Shown here: piece after piece, positions 1 to 64,000 of the stretch
How positions within the stretch are numbered: position 1 is the stretch's first letter
Layout of the letters: every line of letters begins with the position of its first letter
Source: Psychrilyobacter atlanticus DSM 19335
Lineage (GTDB): Bacteria; Fusobacteriota; Fusobacteriia; Fusobacteriales; Fusobacteriaceae
Length of the DNA: 64,000 nt
Direction: 5' to 3'
NCBI RefSeq assembly: GCF_000426625.1
Contig: NZ_KE384547.1
Location: forward strand, 1,286,986-1,350,985
Position numbers and translations under genes: made by a program
The notes under the pieces: generated by a model
Databases searched by the model: none
What the model was told of the DNA's origin: nothing
The model's input: only the letters and a program-made list of their open reading frames with translations

Positions 1-749
1 CAGGGGGATTTACAGGGGATTTTATAAAAAAATCTCTGGATAAAAAAAACATAAATCACGACTTTATAGAAGTATCAGGTGATACCAGAATAAATATAAA
101 GATGAAAGATATCAACAGCGAGAGTGAAATAAACGGAAATTCACCTGATATATCATCAGATGCATTAAAAAAATTAAAAGAAAAATTAGGATCATTGATA
201 ATTGGAGATACCTTGGTTCTCTCTGGCAGTGTACCGAAATCTATAAGTTCAACTATATACAAAGATATTATGACTGATATACCTCACGGGATAAAAGTCA
301 TATTAGATGCCAAAGGTGAGGCCCTCTTAGAGGGAATAAAGGGGAAACCATATATGATAAAACCTAACAATCACGAATTAGGTGATATATTTGGTGTAAA
401 ACTGGAATCGATAGAGGATACAATCAACTATGGAAAAAAATTGCTCAATTTAGGAGCTCAAAATATAATTGTTTCTATGGCTGGAGACGGTGCACTTCTT
501 ATCACTCCTACAGCTTCATATATAGCCAATGCTCCAAAAGGTAAATTAGTTAATTCTGTAGGTGCAGGTGACTCTTTAGTAGCCGGCTTTACCTGCGGTG
601 TTTATAAGGGCCTGGATATTTTAAAGGCATTTAAATTGGGTATTGCATGTGGAAGTGCATCAGCATTTTCAGAAAATTTATGTACCGAAATAGAAGTAGA
701 AAGATTGTTGCAGGAGGTGAAAATAGAACAAATTATAGAGACATCATAA
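1..749 (+). CDS. fruK: 1-phosphofructokinase, 5' end cut by window edge
   Basis: Phosphorylates fructose-1-phosphate to fructose-1,6-bisphosphate in the cytosol, the step after PTS uptake. The reading frame is open from base 3 and enters at a GGFTGDF motif, about residue 59 in the E. coli protein, so roughly 58 N-terminal residues lie outside the window. Visible PfkB-family signatures are the KPNNHEL segment and, near the C-terminus, the GAGDSLVAGF anion-hole and catalytic-Asp motif. The next gene is a fructose PTS permease 43 bases downstream on the same strand, which supports fruK over tagatose-6-phosphate kinase. The usual fruR regulator would lie upstream, outside the window. Confidence 0.93.
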   Translation, partial: GGFTGDFIKKSLDKKNINHDFIEVSGDTRINIKMKDINSESEINGNSPDISSDALKKLKEKLGSLIIGDTLVLSGSVPKSISSTIYKDIMTDIPHGIKVILDAKGEALLEGIKGKPYMIKPNNHELGDIFGVKLESIEDTINYGKKLLNLGAQNIIVSMAGDGALLITPTASYIANAPKGKLVNSVGAGDSLVAGFTCGVYKGLDILKAFKLGIACGSASAFSENLCTEIEVERLLQEVKIEQIIETS

Positions 750-792
750 AAGAAAAATTTAACTATTAATCTATACCATAAGGGGGAAGAAT

Positions 793-2643
793 ATGAAAAT
801 TACAGATTTAATAAACGAAAGTAGTATTACTTTGGATTTAAAAGGGATAAACAAAAGTGAAGTTATCGTTGAACTATGTGAACTACACTATAAAAATAAT
901 AATATCAATAACTTAGAAGGATATATGAAAGATATCTTAAAGAGGGAATCTCAAAGCTCAACAGGATTAGAGGAGGGGATAGCTATTCCCCATGCAAAAT
1001 CTAAATATGTGATAAATCCATCTTTAGTGTTAGGAATTTCAAAGGATGGAATAGACTATGATTCTTTAGACGGAGAACCCAGCAACCTATTCTTTATGAT
1101 TGCAGCTCCAGAAAATGCAAGCGATACCCATATAGAAACACTATCTAAGTTAACTACATTTCTAATTGATGATGATTTTAGAGAAGATATTTTAAATGCA
1201 AAAACTCCTAAGGGAATTATCTCTTTAATCAATAAAAAAGAGGTAGAAGAGGATGAAAATATAAATTTAGAAGTAGAAGCAGCAAAGGGAAGCATCTTAG
1301 CAGTAACTGGATGTCCTACAGGAATAGCCCATACATATATGGCAGCAGATGCATTGAAGAAGAAAGCTGTGGAGATAGGAATAAATATCAAGGTAGAAAC
1401 TAATGGTTCTACAGGGATAAAGAATAAGCTTACAGATGAAGAGATAGATGGTGCAGCAGGTATCATTATAGCTGCTGATAAAGCTATAGAGATGAATAGA
1501 TTTGACGGGAAACCTGTACTTATCGTTCCTGTAAAAGATGGGATTAAGAGACCGGAAGAACTGATTAATGAAGCTCCTAACTCTCCTATATACAGAGCAG
1601 ATCAAAATAAAAAATCTAATAGTAGCAACACTCCTAAAAGAAGCGGATTTTATAAACATCTAATGAATGGTGTGTCTAATATGCTCCCATTCGTTGTAGG
1701 AGGAGGAATATTAATCGCTGTTTCATTTATGTTTGGAATAAAAGCTTTTGATCCTACAGATCCTAACTTTAATAAATTTGCAAAATTCTTGATGGATATA
1801 GGAGGAGGAGGAGCATTTGCACTAATGGTTCCAATCTTAGCCGGTTTCATTGGAATGAGTATTGCAGATAGACCTGGATTTATGCCTGCCATGGTTGGTG
1901 GTATGATGGCCAACTCTAACGGTGGTGGATTCTTAGGTGGATTATTAGCTGGTTTCATTGGTGGTTACGTTGTTAACTTTATAAAGAAAGCAACTTCTAA
2001 TATGCCAGAATCTATGGAAGGATTAAAACCAATATTAATCTTCCCTGTATTAGGGTTATTTATCACAGGTGGAATAATGACAATTATATTAGGGCCTATT
2101 GCCTCTATAAACAGTGGAATGGTAACTTTCCTTAATGGACTGGGAACGAGTAACTTAATTGTATTAGGAATAGTACTAGGTGGTATGATGGCAGTAGATA
2201 TGGGTGGGCCTATCAATAAAGCGGCATTTACCTTTGGTATTGCAGCTATCGCCTCTGGAAACTATGCTCCCCATGCAGCTGTTATGGCTGGTGGAATGGT
2301 ACCACCGCTAGGAATAGCTATAGCTACAGTATTATTTAAAAAGAAATTTACAGATGAAGAGAGAAACTCTGGTAAAACTAACTTTATATTAGGAGCTTCA
2401 TTTATCACAGAGGGAGCTATACCATTTGCTGCAGCAGATCCATTAAAGATTATCCCTGCATGTATAATCGGTTCTGCTCTTGCTGGTGGAATGGCTATGT
2501 ATTTTGGAACAGAATTACCTGCTCCTCACGGTGGATTATTTGTTATCCCTATCATAACTCATCCCATGATGTACCTTCTTTCAGTAGTTACAGGTTCACT
2601 TGCAACTGCAGGTATAATAGGAACTCTAAAAAAAGAGATCTAA
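793..2643 (+). CDS. fruA: fructose-specific PTS enzyme IIABC
   Basis: Membrane permease that imports fructose as fructose-1-phosphate. Domain order is IIA (residues 1-150, phosphorylated His67 in IPHAK), IIB (from about 166, active Cys174 in VTGCPTGIAHT) and IIC (from about 280 to the end, with GGG- and PPLG-rich membrane segments). At 616 residues it has the full length of a single-chain IIABC. The start has a GGGGGAAG ribosome site. Together with the preceding kinase it forms the fructose operon fruK-fruA, closed by a hairpin terminator 38 bases after the stop codon. Confidence 0.95.
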   Translation: MKITDLINESSITLDLKGINKSEVIVELCELHYKNNNINNLEGYMKDILKRESQSSTGLEEGIAIPHAKSKYVINPSLVLGISKDGIDYDSLDGEPSNLFFMIAAPENASDTHIETLSKLTTFLIDDDFREDILNAKTPKGIISLINKKEVEEDENINLEVEAAKGSILAVTGCPTGIAHTYMAADALKKKAVEIGINIKVETNGSTGIKNKLTDEEIDGAAGIIIAADKAIEMNRFDGKPVLIVPVKDGIKRPEELINEAPNSPIYRADQNKKSNSSNTPKRSGFYKHLMNGVSNMLPFVVGGGILIAVSFMFGIKAFDPTDPNFNKFAKFLMDIGGGGAFALMVPILAGFIGMSIADRPGFMPAMVGGMMANSNGGGFLGGLLAGFIGGYVVNFIKKATSNMPESMEGLKPILIFPVLGLFITGGIMTIILGPIASINSGMVTFLNGLGTSNLIVLGIVLGGMMAVDMGGPINKAAFTFGIAAIASGNYAPHAAVMAGGMVPPLGIAIATVLFKKKFTDEERNSGKTNFILGASFITEGAIPFAAADPLKIIPACIIGSALAGGMAMYFGTELPAPHGGLFVIPIITHPMMYLLSVVTGSLATAGIIGTLKKEI

Positions 2644-2666
2644 AAAGCAACGTGATGTTGCATCTT
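2642..2666 (-). repeat. hairpin repeat copy (inverted orientation)
   Basis: GCAAC-GTGAT-GTTGC hairpin. Read on the minus strand it matches the GGATGCAACATCACGTTGC core found at 2782, 8979 and 33375. It sits immediately after the fruA stop codon. Confidence 0.55.
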
Positions 2667-2680
2667 AGAAAGTAAAAAAA

Positions 2681-2706
2681 GTGTCGAGAAATTCTCGACA
2701 CTTTTT
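2681..2706 (+). terminator. intrinsic terminator of fruKA
   Basis: Nine-base stem GTGTCGAGA / TCTCGACAC with a short AT loop, followed by a T tract. An A tract precedes it, so it may also act on the opposing gene. Confidence 0.85.
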
Positions 2707-2713
2707 ATTATTA

Positions 2714-2797
2714 TTTAGAAAATTAAATCAGCAAAATTTATTGAATGAATAAAGGCTTATTAAAATCTGGATTGTACCTGCCTGGATGCAACATCAT
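2714..2797 (+). repeat. post-terminator dispersed repeat, copy A
   Basis: Begins TTAGAAAATT right after the terminator T tract and ends CTGGATGCAACATCAT. It aligns with the copies at 8888-9007 and 33337-33400, which have the same start, the same end and the same position after a terminator. The hairpin end is degenerate here. Confidence 0.55.
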
Positions 2798-2802
2798 CTT
2801 AC

Positions 2803-3660
2803 TTATTTCCCATCCCATGGATTTATCACTTTTTTTCTAGTTTCCACCTTCTCACCTGTTGATAACTGATAGTATCCTTCTACGATTCCACTGTCAAATC
2901 CGCCATATTCCGGATTTGGTAAAACTATAAATTTAGTCCCATAGTTATCTTTCATATCTTCTACATGATTTCTTCTGTCTATATTCAGTTTATGATGAAC
3001 CACACTGTCAAAATCATCCAGATTATCTCCACCTAAAAGAACTATTGTATATCCTTTATCCTCTATACTCTTTAATCTTGGTGCTTTATTTGATGTAGTG
3101 GTTTTTCCTAACACATGATCCTCATCTGCAAATGGTGCTCCAATCTTTTTTAAATTTTCTATTGTGGGCACTGTTAATTCAGCACTTCTATTTGAAACAT
3201 AAAACACTTCAAAACCTAACTCCTTTGCAGTTTTTATAAAGTCCACAGATCCCGGTACTTCTGTTGCCTCTTTTGCATTTACCCATCTTGCCCAGTCTTT
3301 GGAACTATACAGTTTGTGATTAACAGCCTGCCAGGCAGCAAATGCACTATTATCCAATACCGTTTCATCTAAGTCTAGCACTACAGCCAATTTTTTATCT
3401 TTATTTATTGGGTCTTTCACGATTTCTTTTAGATAAGATTTACCAGAATTATAAGCTTGATGAGTCAATGCTCTGTATTCTCCTGAATCTCTTACCCACA
3501 CTGTTCCCAATACCGATTGATTGGCAAATCTGGCTATATCATTATTCTCGTTAGATACCATGTTGATTTTTGCAGTTGGCTCAGATACTTTTGGTTTCGC
3601 TGTTGTACAAGCTGTTCCTAATGTTAACAATGCTGCAATTAATAAGATTTTCTTTTTCAT
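2803..3660 (-). CDS. e(P4)-family acid phosphatase / 5'-nucleotidase lipoprotein
   Basis: HAD-type phosphatase of the e(P4)/class C acid phosphatase family. Such enzymes dephosphorylate nucleotides such as NMN at the cell envelope. The N-terminus is a lipoprotein signal with lipobox LGTAC (Cys18). The catalytic motif DLDET lies at 96-100, giving the nucleophile Asp96 and general acid Asp98. A later GGDNLDD segment supplies the metal-binding aspartates. Length 285 is normal for the family. It faces the fructose operon tail to tail and stands alone. A role in nucleotide or NAD-precursor salvage is known for relatives; the substrate here is inferred. Confidence 0.9.
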   Translation of the reverse strand: MKKKILLIAALLTLGTACTTAKPKVSEPTAKINMVSNENNDIARFANQSVLGTVWVRDSGEYRALTHQAYNSGKSYLKEIVKDPINKDKKLAVVLDLDETVLDNSAFAAWQAVNHKLYSSKDWARWVNAKEATEVPGSVDFIKTAKELGFEVFYVSNRSAELTVPTIENLKKIGAPFADEDHVLGKTTTSNKAPRLKSIEDKGYTIVLLGGDNLDDFDSVVHHKLNIDRRNHVEDMKDNYGTKFIVLPNPEYGGFDSGIVEGYYQLSTGEKVETRKKVINPWDGK

Positions 3661-3914
3661 TACTGCCTCCTATAAACTTAAATTTCAATTAAGTATAACA
3701 TAAGAAAAAATAAATTTCAATAAAGCCGTTTATCCATGAAAAAATAAAGGAAAAGTAGGGAATCTGTTGAAAATTATTGAGTAAGTATAAAAAACTAATC
3801 ATATATTAAGGGAATCTTATAGTTGTGTATGATTGATTCTATAAATAATTTTGAAATTTAATTAATTTTATAATATACTATAGTTACGAGAAAATAATAC
3901 CGGGGGGTTAGGAG

Positions 3915-4040
3915 ATGAGAAAAAAGAAAAAAATCAGAATAAGAAGTAATTCAGCAGCTAGAAAGGGAGGATTTCTAAAATTCATATTTTTTCTCATAAT
4001 TATATTCCTAGTTTTCTACGTATTTTTCAAATTGATATAA
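3915..4040 (+). CDS. 41-aa basic single-pass membrane protein
   Basis: A short gene starting at an ATG just after a GGGGGGTTAGGAG ribosome site. The product has a Lys/Arg-rich head (about 11 basic residues in the first 18) followed by one very hydrophobic helix of about 20 residues, so it should sit in the cytoplasmic membrane with its N-terminus inside. It has its own strong terminator 36 bases downstream. I recognise no family. The strong ribosome site, stop and terminator argue that it is real. Confidence 0.6.
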   Translation: MRKKKKIRIRSNSAARKGGFLKFIFFLIIIFLVFYVFFKLI

Positions 4041-4075
4041 TATCTACCTTTAAAAATAAATAAATAATAATAGAA

Positions 4076-4109
4076 AGGCACTTAGAATTTTTTCTAAGTG
4101 CCTTTTTTT
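4076..4109. terminator. bidirectional intrinsic terminator
   Basis: Eleven-base stem AGGCACTTAGA / TCTAAGTGCCT with a TTTTTTT tail on the plus strand. It serves the 41-aa gene, and the convergent mgl operon ends just beyond it. Confidence 0.85.
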
Positions 4110-4132
4110 AATTTTAATAAATTATAGATTGA

Positions 4133-4726
4133 TTATAGCTCCATCTTCTCATATTTTTTCATTATCTTTTCTAAGTTCTGTCTCTCTTCTAGAGATAACT
4201 TTTCCTCAAAATATTTTTCTACATCATCTAATAAAATATGTTTTTCTTGAAGATCCAATAAAAATTTTACAGCTTCATCTGGTTTTTTTGTAAAATTAGT
4301 AAATTTAGTTTCAATCTCTAAGAGGATATAGATATCATTTTTAAAGTGATATTTTAGGCCCTCTAACAGATAACAAAACCCTAATATCTCTAATTCTTCT
4401 ACGGGGTTGGCCTCAACTTTTTCATATTCCATCCTATCTACTTGCTCTTTAAATGTCCCAAAATTTTTATACATTCCCCTTTCGATTCCGTGTTTTTTAG
4501 CACTTAATATTTTTTGACCTGTCTCAGCAAGAGATTCATCATTTTTAAAAAAATCAATTTCTCTCCCCAGATTAAAGGCAAAACCTATTATACTTTTATG
4601 TTCTAACATCTCCTCTAGAAACCCTAAATTTCCCTTTCCAATTCCAATCTCATCAGAGATTGAACATTGTATATTTTCTAAAGCTTCCCTTATCTCCTGT
4701 ACTGACATACCAATCAATTTAATCAT
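4133..4726 (-). CDS. unknown protein trailing the mgl operon
   Basis: About 197 residues, mostly helical and acidic, with no signal peptide, membrane segment or motif I can name. The open frame extends to a GTG at 4738 that abuts the mglC stop codon. The ATG at 4726 is the better start, because an AGGTGG ribosome site overlapping the mglC stop lies 8 bases before it. It is therefore the last gene of mglBAC and probably translationally coupled. A link to galactoside uptake rests on position only. Confidence 0.75.
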   Translation of the reverse strand: MIKLIGMSVQEIREALENIQCSISDEIGIGKGNLGFLEEMLEHKSIIGFAFNLGREIDFFKNDESLAETGQKILSAKKHGIERGMYKNFGTFKEQVDRMEYEKVEANPVEELEILGFCYLLEGLKYHFKNDIYILLEIETKFTNFTKKPDEAVKFLLDLQEKHILLDDVEKYFEEKLSLEERQNLEKIMKKYEKMEL

Positions 4727-4738
4727 ATGAAAAACCAC

Positions 4739-5740
4739 CTATTTCTTTTTAAGATATTTTCTTGTATCTAAACCTACAGCTATTATAATGATCAATCCTT
4801 TTATAATATACTGCCAATATGGGCTGATTCCTATATATGTCAATCCATAGTTTATAACAGTAAAGATTATAACTCCCGTTACTACCCCGCTGATCTTTCC
4901 TACTCCTCCGCTGAATGAAACTCCACCAACGACACAGGCAGCGATGGCGTCTAACTCATACATAAATCCAATATTATTTGTAGCCGATCCGATCCTTCCT
5001 GCTTCTAAAAATCCACCTACAGCATAGAAAACTCCAGAAAGAATATATACTTTCAATAGGTTATTCCTTACATTTACTCCGGAAACTGCTGCCGCTTCAG
5101 GATTCCCCCCTATGGCAAATATATTTTTACCAAATTTAGTTTTATTCCACAATACCCAAGTAATAATAGTCGCAATAGTAGCATAGATTATCAAATATGA
5201 AAATCTATATCCTGATATCCTAAAGACCCCTTGGGTAAATTTTGAAAATCGAGGATCAAAAGATGCTACAGGAGATGCTCCTATCACATCAAAATATAGT
5301 GAATTAGCACCATATACAATGATCATAGAGCCCAAAGTTGCTATAAATGGTGTCACATGAAAAATTGCTATAACTATTCCATTTAATAACCCAACTATGG
5401 CACCGATTATTATAACTAATAATAAAACTACCATTAAAGGCATCTCTCCTATATTAGGGAATACCTTAGTTGTGGCATTAGTAGCTTGTAGGAGCGATGC
5501 TGATATTAGAGCAGCCATTCCAACTTGACGCCCTGCTGATAGATCTGTTCCCTGTGTTACGATAAGACCGGCAACTCCTAAAGCAATAATTACTCTGACT
5601 GATGACTGTGTCAGTATATTGGTTAAATTTCTAACCGATAAAAACGTCGGTTCCTTCATGACTATAAATACCAGTAAAGCTATCAATACTAGGTATATCG
5701 CGTTTTCTGTTCCCCAATTCTTTATTTTTTTCTTATCCAT
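4739..5740 (-). CDS. mglC: galactose/methyl-galactoside ABC permease
   Basis: Membrane permease of the RbsC/MglC family. It is 333 residues with about nine hydrophobic segments and conserved stretches such as IVTQGTDLSAGRQVG and the FAIGGNPEAAAVSG cytoplasmic loop that contacts the ATPase. It lies 14 bases downstream of mglA in the order B-A-C. The MglB-like binding protein and the beta-galactosidase transcribed nearby favour galactose or galactosides over ribose. Confidence 0.9.
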   Translation of the reverse strand: MDKKKIKNWGTENAIYLVLIALLVFIVMKEPTFLSVRNLTNILTQSSVRVIIALGVAGLIVTQGTDLSAGRQVGMAALISASLLQATNATTKVFPNIGEMPLMVVLLLVIIIGAIVGLLNGIVIAIFHVTPFIATLGSMIIVYGANSLYFDVIGASPVASFDPRFSKFTQGVFRISGYRFSYLIIYATIATIITWVLWNKTKFGKNIFAIGGNPEAAAVSGVNVRNNLLKVYILSGVFYAVGGFLEAGRIGSATNNIGFMYELDAIAACVVGGVSFSGGVGKISGVVTGVIIFTVINYGLTYIGISPYWQYIIKGLIIIIAVGLDTRKYLKKK

Positions 5741-5754
5741 ATTTCCTCCAAATA

Positions 5755-7254
5755 TTATAAAAATTTAGCTGACAAGGTCATTATTTCTTCTTGTGTGGTT
5801 TTATTTGTATCTACTATACCTGCTATCCTTCCATTACTCATAACCAATATTCTATCGGTTGTCCCCATGAGCTCAGGCATTTCAGATGAAATTATTATTA
5901 TACCTTTATCTTTTTTAGCTAATTCATTCATAAGTTGATAGATTTCAAATTTAGCTCCTACGTCTATCCCCCGAGTCGGCTCATCCAACATCAATATTTC
6001 AGGATTTGTAAGTAACCACCTTCCAATGATAACCTTTTGCTGATTACCTCCAGACAGACTTCCAATATGGGTTTTTTGAGTAGGAGTTTTCACTCTCATA
6101 CTATCTATAACCCACTCTGTATCTACTTTCATCTTTTTATCATCTAAAAAATGTCCAACCCCTTGGTAAATATCAACATTTGATATAACAGAATTAAAGG
6201 TTATATCCAACCCTGCAAATATCCCTGTAGATCTGCGTTCCTCTGTAACCAGTGCAAATCCATTTTTTATAGCTTCATGAGGATTTTTATTATTAACGAC
6301 TTTACCATCTAATATTATTACTCCTGTTTCCCTTTCCCTCATTCCAAAAATAGATTCCAAGATCTCAGTTCTTTTAGCTCCTACTAAACCAGCTATCCCC
6401 AAGATCTCACCTTTACGTAATTTAAAGTTTATATCTTTAAAAGATGGCTGCTGTTTAGCGGTAAAATCTTTTATCTCCAAAATTATTTCTTTAGGTACAT
6501 TGGTTTTAGGAGGGAATCTTTCACTGAGATCTCTTCCTACCATCATATTGATAATGATATCTGTAGTAAGGTCTTTGGAATTATCGGTAGAAATCCATTT
6601 TCCATCTCTCATAACAGTTACTTCGTCCGCTATCTCCAAGATTTCTTCCATCTTGTGGGATATGTAGATGATTCCGCACCCTCTGTCCCTTAATTTATTG
6701 ATGATTCTAAATAAGTGGGTCACCTCTTTTTCAGTCAGTGAAGATGTTGGTTCATCCATCACTATTATTTTAGAATCGTAGGAGACAGCCTTAGCTATCT
6801 CTAACATCTGCATCTCTGAAACAGATAATTCCCCAACTTTCTTCTTTGGATCTATATCTATATCTAATTCATCAAATATTTTTTTTGTGTCATCATACAT
6901 CTTCTTTTCGTCTATAAAAAAACCTTTTTGAGGATATCTTCCAAGCCATATATTATCCATAACATTTCTTTGTAACACTTGATTTAACTCCTGATGAACC
7001 ATGGATACTCCACTATCTAAAGCCTCTTTAGGAGAGGTAAAATTTATTTCTTTTCCGCAAAATATAATTTCTCCGTGATCTTTTCGATAGATACCAAAAA
7101 GGCATTTCATAAGAGTGGATTTCCCTGCTCCATTTTCTCCCATAAGTGCATGAACACTAGAACTTTTTATTTGAATGGTAACCTTATCTAAAGCTTTTAC
7201 TCCCGGAAACTCCTTAGTTATTTCCTTCATCTCCAAAAGAAATTTTTCTTCCAT
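5755..7254 (-). CDS. mglA: galactose/methyl-galactoside ABC ATPase
   Basis: Tandem ABC ATPase (499 residues) that drives sugar import. The first domain has Walker [10 protein letters not shown] at 39-47, signature LSVSEMQ and Walker [10 protein letters not shown]. In the second domain Walker A is degenerate (GLVGAKRT), as is usual for sugar ATPases of this type, but the signature LSGGNQQK and LMLDEPTRG are intact. It is cytosolic and pairs with the permease downstream and the binding protein upstream. Confidence 0.93.
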
Positions 7255-7311
7255 TTTTAAGATCCTCCTTTTATAAAATAAAGCTGGGTGATAAAACCCA
7301 GCTAAAATATA

Positions 7312-8325
7312 TTATTTGAAATCTGCAAGATTATCTTTGTCTACTCCTACATAAGGGACTCTTACAGCTTTTTTATCATCTAACTTCCACTCTGTTCCTT
7401 CTAATGGATCTTTCCCAACAGCTAAATTATGAGAAAGGTCAAAGGTAGCTTGTGCTTGGTTTTTAGCATCATTTAAAACTGTTCCTTCTAATTCTCCTCT
7501 TTCAATCATTGCAAGAGCTTCTGGGAGAGCGTCTATTCCGAATACTGGTATATCTGATCTTCCTGCTGCTTTTAATGACTCTATTGCTCCAAATGCCATT
7601 CCATCATTATTTGCTATAACTACTTCTATCTTATCTTTATTAGGGCCTGCAATCCAGGCATCCATCTTGTCTTTAGCCATTGCTGTATCCCACATTGCGG
7701 TATCTAAATGCAATGCTTCTGTATCTATACCTTTTTCATTCAATGTTTTTATTGCCCATTCAGTTCTAGCTTCGGCATCTGGATGTCCAGGCTCTCCTTT
7801 TAATAATACAAATTGAATCTTCCCGTCTTTATTTAAATCCCATTTATCACTGCTATTCATCCAGTGTTTAGCAATGAGTTCCCCTTGTATTACTCCTGAC
7901 TCCTTAGAATCTGTTCCTACATAATATACTTTGTCATATGAATTCATATCTTTTTGAGATGGCTCCTTATTGAAAAAAACTACCGGTTTATTTTCTTCCT
8001 TGGCTTTATTGATAATAGTCGAAGCAGAAGCGGGGTCTACTAAGTTTACAGCTAAAACATCCATTCCCTTAGATAAAAATACATCTATTTGATCATTTTG
8101 AGTAGATTGATTATTTTGTGAATCTACTAGGTCTAATTTGATCCCCTTAGCACTTGAGATTTTACCCAGATCTTGTCTCAGGATTGACATAAAGTTATCA
8201 TCAAACTTATAAATAGCTACTCCAATCTTAGGTGCACTTTCTCCCTCTGTAGTCGCTGATTTATCATTTCCACCACAAGCTGTTATCGCTGCTGCCATCG
8301 CCATTACTGCAAATATTTTCTTCAT
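7312..8325 (-). CDS. mglB: galactose-binding lipoprotein of ABC importer
   Basis: Periplasmic-binding-protein fold (337 residues) with a lipoprotein signal ending at Cys17 (AITACGG). The body begins [14 protein letters not shown] and contains the [14 protein letters not shown] and [13 protein letters not shown] hinge segments typical of MglB. It delivers galactose or glucose to MglAC. It is the first gene of the operon, with a GGGGGA ribosome site and a near-consensus promoter upstream. Confidence 0.92.
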
Positions 8326-8369
8326 ATAGTTCCCCCTAAATTTTATTTTTAAACAATACCCTTTAATAA

Positions 8370-8398
8370 AATTTACCCCATGATTTTTTAAATGTCAA
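8370..8398 (-). promoter_or_regulatory. sigma70-type promoter for mglBAC
   Basis: On the minus strand TTGACA is followed by exactly 17 bases and then TAAATT, 45 bases before the mglB start. The rest of 8399-8688 is AT-rich and holds no other feature I can support. Confidence 0.65.
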
Positions 8399-8688
8399 AT
8401 CATTTTTAACTGAGTTAATAAAGTTATTTTCATTTTTATGTATATATAACATATATGATTTTTTGTTTTCCATTATCTGTAGGATATTAGGAGGATCTTT
8501 AAAAGCTTTTATTTATTTATTTTAATTTTAAATGCTTTTTTTATGGTACATAAAACTTTATTTATAGTAAAATATCATCAATAAAACTAATAATCACCGA
8601 TATATCAATTTAATATATATATTTTTAATATAGTGAAAAAATTGATATTATACTTGTATAAATAAGATTTCAATAGGAGGAAATAAAA

Positions 8689-8829
8689 ATGGCAAAAATC
8701 AAAAGAGCAGGAATAAACTTTTTAAACTTTTTCAAAGCAGAGGAGATCTTACCAGCTGAGTTCAAAGGACATCATGAATTAGAAAACTTTGATAAGATTC
8801 AAAATACAGAATTTTATATCAACTTCTAA
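8689..8829 (+). CDS. 46-aa soluble protein of unknown function
   Basis: ATG start 6 bases after an ATAGGAGG ribosome site; the stop is followed by a strong terminator, so it is a complete monocistronic unit. The product begins MAKIKRAGINFLNFF, has a hydrophobic and aromatic first half and an acidic, His-rich middle (KGHHELENFD), with no signal or full membrane helix. I recognise no family. It diverges from the mgl operon. Confidence 0.6.
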   Translation: MAKIKRAGINFLNFFKAEEILPAEFKGHHELENFDKIQNTEFYINF

Positions 8830-8845
8830 GAAAAATTTCAAAAAA

Positions 8846-8886
8846 AGAGATCGCAGATTACTTTGAATCTGAGATCTCTTTTTTTA
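8846..8886 (+). terminator. intrinsic terminator of the 46-aa gene
   Basis: Stem AGAGATC-CAGATT / AATCTG-GATCTCT with one bulged base on each side, a 5-base loop and a run of seven T. Confidence 0.85.
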
Positions 8887-8887
8887 T

Positions 8888-9007
8888 TATCTAGGAAATT
8901 CTACCCGCAAGGGGCATAATGCTATTACTTTACAACATAAACATAGGATTTTGAGATAAGAACCTCAATTATGCTTATCTGGATGCAGCGTCACGTTGCT
9001 TTTTTAT
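8888..9007 (+). repeat. post-terminator dispersed repeat, copy B
   Basis: Starts CTAGGAAATT after the terminator and ends TCTGGATGCAGCGTCACGTTGC followed by TTTTTT. The core forms a GCAGCG-TCA-CGTTGC hairpin with a T tail, so it can itself act as a terminator. A further partial inverted copy (AATGTTGCATTCTA) is at 9021-9034. Confidence 0.55.
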
Positions 9008-9093
9008 TTGTTTCCTTCTACAATGTTGCATTCTAAAAGAAAAAGAATTATACTTATTAATAAATTATAGTTATTTAGTCAAGGGAGGTATAG

Positions 9094-11043
9094 ATGTATT
9101 TTGGAGTAGATTATTATCCGGAACATTGGAATATAAGTATGATTGACGGTGATATTCAAAGAATAGTTGAGATGGGGTGTAATATCGTTAGAATTGGTGA
9201 ATTTGCCTGGCATTTAATGGAAAAAGAAGAGAATCAATTTGATTTTACATTTTTTGATATGGTTATAGAAAAATGTGAAAAAGCAGGATTAAAAGTAATC
9301 TTTGGCACTCCTACTGCTACCTTCCCTGCTTGGTTAGCCAAGAAACATCCTAGTATTTTATCTAAAGATGAAAATCTACAAGTTCGTGCCTTCGGAGGAA
9401 GAAGACAATACTGTTATAATTCAAAGATCTATCTCCAGTATTCCAATAAGATTGTGACTAAACTCCTGGAAAATTATAAAAAAAACCCTTCTGTAATCTC
9501 TTGGCAGGTAGATAATGAATTCGGTCATGAAGGCTCTGATAACTGTTATTGCGAGATATGCCAGTTAAAGTTTCAAGGATTTTTAAGAGATAAATATCAA
9601 ACTATCGATAAATTAAATGAGGTCTACGGAACAATATTTTGGGGACAGACTTACAACTACTTCGATGAAATTCCAGCACCTTTAAAAACCATCACTACCC
9701 ATAACCCTACTCTAAAATTAGATTGGATGAGATTCAAATCTGATTCCTTAAATCAATATGCAAATTCTCAAATTCAACTGGTTAAAAAACTTAGCGGCTC
9801 TCATCAGACTGTGACCACTAATCTATCAGGTGGATTTTATACTAAGTTGTATGATCATGAAGAAAATACAAAACATTTAGATTTTGTTTCCTATGATAAC
9901 TATCCTGTTTGGGGTGGATTAAAAGAACCAGTGTCACCGGGACAAATAGCTATGACACTGGATTTTATAAGAGGTCTTCAGCAAAAGAACTTTTGGATAT
10001 TAGAACAGCTCATGGGAGCCCAGGGACATGATGTAATAGGATATCTTCCTCGGCCTGATCAGGGAAAGATGTGGGCTTACCAAGCTTTTGCTCATGGGTG
10101 TGAATCTATGTTGTGGTTTAGGTATCGAGGGATGACAAAGGGAGCAGAACAATATTGCTTTGGAATACTTGATCAGGATAATCAGATCAACAGAAAATAC
10201 AGGGAGGTACAGTCTGCTATTAAAGACATATCTAAATATAAAACATTATTTACATCCAATATAAAATCCGATCTTGCTATTATTTATGATTTTGATAACA
10301 TATGGAGTTGGAAAGTCCAAAACCAGAGTTTAAATTTTGATTTCACCTCTGAACTTATGAGGCTCTATACTCCTTTTTATGAAAAAAATATTAATATTGA
10401 TGTAATCTCCTATAAGAAGGATTTTAATAGATATAAGATTTTGGTTCTACCAGTAACTAAAATTATCGATGAAATTTTAGCAGTGAGACTTGAAGATTTT
10501 GCTAAGAATGGAGGTACAATAATTTTCTCATATAGAGCAGGTATCAAAGACAGAGATAATAATCTTTATTTTGGAAAAACACTTCCATGTTTGGTAAAAG
10601 ATCTTTGCGGAATTTCCATAGAGGAGATTGAATCACTTCAACAAGGTCAGGACGTTGAAGTAGTAGGAACTGGAAGCTATATAGGACACACTGGAAGATG
10701 TGAAGTGTGGAGAGATCTAATTACACCTAATACTGCTGAAACATTATTTAAATACAATGATAAATTTTATAGTCATAAAGCGTGTATAACAAAAAATTCT
10801 TATGGTAGAGGACAGGTATATTATATTGGAGGCGGAGTAGATAATATAGTGTTGAGTACAATAGCACATGACATTTTAGAAGAAAAACAGATTGAAACTC
10901 TAGAATCTCCTACAGGTTTAGAAGTCTATAAAAGAAGGTGTGAGGAGGGAGATTATCTTATTATCACCAATCATTCCTCGGAAAAAAAACTATTCAAAGA
11001 GATCATTTTCTCTCCCTATGAGAGCAAGATCATAAAAATTTAA
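9094..11043 (+). CDS. beta-galactosidase, GH42 family
   Basis: Hydrolyses terminal beta-galactosides. GH42 signatures are the N-terminal YYPEHW, the acid/base Glu142 in WQVDNEFG and the nucleophile Glu304 in WILEQLMG. Cysteines 107, 152, 154 and 157 match the metal-binding cluster seen in many members. The 649 residues cover the TIM barrel, the trimerisation domain and the short C-terminal beta domain. There is no signal peptide, so it acts in the cytosol on imported galactosides, consistent with the mgl transporter encoded just upstream on the other strand. Ribosome site AGGGAGG. Confidence 0.93.
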   Translation: MYFGVDYYPEHWNISMIDGDIQRIVEMGCNIVRIGEFAWHLMEKEENQFDFTFFDMVIEKCEKAGLKVIFGTPTATFPAWLAKKHPSILSKDENLQVRAFGGRRQYCYNSKIYLQYSNKIVTKLLENYKKNPSVISWQVDNEFGHEGSDNCYCEICQLKFQGFLRDKYQTIDKLNEVYGTIFWGQTYNYFDEIPAPLKTITTHNPTLKLDWMRFKSDSLNQYANSQIQLVKKLSGSHQTVTTNLSGGFYTKLYDHEENTKHLDFVSYDNYPVWGGLKEPVSPGQIAMTLDFIRGLQQKNFWILEQLMGAQGHDVIGYLPRPDQGKMWAYQAFAHGCESMLWFRYRGMTKGAEQYCFGILDQDNQINRKYREVQSAIKDISKYKTLFTSNIKSDLAIIYDFDNIWSWKVQNQSLNFDFTSELMRLYTPFYEKNINIDVISYKKDFNRYKILVLPVTKIIDEILAVRLEDFAKNGGTIIFSYRAGIKDRDNNLYFGKTLPCLVKDLCGISIEEIESLQQGQDVEVVGTGSYIGHTGRCEVWRDLITPNTAETLFKYNDKFYSHKACITKNSYGRGQVYYIGGGVDNIVLSTIAHDILEEKQIETLESPTGLEVYKRRCEEGDYLIITNHSSEKKLFKEIIFSPYESKIIKI

Positions 11044-11111
11044 AGCTTCAAAATAAAAGGGATTTACAATTATTTTTGGTATAAAATAATACTAATTTTA
11101 GGAGGTGTACA

Positions 11112-12773
11112 ATGAAAAATATTGTATCTATAACTAATTATATAAATAATTGGATAAACCCAAAAGGATTTAAGAAATCTATTGTAATTATATTAATTTT
11201 AGTATTAGAGATTATTTTAGGTAGTATTGTGTTTGCTACTGGTGGAACTAAATATGTATACCTTCATATTATGTATTTTCCCATATTTTTAGGAAGCTTA
11301 ATTTTTGGACCTTTAGGAGGCCTATCCTTTGGGATTTTAGGAGGCATGATCCTTGGTCCATATATGCCTATAGATGTTTCAGTTATGAGTATGCAGAGCT
11401 TCTCAAATTGGGCAGTAAGGATTTTATTTTTTACAATTATTGGAGTCCTTATGGGGCTAATACTTAATCTATTAACAAAACATATAAAAGTTATCAATAC
11501 TCTTGCATTTTATAACCCCATTACCAATTTACATAATAGAAAATATTTTGAAAATATTAAATTGGATAAAGACACAGGATATTTTCTTGCTATATTAAAA
11601 ATTGAAAATTATTCTAAGGCTATTTCAAACTTAGGTTCTGATATGGCTGCAGAAATATTAGAGAAATTTTCTCATAAACTAAAAGACTATAAAAATTTTA
11701 ATAATAGTAGTAATGATAAAATTTTTCATTTTTCAGACAATGAATTTGCGATACTTTTAAAAAATGAAAATAGTGAAAGTGAAACAGAAGAATTTAAAAA
11801 AATATCTAAAATTTTAAGACATACTATAGATTTAAAAGATACAAAGTTTTTCCCTGAGATCTCTTTAGGGGTAGCAAAATACAATAAAAATAATTTAGAA
11901 CTTCTAAAAGAAGCTGAAATGGCTAGAATATTAGCAAGAAAGAACCTATTAGATTTTTATATGTATATTCCTGAAGTATCAAAACAACAAATGGTCAATT
12001 TTGAATTATTTAGTGAGATACCAAGAGCTTTAAAAAAGAAAGAATTTTACATTTGTTTTCATCCAAAAGTGAATGTATTAGAAAAAAAAATAGAAGGTGC
12101 TGAAGTCCTTATTAGGTGGTTACATCCAATAAAAGGAGTAATAAGTCCAGACAAATTTATACCATTTATAGAAACTACAAATTTTATAAATGAAATTACT
12201 CTTTTTGTCCTAAAAGAAGCTTTCAAGGCTTTGAACAAATTAAGACATGAGGGGATAAATATTAATTTATCAGTTAATATCCCTTTAAAATACCTAACTA
12301 ATCCTGATTTTCTAAGGGCTATAAAAGGATTTAAAAGTCTAGGTTATCCTCTGGAGAGTTTAGAAATAGAAGTTTTAGAAAGAGATCTGATAGAAGATTT
12401 TGATGTTATTTCAGATGCTATGAATGAAATAAAAAAATATGGAATAAGTTTCTCCCTAGATGATTTTGGAACTGGATATTCTTCTATTTTATATATAAAA
12501 AAACTACCGTTTGATAAAATAAAAATTGATCAAGCATTTGTAAGAGATATGACTACAAATCAAGAAAATCAAGATATTGTAAAATCTTCTATACAGTTAG
12601 CACATATAATGAATGTCTACCCTTTAGCGGAAGGAGTAGAAGACAGAGAATCTTTTGATATCTTATCTGATTTTAAGTGTAACTATGCTCAAGGCTATTA
12701 TTTTACTAAACCTCTTAAGCTCAATGACTTTATTAAATGGTGTATAACACCTTCTAATGATATTTTTCTTTAG
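11112..12773 (+). CDS. membrane c-di-GMP phosphodiesterase (EAL) with degenerate GGDEF
   Basis: Three parts. Residues 20-125 are a hydrophobic membrane domain of four to five helices with Gly-rich turns. Residues 130-285 are a GGDEF-like domain whose signature has become SDNEF (208-212), so it should not synthesise c-di-GMP. Residues 295-550 are an EAL domain. The EAL motif reads EVL (Glu331) but the other catalytic elements remain: Asn389, the EIEVLE segment, DDFGTGYSS (Asp450, Asp451), Lys471 and Glu507 in AEGVE. I infer an active phosphodiesterase that lowers c-di-GMP, which two riboswitches in this window sense. It stands alone, 68 bases after the GH42 gene. Confidence 0.9.
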   Translation: MKNIVSITNYINNWINPKGFKKSIVIILILVLEIILGSIVFATGGTKYVYLHIMYFPIFLGSLIFGPLGGLSFGILGGMILGPYMPIDVSVMSMQSFSNWAVRILFFTIIGVLMGLILNLLTKHIKVINTLAFYNPITNLHNRKYFENIKLDKDTGYFLAILKIENYSKAISNLGSDMAAEILEKFSHKLKDYKNFNNSSNDKIFHFSDNEFAILLKNENSESETEEFKKISKILRHTIDLKDTKFFPEISLGVAKYNKNNLELLKEAEMARILARKNLLDFYMYIPEVSKQQMVNFELFSEIPRALKKKEFYICFHPKVNVLEKKIEGAEVLIRWLHPIKGVISPDKFIPFIETTNFINEITLFVLKEAFKALNKLRHEGININLSVNIPLKYLTNPDFLRAIKGFKSLGYPLESLEIEVLERDLIEDFDVISDAMNEIKKYGISFSLDDFGTGYSSILYIKKLPFDKIKIDQAFVRDMTTNQENQDIVKSSIQLAHIMNVYPLAEGVEDRESFDILSDFKCNYAQGYYFTKPLKLNDFIKWCITPSNDIFL

Positions 12774-12800
12774 ATTAAGTTAAATATAATAAGAAAAAAA

Positions 12801-12834
12801 GATCAAAATCTTTAAAGATTTTGATCTTTTTTTC
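12801..12834. terminator. bidirectional terminator between EAL gene and pflA
   Basis: Thirteen-base perfect inverted repeat GATCAAAATCTTT / AAAGATTTTGATC flanked by A and T tracts, between convergent genes. Confidence 0.85.
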
Positions 12835-12863
12835 TAAAAAATTATTAATTCAAAGATAAATTT

Positions 12864-13604
12864 TTATCCTACGTTTAAGCCTTTATCTCTAAATATTTGT
12901 CTAGCACTTTTCATCTCTTCAGCAGTAGGTTCCTTTACATCTTTTAATGGATATTCAAGATTCATCTCTTCCCACTTATGTGTTCCAAGTTGATGAAATG
13001 GTAATAATTCAATTTTCTCTACATTTTTTAATTTAGAAACATAATCTGCTAATTTTTCTAAATTTTCTTTCTTGTCTGTTATTCCAGGAACAACAACGTG
13101 TCTTATCCATACAGGTTTTCCTATGCTGTCTAAATATTCAGCAAACTTTAGAGTGTTTTCTAACTCTACTCCTGTTAGGCTCTTATAAGTATCTGGATTT
13201 ATACTTTTGATATCTAATAATACTAAGTCTACATTTTCAAGGACTTCTTTTACCCTGTCATTGAATATATAGCCAGAAGTATCTACAACAGTATGAATTC
13301 CCTCTTCTTTAGCTCTTTTGAATAGAGCTTCTATATAATTTATTTGTACAAATGGTTCCCCGCCTGTAACTGTTAATCCACCACCATTTCTAAAAAACGG
13401 CTTATATTTTTTTATTTCATTTATAGTAAAATCAATACTTCTTTCATATTTAGCATCTTTAAGATCCCATGTATCCGGGTTATGACAATATTTACATCTT
13501 AAAGGACACCCTTGTGTAAATACAATAAATCTAATACCAGGTCCATCTACGGTCCCGCAACTTTCAAATGAATGTAACTTTCCTGTTAATTCCATCTCTT
13601 TCAT
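12864..13604 (-). CDS. pflA: pyruvate formate-lyase activating enzyme
   Basis: Radical SAM enzyme that installs the glycyl radical on PflB. The cluster motif CPLRCKYC gives Cys33, Cys37 and Cys40; GGEPF follows. Length 246 matches the single-cluster PflA type without a ferredoxin insert. It is downstream of pflB with 148 bases between them, which contain hairpins, so the two may be transcribed separately or at different levels. Confidence 0.95.
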   Translation of the reverse strand: MKEMELTGKLHSFESCGTVDGPGIRFIVFTQGCPLRCKYCHNPDTWDLKDAKYERSIDFTINEIKKYKPFFRNGGGLTVTGGEPFVQINYIEALFKRAKEEGIHTVVDTSGYIFNDRVKEVLENVDLVLLDIKSINPDTYKSLTGVELENTLKFAEYLDSIGKPVWIRHVVVPGITDKKENLEKLADYVSKLKNVEKIELLPFHQLGTHKWEEMNLEYPLKDVKEPTAEEMKSARQIFRDKGLNVG

Positions 13605-13626
13605 CTCCTTTGCTTTACCCTTTCTC

Positions 13627-13658
13627 GTAAATCACTAACTTTTTAATAAGTGATTTAC
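13627..13658. other. hairpin in the pflB-pflA gap
   Basis: Ten-base inverted repeat GTAAATCACT / AGTGATTTAC with a 12-base loop just before pflA. It lacks a T tail on the minus strand, so it is a candidate RNA-processing or stability element rather than a terminator. Confidence 0.4.
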
Positions 13659-13700
13659 ATCAAGGAAGAGGGATATTATTATTAATACCATTATAACATA

Positions 13701-13734
13701 AAAGTGGCAGTTAAAATTAATTAACTACCACTTT
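13701..13734 (-). terminator. hairpin after pflB
   Basis: Stem AAAGTGGCAGTTAA / TTAACTACCACTTT with one mismatch. The following minus-strand bases are AT-rich but not a clean T run, so termination may be partial and allow read-through into pflA. Confidence 0.5.
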
Positions 13735-13752
13735 CTAAACTATAACTTTTTA

Positions 13753-15984
13753 TTACATAGTTGAGTTAATAGTTCTTTTTATAACATCTAATTGTTGTTC
13801 CTTAGTTAATCTAACAAAGTTAACTGCATATCCAGATACTCTGATAGTTAATTGAGGATATAACTCAGGTCTTTCCATAGCGTCTTCTAATAATGATCTA
13901 TCGAATACGTTAACGTTTAAATGTTGTCCACCAGTTGGAGAGAAATATCCATCCATTAATGAGATTAGGTTGTTTCTTCTGATAGAATCTTCTTTTCCTA
14001 ATGCTCCTGGAGTTATAGCGAATGTATAAGATATACCATCATTTGCATGTTCAAATGGTAATTTTGCAACAGATGACATAGAAGCGATTGCTCCTCTTCT
14101 GTCTCTACCGTGCATAGGGTTAGCTCCTGGACCAAATGGTTCTCCAGCTCTTCTACCGTCAGGAGTATTTCCTGTCTTCTTTCCGTATACTACGTTTGAA
14201 GTGATAGTTAATAGAGATTGAGTAGGTCTAGCTCCTCTATACATGTGGTGAGTTCTGATTTTGTTCATGAAGTTTTTAGTGATCATTACTGCAAATCCAT
14301 CAGTTTCATCATCGTTGTTTCCGAATGGAGTATATTCTCCTTCGATCTCATAGTCAACTGCTAATCCATCTTCATTTCTGATTACTTTTACTTTAGCATT
14401 TTTGATAGCTGCTAATGCGTCAGCAACGATTGAGATTCCTGCAATTCCATGAGCTTGTGTTCTGTCTATTTCTAAATCATGTAATGACATTTGGAATGCT
14501 TCGTAAGCATATTTGTCATGCATGTAATGAATTATGTTTAATGCTTTTCCGTATACTTTAGATAACCATTCCATACTTTGGTCTAATTTTTCCATAACTT
14601 CGTCGAAGTCTAAGTATTCAGATGTGATAGGAGCGAATTTAGGAGCTACTTGTGCACCACTTTTCTCATCCTTTCCACCATTTATAGCATATAATAATGC
14701 TTTTGGTAAGTTTACTCTGGCACCGAAGAATTGCATTCCTTTACCTATTTTCATAGGAGATACACAACAAGCGATTCCATAATCGTCACCAAATTGGTTT
14801 CTCATAAGGTCATCATTTTCATATTGTAATGATGATGTATCCATAGATACTTTTGCAGCAAATTGCTTAAAGTTCTCAGGTAAGCTAGTTGACCATAATA
14901 CTGTTAAGTTTGGCTCAGGTGCTGGACCTAAGTTATATAAAGTATTTAATGTTCTGAATGAAGTTTTAGTTACTAAAGTTCTTCCATCTGTACCCATTCC
15001 ACCGATTGATTCTGTAACCCATGTAGGGTCTCCTGAGAATAACTCGTTGTATGCAGGTGGTCTTAAGAATCTAACTATTCTTAATTTCATGATGAATTGG
15101 TCCATGTATTCTTGAGCCTCTTCTTCAGTGATTGTTCCTTCAGCAACATCTTTTTCAATATAGATGTCTAAGAAAGTAGATACTCTACCTAATGACATAG
15201 CAGCTCCGTCTTGGTGCTTAGTAGCAGCAAGGTATGCGAAGTAAGTCCATTGGATAGCTTCCTTTGCGTTTGTAGCTGGCTTAGATACATCAAATCCGTA
15301 TGCGTTACACATAGTGATTAAAGATTTTAAAGATGCAATTTGTTGTGCAACTTCTTCTCTGCTTCTGATGATATCTTCAGTCATTTCAGCTGTATCTAAA
15401 GTTTTCTTTTGAGCTACTTTATCAGCTATTAATCTGTCTACACCATAAAGAGCTACTCTTCTGTAGTCTCCTATGATTCTTCCTCTTCCGTATGCATCTG
15501 GTAAACCAGTGATGATTCCAGATCTTCTAGCTGCTCTGATATCATCAGTATATGCTGAGAATACACCATCGTTATGAGTAGGTCTGTTATTCTTGAAGAA
15601 TTCAGCTGTTACTGGATCCATCTCATATCCATAAGATTCTAATGCGTTTTGAACTGTTCTTAATCCACCTTTAGGGAACATTGCTCTCTTTAATGGTGCA
15701 TCAGTTTGTAATCCTACAATACTTTCTAATTCTTTCTCTATATATCCTGCTCCATATGCATCTACATCTGAAGGCATTTTAGTTTCTGCGTCGTAAACAC
15801 CTTTTTCTATTTCTACTTTAAACATTTCTGTTAATTTATCCCATAATTTTTTAGAGTTATCAGTAGCACCTGCTAAAAATTCATCTCCACCTTCATATGG
15901 TGTATAGTTACTTTGTATAAAATCTCTTACGTTGATCTCTGTTTTCCAAAGATCTCCTTTGAAGCTATTTAAATAATTACTCAT
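13753..15984 (-). CDS. pflB: pyruvate formate-lyase (formate acetyltransferase)
   Basis: Glycyl-radical enzyme that splits pyruvate with CoA into acetyl-CoA and formate, central to anaerobic fermentation. The adjacent active-site cysteines are Cys406-Cys407 (IACCVSP), and the radical glycine is Gly718 in RVSGYAV near the C-terminus. At 743 residues it is close to the E. coli enzyme (760). An AGGAGG ribosome site and an almost perfect promoter precede it, consistent with very high expression. Confidence 0.97.
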
Positions 15985-16024
15985 TTTATTCCTCCTGATT
16001 CCAAAATAGTCTTACTATGTGAAA

Positions 16025-16053
16025 AGTATAACAGCTTGAATAAAAAAAGTCAA
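16025..16053 (-). promoter_or_regulatory. strong promoter for pflB
   Basis: On the minus strand TTGACT, a 17-base spacer and TATACT, with the -10 about 40 bases before the pflB start. The remaining upstream gap to 16363 is AT-rich. It includes another TTGACA (minus strand, near 16210) without a clear -10, and a small TTCATCCGG-type inverted repeat near 16230. I see no gene there. Confidence 0.75.
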
Positions 16054-16363
16054 CCCTTTTTATTCATTATAATTTAACTTTTTTCACATTTATTAAGTTT
16101 AAGTTAACAACAGTCTTTTACTTTGATTTACAAAGTTCTCCTTATTGTAACTTATAACCCGTTAAATTACAAACTTTATTTGCTTTTTCACTTATTTTTT
16201 ATCAAATTTGTCAACTTATATATTTATACCGGATGAAAGGTTCGGTTTCTGTATATTTTGTGTTCTTTTTTTTGCACTTGTGAAATAAAGAATTATATTT
16301 TTAGGTTAAAAACCAAAGACACAGTACTCTTATTTTAGTATTTAAAATTAAAAAGTATTAATT

Positions 16364-17410
16364 TTAAAGTTCGTCCCATCCATCTATGGAGGAACTCATA
16401 TTGTATGAAGTTACATTCCCTTCAAAGAAATTGGCTTTTACATTTCCCTCTCCTTCGGTATCTGCTAATTTTTCCAGATGTTTATAAGGGTTTTTATCGT
16501 ATCCCTCATAAAGTTTATTCAATCCAAGACTTCTGAGCCTTTCATTGGCCAGCCATTTAGTATAGTCTTCAATAGTTTTTTCTGTAACCCCTAGTATTTT
16601 CTTACCTATGATATGTTTACTCCACTTTATCTCCTGATCTACAGCTACTTCAAACATCTCATATATTTCTTTTTCACTAAAATAATCTACGTTTTCTTGT
16701 TTGATCTCATTTATCATATTTTGAAATAAGACTACATGGGATAGTTCGTCTCTGTTTATTAATTTAATAATATCAGAGGTCCCCATCATCTTATTCCTAC
16801 TGGCAAGTAGATAGAAGAAGTTAAACCCATTGTAAAAATACAGTGATTCTAACAAAAAGTTAGCTACCAATACCTTGGAAAAATTCTTATTGCTGGGAGT
16901 ATCTATAAAATCCTGGTATATCTTTGCTATGTACTGGTTTCTTTCAAACAATACCTCGTCATCTCTCCACTTGTCATATATAAGGTTTCTCTTTTCCTTG
17001 GGAAGGATACTCTCAATTATATATTGGTAGGATTGAGAATGGATAGCTTCCTGGTATGTCTGAATAGCCAGGATCAAATTTACCTCTGGAGCTGTTATAT
17101 AGTTTGAAATATTCGGAACATTATTGGTTTGGATACTATCCAAAAATACTAAAAATGACAATATCCCATCATACGCATCCTTCTCCTCATCCACTAAACT
17201 GACATAGTCATTTTTATCCTGTGTCAGATCTGTTTTTTCTGGAATCCAAAAATTCCCCATCATAGTCCTATACAGATTATTTGCCCATTGATATTTAACA
17301 TTATTCAGGTTGAATATATTAGTTGTATCTCCACCTATGATTTTTCTTTGATCCAAGCTGTCTATCCCAAAAGGGTTAAATATTTTTTTTCTATCCACTA
17401 CAGCTTTCAC
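16364..17410 (-). CDS. nrdB: ribonucleotide reductase class I, beta (radical) subunit
   Basis: Holds the metal-tyrosyl cofactor that starts nucleotide reduction. All expected ligands are present: Asp91, Glu121 and His124, then Glu188, Glu222 and His225, with radical Tyr128 in HSQSY. So it is a tyrosyl-radical type rather than a tyrosine-less variant. The start overlaps nrdA by 20 bases; GTG at 17410 sits very close to the GAGGAG, and a GTG four codons later (17398) is possible. It is coupled to nrdA. Needing oxygen for activation, it suggests exposure to air or a Mn-type cofactor. Confidence 0.93.
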   Translation of the reverse strand: MKAVVDRKKIFNPFGIDSLDQRKIIGGDTTNIFNLNNVKYQWANNLYRTMMGNFWIPEKTDLTQDKNDYVSLVDEEKDAYDGILSFLVFLDSIQTNNVPNISNYITAPEVNLILAIQTYQEAIHSQSYQYIIESILPKEKRNLIYDKWRDDEVLFERNQYIAKIYQDFIDTPSNKNFSKVLVANFLLESLYFYNGFNFFYLLASRNKMMGTSDIIKLINRDELSHVVLFQNMINEIKQENVDYFSEKEIYEMFEVAVDQEIKWSKHIIGKKILGVTEKTIEDYTKWLANERLRSLGLNKLYEGYDKNPYKHLEKLADTEGEGNVKANFFEGNVTSYNMSSSIDGWDEL

Positions 17411-19643
17411 ACTCCTCTTTTTCCCTCATTATATTACTGTTTTTCTGAATGGTTCTAGTATAATATATTGACTTACACTGGGTTTTCCATGCAGTCATTA
17501 TAGTGTCGTATATATCTTTAGCTTTTATATCTTTGTTCAGGTCAAATAATAATTCCATAGATACACCTTGAGTGATCCATCTAGAGATTTTACTCATTAC
17601 ACGAACATATTCTTTGGGATCTATTTTTTTAGCTTCACTGTAAAACCAAGACCGGTCATTCAGATGTTTTACTACCCTTGGAACGGCTCCTTTTTGATTT
17701 TTTTCAATAAAGAATCTGGAGAATACTGGATTTACAGAAGCTGTAGCTCCCATTAGAAGTGATGTAGATGTGTTTGGTGCTACTGCTGTAAGTTCTCCAT
17801 TTCTGATTCCATCAGCCGCTACCATCTCAAATACCTCTGCCCATTCCGATCCTATCTCTGAACTATCTATATAGTGTTGTTTTGGTTTCCCAAAGAATAC
17901 TCCCTTATCCCAGCTAGACCCAGAGAACATCTTATATTGTCCTCTTTCCTTGGCTAAAATAGCACTTCCTTTCAGAGTATAGAGAGCAATTTTTTCAAAT
18001 AATTTATCGACCTCTTCTGCAGACTCCTCATACATAAGGTATCTATATGCCAAATAATCAGATAGGCCCATGGCTCCTACACCGACAGTTCTATATAGTT
18101 CATTATGTCTGTCAGATTCTCTGAGGGGTGATTTTGTAAGTTCGATTGTATTATCGAGAAGTCTTACTGCTAATATACTGATCTCCTCCAATTCTTCATC
18201 TTGTACCTCTGCCAGATTTAAAGACAATAGGTTACAAGTGTGCACCTCTCCCAGTGTATTTTTAGATATCCCGACCGTATCTTCTCTCACTTCATCAAAC
18301 TTTTTCGTAGGAGAGAAATTTGAAAAACTTTCCATACAAAGGTTTCCGTTACCAATCATCCCACTATGGGAGTTATGATTCATCCTATTGGCCGTATCTT
18401 TAAAAAAGATATAAGGCATTCCTGTCTCTATCTGTGTCTTCATAATCTCCTTTAGGAGTTCACGAGCACTTATTTTTTTTACTATTTTCAGATCAAAATC
18501 TTCCTCAAGTTTATTATAAGCCTCTTCAAATTCATCTCCATATAGTTCACACAATTCAAGATTATATTTCTTTCGAACTTCATACGGGTCAAATAAGGTC
18601 CAGATTTTATTTTCTTCTACTCTCTTCATGAATAGATCCGATACCACTACCTGGGGATATACATCATATGATTTACCTCTCTGGTCTCCATTTTCACTCT
18701 GAAGCTCTAAAAATTGTTCCATATCTATATGCCAGGTATCCAGTGCTACAGTCACAGCTCCTGCTCTTCTTCCTTGTTGATTTACAGCTACTGCAGTATC
18801 GTTTATTATCTTTATCCAAGGGGTTACTCCACCACTGGCATTTAAATATCCATTAACGACTGACCCTTTTCCTCTGATTCTGGAAAGATTTACTCCTACT
18901 CCTCCACCGTTTTTACTTATTTTTGCTATAGAATCTACATTATAAAATATAGATTCTATATTATCATCTATGGCACTTATAAAACATGAAGCAAGATTTC
19001 CATTGGGTACCCTAAGATTAGCTAAAATTGGTGTTGCCAATGATATTTTTTTTAATGATAAAACATCATAAAACTTTTTAACCTTTTCTACCCTGTCTTT
19101 TTTCTCATTCAGAGAGAGCATCATAGATATAGTCATAAATACCTCTTGAGGCAGTTCCCACACTTCCCCATTATATTTTAACAAGTATCTATTTATAAAC
19201 ATATTGGCTCCGGCATAGTCATAGTTCATATCTCTATCAGGCACCATGTAGTTATTTAACTCTTGAATTTCTTTTTTTGTATAATCTAATAGTCTGTTGT
19301 CATAGATATTATCTTTACATAGATCAGTTACAGTTTTATAAAAGTCACCATATGAATAACCTCTGCCGTGATATACTTCCCTTTCGATTTCCATCATTAG
19401 GAGTCTTCCGCCGACATTTGTCCAATGGCTGGATTCAAAGTTTGTCATAGATACAGTTAAGTTGATCAGGGATTCCTGTATCCTTTTAGTTGTAATATCT
19501 TCCTGATAGATAGTATCTATATGACTTTCTAACTCAACCATATTAATATCCAATCCTTCACAGGCTTTAATTAATTTTTCTCTGATCTTATCTACATCTA
19601 TAGGTTCCTTTATCCCATCTCTATTGATGACCATCCTATTCAT
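17391..19643 (-). CDS. nrdA: ribonucleotide reductase class I, alpha (catalytic) subunit
   Basis: Reduces ribonucleoside diphosphates. The ATP-cone domain is at residues 1-90 (starts VINRDGIKEPIDVDKI), and the catalytic barrel carries LASCFIS and NLCMES cysteine segments. The extreme C-terminus CESCSG supplies the swinging redox pair Cys745/Cys748 that NrdH-type redoxins re-reduce. Length 750 is typical. Operon order is nrdH-nrdA-nrdB with almost no spacing. Confidence 0.95.
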   Translation of the reverse strand: MNRMVINRDGIKEPIDVDKIREKLIKACEGLDINMVELESHIDTIYQEDITTKRIQESLINLTVSMTNFESSHWTNVGGRLLMMEIEREVYHGRGYSYGDFYKTVTDLCKDNIYDNRLLDYTKKEIQELNNYMVPDRDMNYDYAGANMFINRYLLKYNGEVWELPQEVFMTISMMLSLNEKKDRVEKVKKFYDVLSLKKISLATPILANLRVPNGNLASCFISAIDDNIESIFYNVDSIAKISKNGGGVGVNLSRIRGKGSVVNGYLNASGGVTPWIKIINDTAVAVNQQGRRAGAVTVALDTWHIDMEQFLELQSENGDQRGKSYDVYPQVVVSDLFMKRVEENKIWTLFDPYEVRKKYNLELCELYGDEFEEAYNKLEEDFDLKIVKKISARELLKEIMKTQIETGMPYIFFKDTANRMNHNSHSGMIGNGNLCMESFSNFSPTKKFDEVREDTVGISKNTLGEVHTCNLLSLNLAEVQDEELEEISILAVRLLDNTIELTKSPLRESDRHNELYRTVGVGAMGLSDYLAYRYLMYEESAEEVDKLFEKIALYTLKGSAILAKERGQYKMFSGSSWDKGVFFGKPKQHYIDSSEIGSEWAEVFEMVAADGIRNGELTAVAPNTSTSLLMGATASVNPVFSRFFIEKNQKGAVPRVVKHLNDRSWFYSEAKKIDPKEYVRVMSKISRWITQGVSMELLFDLNKDIKAKDIYDTIMTAWKTQCKSIYYTRTIQKNSNIMREKEECESCSG

Positions 19644-19644
19644 A

Positions 19645-19851
19645 TTATTTTACCTCTTCTAAAAAACTATCCATAGTAAAGAATTTATTGTTATATTCAA
19701 CTATTGGTGCTGACATTATCTTTGCCTTACTTGCTACAATCCTCAATTCTTTGATATCTTCTATATATTTAAACTCTGTACCACTATTAATCAGTTTAGA
19801 CTTTAATTCCTCACATTGTCTGCAATTTTCTTTTCCGTATATTTTTATCAT
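19645..19851 (-). CDS. nrdH: NrdH-like glutaredoxin
   Basis: A 68-residue thioredoxin-fold redoxin with active site CRQC (Cys10, Cys13) and the SAPIVEYNN cis-Pro segment. It reduces the C-terminal cysteines of NrdA. It is one base upstream of nrdA and is the first gene of the operon, with an AGGAGG ribosome site. Confidence 0.88.
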   Translation of the reverse strand: MIKIYGKENCRQCEELKSKLINSGTEFKYIEDIKELRIVASKAKIMSAPIVEYNNKFFTMDSFLEEVK

Positions 19852-19887
19852 TAAAAATACCTCCTGTTGTGATTATAATTATTTTAA

Positions 19888-19903
19888 ATACTAGATATAG
19901 TAT
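19888..19903 (-). promoter_or_regulatory. NrdR-box-like operator before nrdHAB
   Basis: The minus strand reads ATACTATATCTAGTAT, which matches the known NrdR consensus ACACTATATATAGTGT at 13 of 16 positions. It overlaps a TATACT that could be the -10. A second, weaker candidate lies about 30 bases further upstream. NrdR repression of RNR operons through such paired boxes is established; its use here is inferred. Confidence 0.55.
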
Positions 19904-19964
19904 ACATAAGTTTTACCATATATTTGTATAAATTACAATTATAAAATAATTATAAATAGTTTTT

Positions 19965-19997
19965 AAAAAAATAAGGCAGGAACCTCCTACCTTATTT
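19965..19997 (-). terminator. terminator of the purine hydroxylase operon
   Basis: Stem AATAAGG-AGG / CCT-CCTTATT with single-base asymmetries, and a T tract on the minus strand. It overlaps the stop codon of the MocA-like gene. Confidence 0.7.
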
Positions 19998-20547
19998 TTT
20001 CATATTCTTCCACGGTATCTATATCTAAAAAATCACTTCCATCAGAAAAATTTACATATTTTATACTATCTAGGTTATTTTTTATTATTACTTTTCCACC
20101 GGTGTCACCAGTTAACTTTAAGAGATCACCTCTGTATACATTTCCGAATATAACAGGACTTTTATTTTTACCTAAAAATCTTGGAACTACTATATATTGA
20201 TCGTCAGAAACATCCATTATTTTTTCTATAACTTCACTGGTAAGAAATGGCTGGTCCCCGGTAAAGAACATAAAATTAGAGTCTATATCTGTATTGTTCA
20301 CCCCTAATTTTATACTTTCACTTATTCCATTTTGCGGCATATCATTTATAATCGTTGTATAACCATATGATTTGGCCAGCCTCTCCACTTCCCTATACTG
20401 GGTAACTACTATAATACTATGAAAATTTATTTTATATAATTTACGAAAAAGGTGTTCAATCATTGGGATACCATCTTTTGATAGTAGGAGTTTATTCCTT
20501 CCCATCCGTGAACTAAACCCAGAAGCTAACACTATAGCTGTAATCAT
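19987..20547 (-). CDS. mocA: MocA-like molybdenum cofactor nucleotidyltransferase
   Basis: NTP-transferase fold (186 residues) with the N-terminal loop LASGFSSRMGRNKLLL that binds CTP/GTP, and MFFTGDQPF around the metal-binding Asp. The family transfers CMP to molybdopterin for xanthine-dehydrogenase-type enzymes, which fits its place as the last gene of a Mo-hydroxylase operon. GTP-using MobA-like activity is a less likely alternative. Confidence 0.82.
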   Translation of the reverse strand: MITAIVLASGFSSRMGRNKLLLSKDGIPMIEHLFRKLYKINFHSIIVVTQYREVERLAKSYGYTTIINDMPQNGISESIKLGVNNTDIDSNFMFFTGDQPFLTSEVIEKIMDVSDDQYIVVPRFLGKNKSPVIFGNVYRGDLLKLTGDTGGKVIIKNNLDSIKYVNFSDGSDFLDIDTVEEYEKIR

Positions 20548-20563
20548 GAGATCCCTCCTACTG

Positions 20564-21238
20564 TTATATTTCTACAATTTCTCCAACAAATTTTCTATCG
20601 TATAGTTTACTTTTTATCTCATCTATAATTTCTAAATTTTTCATCAGATCTACCTTACTGAAATATATAACTTTTTTTCCCTTTGAGTTTTTAAAGATCC
20701 CGTCTTTTTTTAGAATGATTTTAACATAATCATCTAGAGTAAGGATATCTCCTTCCCTCTTCCCTACTAACTTACAAAATAATTCTACTCTGTGGATAAA
20801 ATTTTTGTCTATTACCTTCCCTATATGGGTAAGATCTATTACACCTATGGTTATAGTGGTCTCAGTACATATAACTGGCTCAGTTTCATTCCACCCCTTA
20901 AGGGGTTTCATCTTTGAACCATCTGCCTCTACAAAAGTATAGTCAAAATATTTTATCAACCTTTTTAAATCTACCATAGGAAGACTGGACAATTTATCCT
21001 TATATTTAGGAGTTACTACATAGAGACTATTTTTTAGAGGGTAAGATATTGTATCTAAAAAATTTATATCATGATAAAGATAATCATATTTTAGAGGGGT
21101 AAATATCTTAGTAGTTGTAGTCATAAGAACTGAGTTATCCAGACTATACTCAATGGATAGATGGTTTAGGAGAGTGGTCTTCCCTCCCGCTCCTACTATG
21201 GATACCACATCCCCTTTTTTAATTTTTAAATCATTCAT
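20564..21238 (-). CDS. yqeC: YqeC-family putative selenium-dependent hydroxylase accessory protein
   Basis: P-loop protein (224 residues) with GAGGKTTLLN at 17-26 and VEADGSKMKPLKG in the middle, which are family hallmarks. YqeC genes cluster with Mo-hydroxylases thought to carry labile selenium. The gene lies between the Mo-binding subunit and the MocA-like gene, which argues that this hydroxylase belongs to that group. The exact biochemical role is not established. Confidence 0.82.
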   Translation of the reverse strand: MNDLKIKKGDVVSIVGAGGKTTLLNHLSIEYSLDNSVLMTTTTKIFTPLKYDYLYHDINFLDTISYPLKNSLYVVTPKYKDKLSSLPMVDLKRLIKYFDYTFVEADGSKMKPLKGWNETEPVICTETTITIGVIDLTHIGKVIDKNFIHRVELFCKLVGKREGDILTLDDYVKIILKKDGIFKNSKGKKVIYFSKVDLMKNLEIIDEIKSKLYDRKFVGEIVEI

Positions 21239-21244
21239 AACAAA

Positions 21245-21345
21245 TAACCTCTCTTGACACAGAGATTCTCAGGGAAAAATATAGAGTTTCACAGAGTTAA
21301 TCTCTGTGTATCTTTACATTCCCTCAGTGTAACTCTGTGACTAAT
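21245..21345. repeat. CTCTGTG/CACAGAG-rich intergenic repeat
   Basis: The 133-base gap before yqeC contains five alternating copies of CACAGAG or CTCTGTG (for example GACACAGAGATTCTC, TTAATCTCTGTGTATC). Related wording recurs at 27240-27365 and 52500-52650. Similar phrases are scattered in intergenic DNA of many bacteria. Confidence 0.5.
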
Positions 21346-21371
21346 TTTTCACTTTTTTTAGTTATTAATTT

Positions 21372-23675
21372 TTAATTTGAATGCTTTGTGTTTAACATTC
21401 CCATAAGTACTTTTTCAGGTGTAATAGGTAGGGTTCTTATTCTTACCCCTGTAGCATTAGCTACTGCATCTGCAATTGCAGGAGCAGATGTGTTGATAAC
21501 TACCTCTCCTATTGATTTTGCACCAAATGGGCCTGTATGCTCAAAACTAGGTTTAAATTCTACCCTTATATCTCCAACATCACATCTAGACGGGATCTTA
21601 TACTGCATAAATGTATCGGATATCATCTTACCTTTTGTGTCGTGCTTTATATCCTCAAATAGAGCTAATCCAATCCCTTGAGCTACTCCACCTTCAACCT
21701 GGATACGAGCTAAATTTGGATTAATCACTGTACCGCAGTCGACTACAGCTGCATAGTCTATCATCTCTACCTTACCAGTTTCTAAATCCACTTCAACTTC
21801 AGCAAACCCGGCTATAAATGGTGGTGGAGAAGTGTGTCCTCCCCAGGTACCGGTAGTTATAATTTGATTCTGCCCTTCATAGGCTACCAGTCTATATGCT
21901 ATTTCATCCAGCGAGATCTCTTTCCCATCTTTTAATAGCAATGAATCTCCGTTAAACTCTATATCTTCCTCTGAAATGTCCAATATTTTAGAGGCCCCAG
22001 CAACTATCTTTTCTACCATAAGGTTAGCGGCTTTTATAACTGCATTTCCTGTAACATAGGTTCCACTAGAAGCGTAGGCACCTGGGTCGTATGGATTTAC
22101 ATCTGTATCTGTACTATTTACAATTATTTTAGATACAGGTACACATAGTATTTCTGCAGCCATCTGAGCTACTACTGTGTCACAGCCCTGCCCCATATCA
22201 CTTACTCCTACTAACAGTGTGTAGAATCCATCATCATTTAATTTTAATGTTGCAGACGCTGTATCTATTCCGTGGATACCTGATCCCTGCATAGTTACAG
22301 CCATCCCAATACCTCTTGCCTTTGTAGGTGATAGCATTTGCATTGGATATTTTTTATCCCATCCAATCATCTCCTTACCCCTGGTAATACATTCATCCAA
22401 AGTACTACTGTCCAGAACAATAGATTTCTCTCCTACAAAACTATTTAGAGTAGGATTTACTTCCCCTTGCTTTACCAAATTTTTCTCACGTATTACACTT
22501 GGATCCATATCCAATTTTTTGGCCAATTCATTGACTGCAGATTCCAATGCAAATGTTCCTTGTGTAGCCCCATAACCTCTAAATGCTCCTGCTGTAGTCA
22601 TATTGGTATATACCACTTCTCCATAAAATCTACGTGCCTTAGCTCTATACATAGGTAGTGTCTTTTGCCCTACCACACTAAATACAGTCCATGCGTGTTC
22701 CCCATATGCTCCTGTATTGGATAATCCGTGGATATCCACAGCATTTATGATTCCATCCTTAGTAGCACCTAATTTCACTGTTAATTTCATCTCATGTCTG
22801 GTAGTGGTACAGGTATGAGTTTCCTTTCTATTATATACTAACTTTGCAGGTTTCCCGGTTACTTTGGTTATCAATGCAGGATAGATTTCCATTGGAGCCG
22901 TTTGTTTCCCTCCAAATCCTCCTCCTACACGAGGTTTTATAACTTTTATCTTACTTCTCGGTATATCCAGTATCTTAGATACGTGTCTTCTCACATGAAA
23001 CGGTATCTGAGTAGAACTGATTATATTCATTCTCTCCTGGAAGTCCATATAGGTAACTGCTATATAATTTTCCATCATCCCATGGATCTGTGCCTGAGTA
23101 TGATAGCTGTGCTCAATTACTACGTCTGATTTCGCTAATTCTTCCTCTACATCCCCTTCTACAAGAAGATCCTGGGCAGCTATATTTCTCATGTGTTCGT
23201 TTCCAAAATTAAAACTTGTGTATGGTTTTTCAGTATGTATTATACTTTTATGATCTATAGCTTTTTCAAAATCTAATACCGGTTCTAATATTTCATAGTC
23301 TACCTTTATGAGTTTCATAGCCTTTAGTACAGTTTCTTCATTTGTTCCTGCAACTATAGCAACTTCATCTCCTACATATCTTACATATTCCCCCAATATT
23401 CTCCTGTCATGAGGAGATGGTTCAGGAAAAGACTGTCCTGCTAAAGTAAATCTTTTATCAGTTACATCTTTATAGGTCAATATACATTCTATACCTTCGA
23501 TCTTAGAAGCTATAGTTGTATCTATCTTTTTTATTCTGGCAAAAGCATGGGGACTACGAAGTAATTTAACAGTCAGATAGTTGTGTCCTAATGCAATATC
23601 TTCAGTGTACGATGATGCTCCCTTGATGAGCCCCATCCCGTCTATCTTTTTTATTCCTTTCCCGACATATCCCAT
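21372..23675 (-). CDS. xdhA: xanthine dehydrogenase-type molybdopterin-binding subunit
   Basis: Catalytic large subunit (767 residues) of a xanthine-oxidase-family hydroxylase. The small N-terminal domain is followed by two Mo-binding domains. Landmarks are GGGFGGKQ, the FRGYGATQG segment and, near the C-terminus, GPFGAKSIGE with the catalytic Glu. The start overlaps the FeS subunit stop (TAATG). With the NCS2 permease and guanine riboswitch upstream I infer purine hydroxylation (xanthine or hypoxanthine); nicotinate or another N-heterocycle cannot be excluded. Confidence 0.88.
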   Translation of the reverse strand: MGYVGKGIKKIDGMGLIKGASSYTEDIALGHNYLTVKLLRSPHAFARIKKIDTTIASKIEGIECILTYKDVTDKRFTLAGQSFPEPSPHDRRILGEYVRYVGDEVAIVAGTNEETVLKAMKLIKVDYEILEPVLDFEKAIDHKSIIHTEKPYTSFNFGNEHMRNIAAQDLLVEGDVEEELAKSDVVIEHSYHTQAQIHGMMENYIAVTYMDFQERMNIISSTQIPFHVRRHVSKILDIPRSKIKVIKPRVGGGFGGKQTAPMEIYPALITKVTGKPAKLVYNRKETHTCTTTRHEMKLTVKLGATKDGIINAVDIHGLSNTGAYGEHAWTVFSVVGQKTLPMYRAKARRFYGEVVYTNMTTAGAFRGYGATQGTFALESAVNELAKKLDMDPSVIREKNLVKQGEVNPTLNSFVGEKSIVLDSSTLDECITRGKEMIGWDKKYPMQMLSPTKARGIGMAVTMQGSGIHGIDTASATLKLNDDGFYTLLVGVSDMGQGCDTVVAQMAAEILCVPVSKIIVNSTDTDVNPYDPGAYASSGTYVTGNAVIKAANLMVEKIVAGASKILDISEEDIEFNGDSLLLKDGKEISLDEIAYRLVAYEGQNQIITTGTWGGHTSPPPFIAGFAEVEVDLETGKVEMIDYAAVVDCGTVINPNLARIQVEGGVAQGIGLALFEDIKHDTKGKMISDTFMQYKIPSRCDVGDIRVEFKPSFEHTGPFGAKSIGEVVINTSAPAIADAVANATGVRIRTLPITPEKVLMGMLNTKHSN

Positions 23676-24124
23676 TATTTTACCTCCATATATTTTTTAA
23701 CTGCTCTAAGCTGTCCCATGTAACCAGTACATCTACATAGGTTCCCAGTTAAATAATGCTTTATCTCATCTGTTGTAGGAGATTCCAATTCTCTCTTCAT
23801 TGCTATTACAGTCAAAGTAAACCCAGGAGAACAATATCCACATTGATCTGCTCCTTCATCAGTTAAAACTTCAGCAAATTTTGCTACTTCGACACTTTCT
23901 CCCTCTAGGGTAGTGATCTCTTTTTTGATTCCTCTAACAGCCAATGTTGAGCAAGAAAGAGTTGGTTTACCATCTAATAATACTGTACATAGACCACAAG
24001 AACCAGTCTCACATCCTTTTCTTACATTTAAAAATCCCAGTCTTTTTAAAGCCGACTGTAGATACTCACCTTCTTTTATAGTTATATCTTTACTTATACC
24101 ATTTATTTTTAATTTAATTTCCAT
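23675..24124 (-). CDS. xdhC: xanthine dehydrogenase-type [2Fe-2S] subunit
   Basis: Electron-transfer subunit, 149 residues. The plant-ferredoxin cluster is at Cys38, Cys43, Cys46 and Cys58. The second cluster is at Cys95, Cys98, Cys130 and Cys132 (QCGYC and LCRCTGY). It lies between the FAD and Mo subunits and overlaps the latter by one base. Confidence 0.93.
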   Translation of the reverse strand: MEIKLKINGISKDITIKEGEYLQSALKRLGFLNVRKGCETGSCGLCTVLLDGKPTLSCSTLAVRGIKKEITTLEGESVEVAKFAEVLTDEGADQCGYCSPGFTLTVIAMKRELESPTTDEIKHYLTGNLCRCTGYMGQLRAVKKYMEVK

Positions 24125-24191
24125 TTTACTTTTCCTCCCGCCATCTTCTTTTTAAAACCTCTTTATAACTAATATCTATTGTTATAATTTT

Positions 24192-24953
24192 TTATTTCAC
24201 TTCCTCTATACATCTTCTAATCAGAACTTTTGCTATCATCTTTCTGTATTCTCCACTGGCTCTCATATTTGTTCCAAATTTCATCTCATCTACTACTGCT
24301 TCTATATTATTCATCAGTTCATCGTTATTAATTATTTTTACTACTGCCCTTCCAGGTCTAGCTCCTACAGCTATTCTATATTCTCCACCTAGGTTGGAAA
24401 CAGCACAATTTAAGATAGCATAATCACTCTTTGAATTTCTCATAGTTTTAAAAGCTGCTTTTTTTCCATCCTTTTTAATTATAATTCTTACCAATATATC
24501 TTTAGGCACTTTTTCCTCAGCTAAATATGTTTCTAAAGACATGACTCCACCCTTATACAACTCTATATGAGTATCCAAAGATAGAAGTGCTGTTATAAAA
24601 TCTGAAAACCCATATTTAGAAGCTACTGTAGCCCCTGCAGTTATAACAGATCTTAATTGGATACCTACAATTTCCTCTACTGATTCAGCTACTATCCCAT
24701 CAAAATTTTCCTTTAACAACTTATTAGTTTCTATACTTCTAAAAGTTGTCATAGGGCCTATCTCTATATTATTTTCGTCTTCTCTGATATAATCCAATTC
24801 TAAATTAGACAGATCTATCCCTATATTGATATTTTTATTTCCTAATCTCAAAAAGGCTGTCCCTCCTAAGATCAGATTATTTCTATTTTTAACTAAAGTT
24901 TCATACCCTTCCTCTATGGACTGAGCCATTAAATGCTGTTTTATTGTAAACAT
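24192..24953 (-). CDS. xdhB: xanthine dehydrogenase-type FAD subunit
   Basis: FAD-binding subunit (253 residues) of the CoxM/XdhB family that passes electrons to NAD+ or another acceptor. The NNLILGGTAFLRL stretch and a later TAGATVASK segment form the FAD pyrophosphate sites. It is the first of the three hydroxylase genes, 130 bases downstream of the permease and separated from it by a terminator. Confidence 0.9.
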   Translation of the reverse strand: MFTIKQHLMAQSIEEGYETLVKNRNNLILGGTAFLRLGNKNINIGIDLSNLELDYIREDENNIEIGPMTTFRSIETNKLLKENFDGIVAESVEEIVGIQLRSVITAGATVASKYGFSDFITALLSLDTHIELYKGGVMSLETYLAEEKVPKDILVRIIIKKDGKKAAFKTMRNSKSDYAILNCAVSNLGGEYRIAVGARPGRAVVKIINNDELMNNIEAVVDEMKFGTNMRASGEYRKMIAKVLIRRCIEEVK

Positions 24954-25032
24954 ACTCTCCTCCTACGTTTTTTTCTTATTTTCTTTACTGTTTATTTTTT
25001 ATTTTTCCTCTTTTTAACACCTGTTACTTTAT

Positions 25033-25067
25033 AAAAAAAACAGCCGAAAAGTAATTTCAGCTGTTTT
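25033..25067 (-). terminator. terminator after the purine permease gene
   Basis: Stem AAAACAGC-GAAA / TTTC-GCTGTTTT with one mismatch. On the minus strand it ends in a run of eight T. Confidence 0.8.
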
Positions 25068-25083
25068 ACTTATTTTAAAACAT

Positions 25084-26409
25084 CTATGCTCTTTTTAATT
25101 TGATTTCTTCTTTTTGCTCTATTTCTTTAGGCAGGATTATATTTAATACAACTGCTATTCCAGCTGATACAACTATTCCAGATCCTCCAAATATTAATTT
25201 AAACGACTCAGGTAAATAAGCTAATGCTTCTGGAACACTTCCCATTCCAAATCCTAATCCTAGAGCCACAGCTACTATTACTGCATTTCTACCTACTAAT
25301 TGCTCTTTTGTGATCAAATTTATTCCACTTATAGCTATCATTGCAAATAACATAACTAAACTTCCACCTATGACACTGGCAGGTATGATAGATATCAATG
25401 CTCCTATCTTTGGAATAAACGCTCCTACTATTAAGAACATGGCTCCAGTTCCTACAACAAATCTACTCATAACTCCTGTCATGGCTACAATTCCTGTATT
25501 TTGGCTGAATGAAGTAGTCGGTAAGATACTAAAAGAAGCTGCTACAACTCCTCCAAAACCATCGGCTAAGATTCCTCCAGATAATTCTTTATCTGTTACT
25601 TCTCTATTGGCTCCACCCATTGTTACTCCTGACATGTCTCCTACTGTTTCCACAGCTGATACTACATACATCAGCATCATTGCTAATATAGCGTCTAGAT
25701 GAAATTCTAATCCATATGTAAATGGTTTAGGTACTACAAAGTAACTGGCTTGACTTACAGCTCCAAAATCGATCTTCCCCATAAATCCTGCTATTATTAT
25801 TCCTGCTACTGTTCCAACTGCTATTGCTGCTGTTCTCCAAATACCCTTTGCAAATTGATTGAAGATAATAACAACTACTAGTACTGTTCCACCTAAAAAT
25901 AAGTTTGATAATGATCCAAAATCTTTTGCTCCAAATCCGCCAGCTAAGTTTTTTATCCCAACTGGTAATAAAGATAGCCCAATAGATAAAACTACTACAC
26001 CTGTTACGATTGGTGGGAAAAACTTTCTAACTTTTCTCATGAACAATCCGATAAATGCTTCAAATAATCCACCGACCAATGCTGCTCCTAATACACCCTC
26101 GAATCCATATTTTAATCCGATTGAGATCGCCACAGGTACGAATGCAAAACTTGTTCCCACAACAACTGGTAATCTAGCTCCAATAGGCCCTATTCTATAT
26201 GCCTGAATCAATGTATTTATCCCTGATACAAACATAGTACATTGAATTAAAAATGTCAACTTCTCACTTGGAATTCCTATAACTCCTCCAACTATCAATA
26301 TCGGTGCCAGGTTACTCACAAACATTGCTAATATATGCTGTAAACCTAATGGTATAGCTTCCTTCAGTACCGGTACTCCATCCAAATCATATGGTGATCT
26401 ATTTTTCAT
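25084..26409 (-). CDS. pbuX: NCS2 xanthine/uric acid-type permease
   Basis: Membrane transporter of the NCS2 family (441 residues, about 12-14 hydrophobic segments). The family motif appears as SFSQNTGIVAMTGVMSR, with the substrate-site Gln/Asn. The guanine-class riboswitch upstream and the purine hydroxylase genes downstream favour xanthine or related purines over uracil. Confidence 0.9.
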   Translation of the reverse strand: MKNRSPYDLDGVPVLKEAIPLGLQHILAMFVSNLAPILIVGGVIGIPSEKLTFLIQCTMFVSGINTLIQAYRIGPIGARLPVVVGTSFAFVPVAISIGLKYGFEGVLGAALVGGLFEAFIGLFMRKVRKFFPPIVTGVVVLSIGLSLLPVGIKNLAGGFGAKDFGSLSNLFLGGTVLVVVIIFNQFAKGIWRTAAIAVGTVAGIIIAGFMGKIDFGAVSQASYFVVPKPFTYGLEFHLDAILAMMLMYVVSAVETVGDMSGVTMGGANREVTDKELSGGILADGFGGVVAASFSILPTTSFSQNTGIVAMTGVMSRFVVGTGAMFLIVGAFIPKIGALISIIPASVIGGSLVMLFAMIAISGINLITKEQLVGRNAVIVAVALGLGFGMGSVPEALAYLPESFKLIFGGSGIVVSAGIAVVLNIILPKEIEQKEEIKLKRA

Positions 26410-26460
26410 TTTGTTCCTCCTAAAGTCTTTTTTATAACTCTAATTGTGGTTCGAGTAAAC

Positions 26461-26504
26461 AAAAAATGCCCACTCCTCCCAATAAGTGAGAAAATAGGCA
26501 TTTA
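26461..26504 (-). terminator. riboswitch-controlled terminator before pbuX
   Basis: On the minus strand AAATGCC ... GGGCATTTTTT with an inner CACT/AGTG pairing forms a hairpin and T tail, between the purine aptamer and the permease start. It is the likely expression platform; ligand binding should favour it and switch the gene off, as with known guanine riboswitches. Confidence 0.75.
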
Positions 26505-26558
26505 GGTTAAAGAACTCCCCTAATAACTTAGTAGAATTCACCATATACTTAATTTTTT

Positions 26559-26626
26559 CACTCATAGTAGGTCGTTTACGGTGACCTGTAGAGACGCTCC
26601 TCCTTATTAAGAGCATATACGAGTTA
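26559..26626 (-). ncRNA. purine (guanine-class) riboswitch aptamer
   Basis: Three-way junction on the minus strand. P1 pairs CACTCAT with the opposing GAG-containing strand. P2 is UGCUCUU / AGGAGCG with loop AAUAAGG. The junction UCUCUACA precedes P3 (AGGUC / GACCU) with loop ACCGUAAAC, almost identical to the B. subtilis xpt loop CCGUAAAU. The specificity position in UACUAUGAG is C, which pairs with guanine, hypoxanthine or xanthine rather than adenine. Confidence 0.9.
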
Positions 26627-26678
26627 ATTTATGTGGTTATAATACGATATTTATATGACAATGTCAAGAAGAATAATA

Positions 26679-26720
26679 AAAAAAGCAATTAATCTCATTG
26701 AGATTAATTGCTTTTTTTAT
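26679..26720. terminator. bidirectional terminator
   Basis: Perfect stem AAAAAAGCAATTAATCTCA / TGAGATTAATTGCTTTTTT (a few bases of loop shared). It has no adjacent gene; it isolates the purine operon from upstream transcription. Confidence 0.8.
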
Positions 26721-27118
26721 TAGAAGTGAATTCTCTAATTTTTTTAGGTTGATTTTATCCCCTTATAAAAATTTAAAATTAATATTATGAGGGTTCAAAT
26801 GTATAAGTAAATACCATTTTTAACCTCTAATTTGTAAGTTTATAAATACAGGTGATTTCTTTGATTAATAGAAACATTTTTTTAAAAAATAAATTGTCCC
26901 TGTTTTTTTAGTCAATACTTATCCAATCCCAATAGTAAAGGTGTAATTACAAGGGGAAGTTTTTAGGAAAGCTTAGAAGTGAAATGAGAAGGTATTTTTG
27001 AAGTAAGACGTCAATGGATAATTGATAATGTACAACTAATAATGAAAAATCAAGAGATAGAGAATAGACCTAGTCAAGAATTATAGTAAGAGAAAAAGAT
27101 TTTAAAAGGAAGAACACG

Positions 27119-27406
27119 AATGCTATCGCATACACAAAAAGACTATAATAATCGCTGATTTTTCTTTTTTTAGTAAAAAAACTTATATCCGAAGATCGCG
27201 AAGAATAAATAAAGCCTCATATACTTTTTATTTTTTCTCCGTAGACTTAGTGTAAAGTAAATATCTCTGTGAAACTCAATGCACTCTAGGACTCTGCGTT
27301 GAGAGGATTGATTATCTGTGAAAATTAGAGAATTTCTGTGTATCTCGGTAGAGATTCGTGTTCAGCGGGAGTTAAAGAAATTGAACGCTGATGCTATCGC
27401 ATACAC
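27119..27406. repeat. 16-bp direct repeat pair flanking repeat-rich DNA
   Basis: ATGCTATCGCATACAC occurs at 27119-27134 and again at 27391-27406, bracketing 256 bases that include the CTCTGTG-rich patch. Confidence 0.5.
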
Positions 27407-27407
27407 G

Positions 27408-27439
27408 AAAAAAAGTTGCTCTTTATTTAAAGAGCAACT
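27408..27439 (-). terminator. terminator of the MATE gene pair
   Basis: Stem AGTTGCTCTTTA / TAAAGAGCAACT. On the minus strand it is followed by a T run. It lies 6 bases after the second MATE stop codon. Confidence 0.85.
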
Positions 27440-27444
27440 AACAT

Positions 27445-28800
27445 TTAAGTTAAAGTAGAAATTTCTACTTTAGAGTTTAATTTTTTTATGGTTTTTAGTA
27501 ATGCCGGCAGCATTATAGTTAATGCTATGAGATCTGATATAGGTCTTGCTAACCATATTCCTTTTATTCCTAGGATATTTGGAAGTATAAATATAATAGG
27601 AAATATAATTATAACTTTTCTTAAAAAATTATAAGTGAATGCTTTTTTAGCATCCCCCATAGCTCTATAAACACCTGAAATCATGATAGTCATTATCATA
27701 ACTGGAGCAAGGATAAATCCGTACCTCAAAGCCTCTATCCCTAACTCAATAGTTTCGCTGTCAGTAATAAAACTTTTTATGATTAGCCCGGGAAATAACT
27801 GGATTAAGAAAAATATTCCTAAGGATATTAAAGTACCGCTTTTTACAGCAATTTTTATTGCTTCTGAAACTCTAAAATATTTTTCAGCACCTAGGTTATG
27901 GCTTATGATTGGCTGTACTCCTGCTGAAATGCCTGAACTGATCATCAAAACAACAGAATGAATAGTCATATATATCCCATAAACAGCTACTGCAGTGGTA
28001 CCTCCTAAAACTATTAATTTCATATTGAAGATACCTATTAATGCCCCATTTGCAAATGGTATTATTGCTGTAGCAGCACCTAATTTCAAAATATTTTTTA
28101 TTATTTTAAAATCAAATTTTAAATCCTTTAATTTTATTCTCATTAATCTGTTGTTTTTCGACATAAAGTAAGCTATCATCCATAGGGGTAAAATACTGGC
28201 TATCAAACTAGCTATAGCTGCTCCTCTAACTCCTAAATTCAATGGGAATATAAAGATATAATCTAAAACTATATTGGTCAAAGAACTGGCCACAGCAGTC
28301 AACAAAACTAATTTTGGATAACCTTGAGCCCTTATAGCATTATTGAAGCTCAGTGTCACAGTATTAAAGAAGGAACAGAACAAAAATACTCTCCCATAAC
28401 TTATAGCTTCTTCTACCATTTTTAAATTATTATCATGACCTTTTAAAAAATACGGTAAAAATAATACCTGACTTACTATTATTACTAAACATAGAGTCAG
28501 AGTTAGAAAAATTTGATTTCCTAATATCTTTTTCACCTTGTCTTTGTTCTTTTCCCCTAAGGCTATAGAGATCAAGACTCCGCCTCCAGCACTAATTAAC
28601 ACAGAGATTGAATTAGATACTCTAGAAAGCGGAAAAACCATCGCAACTCCTGCCAAAGATTCTGTTCCCAATCTATGGCCAATAAACATAGTATCTACTA
28701 CAGAATACATAACTGTTACTACCATTCCCAATATAGCAGGTATAGAGTATTCTATTAATAATTTTGATATCGGTTCACTTTCTAATCGATTAATCATCAA
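27445..28800 (-). CDS. MATE-family efflux transporter (second of pair)
   Basis: Multidrug/toxin extrusion antiporter, 451 residues with twelve membrane segments. It has the N-terminal PISKLLIEYSIPAILGM and the mid-protein repeat of the MATE fold (AATAIIPFANGAL), so two six-helix halves are complete. Start codon 7 bases after the upstream MATE stop, hence an operon. Drug/Na+ or H+ antiport is known for the family; the substrate is unknown. Confidence 0.9.
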   Translation of the reverse strand: MMINRLESEPISKLLIEYSIPAILGMVVTVMYSVVDTMFIGHRLGTESLAGVAMVFPLSRVSNSISVLISAGGGVLISIALGEKNKDKVKKILGNQIFLTLTLCLVIIVSQVLFLPYFLKGHDNNLKMVEEAISYGRVFLFCSFFNTVTLSFNNAIRAQGYPKLVLLTAVASSLTNIVLDYIFIFPLNLGVRGAAIASLIASILPLWMIAYFMSKNNRLMRIKLKDLKFDFKIIKNILKLGAATAIIPFANGALIGIFNMKLIVLGGTTAVAVYGIYMTIHSVVLMISSGISAGVQPIISHNLGAEKYFRVSEAIKIAVKSGTLISLGIFFLIQLFPGLIIKSFITDSETIELGIEALRYGFILAPVMIMTIMISGVYRAMGDAKKAFTYNFLRKVIIIFPIIFILPNILGIKGIWLARPISDLIALTIMLPALLKTIKKLNSKVEISTLT

Positions 28801-28807
28801 ATGCTCC

Positions 28808-30241
28808 TTATTTAGTTTCTATCTTCGTAAATTCAGCTTCCATCTCAATTTCTACACCTTGGTTTATTTTATCTTTTACCCTCTCATCTTCAGTATCACC
28901 TACTATACTTTTGAATTCAGATCTTTTATAGAAGTAGATGGCAACCAGCATAGCGATTATATTACTAGAAGATATAGCATACCATATAACCTTTTCCGTT
29001 TTACCTATAAAATATGGCAGCAACAATAGAGTAGGTAATCTAAATACCCAGAGTCTGGACATACTGAGATACATGGCTTTTTTTGTCTGCCCCGCACCCT
29101 GTAATGCTCCTGTAATTATAGGAAGGATAGCCAGCCCTATTAAACTTAAAGAGATATACTTTAAATAATCATTTCCTAGATATATGATATCTTTGTTGGT
29201 AGAGAAAAACCTAACAATAGTGCTTCCCCAGAATAACAGGATAGCCGTACCTGCTATAGAAAAAATTGCTCCTAAAACTGAACTCTTAAATACACATTCC
29301 TTAACTCTCTTCACATCATTATTTCCTATATTTTGACCAACTATGGAAGATACAGCCCCTCCAATTCCCATGGCAGGCATCACTATTAGTCCGTTTATCC
29401 TGTTTCCAATTCCAAAGGCAGCCAGGGTTAACTCTCCATAGGTATTTACAAAACTATTAAGTACAACAAACCCCATAGCTATGGTAGCTTGTCCTATAGA
29501 GGCTGGGATTCCTAATGTTGTTAATCTTTTTATATAACTAAACTCTGGTTTCAGATCTTTCAATCTTAACTTCATAGGAGTGTCCCTTATAAATAATTGG
29601 TATATTATATAGAATAACATTATAGCTCTTGCAAGGAGGGTAGCCAAAGCTGCTCCCTTTATTCCCAGGTCTAGGTAAAATATAAATATTGGATCCAGCA
29701 CTATATTGATAGTTACAGATATAAGGCTGAGGATCATAGGAGATATCGTATCTCCCTCTCCCTGTTTTATAGATGAATATACAAAACCAGCATACATAAG
29801 GGGAGCTCCTCCAACTATAAGTACCAGATAGGTATAAGCATTGCTGTATATATCACCTGTTGCTCCCATAACTTTTAATATATATGGTGTACTTATTATT
29901 CCACTTATACTGAGTAGTATAGAAAATCCCATGGCAAAACTTACCAGCTGTCCTGCTATTTTTTTAGCTTCGTCTATTTTCTTTGCACCTATATTTTGAG
30001 ATATTAGAGTAGTCCCGGCTATACCTATTCCCACTCCTAATGCCAGCTGTAAAAACACAACCGGCCAAGCCAAGGTCATAGAAGCTACTTCTACTGCACC
30101 TAATTTGCTTAAAAAATATGTATCTGTCAGATTATACATGGTCTGTATAAGGTTGTTTAACATTATAGGAAGGGAGAGTAAGATTATTACCTTATACATA
30201 TTCCCCTCTAGTATCATCTTTCTTTTCTTCATTGTCTTCAT
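28808..30241 (-). CDS. MATE-family efflux transporter (first of pair)
   Basis: 477 residues, again two six-helix halves (opening YKVIILLSLPIMLNNLIQT, second half LGIPASIGQATIAMG) plus a charged, Glu-rich cytoplasmic tail of about 40 residues that its partner lacks. The two proteins are clearly diverged, so they are not a recent duplication. A tandem pair could act as separate pumps or as a heteromer. Possibly controlled by the WYL protein upstream on the same strand. Confidence 0.9.
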   Translation of the reverse strand: MKTMKKRKMILEGNMYKVIILLSLPIMLNNLIQTMYNLTDTYFLSKLGAVEVASMTLAWPVVFLQLALGVGIGIAGTTLISQNIGAKKIDEAKKIAGQLVSFAMGFSILLSISGIISTPYILKVMGATGDIYSNAYTYLVLIVGGAPLMYAGFVYSSIKQGEGDTISPMILSLISVTINIVLDPIFIFYLDLGIKGAALATLLARAIMLFYIIYQLFIRDTPMKLRLKDLKPEFSYIKRLTTLGIPASIGQATIAMGFVVLNSFVNTYGELTLAAFGIGNRINGLIVMPAMGIGGAVSSIVGQNIGNNDVKRVKECVFKSSVLGAIFSIAGTAILLFWGSTIVRFFSTNKDIIYLGNDYLKYISLSLIGLAILPIITGALQGAGQTKKAMYLSMSRLWVFRLPTLLLLPYFIGKTEKVIWYAISSSNIIAMLVAIYFYKRSEFKSIVGDTEDERVKDKINQGVEIEMEAEFTKIETK

Positions 30242-30416
30242 AGATCACCCCGAATATAAGCTTTTTTTATACTATATATTCTACCACTAAAATAACTCCC
30301 TCTCAATACTGCTTCTTTTTATTTTAAAGGTTCATTATATTTTGTCTTGAGGATAATCAAAATAAAGAAGTTATAGATATATATTCATTCAAAAGGTTCA
30401 TTTTTTAGGTTCATCT

Positions 30417-31256
30417 TTACTCATATTGAGACAGGGTATCTTTCAAAAGAACCTTTATTTTTTTTCTCAGAGACAGGGGTTCTAAAATTTCAGCTTCATC
30501 ATAAAACCTAGAAAAATATAAGGTGGCTTTTCTGTCACTGGATTCACAGTAATATATATCTCCCTCTATCTTCACCAAAGTTGGTTTATAATGACTTATC
30601 CTTTTGAACCAAATCTTTCCCTGGTCTGTTAATCTAACCTTTACGATATTCCCGTAAGATAGGAAAGGATCAAAGTTTTTATGTACTTTGTCTATATAAT
30701 CCGAATCCACATATCTTTTATTTTTTCTAAATCTTATAGAAGTTACCTTAGATATTCTGGATAGGTTAAAGACACTGTATTCTTCCCTTTCGTATATCCA
30801 GCAAAATAAAAAATTATTTTTCTCCTCAGATGTAACTTTAAAAAAATAAGGTTCTACTATATAATCATTCCCTAAGTGGGTTATTAAAACTTCTTCCTTC
30901 CTCTGTATAGCTTTTTGTATGGACTCATATTCAGAATAAAAAATTTTTCTTTCCCTCTTATAGTGAGGCTGGGATATATATGTTCTTATAAGGTCTCTAA
31001 AATACTCTGACTCATTTTGTATCTTATTTTTAGGAAGCAAATTATCATAGATTAATTGATTTTCTTTGTTTAGATTAAACTGTATCTTTTTGTTTCCCGA
31101 ACTCTTCTTAAATGGATATTTATCTACACTGGTGTAGGAGCTGGTAAATAATCTGTTAAAAAAACTATTAATCTTTATATCAAAGTTCTCTATATCCCTA
31201 AATGTTATTTCATTGACAAAGTTTGGGACGGTAAACCTTATTTTCTTATCACTCAT
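30417..31256 (-). CDS. WYL-domain transcriptional regulator
   Basis: About 279 residues. The N-terminal 110 residues are charged and helical, with a possible DNA-binding segment (NKENQLIYDNLL). Residues 120-200 are a WYL-like ligand-binding domain with FCWIYEREEYSVFNLSRISKV, and the C-terminal extension ends EAEILEPLSLRKKI. It is upstream of, and parallel to, the two MATE genes, with a 175-base gap, so a local regulator is plausible. The N-terminal domain type is uncertain. Confidence 0.7.
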   Translation of the reverse strand: MSDKKIRFTVPNFVNEITFRDIENFDIKINSFFNRLFTSSYTSVDKYPFKKSSGNKKIQFNLNKENQLIYDNLLPKNKIQNESEYFRDLIRTYISQPHYKRERKIFYSEYESIQKAIQRKEEVLITHLGNDYIVEPYFFKVTSEEKNNFLFCWIYEREEYSVFNLSRISKVTSIRFRKNKRYVDSDYIDKVHKNFDPFLSYGNIVKVRLTDQGKIWFKRISHYKPTLVKIEGDIYYCESSDRKATLYFSRFYDEAEILEPLSLRKKIKVLLKDTLSQYE

Positions 31257-31401
31257 AACTTCCCTCCAATATTATATTAATCTCTACCTAAGTATATAGT
31301 AAAAATTAGTTAATTAAAAATTAAAGTCAAAAGATAGAAAGATAAGAGCTGACCTACAATATCCATGTCCCATATAGAAAACAAAGTAGAGGGAGTAATG
31401 G

Positions 31402-31430
31402 TTGCTTTTTCTACTGAGATAGCTTATAAT
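31402..31430 (+). promoter_or_regulatory. promoter for lepA
   Basis: TTGCTT, 17-base spacer, TATAAT; the -10 ends 60 bases before the lepA start. Confidence 0.7.
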
Positions 31431-31490
31431 AGAATGTAAAATTATAAATTAATTTATAAAAAATTTAATATAAACATTAGGAGGAACGTT

Positions 31491-33293
31491 GTGTCACAAG
31501 AATTAAAAAGAAACTTTTCAATCATCGCACATATAGACCACGGAAAATCAACCTTAGCTGATAGACTTATCCAATCAACAGGAACTGTTGCAGATAGAGA
31601 TATGGAAAACCAGTTATTAGACAGTATGGATTTAGAAAAAGAAAAGGGTATCACAATAAAAGCTAATACTGTAACAATTAACTATAAAGCTAATGACGGT
31701 AAAACATATGAACTAAATTTAATCGATACACCAGGACATGTAGACTTTATCTATGAGGTATCGAGATCTCTAGCTGCCTGTGAAGGTGCACTATTAGTAG
31801 TAGATGCAGCTCAAGGTGTAGAAGCACAAACTTTAGCAAATGTATACCTGGCTTTAGAGCAAGACTTAGAAGTAGTACCAGTAATCAATAAGATAGATCT
31901 ACCTGCTGCTGATGTAGAAAAGGTTAGAAATGAAATAGAAGACGTTATTGGTATTCCTGCTGATGAAGCAGTTCTTACATCTGCTAAATCAGGTATAGGA
32001 ATAGAAGATCTTTTAGAAGCTATCGTTAAATTTGTCCCTGCTCCTTCAAACAGTGAAGACGGGCCTCTAAAAGCTCTTATATTTGATTCACATTTTGATG
32101 ATTATAGAGGTGTAATTACCTATGTAAGAGTTATAGATGGAACTATAAAAAAAGGAGATAAGGTTAAAGTATTCTCTAACGATCACCAATTTGATGTTCT
32201 TGAATGTGGTATATTCTCTCCTGGGATGACTCCTACTAATGTATTGACTGCAGGATCTGTAGGATATGTTATTACTGGTACAAAATCTATCCACGATTCA
32301 CAGGTAGGAGACACGATTACTAGTCTTAAAACCCCTTGTGAAACTCCACTAGACGGTTATAGACCAGCTCAATCAATGGTATTTGCTGGATTATATCCAA
32401 TATCTACCGATGACTATGAAGATCTTAGGGAAGCTATTGAAAAATTACAATTAAACGATGCTTCACTTACTTTTGAACCTGAAACATCATTAGCATTAGG
32501 ATTTGGATTTAGATGTGGATTCTTGGGCCTTTTACATATGGAGATCATTGTAGAAAGACTTAGAAGAGAATATAATATCGACCTTATATCTACTTCACCA
32601 TCAGTTGAGTATAGAATCCATAAGGAAAATCAACCAATGTATACTATTGATAACCCGGAAGATTTCCCAGGTGGAGGACAAGGTAAGGTAATCGTGGAAG
32701 AACCATATATCAAAGGAAATATAATAGTTCCAAAAGACTATGTTGGTGGAGTTATGGAATTATGTCAATTAAAAAGAGGAACATATGTAAGTATGAACTA
32801 TATCGATGATACTCGTGCTATGATCACATATGAGTTACCCCTTGCAGAGATCGTATTAGATTTTTATGATAAATTAAAATCTAGAACTAAGGGATATGCT
32901 TCATTTGAATATGAGATGATAGGATATAGACCTGGAGATCTAGTAAAAGTTAATATCTTAGTATCTGGTGAAGGTGTAGATGCGTTCTCATTTATCGCAC
33001 ATACAGACCATGCAACAGCTAGAGGAAGGGTAATCGTAGAAAAATTAAAAGAGATCATCCCAAGACAACAATTTGAAATACCTATTCAAGCTGCACTGGG
33101 AGCTAAAATAATAGCAAGAGAAACTATTAGAGCATTTAGAAAGAACGTTACAGCTAAATGTTATGGTGGAGATATAAGTAGAAAGAAAAAATTATTAGAG
33201 AAACAAAAAGCTGGTAAGAAAAGAATGAAGCAGATTGGTAATGTAGAGATACCACAAGAAGCATTCATCTCAGTTTTAAAATTAAGTGACTAA
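31491..33293 (+). CDS. lepA: elongation factor 4 (ribosomal back-translocase LepA)
   Basis: Translational GTPase acting on the ribosome. G1 is [10 protein letters not shown] (13-22), G3 is DTPGHVDF, G4 is NKID. The EF-G-like domains follow, then the LepA-specific C-terminal domain with the [15 protein letters not shown] tail. Length 600 is standard. The start is GTG, set by an AGGAGG ribosome site 6 bases upstream; no in-frame ATG would preserve the G1 region. Confidence 0.97.
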
Positions 33294-33306
33294 ATAGAAA
33301 ATTAAA

Positions 33307-33337
33307 ACTAGCTGATAGATATCAGCTAGTTTTTTAT
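33307..33337 (+). terminator. terminator of lepA
   Basis: Stem AACTAGCTGAT / ATCAGCTAGTT, four-base loop, TTTTTT tail. Confidence 0.88.
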
Positions 33338-33400
33338 TGTCTAGAAAATTATAAAAATCTGAATTGTGATTTTTTGGATACAAGATCATGTTGCTTTTTT
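33337..33400 (+). repeat. post-terminator dispersed repeat, copy C
   Basis: Begins GTCTAGAAAATT directly after the lepA terminator and ends TTGGATACAAGATCATGTTGC followed by TTTTTT. The middle AAAATCTGAATTGT aligns with AAAATCTGGATTGT of copy A. Confidence 0.55.
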
Positions 33401-33474
33401 GAAATAAAATAAATTTAGGTATTTCATCCATTATATAGTAAACTAATATTAATCAAAATATGAGGGGGAAATAT

Positions 33475-33732
33475 ATGAATTCAAGAATTGATGAAATTAT
33501 AAAAGAACTACCTATGTATGAAAGAGCTGAAGAAGTTGATGCATTTTTAAAATTACACGATACTGTTATCCATGAATTACATATAGAATTAGACCGAGCC
33601 TATGATATCATTCCAAAAGAGGAGATCGAATCTGATATAAAAGATTTAGAATCATATTTAACTGAGGTCACTGATCATCATAAGAAGGAATTACTTCATG
33701 AGATTATTGCCTATATAGAGAAAAAAGTCTAA
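33475..33732 (+). CDS. 85-aa acidic helical protein, unknown
   Basis: The open frame begins with an ATG at 33460, but that ATG overlaps the GAGGGGG ribosome site. The ATG at 33475, 6 bases after that site, is the real start. The product is helical and charged with several His residues (KLHDTVIHELH, VTDHHKKELLHE), and no motif I recognise. It is followed 33 bases later by the cNMP-binding gene, probably one transcript. Confidence 0.7.
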   Translation: MNSRIDEIIKELPMYERAEEVDAFLKLHDTVIHELHIELDRAYDIIPKEEIESDIKDLESYLTEVTDHHKKELLHEIIAYIEKKV

Positions 33733-33765
33733 AATCTAAAATGTAAGGGAGTTTTAATTATAGCT

Positions 33766-34281
33766 ATGAATACAAATAAATCTAAACCTGAGGTAACTTA
33801 TAAGGAAAAACAATTAATTTTTTCTATGTTAAACAAAATATCACTCTTTGGCGGTTTAACTGCCGGAGAACTAGAATGCCTTATTCCCATGCTGACTACA
33901 GCTTCCTTTAAAAAAGGAGAGGCTGTCTTTACCCAGGGGGAATCACCAAATAATATCTTTATTATCCAAAGTGGTGAAATTAAAATAGTTAAACAACAGG
34001 ATGACATTGAAATTGAATTAATTCGATTTAAGGAGGGAAATTTATTTGGTGAAACTGAACTTATTGGTATCTTCAAATATATTGCTTCTGCTATTGCTTT
34101 AACAGATGTAAAGTTACTTGTATTTTCTAAATCCGCACTTTACTCTCTGCACAGTAAAAACATGAAGTTGTTCAGCAAGATAATTTTAAATGTCGCTCGT
34201 GAGTCTTGTCGAAGAACTGCTAAAACCGATGAATATTGGTTGGATGAAATGGTTAAATTAAGAAAATTCCACAAAAAATAG
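33766..34281 (+). CDS. cyclic-nucleotide-binding-domain protein lacking a DNA-binding domain
   Basis: Residues 25-135 are a Crp/Fnr-type beta-roll (ISLFGGLTAGELE, FKKGEAVFTQGE, GNLFGETELIG). The phosphate-binding cassette lacks the RA(A/S)T core of true cAMP binders. After the dimer helix the chain stops at 171 residues, with only a short basic tail (RRTAKTDEYW) in place of the helix-turn-helix. It could be a sensor or partner subunit. The ribosome site (AAGGGAG) is unusually far, about 13 bases, from the ATG. Confidence 0.78.
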   Translation: MNTNKSKPEVTYKEKQLIFSMLNKISLFGGLTAGELECLIPMLTTASFKKGEAVFTQGESPNNIFIIQSGEIKIVKQQDDIEIELIRFKEGNLFGETELIGIFKYIASAIALTDVKLLVFSKSALYSLHSKNMKLFSKIILNVARESCRRTAKTDEYWLDEMVKLRKFHKK

Positions 34282-34309
34282 ATATAAATAGATATATATT
34301 TTCAATATC

Positions 34310-34338
34310 AAAGTGGTAGATATCTCTGCCACTTTTTT
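34310..34338 (+). terminator. terminator after the cNMP-binding gene
   Basis: AAAGTGG-AGA / TCT-CCACTTT stem with a TTTTTT tail. It separates this gene from the ABC operon. Confidence 0.75.
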
Positions 34339-34372
34339 ATGATTAAAAAAAAATTTAAACAGGAGTAAAAAA

Positions 34373-35230
34373 ATGATAAATAAAAAAATAAAAATAACAG
34401 CTTTATTGAGTCTGGCTATATCCATAAATAGTTTTTCCATAGATGTCTATACCCCAAAAGCTCCACCCAGCATCCCTATGCTGCCTATGGAAGATGACGT
34501 TAGTCTCCATTATTATCAGGATGTCCATACAGAAATCATTCCGAAACTCATTAAGAATCAAGATGGAGTCTATGTCATTCCCACTAATTTAGGTGAAAAT
34601 TTAAAAAAGAAAGGTATTGAATTAGAACTATTGGGAGTAACCAGTCAGGGGCTTATCTCCATAATATCCAATAAAAAAATAGATAGTATAAAAGACCTGG
34701 ACAAAAAAAATATCCTTATTGGGGCTCAGGGTTCATCTCCCGATATAATATCAAAGTTCTTGTTTAAAAATAACGATATATCTCCTCTGATTACCTATAG
34801 ATCCACTCCTGAAGTGGCTAAGCTGATGATCCTTCAAAAAGGTGAGAATGCTGTCCTTCCTGAACCTATGGCTACCCTTGTTCTGGAAAAAAATTCTAAA
34901 TTGATCAGAACCGTTGTGTATAAGGATGAGTGGGAAAAAGTAACTTCCCTTTCTGGAATCCCCCAAGTAGGGCTGTATACTACCAGCAAATATAATAAAA
35001 GCCACTCCAAAGAGATCGAAAAATTTATAGATGACTATAAAAACAATCTGAAAGATCTGAAGAAAGATCCCAATGAATTTATAGATCTGGCCCAGATTAA
35101 TTTTAATATTAAACTGAGTGATAGTGGATATGAAGAATCCATTAAGTATATGAACCTAACTCTTATTGATGGAAAAAAAGGAGATCAGCTGGTAGAAGAA
35201 TATACAAAAATTTTAGGAGAGAATAGATGA
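34373..35230 (+). CDS. NitT/TauT-type ABC transporter, substrate-binding protein
   Basis: 285 residues with a Sec signal peptide (about 1-22, ISINSFS) and no lipobox cysteine. The ABC nitrate/taurine-type solute-binding fold shows GVTSQGLISIISN, a KNILIGAQGSSPD stretch and a conserved GENAVLPEPMATL segment. It overlaps the permease gene by 4 bases. The family imports sulfonates, nitrate, riboflavin or thiamine precursors; I cannot tell which from sequence. Confidence 0.85.
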   Translation: MINKKIKITALLSLAISINSFSIDVYTPKAPPSIPMLPMEDDVSLHYYQDVHTEIIPKLIKNQDGVYVIPTNLGENLKKKGIELELLGVTSQGLISIISNKKIDSIKDLDKKNILIGAQGSSPDIISKFLFKNNDISPLITYRSTPEVAKLMILQKGENAVLPEPMATLVLEKNSKLIRTVVYKDEWEKVTSLSGIPQVGLYTTSKYNKSHSKEIEKFIDDYKNNLKDLKKDPNEFIDLAQINFNIKLSDSGYEESIKYMNLTLIDGKKGDQLVEEYTKILGENR

Positions 35231-35949
35231 AAAAAAAATTGATTCCCATCACCGTATTTTTAATCTTATGGGCTGGGATTTCGACTAAGGTATCTCCGCT
35301 AGTCCTGCCTTCCCCCCTACGGGTTTTTTATACCTCATTATTTTTACTCCAAAATAATTATAATGAGATCTTCATTACCCTGGGCCGGTTAGGGATCTCA
35401 CTCATCCTAACCTACCTTATAGGAATAATCCTGGTTCTGGGGATAGTATCTTCTAAAAATCTTAAGATCTTCATTCGGCCTGTGCTACTTTTTATGCAGA
35501 GCACTCCTATAATTTCATGGATCTTACTGGCATTAATTTGGTTTAATAACAAGTATATTCCGATATTTATAATCTGTATCAATACTATTCCCATCCTGGT
35601 GTTAAATATAGTCAGCGGGATGGAGGGGATCGATAAAAAGATCTTGGAGATGGCAAGTATATATAATATCTCTAAAAAGGATTGTTTCTTTAAGATTCAG
35701 CTCCCGTCTCTTATCAGATATCTTCTTCCTGCCACCGAGATCATCCTTGGTTCCTCATTTAAGGTGATCATCATGGCAGAGGTCATCTCCAGGGTCAGCG
35801 GCGGAATTGGAAACGGTTTAAACATCGGATGGCTCAATATAGAAACAGATACAATTTTAGGATGGACGCTGATAATATATATTCTCAGTTTTCTTATCTC
35901 AAAATTAATTTTAACATCTTTAAAGAACCGGTTTAGGAGGTACTTATGA
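35227..35949 (+). CDS. NitT/TauT-type ABC transporter, permease
   Basis: 240 residues, six membrane helices, with a recognisable EAA loop (EMASIYNISKKDCFFKIQLP) that docks on the ATPase. It overlaps both neighbours by 4 bases (ATGA), so the three genes are translated together. Confidence 0.88.
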   Translation: MKKKLIPITVFLILWAGISTKVSPLVLPSPLRVFYTSLFLLQNNYNEIFITLGRLGISLILTYLIGIILVLGIVSSKNLKIFIRPVLLFMQSTPIISWILLALIWFNNKYIPIFIICINTIPILVLNIVSGMEGIDKKILEMASIYNISKKDCFFKIQLPSLIRYLLPATEIILGSSFKVIIMAEVISRVSGGIGNGLNIGWLNIETDTILGWTLIIYILSFLISKLILTSLKNRFRRYL

Positions 35950-36632
35950 TTGAATTAAAGGATCTTTCCCTCACCTTCCATGGGGAAAAAATCTTGGATA
36001 GGATCACATATAAATTTAAAAAAAATAAAGTCACTGCAATCTTGGGACCTTCTGGAGGAGGGAAAACCAGCCTCTTTAACATCATTGCCGGATTAGAGAT
36101 AAACCATACTGGAGAAGTAGTTAAAAATTTTAAAAATGTAGGTTATATATTTCAGGAGGACAGACTCCTTCCCTGGGAAAGTGTCAAAGAAAATTTGAAT
36201 ATTATACCTGGAGCTACCGAGGAAAAAATATTAAATATACTGAAACTACTGCACATCCCCCATAAGGCAGATAATCTAGTTAAAAATTTAAGTGGCGGTG
36301 AGAAGCAAAGGGTTGCCATAGCCCGTGCTTTTTTATATGACACAGAGTTAATATTGATGGATGAATCTTTAAAATCTTTAGATTTTTCCCTAAAGATCAA
36401 ATTAATCGATCTGATAACCTCCCTCCTGGAAAAATACTCAAAGACACTCATCATGATAAGCCATGATATCGATGAAATTTTACTCATGGCAGATGAAGTC
36501 ATTATATTTTCTAAAAAACCAACTGTCATAGAAGAGGTTCTTACCATTGATTTTCCAAAATCTAAAAGAACCCTGTCTTCAAAAGAATTAAAAATATATA
36601 AAAATAAAATCTATGATGCGATCCTTAAATAA
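35946..36632 (+). CDS. NitT/TauT-type ABC transporter, ATPase
   Basis: 228 residues. Walker A GPSGGGKTS, Q-loop IFQEDRLLPW (typical of nitrate/taurine ATPases), signature LSGGEKQR, and a Walker B reading LILMDESLKSLD with Ser in place of the usual Pro after the catalytic Glu. Final gene of the three-gene transporter. Confidence 0.9.
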   Translation: MIELKDLSLTFHGEKILDRITYKFKKNKVTAILGPSGGGKTSLFNIIAGLEINHTGEVVKNFKNVGYIFQEDRLLPWESVKENLNIIPGATEEKILNILKLLHIPHKADNLVKNLSGGEKQRVAIARAFLYDTELILMDESLKSLDFSLKIKLIDLITSLLEKYSKTLIMISHDIDEILLMADEVIIFSKKPTVIEEVLTIDFPKSKRTLSSKELKIYKNKIYDAILK

Positions 36633-36666
36633 GGATCGTATCTCTTATAATTAGGAGAGTGAAGCC

Positions 36667-36945
36667 ATGCAAAATATCTTAATATCATTAATTCTAGGCA
36701 TTTTAATAGGTTCTATAGTGAAGTTTTCTGATAAGATGAAAAAATTTAATGGTGCATTTCAGCATCTAGGAGTAATTATTTTATTGTTTGCCATTGGAAT
36801 TACCATAGGGATCAACCGATCACTGCTAAGTAATTTAAATAAAATAGGCGGTATCTCCCTTGTCTTTGCACTTCTCACTTCCCTATTCAGTATTATTTTA
36901 GTATTTTTTATGAGTAGAATAATAATTAAAAGGAGGAACAATTAA
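36667..36945 (+). CDS. LysO-family exporter, N-terminal half
   Basis: 92 residues, three membrane segments, corresponding to the first part of lysine exporter LysO (YbjE, about 300 residues in E. coli), here encoded separately. The stop overlaps the next start by one base (TAATG). Ribosome site AGGAGAG. It lies 34 bases after the ABC ATPase, so it may share the transcript. Confidence 0.75.
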   Translation: MQNILISLILGILIGSIVKFSDKMKKFNGAFQHLGVIILLFAIGITIGINRSLLSNLNKIGGISLVFALLTSLFSIILVFFMSRIIIKRRNN

Positions 36946-37541
36946 TGACACTATCTATAGTAGCTTCTATTATCACTGGTATTTTAGGAGGATATTTTTT
37001 TATCCCTGAATCCTTTACCCCATATATCGATACCCTTATAGATTCAGCACTTTATCTTTTGATATTTTGTGTGGGAATAGATATAGGATTAAATAAACAT
37101 ATTTTTAAAGACCTAAAAAAACATAGTTTAATTATTTTGGTAGTCCCAACTTCTATAATTGCAGGAAGTTTAATAGGAGGACTTATTGGCGGATATATCT
37201 TTCATATACCTAAAAATTTAAGTTTAGCTATTTCTTCTGGTTTTGGATGGTATAGTCTTTCTGGGATCATCCTCACCCAATTACACAGCGCAGAGATAGG
37301 CACTATAGCCTTTTTAACCAATATCTTCCGGGAACTTATCACTGTGGTTTCTATACCATTCATTGCAAAATATTTAAATGACTATACCGCTATAGCTCCT
37401 GCAGGAGCTACTTCCATGGATTCTACCCTGCCTATAATCTCCAAATACACCAATCCGGAAACTGTTGTTATAGCATTTATAAATGGAATTTTATTATCGG
37501 GATTAGTCCCTATTTTAGTTCCCTTTTTCTATTCTATTTGA
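36945..37541 (+). CDS. lysO: LysO-family exporter, C-terminal half
   Basis: 198 residues, about six membrane segments, with the conserved FGWYSLSGIILTQL and GATSMDSTLPII stretches of LysO that hold the transport-essential acidic residue. Together the two chains equal one full LysO, which exports lysine in E. coli. The split form occurs elsewhere and is not a frameshift here, since a ribosome site (AGGAGG) precedes the second start. Confidence 0.82.
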   Translation: MTLSIVASIITGILGGYFFIPESFTPYIDTLIDSALYLLIFCVGIDIGLNKHIFKDLKKHSLIILVVPTSIIAGSLIGGLIGGYIFHIPKNLSLAISSGFGWYSLSGIILTQLHSAEIGTIAFLTNIFRELITVVSIPFIAKYLNDYTAIAPAGATSMDSTLPIISKYTNPETVVIAFINGILLSGLVPILVPFFYSI

Positions 37542-37571
37542 TCACATTTAATAATTTATTTTATAAAAAAT

Positions 37572-37602
37572 AAAAAACAGACAGGAATTCCTGTCTGTTT
37601 TT
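37572..37602. terminator. bidirectional terminator
   Basis: AAAAACAGACAGG / CCTGTCTGTTTTT around AATT, between convergent transcription units. Confidence 0.88.
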
Positions 37603-37640
37603 CATTTTAATATACTTTTAACCTTACATTATATATATAT

Positions 37641-38084
37641 TTATTTACTATTTTGAACCTCTACCTTTAGTACTCTTTCCTTAGTCCTTTCTAACTCCAA
37701 TTCCTGTTTTATTTCATTTTTTACCTTTATATTGTTTAACTGTTCTTCTAATTTATCATATTTAGAATTACTGCTATTTAAACTAGTTCCTTCACTCTTT
37801 TTTGAAAAATAAAAATGAAGTGTTTTCTCAGTAAAACTGTCATCTATTATTTCATTTTTAGATTCTGTATCATTTTTCAACATTATAGAATGAATCCCAT
37901 TCAAAGGGATGTTTACAACAAGAAGTCCTCCATAAATTTCACCATATGGTTTCCCATCTACAAATACTTCTGCTGTTTCAACGTTTGTTGTAACAATAAT
38001 GCTTCTTACCTCTTTAGTTGTAGTAGATGAACAAGCTGTCATGAACAAAACTACCAAACCCATTATAATATTTCTTATCTTCAT
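37641..38084 (-). CDS. lipoprotein with PEGA-like domain and charged tail
   Basis: 147 residues with lipobox MTAC (Cys18). Residues 28-80 resemble a PEGA repeat (VETAEVFVDGKPYGE), a beta domain found in surface proteins. The last 40 residues are a predicted coiled coil with KNEIKQELELERTKERVL, nearly identical to the tail of the neighbouring lipoprotein. Likely the second gene of a two-gene operon. Function unknown. Confidence 0.72.
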   Translation of the reverse strand: MKIRNIIMGLVVLFMTACSSTTTKEVRSIIVTTNVETAEVFVDGKPYGEIYGGLLVVNIPLNGIHSIMLKNDTESKNEIIDDSFTEKTLHFYFSKKSEGTSLNSSNSKYDKLEEQLNNIKVKNEIKQELELERTKERVLKVEVQNSK

Positions 38085-38099
38085 ATTCTCCTCCTAATT

Positions 38100-38627
38100 T
38101 TAACTAGTTGCTTCTAACTTTAATACTCTTTCTTTTGTTCTCTCAAGTTCTAATTCCTTTTTAATTTCATTCTTTAATTTTATTTTTTCAAGTTCCTTAC
38201 TTAATCTATCTACCTCTTCATCCTTTGAAGATTCAGAATGATTTTTCATAGAAAAATCCGGCATATAATAATTTACGTTAGCCAATCTTCCAGTTCCCCC
38301 TGATGGATAGTCTATAATATAAGGAAGTCCATAAGCAAATAAGAAATTCCAAGTTGCCCAAGGGTTATATTCTCTGTCTAAATAAACAGTTTGAACATTT
38401 TCTTCATTTCCAACTTCCTTCAAAAGAACATACTCGTCCCCACTTCTACTTCGATTGCTTGCATTAAAAGCAAATACTTTCCCTTCTCCAATAAATTTTT
38501 TCCCATCGACATAAGCCTTTACAGGGGTTGCTGATTGAATTGTAACCATTTTCCTAGATGGTTCCATCATAGTCCCGCAACCTGTAAATAAAAACACTAA
38601 AATAATAAACAAATAATTTTTTTTCAT
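38100..38627 (-). CDS. lipoprotein with shared coiled-coil tail
   Basis: 175 residues with lipobox FTGC (Cys17). The middle is a small PEGA-like beta region (VKAYVDGKKFIGEG) followed by an aromatic segment NPWATWNFLFAYGLP seen in lipoproteins of similar build. The C-terminal 45 residues form a charged coiled coil (KNEIKKELELERTKERVL) shared with the downstream lipoprotein, 15 bases away. Envelope location is certain from the signal; function unknown. Confidence 0.72.
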   Translation of the reverse strand: MKKNYLFIILVFLFTGCGTMMEPSRKMVTIQSATPVKAYVDGKKFIGEGKVFAFNASNRSRSGDEYVLLKEVGNEENVQTVYLDREYNPWATWNFLFAYGLPYIIDYPSGGTGRLANVNYYMPDFSMKNHSESSKDEEVDRLSKELEKIKLKNEIKKELELERTKERVLKLEATS

Positions 38628-38898
38628 TTCAACTCCTCTTTCCCTTTTTTTTACTATTTCTCTTAAAATTTAATGCCATAATCCCTATAATCCATCTCCA
38701 ATAACTTAATTGTTAAAAAACAAAAAATTACATTTTAAGCATTTTTTAATAAAATAGACTTTTAAAAGTTTACTATATATCCATTGGAAAATCAAGAACT
38801 TTCAATTTCAACCCTTAAACACCTAAGAGTTTTTAATGAAATTTATTCAAAAATACTGTATAATAATATTATTACAAATAATAACTAGGGGGATTAAC

Positions 38899-39477
38899 AT
38901 GAAAAAACTTGTACTGCTTTTAACAATGATTGTTTCTTTGACAACGACTCATGAATTGTATGCCAAGGGAAATTCTGGAAAGGATAAACCGGAAAAAGAG
39001 AAACCTGAGAGGGATAAACCCGAAAGAGAGAAGCCTGAAAAAAATAAACATGAAAAGAATATAAAGGCAGAAGATGCTCAAGAAAACTGGGGTAAGCTAA
39101 AAGATCAATACGAAGATCTAGATAAATCTGAACAAAAAGAAATAAAGGAAGAAATTACTACTAAAAAAATAATCAGAAATGAGATTAGAAGAGAAATGGA
39201 AAAAAATCCTGATCTAGACTTAAGTTCAATACCACAATATGATCCAAATAACCCCACTGATCTGGAAAATTTAGTTGAAAAATTGATCAATGATTATTCT
39301 CCTAATAAAATAAATGAAGATACTTTAATAGCATTAAAATTAGCAGGTATGAGTGAGCTTTCTATAAATAAGATAGAAAACTCTCTTTCAAAATATATGG
39401 AGACCTCGGAAATTTTAGAAGAAACTAGTGATGAAACGGATAGTTCATCTGAAGACACTGAAGAAATAGAGATATAA
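38899..39477 (+). CDS. secreted acidic/basic protein with KPE repeats, unknown
   Basis: Start chosen at 38899, 7 bases after an AGGGGGA ribosome site, although the frame is open from 38836. The 192-residue product has a signal peptide (about 1-22, ending YAKG). It is followed by a tandem charged repeat of the form (K/R)PE-(K/R)-(E/D)-K at residues 28-50, a helical middle and a Ser/Glu/Asp-rich acidic tail. I recognise no family. Likely periplasmic or surface. Confidence 0.65.
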   Translation: MKKLVLLLTMIVSLTTTHELYAKGNSGKDKPEKEKPERDKPEREKPEKNKHEKNIKAEDAQENWGKLKDQYEDLDKSEQKEIKEEITTKKIIRNEIRREMEKNPDLDLSSIPQYDPNNPTDLENLVEKLINDYSPNKINEDTLIALKLAGMSELSINKIENSLSKYMETSEILEETSDETDSSSEDTEEIEI

Positions 39478-39511
39478 TTTTTTAGATCTATTTAAATATT
39501 AAATAAAAAAC

Positions 39512-39545
39512 GTCTCTTAGAAAAATACTAAGAGACATTTTTTAT
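39512..39545 (+). terminator. terminator
   Basis: GTCTCTTAG / CTAAGAGAC stem, then a T-rich tail interrupted by one A. It overlaps the end of the convergent rubredoxin gene. Confidence 0.7.
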
Positions 39546-39712
39546 TTTTTTTCCTCTATTTTTTCAAATTGATCTTTATTTACAGCACAGAGGGGACAAA
39601 TCCAATCTTTCGGAATATTCTCCCATTTTGTACCTTTTTTTAATCCTGATTTTGGGTGACCTATCTCTGAATTATAAACATAACCACATACTGTACATGC
39701 CCACTTTTCCAT
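39542..39712 (-). CDS. rubredoxin
   Basis: A 56-residue iron protein. The iron is held by Cys6 and Cys9 (CTVCGY) and Cys39 and Cys42 (CPLC), with the conserved Trp/Tyr core (WACTVCGYVYN, WENIPKDWICP). It carries electrons to oxygen- or peroxide-reducing enzymes or others in anaerobes. The sequence between the knuckles lacks the usual GDP motif (IGHPKSG instead), so it is a variant form. Ribosome site GGGAGG, ATG 6 bases later; monocistronic. Confidence 0.9.
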   Translation of the reverse strand: MEKWACTVCGYVYNSEIGHPKSGLKKGTKWENIPKDWICPLCAVNKDQFEKIEEKK

Positions 39713-39810
39713 TTAATTCCTCCCTAATCTTATTTTAATTAACTGTATCCATTCTTAATATTACCATCAAAGTACCACTTTTCCAATTTTTTATTCACTC
39801 ACGAGTTATT

Positions 39811-40467
39811 CTAATTTAATGGGAAAATCTCTCCATACTTTTCATAGTTATCTATTTTTATATATTCTCCATCTCTATATACAGCAGGTATTACCCTCCT
39901 CCTCTTAATAGCATCTATTAGATCTTTTTCAGTTTCAATATTATCCAAAAATTTTGTACAATATTTACCTATTGCATCGGTAGTATGGCAATCACTGGCT
40001 GCTGTGGTAGCTAAATTTAGTTCAATAGCACTCTCAAAAGCGTTTAAGTTATTATAAGATTTTGTACTGCCATTAAAAGTCTCTATAGCAGTAAGGCCCT
40101 TTAAGTTTTTAAGGTGTTTACCGCATCCTCTGTTATTTTCCCTGAATGGATGAGCAGCAATAGTAACTCCTCCTTTGGAGTTTACTAGATCTATCAATTC
40201 CTGAGCATAAAGCTTTTTTGTAGGGATTTCATCTAATCCAAAAACCAATATATCCCCTTCATGAGTTAAAATTTCAGCCCCTACAAAGATCTTAAAATTA
40301 TGTTTTTTTCCATATTGAGTGGCATATTCTTTAACACTATTATTATCGTGATCTGTAATACAGATCCCATTTAATCCCATGGTTTTTGCTCTTTTTACAA
40401 TCTCTGAAATTTCTATGAAACTATCATCTGAACCTTCTATACAATGCATGTGCGTATCTATAAACAT
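39811..40467 (-). CDS. PHP-domain metal-dependent phosphoesterase
   Basis: 218 residues of the PHP fold. Metal ligands visible: DTHMH (His6, His8), the TDHD motif, an E in VGAEI, AAHPF and the C-terminal SDCH. Such stand-alone PHP proteins hydrolyse small phosphoesters (for example nucleoside bisphosphates or histidinol phosphate); here the substrate is unknown. Ribosome site AGAAGGAG. The long upstream leader contains two foldable RNA elements. Confidence 0.85.
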   Translation of the reverse strand: MFIDTHMHCIEGSDDSFIEISEIVKRAKTMGLNGICITDHDNNSVKEYATQYGKKHNFKIFVGAEILTHEGDILVFGLDEIPTKKLYAQELIDLVNSKGGVTIAAHPFRENNRGCGKHLKNLKGLTAIETFNGSTKSYNNLNAFESAIELNLATTAASDCHTTDAIGKYCTKFLDNIETEKDLIDAIKRRRVIPAVYRDGEYIKIDNYEKYGEIFPLN

Positions 40468-40614
40468 TTTTTTCTCCTTCTTCTAAATTTGATTAGTTTT
40501 TTCTGTTTTATAACATAGAGATCATGTCTTTTCTATGTCTGATCTTCTATTTTTCTTCAATAAAAAATGGTTCAATAAAAATATGAAGATTCTCCACATA
40601 TATATTGATATTTT

Positions 40615-40678
40615 TTTCTATAAAGCCCATAGTAATGGCATAAAATATTAATCCCTTTAGGATTTCACTTTATAGAAA
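40615..40678 (-). other. three-way-junction RNA-like element upstream of the PHP gene
   Basis: Perfect 11-base closing stem TTTCTATAAAG / CTTTATAGAAA enclosing two hairpins, CCAT-4-ATGG and AATCC-5-GGATT. It would lie about 150 bases before the PHP start if transcribed on the minus strand. It matches no riboswitch class I know. Confidence 0.45.
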
Positions 40679-40764
40679 TTTAAAGTTTATTTTAAATATA
40701 AAGGATGATCTAAGCAGAAAAAAGCGAATAGGTATAGTTTTAAAACTATAAGAAAAGAAGTTAG

Positions 40765-40893
40765 GAACAGAAATTTCTCTAAACTGACCTCATCTATACT
40801 ATCCATTTGCAGTAGACCTTGTAACTTCCACCGGAAGTTTCAACTAATTGTCAGTTTCATTGAATTTTTTTCATATTTCCTCCTAAAATGTTT
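40765..40893 (-). other. structured region with overlapping mini-ORFs
   Basis: On the minus strand a perfect AGGAGG site leads into a 5-codon ORF (MKKIQ) that overlaps by ATGA a 6-codon ORF (MKLTIS). The following bases fold as ACTTCC-GGT-GGAAGT, all enclosed by AAACTGAC / GTCAGTTT. The second frame continues 44 codons past its UGA. A decayed mobile-element end, an attenuator leader or a tiny UGA-recoded gene are possible; I cannot decide. Confidence 0.35.
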
Positions 40894-41030
40894 TTTATTA
40901 ATTCATTATGTCTTATTTTACAGTATATTTAAATGCAGTGTCAACATTATTTTTAAAAATTTCATAATAAGATATGATATAATGTTTAGATAGAAAAAAT
41001 ATTTATGACTAATCTCTGGAGGAAAATATT

Positions 41031-41114
41031 TTGAGTTTAAAGAAAAGTGATTATATTAGAACCATTGTTATTGGAATAATTGGTGGAATAGCTTTATTGA
41101 TAGTAACTAAATAA
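41031..41114 (+). CDS. 27-aa single-pass membrane peptide, TTG start
   Basis: A CTGGAGG ribosome site stands 7 bases before TTG, with an extended TATAAT (40978-40983) about 48 bases upstream and a very strong terminator after the stop. The product is MSLKKSDYIRTIVIGIIGG plus a short hydrophobic end, that is a charged head and one membrane helix. No family recognised. Complete promoter-gene-terminator layout supports a real small protein. Confidence 0.6.
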   Translation: MSLKKSDYIRTIVIGIIGGIALLIVTK

Positions 41115-41118
41115 TATA

Positions 41119-41156
41119 AAAAATGGAGGAGCTGTCAGCTCCTCCATTTTTTATAT
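41119..41156 (+). terminator. strong intrinsic terminator
   Basis: Fifteen-base stem with core TGGAGGAGCTG / AGCTCCTCCA around TC, flanked by A and T tracts. Confidence 0.9.
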
Positions 41157-41165
41157 TATTATTTT

Positions 41166-41259
41166 TTATTCTCCAATTATCTCAATCCCCCAACTCTTTA
41201 ACCATCTCTTTCATATGATTAATTTTTGAATCATTGGTTGTTCCATAAAGTATCTTCAT
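41166..41259 (-). pseudogene. frameshifted N-terminal fragment of a HAM1/RdgB-type NTP pyrophosphatase
   Basis: Minus-strand ATG after a GGGGGAAAG ribosome site encodes MKILYGTTNDSKINHMKEM and on to VKELG. This looks like the conserved start of non-canonical purine NTP pyrophosphatases, whose N-terminal TTN/SxxK loop binds substrate. In a run of five G the frame shifts: one frame ends at TGA, the other continues GIEIIGE and stops. Only about 30 of some 190 codons remain. Confidence 0.6.
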
Positions 41260-41285
41260 CTTTCCCCCGTAGTTTTTATAAAATT

Positions 41286-42092
41286 TTATTTTTTTACAAC
41301 TATAACTAAATGTTCAGTAGCATCTCTATATTGTGGTTTCTCGCAATATTCAGCTGCTGCTTTAATATAATTCTTGTAGAGATCATTTGATTTTTCTTTG
41401 ACCTTTTCAATTTCAAGATTCATTCCAGAGATAAAACTTTCTGCACCAGCATAGGAAAGAATTTCAAAATTTGATTTTTTCATCTCTTTTATTGCCTGGG
41501 GTGGCGTAGTAAAGTGTACTGTTGTAAAAGCATTTTGACTGTCTAATTTTAAATCTCCATCCAACATTAGTTTAAAATTATTTTCATCATGAAAACTATC
41601 TGATAATTCATACAAACTTGATTTTAAAGTTCCCCAAGTATTTATATATGCAAAAATCGCAATCCCATCTTTTTTCAAAATTCTATGAACGTTATTTTGA
41701 ATTTTAATCCTATCACTTTCATCATGAACATGGTACATGGGTCCCAAAACCAAAATCGAATCAAATTGTTCATCTGTAAATTGATCTAAATCCAGAGCAC
41801 AGCTGCAATGAAACCCATGAGAAGAAAGTCCATGATATTCAAATTGTTCTTTGGCTATATCTAATTCAGCTTGAGAAAGATCAAGAAGAGTCATATCATA
41901 TCCTAACTTTGCCAATTCAACTGAATATCGGCCAGGACCCGATCCAATATCTAAAATATTTCCTCTGTCAGGAAAATACTTTTTAATTAAAAACATAGTG
42001 CTTTCAAACTCCACAAGGCTGTATGAATTATTTAACCTTTCCAATTCATGAACAGCTACTTTATCATAATATTCTGTAACTTCATTTTTCAT
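41286..42092 (-). CDS. SAM-dependent methyltransferase (class I)
   Basis: 268 residues. Rossmann motif I is ILDIGSGPGRYSVEL, with the acidic end of strand 2 in MTLLDLS and a motif IV-like SILVLGPMYHV. The overall shape resembles UbiE/Methyltransf_11 members of unknown small-molecule substrate. It is monocistronic with a GGGGGAAG ribosome site. It lies next to the HAM1 fragment, suggesting a rearranged neighbourhood. Confidence 0.85.
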   Translation of the reverse strand: MKNEVTEYYDKVAVHELERLNNSYSLVEFESTMFLIKKYFPDRGNILDIGSGPGRYSVELAKLGYDMTLLDLSQAELDIAKEQFEYHGLSSHGFHCSCALDLDQFTDEQFDSILVLGPMYHVHDESDRIKIQNNVHRILKKDGIAIFAYINTWGTLKSSLYELSDSFHDENNFKLMLDGDLKLDSQNAFTTVHFTTPPQAIKEMKKSNFEILSYAGAESFISGMNLEIEKVKEKSNDLYKNYIKAAAEYCEKPQYRDATEHLVIVVKK

Positions 42093-42333
42093 CTTCTTCC
42101 CCCTTAATTTTTTCTTTTTTGACCTATCTAAATCGATAAATCATATATAATAATTTTTTTAGTTTTAGATTTATTAGAGTATACTACATAAAAAGTTACC
42201 TTCACCCTTTTTTATTTGAACATTTAAAGGATTTTTATTTTTTCTTTATATAATCTATTTATAAAATTTATTTTATGCAAAGTATAGTTCTATAGTAGAA
42301 TTTATCATTTTATCATTTTTCCCAGGAGGCGTT

Positions 42334-42780
42334 ATGAGTAGATTATTATTATTCCCTGTTGTACAATCAGATAAAAACAAACTTGACCAGGCATATGAAG
42401 TCGCTGAAGATTTTAAGGCTGTATATGAGAATATCGACATATGGGTCCCTCAATTTTTTCAATATGATGGAGCCAGCATCCCGTCTTTAGCATGGCAGGT
42501 AATTGGTACTCCCTTCAACCCTCACTTTATGGAAGCCGCCGTTATACATGACTGGCTTTATCATACCCATCAGCTGGAAAAAAAAGATGCAGATAAATTA
42601 TTCTATAAGCTTCTCTTGGAAAATAATGTCGAACCGGTAAAAGCAGTCTTAATCCGGGAAGCAGTAGAAAAATTTGGTAACTGGTACTGGATAAATGATG
42701 AGGATGACTCAAAGTATATTGAGAAATTAAAAAATAAAATAATTGAAATTGGTAAAGATCCTTCAAAGTATGGGATATGA
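42334..42780 (+). CDS. DUF1353-family protein
   Basis: 148 residues. Family features are the YDGASIPSLAW segment and the AAVIHDWLYHTH motif followed by a DADKLFYKLL helix. DUF1353 proteins are usually found in phage and mobile regions and their function is unknown, although the conserved His/Asp pattern suggests metal binding or hydrolysis. No other phage gene is nearby. Ribosome site CAGGAGG. Confidence 0.82.
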   Translation: MSRLLLFPVVQSDKNKLDQAYEVAEDFKAVYENIDIWVPQFFQYDGASIPSLAWQVIGTPFNPHFMEAAVIHDWLYHTHQLEKKDADKLFYKLLLENNVEPVKAVLIREAVEKFGNWYWINDEDDSKYIEKLKNKIIEIGKDPSKYGI

Positions 42781-42796
42781 TCTATTAAAAAACAAA

Positions 42797-42825
42797 GGGA
42801 GATATTTAGTATCTCCCTCCCCTTT
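42797..42825. terminator. terminator between convergent genes
   Basis: GGGAGATA / TATCTCCC stem, five-base loop, then CTCCCCTTTT; the T tail is short. Confidence 0.65.
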
Positions 42826-42832
42826 TATTTAC

Positions 42833-43999
42833 TTAGTCATGATTTAAAGCTTCTACAACCTCTAACTTTGCCCCTCTGTATGCCGGAAATATACTGGACA
42901 AAAATACAATTATAACATTTGCTCCTATTATTAGAAGCACCTCTTTAAATTTTATTTCCACAGGAATTTTATTTAAATTATAAATACTAGTTATTTCATT
43001 TATATTATAATTTTTTAGATACCATAATATTACACCTGAAATCATTAATCCAATAACTATTCCAGCTACTCCTAAAAATAACCCCTCTATAATAAATATT
43101 CTCATGATATTTTTACTGGAAAATCCCATAGATCTCATTATTCCTATATCTTTTATTTTTTCTTTGACAGACATACTCAATATTACCCAGATTAAAAATC
43201 CTGCTATGATGACTATTAGAGAAAATACCATTATCATTCCACTTTTCTGTAGAGATAACGACGCCAATAAATTTCTGTTTAAATCTTTCCATGTGCTGGT
43301 AGAAAGACCGGTTTCCTCTCTGATCTGTAATGCTGTTTTATCTGCACTGTATATATCGTCTAAAAACACCTCTAAATCTGTTACTGAATCTCCTCCATAG
43401 GTTAAGATTTGAACTACTCTCAGGGGAACTATTATTATAGTTTTATCGTATTCCTCATAACCTGACTGGTATACTCCTATTATGGTCAGAGTTATCTGAA
43501 TATTCTTAGGAGTAACTATAGTTACCTCATCCCCTAATTCTGCTCCTAAGTCATCAAAGAGTTTCTTTCCTATGATAAATTCTGTGGGGGTTTTGGCATC
43601 CATGGTTCCGTAAATTACTTTTTCATCCAAATCCATAGTCTTTTTCGCATCATCAAAATCCAGACCATTTATCTTTACACCTGTTACATATGACCCATGA
43701 ATTTGATTATACTTTAATATCCCCTGTTCTGAACTTTGAGGAACTACCCCTTTTACTCCCCTTATCTTTTCTACCTTTGACTGGAACTCCCTGTAATTTT
43801 CTATGGATTTTCCATTTTTTGTGACTATTATATGGGAAGTCATTGAAAAGATACTTTCCATCATACTTCTATCCAGCCCATTGGATATCCCAAGGGAAAC
43901 TACTAATACTATGATTCCTATTGCTACTCCGAACATTGCCACTACACTCTGTCTTTTCCTTTCAAAAATATGCTTTTTTGCTATAAAAAATTCTATCAT
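42833..43999 (-). CDS. MacB/FtsX-type ABC transporter permease
   Basis: 388 residues. The N-terminal membrane helix (VVAMFGVAIGIIVLVVSLG) is followed by a large extracytoplasmic domain (about 45-250), then three C-terminal helices of the FtsX fold with the mechano-coupling segment DIGIMRSMGFSSKNIMRIF. Such permeases work with a separate LolD/MacB-like ATPase, but none is adjacent. No recognisable gene upstream in 44000-44400. Confidence 0.85.
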   Translation of the reverse strand: MIEFFIAKKHIFERKRQSVVAMFGVAIGIIVLVVSLGISNGLDRSMMESIFSMTSHIIVTKNGKSIENYREFQSKVEKIRGVKGVVPQSSEQGILKYNQIHGSYVTGVKINGLDFDDAKKTMDLDEKVIYGTMDAKTPTEFIIGKKLFDDLGAELGDEVTIVTPKNIQITLTIIGVYQSGYEEYDKTIIIVPLRVVQILTYGGDSVTDLEVFLDDIYSADKTALQIREETGLSTSTWKDLNRNLLASLSLQKSGMIMVFSLIVIIAGFLIWVILSMSVKEKIKDIGIMRSMGFSSKNIMRIFIIEGLFLGVAGIVIGLMISGVILWYLKNYNINEITSIYNLNKIPVEIKFKEVLLIIGANVIIVFLSSIFPAYRGAKLEVVEALNHD

Positions 44000-44407
44000 A
44001 TTTCACCCTCAATTCTTCTTATATTATCCATGAATTGTGATAGGTTCCCATAATTCCAATATCAATAATATTGATCCTATCTCTTCTCAAAAAATTATTC
44101 CCTATATATTTTATACAACACTTCACAATTAAATTCAATTTTATTTAATTTTAACCTTTTTTTAATAAATCATAAAAAAAAGTAAACTTAAGATCTCCTG
44201 GTAAAGTATCTTTTATAAAATTCATATGAATTCAGATGTTTTTTCACACAACTTTTAAAAAAAATATTTTTCTCAATTTTAATTTTTTCCAAAATGCAAA
44301 TATTTTTTAACTCCTTTTTAATAATATTTAATTTGATTTTAATTTAAATTATGTTAAGATTAATTATCTACATAACTGTAGTGAAATAAATTATTGGGGA
44401 GGATTTA
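44000..44407. other. AT-rich intergenic region upstream of the RAMP gene
   Basis: No gene. It is strongly AT-rich; a plausible promoter (TTGATT, 16-base spacer, TAAGAT at 44333-44360) precedes the RAMP gene. I looked for spaced repeats characteristic of a CRISPR array and found none. Confidence 0.5.
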
Positions 44408-45088
44408 ATGGATTTTAGCAAATTTCAGAATAAATATATAATAGAAGGAACTTTATCAGTCTATTCCTTACACATTGGGAAATATAGACCAGAGGAAAAT
44501 TTTGATTCTCCTACTATAAAATATTTAAATAATATAGCGTATATTCCCGGGTCAAACTTTAGAGATCGTTTTCAATATAAATTAAAAACTTTAGTAAATT
44601 TAGGACTTACCCTTGAAGATAGAAAATTACATGTTTTGGATATCAAGGAAATTTTTGGAAATATCAACACAAGAAAAAACTCTAACAATGTGGGAGGAAA
44701 GATCTATATAGAAGACCTTATAATAGAACCAAATAATAAAAACTCTATCTATGACGGTATAACTATAAATAGAGGTGTCGGAATAAGAAAAAAAAATAAT
44801 AAATTTGATTATAATATCATCGAAAATTCAACTTTTAAATTAAATATAATACTAGAAAATTTGCAAGATTATGAGGTCGATCTAATAAATATAGGATTAA
44901 ACCTTATGAAAGATGATATGTTTGGTCAGAAAACAACAGGTGAAATTGGAAGGTGTAAATTGAATATTGACAGGGTTAAATATATAACTAAAGATACTTT
45001 AAATGACTATTTATTCCATGGTAAAATGAAGACAGAAACCCAGGAAATTTTAAATAAAGGAAAAATAAGTTTGAATATAGAAAAGTAA
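44408..45088 (+). CDS. solitary Cas7/Csm3-like RAMP protein
   Basis: 226 residues resembling the RAMP (Cas7) proteins that coat CRISPR RNA in type III complexes. Matching elements in order: IEGTLSVYSLHIGK (beta-1 plus the His loop), IPGSNFRDRF (46-55, compare IPGSSLRG), EIFGN (81-85, compare LFGS), GGKIYIEDL (97-105), TINRGVGI (119-126) and a C-terminal Gly-rich GQKTTGEIGRC (173-183). No Cas10, Cas6, other RAMP, Cas1/2 or CRISPR repeat is in the window. It has its own promoter and an excellent ribosome site (GGGGAGG). It may be a remnant or an independent RNA-binding protein. Assignment rests on motif order, not a profile search. Confidence 0.75.
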   Translation: MDFSKFQNKYIIEGTLSVYSLHIGKYRPEENFDSPTIKYLNNIAYIPGSNFRDRFQYKLKTLVNLGLTLEDRKLHVLDIKEIFGNINTRKNSNNVGGKIYIEDLIIEPNNKNSIYDGITINRGVGIRKKNNKFDYNIIENSTFKLNIILENLQDYEVDLINIGLNLMKDDMFGQKTTGEIGRCKLNIDRVKYITKDTLNDYLFHGKMKTETQEILNKGKISLNIEK

Positions 45089-45098
45089 ATTCTAAAAA

Positions 45099-45127
45099 TT
45101 GACATTAATTTTACTACATTCTAAAGA
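45099..45127 (+). promoter_or_regulatory. promoter driving the c-di-GMP riboswitch transcript
   Basis: TTGACA, 17-base spacer, TAAAGA, just after the RAMP stop codon and about 25 bases before the aptamer. Confidence 0.65.
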
Positions 45128-45152
45128 GATGACTAAAAATAACATAAAATAT

Positions 45153-45218
45153 TAGCAAAGCAGGGGAAATCCTGTGACGCAAAGCTATAGGACCTTTAAA
45201 ATGGTAGCCAGTTGCAGA
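45153..45218 (+). ncRNA. c-di-GMP-I (GEMM) riboswitch, copy 1
   Basis: The conserved core is present: GCAAAGC, then the P2 hairpin GGGGAAATCC with GAAA tetraloop, GACGCAAAGC, the CCUUU receptor side and AUGGUAGCC, closed by GUUGC pairing with GCAA. Spacing fits the GEMM-I consensus. Confidence 0.9.
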
Positions 45219-45245
45219 TCTTTCGGGACCTGTATTTTTTTTTTA
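45213..45245 (+). terminator. riboswitch expression-platform terminator
   Basis: CAGATCT-TTCG-GGACCTG hairpin with one A-C mismatch and a TTCG loop, then TATTTTTTTTTT. It overlaps the 3' strand of the aptamer closing stem, so ligand binding can control it. Confidence 0.8.
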
Positions 45246-45278
45246 TTAATATAGAAGTGATTAGGTTAACAAAGAGAA

Positions 45279-45430
45279 ATCGAAGCAAGCTGACCCTCAT
45301 CCTTTTAGGTTGCTCCCTCGTAGGGAGTAACCAAGCAAATAAATACCATAGATTATTTATTATAGTTACTTTCTCCCTACGAGGGAGAGAGAGTAAGAGA
45401 GAGGGTGGTGGGTTCGACGAAACTCGCTAG
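45279..45430. repeat. palindromic MITE-like element
   Basis: Two inverted arms, each carrying CTCCCTCGTAGGGAG (about 45330-45344 and, complemented, 45389-45404), flanked by GTAAC/GTTAC and outer CCCTC-rich segments. The arms surround about 40 AT-rich bases. It sits between the riboswitch terminator and a gene remnant, as an insertion would. Confidence 0.55.
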
Positions 45431-45505
45431 ATGATTACTGAGAAGTAGAACGACTATAAACTTCAAAATTAAAACCTAAAATTAAACTTTGTTCCTTTTA
45501 TACCG

Positions 45506-45556
45506 AAAGACAGGCAGACACTCCTACATTGGGCTTTTGACAGTAGAGAAATCTAA
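45506..45556 (+). pseudogene. 3' remnant of a paralogue of the 47169-47672 gene
   Basis: Encodes KDRQTLLHWAFDSREI and a stop, against KQRQALLHWAYDSRKI at the end of the intact gene at 47169. Upstream codons are lost, so only about 16 of 167 codons survive, downstream of riboswitch copy 1. Confidence 0.75.
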
Positions 45557-45577
45557 AAATTTTAAACTCAAATAAAA

Positions 45578-45604
45578 GGACACTATACCATATAGTGTCC
45601 CTCT
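45578..45604 (-). terminator. terminator of the DUF523 gene
   Basis: Perfect GGACACTATA / TATAGTGTCC stem with an A-rich (minus-strand T-rich) flank. Confidence 0.75.
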
Positions 45605-45606
45605 CT

Positions 45607-46527
45607 TTAATATCTAGGAGAATAAATAATTGGAGAAGTCCCAAATAAAATATCCTTACCTTTAACTTCTCTTTCAACAGTTATCATCTCTTCTACAATA
45701 TTAGTCATATTTCTATAAATTTCAGGAGGGCAGACTGACTCCAATTGAATTCCTTCATGTTTTTTTAAATGAGTATAGTTTTTCCACAACCATTGTTTAA
45801 CTTTTTTTACATCGGAAGGTTTTCTCAGAGTATTTAAGATCTGCCACCTTATTTCTTCTAAAACATTTAGAGGCGGATCTATCTTAAATCCAGCTATTCT
45901 TTTCCCTAACTCCCTTGCAAATTTTTCATCGATCTCCTGTGACAAGAATTTTAAAGTGTGCCATGTATCATAAAGTTCCTTTAAATTATTTATCTCTCTA
46001 TGTTTTAGCCACACAAAAGCACTGAGTCTTCTCCTCCAATCCCACCATTTAACAGGACTCTGTAGATCTTGTGCTGGGATTAAAAAAATTCCCCTTTCCA
46101 ATAACAATGCCCCAAATACTCCAGGGGGATGTCCCAGCCTTTGATTTTTTAATGTCGTTCTATAAACTCCACAGCTTGGACTTCCTTCCATAAAAATATA
46201 GGCGTCTACATGAGCTCTTTCCAAGGTTTCAAAACAAGCCTCAGCTCCTTTTTTCATCATCAATGAAAGATCTCTTCCCTTTTTATTTTTTATTTTCGCA
46301 TCTCCCTTCCAAAAATCATGACCATTTCCACTTGTAAGTCTGATAGGAAGTCTTGGAACTCCCATTCCACTCATAACCTCGGGACAGACAGGGGTCCAAA
46401 TATAATTTGATTTTTCTCTTTTAAGGTATCCTAACATCTCATACCCTTTTGAATTGTACCTGACTTTTGCACCATACATACAGGCTGAAATTCCAATTTT
46501 TATTTTTTGATCAAATATATATGACAA
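45607..46527 (-). CDS. DUF523-domain protein with helical C-terminal extension
   Basis: Residues 1-165 are the DUF523 domain: GISACMYGAKVRYN, WTPVCPEVMSGMGVPR and EGSPSCGVYRT, whose cysteines suggest metal or thiol chemistry. The rest is a helical Trp-rich extension of unknown type, possibly DUF1722-like. The frame opens at an ATG at 46542, but that ATG is part of the ribosome site (ATGGAGG). The TTG at 46527, 8 bases after GGAGG, is the better start, giving 306 residues. Function unknown. Confidence 0.78.
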   Translation of the reverse strand: MSYIFDQKIKIGISACMYGAKVRYNSKGYEMLGYLKREKSNYIWTPVCPEVMSGMGVPRLPIRLTSGNGHDFWKGDAKIKNKKGRDLSLMMKKGAEACFETLERAHVDAYIFMEGSPSCGVYRTTLKNQRLGHPPGVFGALLLERGIFLIPAQDLQSPVKWWDWRRRLSAFVWLKHREINNLKELYDTWHTLKFLSQEIDEKFARELGKRIAGFKIDPPLNVLEEIRWQILNTLRKPSDVKKVKQWLWKNYTHLKKHEGIQLESVCPPEIYRNMTNIVEEMITVEREVKGKDILFGTSPIIYSPRY

Positions 46528-46542
46528 TAAAATCGCCTCCAT

Positions 46543-47168
46543 ATAAAATATTAATACTGTTAAAGAATATACTTATAATAAGTTTAAATCCTATAAAAAA
46601 TAATTTTTTTTCGATTTCTTTGTCCTATGGAAGACTTAAGTGAGTGAAATAAAGAATAAAGATCAAGATTTCTCATATTTAATCTTTGTTTTAGAAATAT
46701 CCAGTAAAAATTTCTCCTCTAAGAGGCATAATAAGTCTCTTAAAGGGCTCATTAAACCTCTTACTGGATATTTGAGTTCTTCATCCACCAACTCCCTCTC
46801 TATCCTTGATTTAATTGACTTAGAGCGGAGCTCTTATTTCGTTTTTTAGAAAACAGAGGATAAATCATAAGGGGTCGTCACTCAACAGGCCTTCAGGGGC
46901 AAATAAACGGCTTTTTTTATTAGGTTATTCTAGATTTTTTCTATCTTTATGACTAGTATAAAGTCCAACAAAATCTATGTCAAAAAAGCAAAAAATATGA
47001 TGAAATTATAACGTTCTCATGCTATTACGAGAGCTTAAATAATGATTTTTTTTAGATTAGAATCTACAGGTAAGTTAAAGAATAAATAGAAAAAGAAGGA
47101 AAATTGTAAAACAATTTGAAATTAATTTACATAGGAGTAAATAAAAGACAGCTGGGAGGGATAAGAGT
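46543..47168. other. gene-free region with inverted-repeat element
   Basis: No credible gene. It contains the 13-base inverted repeat at 46695-46773 and a GTTCTC/GAGAGC hairpin near 47014-47032 followed by a T tract. Confidence 0.5.
46695..46773 (+). other. 79-base foldable element closed by 13-bp inverted repeat
   Basis: AAATATCCAGTAA pairs exactly with TTACTGGATATTT. Inside, CCTCT-AAGAGG and AGTCTC-TTAA-AGGGCT form two hairpins, so the whole resembles a multi-branched RNA or the trace of a small element. No known RNA family recognised. Confidence 0.45.
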
Positions 47169-47672
47169 ATGAAGAAAAAAATCCAATTCAATGACAAGAT
47201 GCAGAGCGGTTATTATTACCTGATCGAACCTATAGGTAAAAATTTTGATCCTGAATTCAAACCAGAACTTACTCCCAAAGAGATGCTGGAATTAGGAGTT
47301 TTCGGTGGAAAATATATGACTGATTGCAGAGATGAATTCCCCCCATCCTGGTATGAAAATGCCAAGCTCTCACCGGAGATAAAAAATCCAAAGTTGAATT
47401 TTTTTAAGGTAGACGCTTCATTGTCTTTAAAAAAATGGGAGGAAAAGGGGTGGATAAATCCTGTGGATCCTAGAGGATGGTTTCAGTGGTATTGCAGATA
47501 CTACTGTGGCAGAAGGATGGTTGAGGAGGACAGAAGGCAAATTAAGCGATGGAAAGCTATGAAAAGACATCTAGGAGCAGTTAAAAAAAATTGTATTCCT
47601 ATGGATCTAGAATGCCGTGTCAAACAAAGGCAGGCACTCCTCCATTGGGCTTATGATAGTAGGAAAATATAA
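47169..47672 (+). CDS. conserved hypothetical protein, Trp/Tyr/Arg-rich
   Basis: 167 residues. Conserved-looking segments are LGVFGGKYMTDCRDEFP, the central GWINPVDPRGWFQWYCRYY followed by GRRMVEEDRRQIKRW, and the end QALLHWAYDSRKI. I recall proteins with these phrases across bacteria (and some eukaryotes), all uncharacterised. No signal or membrane helix. Ribosome site GGGAGGG. A 3' scrap of a second copy lies 1.6 kb upstream behind a c-di-GMP riboswitch. Confidence 0.78.
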   Translation: MKKKIQFNDKMQSGYYYLIEPIGKNFDPEFKPELTPKEMLELGVFGGKYMTDCRDEFPPSWYENAKLSPEIKNPKLNFFKVDASLSLKKWEEKGWINPVDPRGWFQWYCRYYCGRRMVEEDRRQIKRWKAMKRHLGAVKKNCIPMDLECRVKQRQALLHWAYDSRKI

Positions 47673-47682
47673 AATTATTAAT

Positions 47683-47722
47683 AAAATAGGACATCGATTT
47701 ATTCTTCGATGTCCTATTTTTA
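47683..47722. terminator. bidirectional terminator
   Basis: AAAATAGGACATCGA / TCGATGTCCTATTTT stem between the converging hypothetical gene and nqrF. Confidence 0.9.
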
Positions 47723-47737
47723 AATTTATTACTCTCT

Positions 47738-48850
47738 CTATGAAAAATTATCATAGAAAATATCTCTTATACCATTGTGATTAAGGATATTATTACAGGC
47801 TCCTATCATCCCTGGACTTCCACAAAGAAACCCTTCCCTGTGTTTAGAGGAATCAATTTCAGTTTTTAAATATTTATCCAAAACATCAGTAATCAAACCT
47901 TTTTCACCATCCCAATCGTCATCAGGTGAACAGTTTGATAATGCAGGAATAAAGTGAAAGTTAGGCCATTTTTTTTCTATCTCTTGAAATTCTTTAAGTA
48001 AAAATAAATCTTTTATAGTCCTTGCTCCAAAAAAATACCAAACTTCTCTATCAATTTCACCCTTCTCTAACATGTCATGAAACATAGACTTAAACGGAGC
48101 CATACCAGATCCCCCGGCAATACAAACCATAGTAGAATTACAATCTGATTTTTGAAATTCACCAAAAGGTCCTATCAGTTTTAATTTTTCTCCTACTTTC
48201 ATGTAGTTATGTACCCATGTAGTAGCTATCCCATCTGGAATCAGCCGAATTAACATGGCAACTTTATTTTTTTCTGAGGGTTTAGAAGATATAGAATAAG
48301 CTCTTTGAGTATATTCTTTTATTTTCCCATATGGAGGAACAACTAATTGTATATATCTTCCTGAAACAAAATCAATAGATTCGTCTCCTATAGAAACTAT
48401 AACTTCCTTGATATCATAGGTTAAATCATTTATCTCTTCTACAATACCAGAAAATTCTTTAGCATTAAATAACTCCTCAGGTATATACATATCTAAATTT
48501 TTCTTTACTTTGATTTGACACGCTAATCTTGTATTTTTGTTCATTTCTTCAGGGGATAAATAAGGTCTTTCCGTAGGAAGAATAGGTCCTATATCTGTAG
48601 AAACCTCACATTTGCAGGACCCACAACTTCCCCTTCCTCCGCAGGCAGATGGTATAAAAATACCTTCTGAAGATAGAGTTGTTAGGAGTTTATCTCCTCC
48701 CTTTGTATTTATCACCTTTTTTCCCTTATTAATATTAATTTCTACATCTCCATAGTTATTGACATGTTTATCTACGATGGAGATAATCAGAGCGAGTAGA
48801 CTAGCAAGAAGTGCAACGATAATTGGTGCAATTAAAAATTCCATAGACAC
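47738..48850 (-). CDS. nqrF: Na+-translocating NADH:quinone reductase subunit F
   Basis: Electron-entry subunit (370 residues). It has a membrane anchor at 5-25, a [2Fe-2S] domain with Cys70, Cys76, Cys79 and Cys111, then a ferredoxin-reductase domain with the FAD motif RAYSISSKP and the NADH-binding GGSGMAPFKSM. It oxidises NADH and feeds the sodium pump. Having this subunit, rather than RnfB/RnfC, identifies the operon as Nqr. It ends the operon. Confidence 0.94.
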   Translation of the reverse strand: MSMEFLIAPIIVALLASLLALIISIVDKHVNNYGDVEININKGKKVINTKGGDKLLTTLSSEGIFIPSACGGRGSCGSCKCEVSTDIGPILPTERPYLSPEEMNKNTRLACQIKVKKNLDMYIPEELFNAKEFSGIVEEINDLTYDIKEVIVSIGDESIDFVSGRYIQLVVPPYGKIKEYTQRAYSISSKPSEKNKVAMLIRLIPDGIATTWVHNYMKVGEKLKLIGPFGEFQKSDCNSTMVCIAGGSGMAPFKSMFHDMLEKGEIDREVWYFFGARTIKDLFLLKEFQEIEKKWPNFHFIPALSNCSPDDDWDGEKGLITDVLDKYLKTEIDSSKHREGFLCGSPGMIGACNNILNHNGIRDIFYDNFS

Positions 48851-48859
48851 TCCTCCTTT

Positions 48860-49453
48860 TTATTGAACTATAAGCATACCGGAAAAACCTATAAATGCCA
48901 TGGCCATAAACCCAATTGTTATGAGTGTTATTCCTGCTCCCTTTAACCCTTCTGGAACAGGAGCTTTTAAAACTTTTTTTTGTATAGCTGCTAAGGAAAC
49001 GATGGCAAGCCACCAACCTAGGCCCGAACCAAAAGCAAAAACAATACTCTGTATAAATGAATAACCTCTAATCTCCATGAATAATGCAACTCCTAAAATA
49101 GCACAATTAACAGTTATTAATGGTAAGAAAATACCTAAAGCCATGTAGAGGGAAGGAGAAAATCGATCAATAACCATCTCTAAAACTTGAACGGTCGCTG
49201 CGATAATTATGATGAAAATAATAAATCTAAGATATAAAAGACCAAAAGGTATTAATATGAATTTATATACAACCCAATTTATAGCCGTTGTAATAGTTAA
49301 AACTGCAGTAACAGACATCCCAAGACCGTTGGCAGAATCCATATCTTTAGATATTGATATAAAGCTGCACATCCCTAAGAAGTTAGCTAATAAAATATTA
49401 CTAGTAAATATTGAAGCAAATAACAAAACTAATGGATTAATATCTGGTGACAT
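48860..49453 (-). CDS. nqrE: Na+-translocating NADH:quinone reductase subunit E
   Basis: 197 residues, six membrane helices, with the short conserved cysteine stretches that bind the intramembrane iron centre (NCAILGVALF, LLANFLGMC). Paralogue of NqrD in inverted topology. Ten bases upstream of nqrF. Confidence 0.93.
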   Translation of the reverse strand: MSPDINPLVLLFASIFTSNILLANFLGMCSFISISKDMDSANGLGMSVTAVLTITTAINWVVYKFILIPFGLLYLRFIIFIIIIAATVQVLEMVIDRFSPSLYMALGIFLPLITVNCAILGVALFMEIRGYSFIQSIVFAFGSGLGWWLAIVSLAAIQKKVLKAPVPEGLKGAGITLITIGFMAMAFIGFSGMLIVQ

Positions 49454-49463
49454 ATAAAACCTC

Positions 49464-50069
49464 CTATTTTGAACTTTCTTTTGAAAGTTTGATGTTATTA
49501 ATTATCCAAATAACCCCACCTAAGATAAAAAATGCACTTGGAGCCATAATCATTATTGTCCAAGTTTGAAATCCTTCTGGCATTATTTGAATCCCAAACA
49601 GTGAACCAAAACCAAGTAGTTCCCTAATAAAGGCTATAGCCATTAAAATCCACATATATCCTATCCCTGTTGTAATCCCATCCCAAAGAGATATTAGAGG
49701 TTTATTTGATTGAGCAAAAGCTTCGGCTCTCCCCATGATAATACAGTTAGTGATGATTAAACCTACATAGGGCCCCAAAGATTTACTTATAGCTGGTAAG
49801 AAAGCTCGGAGTAGTAAATCTACTATAATAACAAAGAAAGAAATTATAAGAGTTTGTATGATCATACGAACTTTACCAGGAATTAGATGTTTTATGCTAG
49901 CTACACTAAAATTAGTCAATCCAGCAACAAAAACTACAGAAATAGTCATTATAAATGTATTTGTTAAACTATTAGTAACTGCCAGTGTCGAGCAAATCCC
50001 AAGGATTTGAACAAAAACAGGGTTATTATCCCATAAATTTTCTTTTAATATGCCTTTATATTTATTCAT
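49464..50069 (-). CDS. nqrD: Na+-translocating NADH:quinone reductase subunit D
   Basis: 201 residues, six membrane helices, with GICSTLAVTNSL and LIITNCIIMGRAEAFA carrying the paired iron-binding cysteines. It overlaps nqrC by 8 bases and is followed 10 bases later by nqrE. Confidence 0.93.
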   Translation of the reverse strand: MNKYKGILKENLWDNNPVFVQILGICSTLAVTNSLTNTFIMTISVVFVAGLTNFSVASIKHLIPGKVRMIIQTLIISFFVIIVDLLLRAFLPAISKSLGPYVGLIITNCIIMGRAEAFAQSNKPLISLWDGITTGIGYMWILMAIAFIRELLGFGSLFGIQIMPEGFQTWTIMIMAPSAFFILGGVIWIINNIKLSKESSK

Positions 50070-50664
50070 TTCCTACCTCCTCCTTCAGACTTTTTATCTT
50101 TTTATTTATCATAACTTCTATAGAGTGACTAGTTCTAGTAGCTCCAACAATCCCATCGATAATTCCATCGTCAGAATCATAATTTCCATCTCCACTACCT
50201 TGTACCACTTTAATAGTGTTTTTATTGACAGTTTCTCCTTGAAATTGTTTTAAAAACCACTCCTCTTCTATACGTCCCCCTAAACCAGGAGTTTCATTAT
50301 GAGAAATAATATCGACACCTTTTATAATTTGTAAATCTTTATCCATTGCAATAATTCCATTTACCGTCCCCCAAAGAGCTTTCCCGGAAAATTTACTAAC
50401 CAGTATATCTTCTCCATCTATTTTTGCTGTCATAGTTTCATCGGTAGGAAGTTCTAGATTAAAGATTGATTTAAACTGTTCTTGAACCTCACCATTTTCC
50501 ACTCTCACACCTACAGCTTTTAAAATAGAGGAAATTTCATAATCTCTATTATATTCAGAAACTCTATTCTTGGTAACAAGATGGGTTAAAGTCAATAAAA
50601 ATACTAGTATAAAAGTAATAACAAATGAAAAAATAGCAGTATAGGTCATTGAATTTTTTTCCAT
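50062..50664 (-). CDS. nqrC: Na+-translocating NADH:quinone reductase subunit C
   Basis: 200 residues with one N-terminal membrane helix and a periplasmic FMN domain. The covalent flavin threonine is Thr176 in DGIVGAT, a variant of the Dxx(S/T)GAT flavinylation motif with Val at the S/T position. The ETPGLGGR segment is also typical. Needs the flavin transferase ApbE, not seen in this window. Confidence 0.92.
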   Translation of the reverse strand: MEKNSMTYTAIFSFVITFILVFLLTLTHLVTKNRVSEYNRDYEISSILKAVGVRVENGEVQEQFKSIFNLELPTDETMTAKIDGEDILVSKFSGKALWGTVNGIIAMDKDLQIIKGVDIISHNETPGLGGRIEEEWFLKQFQGETVNKNTIKVVQGSGDGNYDSDDGIIDGIVGATRTSHSIEVMINKKIKSLKEEVGNE

Positions 50665-51552
50665 CTATTCCCCCCCTTTTAATTTTAACTTTAATTTTCC
50701 AATAGTTTCATCAAATAATGGAGCAAACATATTTCCTAGTAAAATAGCATAACTGGTTCCTTCATTAAAGAGGGAATAAGTTCTAATTAGTGATGTACAA
50801 ACTCCAATGAGTAAACCATATAAAATTAATGAATTATTTTTTTTAGGTGAAGACACAGGGTCGGTAACCATAAATACAGCAATAAATAAAATACTACCAG
50901 AGAATAAACTATAAATAGGATTGGCTCCTCCTAAATCCATAAAATAAAGGATAGACTGCATAATTAAAAACCCAACTATAGTTGAAATAGACGATTTATA
51001 ACTTGCAGTTTTAGTAAATAGTAAATAAATAAAAGCAATCAAAATGAGTATTATAGACCCTTCTCCTATAGATCCACTTTTGAAACCAGTAAATAAATTT
51101 AAAAGTGATGGCAGCTCACCATTTTTTAATATTTCAAGGGGCGTTGCCCCTGCAAAACCATCAATATTTCTTGGATTTAACCATTGATTGACTGTATTTG
51201 GAAAAGAAATATAAATAAATAATCTCCCTACAATAGCTGGATTAAATATATTTCTCCCAAAGCCACCGTAAACCATCTTTCCAAAAGAAATCCCAAATAT
51301 AATACCAATCCCTACAATCCATAATGGAACTAAGGGTGGCATAGAAAGGGCATAGAGGGAACAACTAACAAGAACGGCTTCACTAACTTTTTTCTTTGCT
51401 TTTCGAACAAACAACCATTCGGTGAATATACCTAAGGTAAAAGTAACGATAATAATCCCTATACTTTTAAAACCATATAAAAATATTGAAAAAACTAAAA
51501 GAGGGGTAAGAGAAATTAAAACCTTTCTCATAACTGCTTGTTTTTGAAACAT
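50665..51552 (-). CDS. nqrB: Na+-translocating NADH:quinone reductase subunit B
   Basis: 295 residues, about ten membrane helices. Diagnostic GRNIFNPAIVGR and the flavinylation site DGFAGAT (Thr137). Vibrio NqrB is about 410 residues; here the N-terminal extension is missing, giving an RnfD-like length. It is the first gene of the cluster, and no nqrA precedes it. Ribosome site TGGAGG. Confidence 0.9.
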   Translation of the reverse strand: MFQKQAVMRKVLISLTPLLVFSIFLYGFKSIGIIIVTFTLGIFTEWLFVRKAKKKVSEAVLVSCSLYALSMPPLVPLWIVGIGIIFGISFGKMVYGGFGRNIFNPAIVGRLFIYISFPNTVNQWLNPRNIDGFAGATPLEILKNGELPSLLNLFTGFKSGSIGEGSIILILIAFIYLLFTKTASYKSSISTIVGFLIMQSILYFMDLGGANPIYSLFSGSILFIAVFMVTDPVSSPKKNNSLILYGLLIGVCTSLIRTYSLFNEGTSYAILLGNMFAPLFDETIGKLKLKLKGGE

Positions 51553-51802
51553 ATTTTTAACCTCCAGAGTAAATTATTTTTCCTACACCAATAATACCTA
51601 AATATTCAAATAAGATAAAACTATATCTATTTGAGTAAAAAACCAATCCATGTAAGAAATCTGTATGATATATAATACCAACTTTAAAAAAAAGTCCTCT
51701 AAAAATATAGAAATTCATTGCTGTAATTAAAGGAAATTTACAGATAACTGTAAATAAGATAACTACATATTTTGTTTTACTGCGTATAAAAGGAGAGGGG
51801 CT

Positions 51803-52429
51803 ATGGTAGAAGTACATGATTTAGGATTAATTACCTATGAAAAAGGACAAAAAAAACAAGAAGAAATATATGAGTATGTATTAAACAATAAGAAAATAGA
51901 TGGTGTTTTAGTATTTTTAGAAGTGGATCCAGTGATTACAACTGCTCATTCCTCAGATAGTGAGGAAGTGGTATTTTCAGAAGAAATACTGAATAAAAAA
52001 GGAATAAAATGCATAAAAGTAAATAGAGGCGGTAAAACAACCCTTCACGGACCAGGACAATTGATTTGCTATCCTATTTTAAATTTAGAAAAATTTGGGA
52101 AAGATCTACATAAATATTTACGAAACTTAGAGGAAGTAGTAATTAATATCCTCAAAGAACTAAATATTGATAGCGGCAGAAAGGAAGAATACACAGGAGT
52201 TTGGGTAGGAGAAGAAAAAATTTGTGCCATGGGTATCCATGTAAAAAGATGGATAACAACCCACGGAATTGCACTAAACAATGATATTGATCTAACCTTA
52301 TTTGATTTAATAATTCCATGTGGGATAAAGGAAGCCGGTGTAACTTCAATTGAAAAGTTGGATACAAAAGTGCAAATGAGTATTCTCAAAGAAAAATTTG
52401 TAGAGAATTTTAACAAAGTTTTCTACTAA
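51803..52429 (+). CDS. lipB: octanoyl-ACP:protein N-octanoyltransferase
   Basis: Transfers octanoyl groups to lipoyl domains, the first step of lipoate synthesis. RGGKTTLHGPGQL (75-87) is the family motif (usually RGGDVTYHGPGQL), with catalytic Lys139 and Cys173 (IIPCGI). Length 208 is normal. It diverges from nqrB and, with lipA, serves the pyruvate dehydrogenase E2 encoded downstream. Confidence 0.92.
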   Translation: MVEVHDLGLITYEKGQKKQEEIYEYVLNNKKIDGVLVFLEVDPVITTAHSSDSEEVVFSEEILNKKGIKCIKVNRGGKTTLHGPGQLICYPILNLEKFGKDLHKYLRNLEEVVINILKELNIDSGRKEEYTGVWVGEEKICAMGIHVKRWITTHGIALNNDIDLTLFDLIIPCGIKEAGVTSIEKLDTKVQMSILKEKFVENFNKVFY

Positions 52430-52494
52430 AATGATAGAGAGTAAATTATTTTCCACACTAAAATAAATTCATATCAATTATCATATGCTGTCAT

Positions 52495-52650
52495 TTTTGA
52501 CACAGATCTCTATGGATTAAGATTTTTAATTTTCACAGATCTAAATACGCTCTATACTCTGTTAGTTTTTCTTAGTGTACTTCGTGTCCAAGGTTTTAAT
52601 CTGTGATTATCTCCTTTAGATCCGTGTTATCTGTGTCCAAGGTTTTTATT
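52495..52650. repeat. CACAGAT/CTGTG-rich intergenic repeat
   Basis: The lipB-lipA gap has GACACAGATCTC, TTCACAGATCT, CGTGTCCAAGG twice and ATCTGTG twice. It resembles the patches at 21245-21345 and 27240-27365 and shows no gene. Confidence 0.5.
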
Positions 52651-52674
52651 AAAATATCTAGATAGGAGGATAGA

Positions 52675-53520
52675 ATGGATAAGCCTGAATGGATTAGTAA
52701 GAAATTTTATAAAAATAATAAAATTGAAAAACTTTTAGCTGAAAATTTATTAAACACTGTCTGTGAGGCTGCAAATTGCCCCAATAAATGGGAATGTTTC
52801 AGGAAAAAAACGGCAACTTTTATGATTCTAGGGAACAAATGTACTAGAGCTTGCAGATTTTGTTCTGTAGATAAAAGTATCAAGGGAGAAACCCTAAATA
52901 TAAATGAACCTATGAAAATAGCAGAAATCATAAATAAAATAGGATTAAAACACGTTGTAATAACTTCTGTAACCAGGGATGACTTAGACGATGAAGGTGC
53001 TATACATTTTAAAAGGACTATAGAGGAGATAAGAAAAGTTTCTGATGCTACTATAGAGGTTTTAATCCCTGATTTTAATGGAAAAAAAGAATTGATAGAT
53101 ATAGTCATAGATGCTAAACCAGATGTAATAAACCACAACATAGAAACAATTGAAAACCTACATAAAAAGGTAAAACCTATAGGGAGTTACGAAAACTCAA
53201 TAGAATTACTTAATTATGTCAAAGAAAGAGATAAAAATATAATTACTAAAAGTGGAATAATGTTAGGGTTCGGAGAAACTATCGGTGAATTATCAGAATC
53301 TATAGAGGATTTAAAGGATATAAATTGTGACATCCTAACACTAGGACAGTATTTACGCCCTAGTGAGAAACACATAGAGGTTTCTGAGTATATAACCGAG
53401 GAAAAGTTTAGTTTATATAAAAAACTAGCTTTAGAAATTGGAATACCAGTTGTTGAGAGTGGAGTATTTATTCGAAGCTCTTATAATGCCATAGATAGTA
53501 TAAAAAAATTAATGAAGTAA
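52675..53520 (+). CDS. lipA: lipoyl synthase
   Basis: Radical SAM enzyme inserting two sulfurs into octanoyl-lipoyl domains. Auxiliary cluster Cys30, Cys35, Cys41; radical SAM cluster Cys56, Cys60, Cys63 (CTRACRFC); C-terminal RSSY serine for the auxiliary cluster. 281 residues. Fourteen bases upstream of pdhA, so the cofactor enzyme and its main client are co-transcribed. Confidence 0.95.
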   Translation: MDKPEWISKKFYKNNKIEKLLAENLLNTVCEAANCPNKWECFRKKTATFMILGNKCTRACRFCSVDKSIKGETLNINEPMKIAEIINKIGLKHVVITSVTRDDLDDEGAIHFKRTIEEIRKVSDATIEVLIPDFNGKKELIDIVIDAKPDVINHNIETIENLHKKVKPIGSYENSIELLNYVKERDKNIITKSGIMLGFGETIGELSESIEDLKDINCDILTLGQYLRPSEKHIEVSEYITEEKFSLYKKLALEIGIPVVESGVFIRSSYNAIDSIKKLMK

Positions 53521-53534
53521 TACGAGGGGGAGTT

Positions 53535-54617
53535 ATGATTTTTGAAAACCACAATCCTTTAGAAGGAAAAGTATTCCAAATATTAGATAAGACCGGGAAG
53601 ATAGTAAATGAAAGATACTATCAGGATATTGATAGTGATCTCCTTTTAAAAATGTACAGATGTATGGTTTTGTCTAGAATCCAAGATGAATGGGCATTGA
53701 AATTTCAAAGACAGGGAAGGATGTTAACTTTTGCTCCTACACTGGGTCAAGAAGGCTTACAAGTAGCATCTATGGCTGCATGTAGAGACGACGATTGGTT
53801 AGTTCCTGCTTTTAGAAGTAATGCTGCCTGGTTATATAAGGGATTACCTATGAAAAACATCTTTTTATACTGGTGTGGAAACGAAATGGGAAGTAAGATT
53901 CCTGACCATATAAATATGCTGCCTATTGCAGTACCAATTGGAACTCAATTTAATCATGCAACTGGAATTGGAATGTCATTTAGATATACTAAAGAGGATA
54001 AGGTAGTCGTAACTTATATAGGAGATGGTGGGACTTCTGAAGGGGAATTTTATGAAGGGATAAACTTTGCAGGTGTGGTAAATGCTCCAGTAATTTTTAT
54101 TATTCAAAATAATCAATTTGCTATAAGTACCAGTGTGAAATCACAAACAAAGGCAAAAACCTTAGCCCAAAAGGGCATTGCAGCAGGAATCCCATCGATA
54201 AAAGTAGATGGAAATGACATATTTGCAATGTATTTTGCTACGAAAGAAGCTGTAGAGAATGCCAGATCAGGAAATGGACCAAGTTTAATTGAAGCTGTAA
54301 CTTACAGGCAAGGACCACATACAACAGCAGATGATCCGACTATCTATAGAACTGAGGAAGAGCATCTAGATGGAATGTCTAAAGATCCTATTATTAGAGC
54401 TAAAAACTTTTTAGTAGAAAAAGGAATTTTAACTGAGGAAGATGAGGCGAAAATCCGAGATGAATGTAAAAAAACAGTGTTTGAAGAATTTGAAAAAGCT
54501 GAGCAGGAAAATATAACTCCACTAGAAGATATTTTTAAATATACCTATGAAGAGATGACAGAAAATTTAAAAGAACAATATGAGGAAGCTAAAAAATTGG
54601 AAGGGGGGAAAAATTAA
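53535..54617 (+). CDS. pdhA: pyruvate dehydrogenase E1 alpha
   Basis: Thiamine-diphosphate subunit (360 residues) decarboxylating pyruvate. TPP/Mg motif GDGGTSEGEF starting at 163 and ending in the QNNQF segment. The RQGPHTTADDP loop contains the conserved His. It resembles the Gram-positive alpha2beta2 type; branched-chain keto acid or acetoin E1 are relatives, but the lipA link and the E2/E3 order favour PDH. Overlaps pdhB by one base. Confidence 0.9.
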   Translation: MIFENHNPLEGKVFQILDKTGKIVNERYYQDIDSDLLLKMYRCMVLSRIQDEWALKFQRQGRMLTFAPTLGQEGLQVASMAACRDDDWLVPAFRSNAAWLYKGLPMKNIFLYWCGNEMGSKIPDHINMLPIAVPIGTQFNHATGIGMSFRYTKEDKVVVTYIGDGGTSEGEFYEGINFAGVVNAPVIFIIQNNQFAISTSVKSQTKAKTLAQKGIAAGIPSIKVDGNDIFAMYFATKEAVENARSGNGPSLIEAVTYRQGPHTTADDPTIYRTEEEHLDGMSKDPIIRAKNFLVEKGILTEEDEAKIRDECKKTVFEEFEKAEQENITPLEDIFKYTYEEMTENLKEQYEEAKKLEGGKN

Positions 54618-55594
54618 TGAAAGCTTTAAATAATATAGAGGCGTTGAACCAAGCTTTGGATCAAATGATGGAAAAAGATAAAAAAATAGTTATTTATGGT
54701 GAAGATGCAGGTTTTGAAGGAGGAGTATTTAGAGCAACGAAAGGACTTCAAGCCAAGTACGGAAAGGATAGATGCTTTGACTCTCCTCTAACAGAAGCGG
54801 GAATCATGGGATCGGGAATAGGTATGGCAATAAATGGGATGAAACCAGTTTTAGAGATACAGTTTCAAGGTTTTTTATTCCCAGGATTAAATCAATTGTT
54901 AGTCCATGGAGCTAGGTTTAGAAATAGATCCAGGGGAAGATTCACAGTACCAATGGTTGTCAGAATGCCATATGGAGGAGGAATAAGAGCGTTAGAACAT
55001 CATTCTGAAAGTATAGAAGCAATGTTAGCTCATACTCCAGGTTTAAAAGTTGTGGTCCCGTCAAATCCATATGATACAAAGGGGTTGATGGTCTCTGCAA
55101 TTAAAGATCCCGATCCAGTTGTTTTTTTAGAGCCTAAGAGGATATATAGAGCTTTCAAACAGGAAGTTCCCGAAGAGATCTATGAAGTTCCTATTGGAAA
55201 AGCAAGAATTTTAAAAGAGGGAAATGATATTACTGTAGTGGGATGGGGTGCAATGATCCCAGAGATACAATTAGCAGTAAAAGATTTAGAACAAGAGGGG
55301 GTAAGTGTAGAATTAATTGACCTAAGGACTATCTCCCCAATTGATAAAGAAACAATAGAAAATTCTGTAAAGAAAACAGGAAGATTTTTAGTCGTTCACG
55401 AAGCTGTAAGATCTTTTGGGGTAGGGGCAGAATTAATCTCAATAGTAAATGAAAAAGCTTTTTTGCACTTAGAGTCCCCTCCCACTAGATTAACGGGATA
55501 TGATGTTATAATCCCATTAGCAAAGGGAGAAGGACATTTTATGATTAATCCAGAAAAAATAAAATTAAAAGTAAAAGAACTTATAAATTATTAA
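54617..55594 (+). CDS. pdhB: pyruvate dehydrogenase E1 beta
   Basis: 325 residues. IYGEDAGFEGGVFRATKGL and GNGMKP-like INGMKPVLEIQFQGF are characteristic, as are MPYGGGIRALEHHSES and the C-terminal GEGHFMINPEKI. Forms the heterotetramer with PdhA. Start codon TAATG overlaps the pdhA stop. Confidence 0.92.
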   Translation: MKALNNIEALNQALDQMMEKDKKIVIYGEDAGFEGGVFRATKGLQAKYGKDRCFDSPLTEAGIMGSGIGMAINGMKPVLEIQFQGFLFPGLNQLLVHGARFRNRSRGRFTVPMVVRMPYGGGIRALEHHSESIEAMLAHTPGLKVVVPSNPYDTKGLMVSAIKDPDPVVFLEPKRIYRAFKQEVPEEIYEVPIGKARILKEGNDITVVGWGAMIPEIQLAVKDLEQEGVSVELIDLRTISPIDKETIENSVKKTGRFLVVHEAVRSFGVGAELISIVNEKAFLHLESPPTRLTGYDVIIPLAKGEGHFMINPEKIKLKVKELINY

Positions 55595-55615
55595 AATGGA
55601 ACGTGGGAGGAGATA

Positions 55616-56851
55616 ATGTTTGAGTTTAAATTTGCTGATATTGGAGAAGGAATCCATCAAGGAAAAGTAATAGATTGTTTTTTTAAAGTTGGAGACACGG
55701 TAGAAGAAGGAGAAAGTTTATTTTTAGTAGAAACAGATAAAGTAAATGCCGAAATACCCTCACCTGCTAATGGTATAATTGCTGCTATTAATTTTGAGAT
55801 AAATGACATTATCAATGTAGGGGATGTAGTCGTTGTTATAGATGATGATACCGCTAATGTTACTGAGACGGTAAAAGGAGTAGCAGAGGAAGAAAAAGGA
55901 GCAAGTGTTGTAGGTGAAGTGACTATTTCTAATGAATTAATTCCTAGTTTCCACACAAAAGAAGTGGAAGAGAAAATAATTAGGAGAAAATCTTTAGCAA
56001 CCCCAGTAGCCAGAAGAATGGCGAAAGATTTAGAGGTAGATATAAACGAAGTTAGAGGCAGTGGATTAAATGGCAGAGTAATGAAAGAGGATATTCAAAA
56101 GTTTTATAATTTAAACAACAAGGTAGAAGTAGTTAAAGCAGAAGTCACAAAATCAATAGTTTCAGAAAATTATGATGACATCAGGAAAGAGATGTCAGAA
56201 GTGAGGAAAGCTATCTCTAAAGCTACAAGCATTTCAAAAAAAGAAATCCCTCATACTACTCTATTTGATGATATAGATTTAGAAAAATTGGTAAAATTAA
56301 AGGCCGAATTATCAGAAGAGGTAGGGATTAAATTAACCTATATGCCATTCATAATGAAAGCAGTTTATTTAGGGATAAAGAAATATCCCATATTTAATTC
56401 AATAATCGATGGAGAAGGAATCATCTATAAAAAGCAGGTAAATTTAGGAGTAGCAGTGGATACTGACTATGGGTTAGTAGTTCCTGTATTAAAAGATTTA
56501 TCTAGTTTAAGTATTATTGAGATAAGTGAAAAATTAAAGGATTTAGGTAATAGGGCTAAAGATAAAAAATTGTCTATAGAAGATATAACAGGTGGAACAT
56601 TCACTGTGAGTAATTTTGGGAAATTTGCTAAGGCAGGCACTCCTATAATTAAATATCCAGAAGTGGCTATACTAGGGGTCGGAAGAGTTAATAGGCAGGC
56701 TGTTATAGTAGATTCAGAAATTCAGGTAAGATCAATCCTCCCCATATCTCTGTCAGTAGATCATCGAATAATAGATGGAGCAGACGGTGGAAGGTTCGTT
56801 GAAGAAATTAGATCTTATCTAGAAAATCCAAAGTTATTATTACTTAGTTAG
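55616..56851 (+). CDS. pdhC: dihydrolipoamide acetyltransferase E2
   Basis: 411 residues. One lipoyl domain (1-78) with lipoylated Lys42 in ETDKVNAEIPSP. Peripheral-subunit-binding domain at about 128-163 (ATPVARRMAKDLEVDINEV). Catalytic domain from about 190, ending in SVDHRIIDGADGG with the active His. The only obvious lipoate acceptor in the window. Confidence 0.93.
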   Translation: MFEFKFADIGEGIHQGKVIDCFFKVGDTVEEGESLFLVETDKVNAEIPSPANGIIAAINFEINDIINVGDVVVVIDDDTANVTETVKGVAEEEKGASVVGEVTISNELIPSFHTKEVEEKIIRRKSLATPVARRMAKDLEVDINEVRGSGLNGRVMKEDIQKFYNLNNKVEVVKAEVTKSIVSENYDDIRKEMSEVRKAISKATSISKKEIPHTTLFDDIDLEKLVKLKAELSEEVGIKLTYMPFIMKAVYLGIKKYPIFNSIIDGEGIIYKKQVNLGVAVDTDYGLVVPVLKDLSSLSIIEISEKLKDLGNRAKDKKLSIEDITGGTFTVSNFGKFAKAGTPIIKYPEVAILGVGRVNRQAVIVDSEIQVRSILPISLSVDHRIIDGADGGRFVEEIRSYLENPKLLLLS

Positions 56852-56862
56852 GAGGTTAAAAT

Positions 56863-58230
56863 ATGTATGACTTAATTGTCCTTGGGGGAGGTCCTGGAGG
56901 TTATGTAGCTAGTATAAAAGCAAGTCAACTGGGAATGAAAGTAGCTATAATAGAAAAAAATAAATATGGAGGAGTTTGTTTAAATGTTGGGTGTATTCCT
57001 ACTAAAACAATGTTAAAGTCATCGAGGCTTTTCAGTGACATGTTAGAAGCTGAAAAATTTGGAATAGATATAGAGGGCAGCTTTAATATAAATTGGAAAA
57101 ACGTTATAAAAAGAAAAGACAAAGTGGTAAATAAACTTGTTGCAGGAGTAGAATTTCTACTAAAAAAAAATAAAATTGATATGTTTAATGGAGTAGGAAA
57201 GGTCATCAATAAAAATACAGTAGAAGTTGGTGGTAAAAAAATAGTATGTAAAAATTTACTTATTTGTACAGGATCAAATGCTAGGATTCCAGAGATAGAA
57301 GGAGCAAAAGAAGCTCTAGATAGCGGCTATCTAATGACCAGTACAGAAATTTTAAATATTAGAGAGATCCCTCAAAGATTAACAGTAATAGGAGGAGGAG
57401 TAATAGGAATAGAGTTCGCTATACTCTTCGCTTCTTTGGGGACAAAGGTTACCATAATCCAAAGAAGTGGAAGGATCCTTGATGCTCTAGATAAAGATGT
57501 AATCAAAGAAATCACAGAAGTTTTAGAAGAAAAAAATGTAGAAATAGTCTATAACACCAATACAAATTACATAGGAACTGATTATATTGAGTATACTACC
57601 AATGAAAAAAAAGTGAAATTAGAAGGAGATAAAGTTTTAGTTTGTATAGGAAGAGCACCTAATTTAAAAGGAATAAAAAATTTAAATTTAGAGATTGAAA
57701 GAGGGGCCATAAAAACAAACAATAAGATGGAGACCAGTATAAATGGAGTTTATGCTGCTGGGGATGTCAATGGAATTATGCAGTTAGCACATGTGGCTTC
57801 CCATGAAGGAGTAATAGCAGTTGAAAACATGTTTGGAGAGGATCTAAAAATAGATTATAATAAAGCCCCTTACTGTATCTATACATTTCCAGAAGTAGCA
57901 GGTGTAGGGCTCACTGAAAGGGAAGCTAAAAAACAATATCCAAATGAAATTAAAGTTTCTAAATTTCCTCTATCTGTTAATGGAAAAGCACTAGCTGAAG
58001 GGGAAGCTAGGGGGTTTGTAAAAATAATAGCTACTAAAAAATATGATGAAGTTATAGGAGTCCATATTGTTGCAAGTCATGCAACTGATATGATCAGTGA
58101 GATAGTTACTACCATGGAATTAGAAGGAACTGCCAAGGAGATCACTCGAGCTATCCATCCTCACCCAACAATGTCTGAAGCTGTTGTAGAATCCGCCATG
58201 GGGATAGTGGATAAAGCCATTCATATTTAA
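56863..58230 (+). CDS. pdhD: dihydrolipoamide dehydrogenase E3
   Basis: 455-residue flavoprotein. FAD site GGGPGGY at 8-14; redox pair Cys39/Cys44 (GGVCLNVGCIPTK); NAD site GGGVIGIEFA; C-terminal dyad His in HPHPTMSEAV. Regenerates lipoamide and makes NADH, which Nqr on the other side of lipB can oxidise. Last gene of the operon. Confidence 0.95.
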   Translation: MYDLIVLGGGPGGYVASIKASQLGMKVAIIEKNKYGGVCLNVGCIPTKTMLKSSRLFSDMLEAEKFGIDIEGSFNINWKNVIKRKDKVVNKLVAGVEFLLKKNKIDMFNGVGKVINKNTVEVGGKKIVCKNLLICTGSNARIPEIEGAKEALDSGYLMTSTEILNIREIPQRLTVIGGGVIGIEFAILFASLGTKVTIIQRSGRILDALDKDVIKEITEVLEEKNVEIVYNTNTNYIGTDYIEYTTNEKKVKLEGDKVLVCIGRAPNLKGIKNLNLEIERGAIKTNNKMETSINGVYAAGDVNGIMQLAHVASHEGVIAVENMFGEDLKIDYNKAPYCIYTFPEVAGVGLTEREAKKQYPNEIKVSKFPLSVNGKALAEGEARGFVKIIATKKYDEVIGVHIVASHATDMISEIVTTMELEGTAKEITRAIHPHPTMSEAVVESAMGIVDKAIHI

Positions 58231-58298
58231 TTTAAAATTATAAAAGGTCTATGACTCATAGATCTTTCTATAAAATAAATATTATGTGAGATCATAAA

Positions 58299-58326
58299 AA
58301 ATAAGGGCTTAAAAGCCCTTATTTTT
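58299..58326. terminator. bidirectional terminator
   Basis: AAATAAGGGCTT / AAGCCCTTATTT stem with T tails on both strands, between pdhD and the converging YbaK gene. Confidence 0.88.
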
Positions 58327-58330
58327 TAAA

Positions 58331-58801
58331 TTATATCGTTTCATCCTTAGTAATATCTATCCAAATGCCCTTAGTTACCTCTGCCAGATATTCTACATCT
58401 ATCTCTACAGCAGAGTTAGGAGAACCTCCAGCTGGATATACAGTGGTAAACTCCTTCAAAGATATATCCAAGTATATATCTAATTTTTTAGGCAGACCAA
58501 AGGGACATACGCCTCCTATAGGGTGACCCGTAACCTCTTCTACTTTTTCATACTTAACAAACTTAGGTTTTTGTTTAAAATAATCTTTAAACTTTCTATT
58601 ATCTGTCTTGGCACGACCTTTAGTTAAAATTAAAATTTCTTTTTCTTTCAATTCAAACGCTAAAGTTTTAGCTATCATATCTGGCTGAACACCTAAAGCT
58701 TTTGCTGCTTTTTCTACAGTAGAGGTATCTTCTGTGGTTTCAATGATCTTTAAAGGCAGGTTATTATCTTTAAAATATTCTTTCACACTCTGAACACTCA
58801 T
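58331..58801 (-). CDS. ybaK: YbaK/EbsC-family aminoacyl-tRNA deacylase
   Basis: 156 residues of the YbaK/ProX fold. Conserved TLAFELKEKEILILTKG with the substrate-site Lys, the VTGHPIGGVCPFGLP segment and AGGSPNSAVEID near the C-terminus. Family members hydrolyse mischarged tRNA-Pro or tRNA-Cys species. It is 20 bases after a small gene on the same strand. Confidence 0.9.
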   Translation of the reverse strand: MSVQSVKEYFKDNNLPLKIIETTEDTSTVEKAAKALGVQPDMIAKTLAFELKEKEILILTKGRAKTDNRKFKDYFKQKPKFVKYEKVEEVTGHPIGGVCPFGLPKKLDIYLDISLKEFTTVYPAGGSPNSAVEIDVEYLAEVTKGIWIDITKDETI

Positions 58802-58821
58802 TATTTTCCTCCTATTTAATA

Positions 58822-59013
58822 TTAATTTTCTTTATTATTTCCCCCCGACTCAAGATCATGTTTAAGCCATCTCATAAAATTATTATTATGTAATAAATAA
58901 GTTTTTTTTGGATTATCTTTAAAATATTTATCTTTTTTTGCTTTTGGAATTTCTTTTTCATATTGAGAATACAGTTCTTCTAATTTGTTTAACAGTCCTC
59001 TAGATACTTTCAT
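58822..59013 (-). CDS. 63-aa basic helical protein, unknown
   Basis: The frame opens upstream at a TTG within the TTTGGAGGG ribosome site; ATG at 59013, 8 bases after that site, is the real start. The product is Lys-rich and helical (LEELYSQYEKEIPKAKKDKYF, then NNNFMRWLKHDLESGG). No family recognised. Co-transcribed with the YbaK gene. Confidence 0.65.
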   Translation of the reverse strand: MKVSRGLLNKLEELYSQYEKEIPKAKKDKYFKDNPKKTYLLHNNNFMRWLKHDLESGGNNKEN

Positions 59014-59171
59014 TCTCAATCCCTCCAAATATTTAAATTCTAATACTTTATATACTACAATATTTAAAGAAAATCAACTTTTCCTTACTAAAGAGTAAAG
59101 AATCAACCTACAATTTCATTATAAATTCTAGAGAAATAAAAGGTTAAAATTCTATGAAAGTTTCTATAAAA

Positions 59172-59199
59172 AAACCAAGGAAAATAATCCTTGGCTTTT
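59172..59199 (-). terminator. terminator of the acetyltransferase gene
   Basis: AAACCAAGGA / TCCTTGG stem with A and T tracts on either side. Confidence 0.8.
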
Positions 59200-59211
59200 T
59201 TTCAATGTTTT

Positions 59212-59763
59212 TTACATCCGTTCTTCCCACTCTTCTCTCAAGATACCATAACTTACAGAATCATAATATTTATTATCTAGAATACGGGCTTTTCTATAAG
59301 TTGCTTCCTTTTTCATCCCTAATTTTTCTGATAATTTCATCATCCGCTCATTTCCTGACCAAGTTGTAAGACCGAGCCTTACAATTTTAGGGTTTTCATT
59401 AAACACCTCAGATATCCACATCTTTAATGCGTCATAACCTATTCCTTTACCCCAATAATTTTCATTAAATATAACAACTCCTATTTCCATCCATAATGTT
59501 TCTTTAGATTTCCAATAAGAATTTACCGCCCCGATTAATTCATCGTTATCGGAGTTGACAATCATCTTTCCTGCCTTAACATTTTCTTCCCCATTTAAAA
59601 ATTTATTTCTATAGTTTTCAACTAACTCTTCTAATTCATTTAATGTTGACTGCTCAAAATATGGCCCATTATATTTATGATGTTCTCTTTCTGGCTTATT
59701 TAATTCTAAGTAGCTCTCTAAATCTTTCATCATTAATTTTCTAAGTTTAATATTTTGTTCCAT
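59212..59763 (-). CDS. GNAT N-acetyltransferase, RimJ/RimL type
   Basis: 183 residues. The acetyl-CoA-binding pyrophosphate loop appears as NYWGKGIGYDAL, preceded by IGVVIFNE and followed by WSGNERMMKLSEKLGMKKEATYRKA, as in ribosomal-protein or spermidine-type acetyltransferases. Substrate unknown. A 19-codon ORF ends 8 bases before its start. Confidence 0.85.
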   Translation of the reverse strand: MEQNIKLRKLMMKDLESYLELNKPEREHHKYNGPYFEQSTLNELEELVENYRNKFLNGEENVKAGKMIVNSDNDELIGAVNSYWKSKETLWMEIGVVIFNENYWGKGIGYDALKMWISEVFNENPKIVRLGLTTWSGNERMMKLSEKLGMKKEATYRKARILDNKYYDSVSYGILREEWEERM

Positions 59764-59771
59764 GGAACCCC

Positions 59772-59831
59772 CTAATTTTTTAATATAACACCTTCAATAG
59801 ATTCATTTGCTCTTCTAAAATATAAATTCAT
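59772..59831 (-). CDS. 19-codon upstream ORF before the acetyltransferase
   Basis: ATG 6 bases after AGGGGGG encodes MNLYFRRANESIEGVILKN and a stop that merges with the next ribosome site (TAGGGGG). It may be a translation-coupling leader, or the surviving N-terminus of another GNAT gene, since the wording resembles GNAT starts. Confidence 0.4.
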   Translation of the reverse strand: MNLYFRRANESIEGVILKN

Positions 59832-59972
59832 AATAATCCCCCCTAATTTTTAATTCCTTTAAAAGTATATCATAATTTTTTATTTTATCCAGATTAATAT
59901 ATAGTCAGTCATTGACATTTTTTTATTTCTTTTGTTTCTTCATGAAATATGTGTTATAAATATTTTAATTTC

Positions 59973-60006
59973 AAAAAAAATCAGGCATAAATACCTGATT
60001 TTTTTG
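59973..60006 (-). terminator. terminator of the alanine symporter gene
   Basis: AAATCAGG / CCTGATTT stem, eight-base loop, with T runs on both sides. Confidence 0.82.
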
Positions 60007-60038
60007 AATATTATTATTCTAACATAATTTTTTATACC

Positions 60039-61604
60039 TTATGATATCTTCAGTTCTGCTGCGCCTTCTTCAACTATTACTGTGTCTCTTCCCTCTCTTC
60101 TTATTTCATCCCATACAGAAAAATTTCCTTCTATCCCAATCTTATTTGGATTAAAGTCCCACTCATCTTCTCTATTTTCTTTCATTCTTAATTTATAATC
60201 TTTCAGGCAGGCAATTGCTGGTTTATGCATTATTAAAATTCCTACTATATTTATCCAGGCCATTATTCCTATCCCTATATCTCCAAAAGTCCAAGCCATT
60301 CCTCCTGCTGCTACAGAACCTGAAAATGTAAATCCAAGATATACTAACTTTGAAACAAATCTGACTTTTTTACCTTTTTCACTACCCTTAGTTAAATATA
60401 CTAACGCTGTATCTCCATTCCAGAAAAATGCTAATAATGTAGTAAAGGCAAAGAATACTATGGCTATGGCAACTATATATGCACCATATCCAATACCTAT
60501 ATCTAATGCTGTAGATGTATTAGCGGCTCCTACTGATCCCATACTCATACTAGAAGTTGCACCCTTTCCTGCAAATATTGTCTTACCGGTAGCTCCATCA
60601 AAGACCTTATATGCTCCTGTAATAATAATCATCAAAGCTGTAGCTGTACATACAAATATTGAGTCAATATAGATAGAAAATGCTTGTATCAATCCTTGTT
60701 TAGCAGGATGTGATGTATCTGCTGCTGCTGCTGAAGCTGGTCCCGTTCCCTGCCCTGCTTCATTCGAATAAATACCTCTTTTTACACCCCAAGATATTGC
60801 TGCACCTGCAATTCCTGCAAAAGCTTCTTCTTTTCCAAATGCAGATTTAACTATTAAAGTTAATGATGGGATGATATCCCCGGCATTAAGTGCCAGCACT
60901 ATCACTGCAATGATGATATATATTACTGCCATAAATGGAACTACTATACCAGCAAACTTCGCTAATCTTTTCGCTCCTCCAAAAACAATAACACTTAAGA
61001 ATCCTACAATAATTAATCCTGTCATCCATTGAGGAACTCCTACTGCTGTCTTTAAACTTCCTGCGATTACATTTGATTGAGTAGACGGCATACATATCAA
61101 CATAGCTAACACTGTAGACATTGCAAATAAATTTCCATACCAAGTTTTCCCGCCTAATAACCCTTTTTTAAAGTAATAAGCAGGTCCTCCTCTATATCCA
61201 CCTTCAAATTTTTCTTTATATAATTGTCCCAATGTAGATTCCACATATGATGATGCAGCCCCTAACAATGAAATCACCCATAACCAGAATATCGACCCAG
61301 GTCCTCCTAATGCTATGGCTGTAGCTACTCCTGCAATATTTCCAGTTCCTACCCTTCCGGATACAGACATACACATGGCTTCAAATCCACTTATTGAATT
61401 TTCTGATTTCTCTCTACCTTGAACATCTTTTCCCAATAGTAATCTTATCATCTCTTTAATCATCATAAATTGAACACCACTTGTTTTTAAAGTAAAAAAC
61501 AACCCTGCACCTAAACAAAGATATACAAGCACCGGTGACCAAACAATACTATTTAACCCATTAATTATAACTTCCATTAAAACCTCCAAAGTAATTTCGT
61601 ACAA
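60039..61604 (-). CDS. alsT: sodium:alanine/glycine symporter, AGCS family
   Basis: 521 residues, about ten to eleven membrane helices. Family markers: SVSGRVGTGNIAGVATAI (Na+/substrate site), GAASSYVESTLGQLYK, GGPAYYFKKGL and RGIYSNEAGQGTGP. Imports alanine or glycine with sodium, fitting the sodium-based energetics implied by Nqr. The cytoplasmic C-terminal tail of about 60 residues is charged. Confidence 0.93.
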   Translation of the reverse strand: MYEITLEVLMEVIINGLNSIVWSPVLVYLCLGAGLFFTLKTSGVQFMMIKEMIRLLLGKDVQGREKSENSISGFEAMCMSVSGRVGTGNIAGVATAIALGGPGSIFWLWVISLLGAASSYVESTLGQLYKEKFEGGYRGGPAYYFKKGLLGGKTWYGNLFAMSTVLAMLICMPSTQSNVIAGSLKTAVGVPQWMTGLIIVGFLSVIVFGGAKRLAKFAGIVVPFMAVIYIIIAVIVLALNAGDIIPSLTLIVKSAFGKEEAFAGIAGAAISWGVKRGIYSNEAGQGTGPASAAAADTSHPAKQGLIQAFSIYIDSIFVCTATALMIIITGAYKVFDGATGKTIFAGKGATSSMSMGSVGAANTSTALDIGIGYGAYIVAIAIVFFAFTTLLAFFWNGDTALVYLTKGSEKGKKVRFVSKLVYLGFTFSGSVAAGGMAWTFGDIGIGIMAWINIVGILIMHKPAIACLKDYKLRMKENREDEWDFNPNKIGIEGNFSVWDEIRREGRDTVIVEEGAAELKIS

Positions 61605-61636
61605 TAAATCTAAACTTTATTTGTTTACTAAATAAA

Positions 61637-61665
61637 AGTTTAGCATCACTTTTCATAGATGTCAA
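61637..61665 (-). promoter_or_regulatory. promoter for the alanine symporter gene
   Basis: Minus strand TTGACA, 17-base spacer, TAAACT, about 33 bases before the start codon. Just upstream CGAACAG / CTG-TTTTTGTTCG could form a hairpin. Confidence 0.75.
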
Positions 61666-61669
61666 AGCT

Positions 61670-62370
61670 AAAAACGAACAGCTATTCCTGTTTTTGTTCG
61701 CTTTTTTTCGTTTTAAACGTTATAAAAAGTGAATTTTTTATCAAAATTAAACGAAGAAATTAAACTTAGAAATATTAAAATTTGAATTTAGATATTATAA
61801 CGTTTTAAAATAGCACAAGCAAAGAAATTAACTGTACCATCTGGAATATTTTGATTTTAAATTTTGAATTTCCAAATTTTTTTTAGATTTATATTTTTTA
61901 GATTTCAGATAGATTTATCAATCGATATTTTAGTTTAGCGGTTATTTCTTATAAAACACTCTATAGCTTATCAGTTATTACTATAACCTAATATACATAT
62001 ATTCAATTTAATCCGGTATAAGAAACTTTTATTAATTTAAAAATCATCTCTAATACTGTATTTTAAAATGATACTAAAGTATTTAAAAAGGTGGTCCTAT
62101 TCTCTGATTAGTGAAATAAATAACAAATTTTGAGCGTTCATTAATTGTTTTTTTATTGTCGTATTCTAATACTATTCTAATACAATTATAATAAACTTTT
62201 AATTTTTTCTTTCGTTTTTTATTCCCTTCCTTTTCTAGATGACCCTGTGAAAACAAATAAGAATTTGTTTTTATGCTTACATTACTATTTTTAATTAAAA
62301 CATTCTAATTATCGTGAACAAAATTCAGAAAAACTGCAGATAAAACTAATAAAAGGATATCTTTAGATAT
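61670..62370. other. long AT-rich gap without a recognisable gene
   Basis: About 700 bases between the symporter promoter and the end of the pentapeptide gene. It is very AT-rich, with AAACGTTATAA / TTATAACGTTTTAAA motifs near 61705-61720 and 61795-61810. I see no supported ORF, RNA or terminator. A minus-strand terminator for the pentapeptide gene is not evident. Confidence 0.5.
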
Positions 62371-62976
62371 TTATTCGACAACAACATCAAACTTGGCACC
62401 GATTAGATCAGCACCACTTAAATTTACACCACTTAAGTTTGCACCACTTAAATCGGCGTCTCTTAAATTTACATTCCTTAAATCGGCATTCCTTAAATTC
62501 GCACCACTTAAATCGGCACTCCTTAAATTTGAATTACTTAAGTCAGAGTTACTCAAGTTAGCAAGAACTAAATTTGCTCTAGTTAAATTAGTTCCGGTTA
62601 AATTAGTATTGGCTAAATCAGCGTTAGTTAAATTTACACCACATAAATTTGCACCACGTAAAATATTAGCAGTTAATTTTGCACCGGATAAATTTGCGTT
62701 ACGTAAATTTGTATAACTTAAATCTGTATTATTAAAATCAACACCGGATAAATTTGCATAGCTTAAGTCGGCATAAATAAAATGAGTATCCGCTAAATTG
62801 ATATCACGCAGATCAGCACAAGTTAAGTTTACATTAGTTAAATTTGCATTACGTAAATCAGTATTACGTAAATCAGCATAACTCAAATCCAGATTTCTTA
62901 GATTAACATAACTTAGATCTGCATTACGTAAATTTGCTTTCCTCAAATCCCCACTTAAATCCCTAGACTGTAACAT
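62371..62976 (-). CDS. pentapeptide-repeat protein
   Basis: 201 residues made almost entirely of A(D/N)LxX repeats (for example LRNADLSYVNLRNLDLSYAD), about 37 units from residue 5 to the last ten residues. Such chains fold as a square right-handed beta helix; some mimic DNA and protect gyrase from quinolones or toxins, but most have no known role. There is no signal peptide. The high repeat regularity at base level (TTAAATTTGCACCA phrases) implies recent repeat expansion. Strong ribosome site AAGGAGG. Confidence 0.9.
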   Translation of the reverse strand: MLQSRDLSGDLRKANLRNADLSYVNLRNLDLSYADLRNTDLRNANLTNVNLTCADLRDINLADTHFIYADLSYANLSGVDFNNTDLSYTNLRNANLSGAKLTANILRGANLCGVNLTNADLANTNLTGTNLTRANLVLANLSNSDLSNSNLRSADLSGANLRNADLRNVNLRDADLSGANLSGVNLSGADLIGAKFDVVVE

Positions 62977-63126
62977 AAAAACCTCCTTTTTAATTTTTTT
63001 TAGAATATTTCCCCATAAATTTCTTCCTCTCTATTTTTTTCACAAAATTAAGAATTAGTATACCATTTTTCTTCAAACGTTGAAAGTCTAAATTTAATGG
63101 GTTTCTTTAATTTCATCAAAAAAATA

Positions 63127-63158
63127 AAAAAAACAGAGTATTTATAATTCTGTTTTTA
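63127..63158 (-). terminator. terminator of the small zinc-ribbon gene
   Basis: AAAAACAGAG / TTCTGTTTTT stem (one G-T pair) around an AT loop, T-rich on the minus strand. Confidence 0.7.
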
Positions 63159-63178
63159 TAAATTGATATTTCTTCAGG

Positions 63179-63325
63179 CTAAATTTTACCGATTACTCCT
63201 CTCGCATAACTTACTCTATTCTTTTTACATAATGGACAAATCTTTTTATATGGAATCCCATTAGAATCTAGCTCTGTTTCAAATTCTCTTTTACATTTTA
63301 AACATAATATTTTTTTCTTTGCCAT
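63179..63325 (-). CDS. 48-aa zinc-ribbon protein
   Basis: Starts MAKKKILCLKCKREFE, with Cys8, Cys11, Cys30 and Cys33 in CxxC pairs (CLKC, CPLC) that should bind one zinc; the tail is basic (KKNRVSYARGVIGKI). Ribosome site AGGTG, 8 bases before ATG. It is the second gene behind the minus-strand c-di-GMP riboswitch. Function unknown; a nucleic-acid or protein adaptor is possible. Confidence 0.72.
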   Translation of the reverse strand: MAKKKILCLKCKREFETELDSNGIPYKKICPLCKKNRVSYARGVIGKI

Positions 63326-63374
63326 AATTTCACACCTACAAATAAAAATTACAAAGTATCAGGCATCATTTTCA

Positions 63375-63518
63375 CTATTTATTTATTTCTTTTTCTAAGT
63401 TTTTTATTTTTTTCTCTAAATTTTCTAAAATAAAAATTAATTCATTAACTCCTTCTTGATCTTTATACTTTTTTAGAATCTGATATTTCAAACGATTAAT
63501 TAAATCAATATCCACCAT
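63375..63518 (-). CDS. 47-aa coiled-coil protein
   Basis: MVDIDLINRLKYQILKKY followed by a heptad-like LIFILENLEKKIKNLEKEI helix, so mostly a short charged coiled coil. Ribosome site AAAGGTGGTGA directly before ATG. It is the first gene after the riboswitch terminator, 49 bases before the zinc-ribbon gene. No family recognised. Confidence 0.65.
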   Translation of the reverse strand: MVDIDLINRLKYQILKKYKDQEGVNELIFILENLEKKIKNLEKEINK

Positions 63519-63552
63519 TCACCACCTTTTTTAGTTTTAAAATTATGTAAAT

Positions 63553-63592
63553 AAAAAAGAGGCTATATTATTTTTTAAAATAGCATCTCTCT
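63553..63592 (-). terminator. c-di-GMP riboswitch expression-platform terminator
   Basis: On the minus strand AGAG-GCTAT ... ATAGC-CTCT forms a hairpin followed by TTTTTT, between the aptamer and the first small gene. Its 5' part begins 12 bases after the aptamer. Confidence 0.75.
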
Positions 63593-63603
63593 AAAAAAGT
63601 TTT

Positions 63604-63673
63604 GGCAACTGGCTGTCATATCTATAGACTTAGACCCTTAAGTTTTGCGTCATAGGATTTCCCCTATTTTGCC
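63604..63673 (-). ncRNA. c-di-GMP-I (GEMM) riboswitch, copy 2
   Basis: Minus strand: GGCAAAA, P2 hairpin ATAGGGGAAATCCTAT with GAAA tetraloop, GACGCAAAAC, receptor segments GUCUAAG and UAUGACAGCC, closed by GUUGCC with GGCAA. All key GEMM-I positions are present; it differs from copy 1 in GCAAAAC versus GCAAAGC. Confidence 0.88.
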
Positions 63674-63940
63674 TTTTTCAGAATTCAATTTTTTAATTAC
63701 AATTCTAATTATGTTATCATATCAATTTATTTTTTTCAACTAAAAAAACATTAAATAATTCTTTTATTGAATTGTATCAAAGGGGATTTCTCGATCTTTT
63801 TATCACTTTCTCATTGATTTGGAGATACTCTTCTAAAATCTTAGTTAAAATTTAGTTTTATTAATTAAATCTTAAATTTATCTTCATTTTTTTAATTTTT
63901 ATGTTATAATTTCTAAAACTATAACACAGGGGGATTAATT
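63674..63940. other. AT-rich divergent promoter region
   Basis: No gene. It should contain the promoter for the minus-strand riboswitch (a TTGAAA, 17-base spacer, TAACAT is visible) and the one for the plus-strand gene at 63941 (TTATAAT near 63904). Confidence 0.45.
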
Positions 63941-64000
63941 ATGCACTTTTTCATCAACACTAAAACTCAAGAGATTCACTCAGCTAAATGTTCTATATTA
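63941..64000 (+). CDS. start of an unknown gene, cut by window end
   Basis: ATG 7 bases after an AGGGGGA ribosome site begins MHFFINTKTQEIHSAKCSIL and runs open to the window edge. Too short to identify. Confidence 0.5.
   Translation, partial: MHFFINTKTQEIHSAKCSIL

What the first reader, a model, noticed from the sequence alone, without database searches (positions are those of the whole stretch)
44408..45088. Cas7/Csm3-like RAMP protein with no CRISPR-Cas neighbours
The motif order (HIGK loop, IPGSNFRDRF, IFGN, GGKIYIEDL, NRGVGI, Gly-rich tail) is that of a type III Cas7 subunit. Yet the gene is monocistronic with its own promoter, and no Cas10, Cas5, Cas11, Cas6, adaptation gene or repeat array lies in the window. 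It could be a relic, or an RAMP repurposed to bind other RNAs. A c-di-GMP riboswitch transcript starts 11 bases after its stop codon.
Basis: partly seen in the sequence, partly recalled or inferred. Interest (0 to 1): 0.75.

Follow-up and report, generated by a model that had tools for sequence, protein, structure and literature searches.

The report
Lone Csm3-type Cas7 without CRISPR
One building block of a type III CRISPR RNA-targeting machine sits alone in a Fusobacteria-group genome in which no other part of such a machine was found, yet selection keeps its sequence intact, so it has probably been put to a new, still unknown use.

Summary
The ORF at 44408-45088 is a real RAMP: Pfam RAMPs 8.5e-9, PADLOC Csm3 1.7e-16, and a Cas7/Csm3 fold in Foldseek. 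By sequence and tree it descends from one subunit only, the Csm3-type Cas7 encoded right after cas11 in type III-D operons of related Fusobacteriaceae. Its own genome has no other RAMP, no Cas1, no Cas10 and none of the relatives' repeats.

The same solitary gene occurs in two further genomes of the genus. In G007 it is 90% identical and syntenic. In G004 it is 71% identical at a different site and lacks 36 residues near the C-terminus. The three form one 100/100-supported clade on a long stem, nested among operonic Csm3s.

Between G000 and G007, dN/dS is 0.11 (bootstrap 0.06-0.18), equal to operonic csm3 and to neighbouring genes. Of 3000 neutral simulations, 90% broke the frame and none had as few amino-acid changes. 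It is therefore not a decaying relic in this lineage. Fast change on the stem followed by strong constraint suggests exaptation.

The catalytic Asp33 and the basic helix-1 residues are kept; the Gly-rich "SRG" loop is altered. Most likely it is an autonomous RNA-binding protein (inferred). A Cas-mimic inhibitor of type III complexes is the main rival.

The parts
44408..45088 (+). Solitary Csm3-type Cas7 (RAMP) gene, 226 aa; Asp33 aligns with the catalytic Asp of Csm3/Cas7
   Evidence: dN/dS 0.11 against G007
44471..44479 (+). codons 22-24, HIG motif (H22-I23-G24), invariant in all 12 homologues
   Evidence: Alignment
44504..44506 (+). codon 33, Asp33, invariant; aligns with D33 of III-Dv Cas7-2x.1 and with the catalytic Asp of III-A Csm3
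   Evidence: catalytic role of the aligned residues from PMC11026444, PMC6461802 and PMC10289348
44546..44581 (+). codons 47-58, helix 1 PGSNFRDRFQYK: crRNA-binding helix of Csm3; keeps S49, R52, K58, gains R54, loses Arg56 (Q)
   Evidence: role of helix 1 from PMC10289348
44735..44812 (+). codons 110-135, thumb-like segment around INRGVGIRKKNNKFDY; fastest-changing part between G000 and G007, low model confidence
44921..44950 (+). codons 172-181, former Gly-rich loop: FGGKLSRGIG in operonic subunits, here FGQKTTGEIG (Arg and Gly lost)
44000..44407 (+). 408-base intergenic stretch to the divergent FtsX/MacB-type permease gene; must hold the promoter, none recognised above chance
45144..45219 (+). 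c-di-GMP-I riboswitch aptamer downstream of the gene; also present at the same place in G007; no evident gene under its control in the window

Best explanation
Shown: the gene is a Csm3-type Cas7 that separated from a fusobacterial type III-D effector operon before the species of this genus split. It now exists as a single-gene unit at two different chromosomal sites in three genomes in which no type III effector genes were found. It changed quickly after separation and, in the G000/G007 lineage, has since been held under purifying selection as strong as that on working Csm3. Inferred: it has been exapted as an autonomous RNA-binding protein. It would bind single-stranded RNA with the palm/helix-1 surface (Ser49, Arg52, Arg54, Lys58), without a CRISPR RNA, Cas10 or Cas11, and would protect, sequester or regulate cellular or foreign RNA. 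Asp33 leaves open a weak metal-dependent RNase activity, but in Csm3 this residue works on a crRNA-target duplex, so binding is more likely than cutting.
For: Family and fold. Descent from one subunit: blastp of the lone protein against ORFs of the III-D loci hits the post-cas11 Csm3 in all nine (E 7e-41 to 3e-28) and other paralogues only at E >= 0.001; the lone clade is 100/100 and groups with the Csm3s of G067/G062/G065/G017 at 95/98. Those loci are III-D by PADLOC: Cas10, Cas5_IIId, Csm3/Cas7_IIId, Cas6, CARF, Csx20. Isolation. Constraint: dN/dS 0.109 (0.058-0.180) for G000-G007 against 0.046-0.131 for 11 neighbours and 0.086-0.172 for operonic csm3; 72 substitutions fall 13/15/44 by codon position, 22 aa changes against a neutral mean of 48.7, none of 3000 simulations as low, 90% of them with a stop. 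Age: lone G000-G004 dS 0.58 against psd dS 0.63 fits vertical descent with relocation. Burst: stem of 1.36 changes per column against 0.40 for the operonic sister. Retained H22, G24, D33, S49, K58; altered SRG loop.
Against: No direct evidence of RNA binding or of expression. The gene is patchy (3 of 8 genomes of the genus). The G004 copy has lost 36 residues including the Gly-rich segment and evolves faster (dN/dS 0.32-0.39), so the function is dispensable or changing there. The stem length may be inflated by few sequences and the G004 gap. Constraint alone does not tell a cellular role from an inhibitor role.
Confidence: 0.5

Rival explanations
1. Cas-mimic inhibitor (anti-type III protein). 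The lone subunit inserts into type III-D complexes carried by other elements or cells, or ties up their crRNA or partner subunits, and makes them inactive, as AcrIB3, a Cas5 homologue, does for type I-B.
For: Precedent: AcrIB3 is a Cas5 mimic with 38% identity that displaces Cas5 (PMC13131331). The lone gene is 35-42% identical to operonic III-D Csm3, keeps the N-terminal and crRNA-facing helix and has altered the Gly-rich loop, and has relocated as a single-gene unit.
Against: No type III effector in any of the 8 genomes of the genus (several are incomplete), so no resident target. Not in a recognisable phage or plasmid: no relative in phage, plasmid or viral-contig collections. Constraint over a deep split in hosts without a target is hard to explain.
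Confidence: 0.2
2. Relic: the last surviving gene of a lost III-D locus, with no function.
For: Isolated cas loci are common and often read as remnants; type III has the highest share (28%) of isolated loci (PMC5294841). Patchy distribution; the G004 copy has a 36-residue deletion and relaxed dN/dS.
Against: dN/dS 0.11 with intact frame and no indel between G000 and G007. No decayed cas neighbours in either location. Present at two unrelated sites.
Confidence: 0.13
3. Spare or trans-acting subunit: part of a type III complex encoded elsewhere (missing 2% of the assembly, a plasmid, or in some strains only).
For: Strength of constraint equals that of operonic csm3.
Against: No Cas10, no second RAMP and no III-D repeat in G000, G007 or G004; loss of the SRG loop and the long stem branch do not fit an unchanged subunit role.
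Confidence: 0.07

Closest known systems
Csm3-type Cas7 subunit of fusobacterial type III-D effector operons (G067 L039:10066-10815 and orthologues)
   Same: Orthologous by best hit and tree; same fold; H22, G24, D33, S49, K58, D103, KFDY conserved
   Different: No operon, no Cas10/Cas5/Cas11/array found; shorter between residues 86 and 95; Gly-rich SRG loop replaced by TGE; G53 to D, Y54 to R; about 40% identity
Cas7-2x, first domain, of Synechocystis type III-Dv (PDB 8s9t)
   Same: Best PDB profile hit (1.7e-21); Asp33 aligns with its catalytic D33
   Different: Fused double Cas7 inside a crRNA complex
TIGR02581 Csx7 / TIGR02582 Csm3 (NCBIfam)
   Same: Significant partial matches (1.6e-13, 1.5e-6)
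   Different: Below both equivalog cut-offs
AcrIB3 (Cas5-mimic anti-CRISPR)
   Same: Solitary, diverged homologue of a class 1 Cas backbone protein
   Different: Different subunit and type; from a virus; here chromosomal with no target system found in the genus
Isolated cas loci (Zhang and Ye 2017, PMC5294841)
   Same: cas genes apart from arrays
   Different: Those have at least three cas genes; here a single gene under measured purifying selection

Membership tests
RAMP superfamily (PF03787) | Profile match above gathering score | tested here: met
   36.6 bits against 22.1
Cas7 group, Csm3 type | Closest homology and fold to Csm3 | tested here: met
   PADLOC Csm3 1.7e-16; Foldseek top hits Csm3; tree
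Cas7 group, Csm3 type | NCBIfam equivalog score for Csm3 (TIGR02582) or Csx7 (TIGR02581) | tested here: not met
   28.3 of 90 and 50.8 of 108 bits
Cas7 group, Csm3 type | Catalytic Asp in the RNase loop | tested here: met
   Asp33 invariant, aligned with Cas7-2x D33
Cas7 group, Csm3 type | C-terminal Gly-rich loop (GGxxSRGxG) | tested here: not met
   GQKTTGEIG in G000, GQKTTGQIG in G007, deleted in G004
Type III CRISPR-Cas system | Cas10 | tested here: not met
   None in G000/G007/G004 with a working control
Type III CRISPR-Cas system | Other RAMP subunits (Cas5, further Cas7) | tested here: not met
   Single PF03787 hit in the genome
Type III CRISPR-Cas system | CRISPR array | tested here: inconclusive
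   Repeat of relatives absent; no de novo array search of the whole genome was possible
Cas-mimic anti-CRISPR | Inhibits the cognate complex | not testable with these tools
   Needs an interference assay
Cas-mimic anti-CRISPR | Carried by a mobile element | tested here: inconclusive
   Two different sites in the genus; no phage, plasmid or viral relative found
Functionless relic | Neutral evolution (dN/dS about 1, broken frames) | tested here: not met
   dN/dS 0.109 (0.058-0.180), 0 of 3000 neutral simulations as conserved

The most novel reading that the evidence does not exclude
A type III Cas7 has been domesticated as a stand-alone RNA-binding protein outside CRISPR immunity, kept by purifying selection in bacteria without any type III system.
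Probability: 0.45. Interest if true: 0.75.

Novelty: new variant of a known kind. Interest (0 to 1): 0.52.

Why it matters
Backbone Cas proteins are normally seen only in crRNA complexes. A single, old, constrained Cas7 with no partners would be a clean case of a CRISPR RNA-binding subunit taking up another job, either cellular RNA biology or counter-defence. One review holds it an enigma that Cas proteins are so rarely recruited as inhibitors (PMC11656645). The protein is small and single, so binding and interference assays are straightforward.

Tried and rejected
Non-RAMP family: only a sub-threshold aspartyl-protease match. Other III-D paralogues as source: E >= 0.001. Phage, plasmid or viral origin: no hits (the viral scans use exact peptide patterns and are not exhaustive). 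Genome contigs gave only the G004 contig. Other single-RAMP genomes as parallel cases: G056, G037, G035 and G025 are cut or partly masked full type III operons and G041 a decayed one, so the lone gene is unique to this genus among the 61 genomes surveyed. Recent horizontal transfer between G000 and G004: not needed, dS equals that of psd. A compensated frameshift behind the NRGVGI/NKHTGI difference: rejected, no indels. Promoter: nothing above chance. A role for the riboswitch in control of this gene: it lies downstream, so not supported.

Full report
Observation. The ORF at 44408-45088 is present as described and is a RAMP by Pfam (8.5e-9, above the gathering score), PADLOC Csm3 (1.7e-16) and, below the equivalog cut-off, NCBIfam Csx7/Csm3. 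Profile search against PDB gives Cas7-2x of type III-Dv first (1.7e-21), then Csm3. The AlphaFold model (mean pLDDT 73, thumb 110-133 poor) matches Csm3 chains at E about 1e-6.

Isolation. In the whole genome (3 contigs, 3.54 Mb, 98% complete) PF03787 rings once, here. Cas1 is absent (I-B-like Cas1 is present in G004 and G006). A Cas10 profile built from three related III-D loci finds nothing in the genus but rings at about 1e-250 in G062, G065 and G067. The repeat of the relatives' arrays is absent but found 14 times in G067. Phages, plasmids and viral contigs gave no relative.

Origin. In the phylum, the lone protein matches the gene directly after cas11 in operons that PADLOC reads as III-D: Cas10, Cas7-Cas5 fusion (Cas5_IIId), a Cas11-like small protein (by position and size; no PADLOC hit), Csm3, a second Cas7, a Csx19-like small protein (by position; no PADLOC hit), a large Cas7, Cas6, CARF, Csx20. 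Against all ORFs of these loci it hits that subunit only. In the tree, the three lone proteins form one clade (100/100), sister to the Csm3s of G067/G062/G065/G017 (95/98), on a stem of 1.36 changes per column against 0.40 for the sister. The four outgroup rows are very long, so only the inner grouping should be relied on.

Distribution and place. G007 has it in the same place, including the c-di-GMP-I aptamer behind it. G004 has it between psd and a czcD-like gene; G007 has psd and czcD with a short spacer and no such gene. Homology between the two locations is limited to the ORF and about 29 bases before it. The segment in G000 lies between a PHP-domain gene and the Na+-NQR/Rnf-like genes; in G002 these blocks are joined differently and the segment is missing, so it is lineage-specific DNA at a rearrangement point.

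Selection. G000-G007: 72 substitutions, no indel, 13/15/44 by codon position, 22 amino-acid changes; neutral replacement of the same changes gives 48.7 on average, never 22 or fewer in 3000 trials, and a stop in 90%. dN/dS is 0.109 (0.058-0.180); neighbours 0.046-0.131; operonic csm3 0.086-0.172 and cas10 0.157. G000-G004 dS is 0.58 against 0.63 for psd, so the gene is about as old as the species split; its dN/dS there is 0.32 and the G004 copy lacks 36 residues. So the gene works in the G000/G007 lineage, and is changing or failing in G004.

Mechanism. Asp33 aligns with the catalytic D33 of Cas7-2x.1 (PMC11026444). In Csm3 most crRNA contacts come from helix 1 (S49, K52, K54, R56 in S. epidermidis; PMC10289348). 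The lone protein has S49, R52, R54 and K58 but Gln at 56. The C-terminal GGxxSRGxG is replaced by GQKTTGEIG. Thus an RNA-facing surface is kept while a feature shared by the operonic subunits is lost. With no crRNA source found, I infer guide-free RNA binding. A Cas-mimic inhibitor like AcrIB3 (PMC13131331) is the main rival; its weakness is the lack of any target in the genus.

Known or new. Isolated cas loci are known (PMC5294841), as are Cas-derived inhibitors. In the papers searched here I found no solitary Csm3 with measured constraint; these searches were limited to open-licence papers. I file it as a new variant of a known kind: a Cas7 by descent, not part of a CRISPR system by any tested feature.

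Limits. dN/dS is by simple counting (Nei-Gojobori). Three genomes only, one a fragmented MAG. Arrays could not be searched de novo and Cas6 was not searched separately. Expression and RNA binding are untested.

Noticed in passing
45144-45219: c-di-GMP-I riboswitch with no evident downstream gene in G000; in G007 the next + strand gene is a CRP-like regulator gene about 950 bp on, and in G004 two tandem copies precede an adhesin-like gene beside psd.
   Followed up: partly
45313-45387: 18-nt inverted repeat (CTCCCTCGTAGGGAGTAA) framing 39 nt right after the riboswitch, absent from G007: looks like a small palindromic (MITE-like) insertion.
   Followed up: partly
42833-43999: Second copy of a MacB/FtsX-type permease gene (69% identical to a paralogue found across the genus), present only in G000 and G007; in G007 it is split into two frames.
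   Followed up: partly
26545-26642 and 63601-63683: Purine riboswitch and a second c-di-GMP-I riboswitch, both on the minus strand.
   Followed up: no
L019:2645-3595 and L022:13569-15311: Radical-SAM-like proteins (CxxxCxxC) beside fusobacterial III-D operons, upstream in one genome and downstream in another.
   Followed up: no
L039:4442-5899, L040:11203-12555, L021:3880-5217: Gene for a protein that looks like a PIN domain joined to a protein-kinase-like domain (by eye, not searched), next to III-D loci in three genomes; possible linked defence gene.
   Followed up: no
L018:3193-3762: G004 copy of the lone gene carries an in-frame loss of 36 codons spanning the last RRM helix and Gly-rich segment.
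   Followed up: yes
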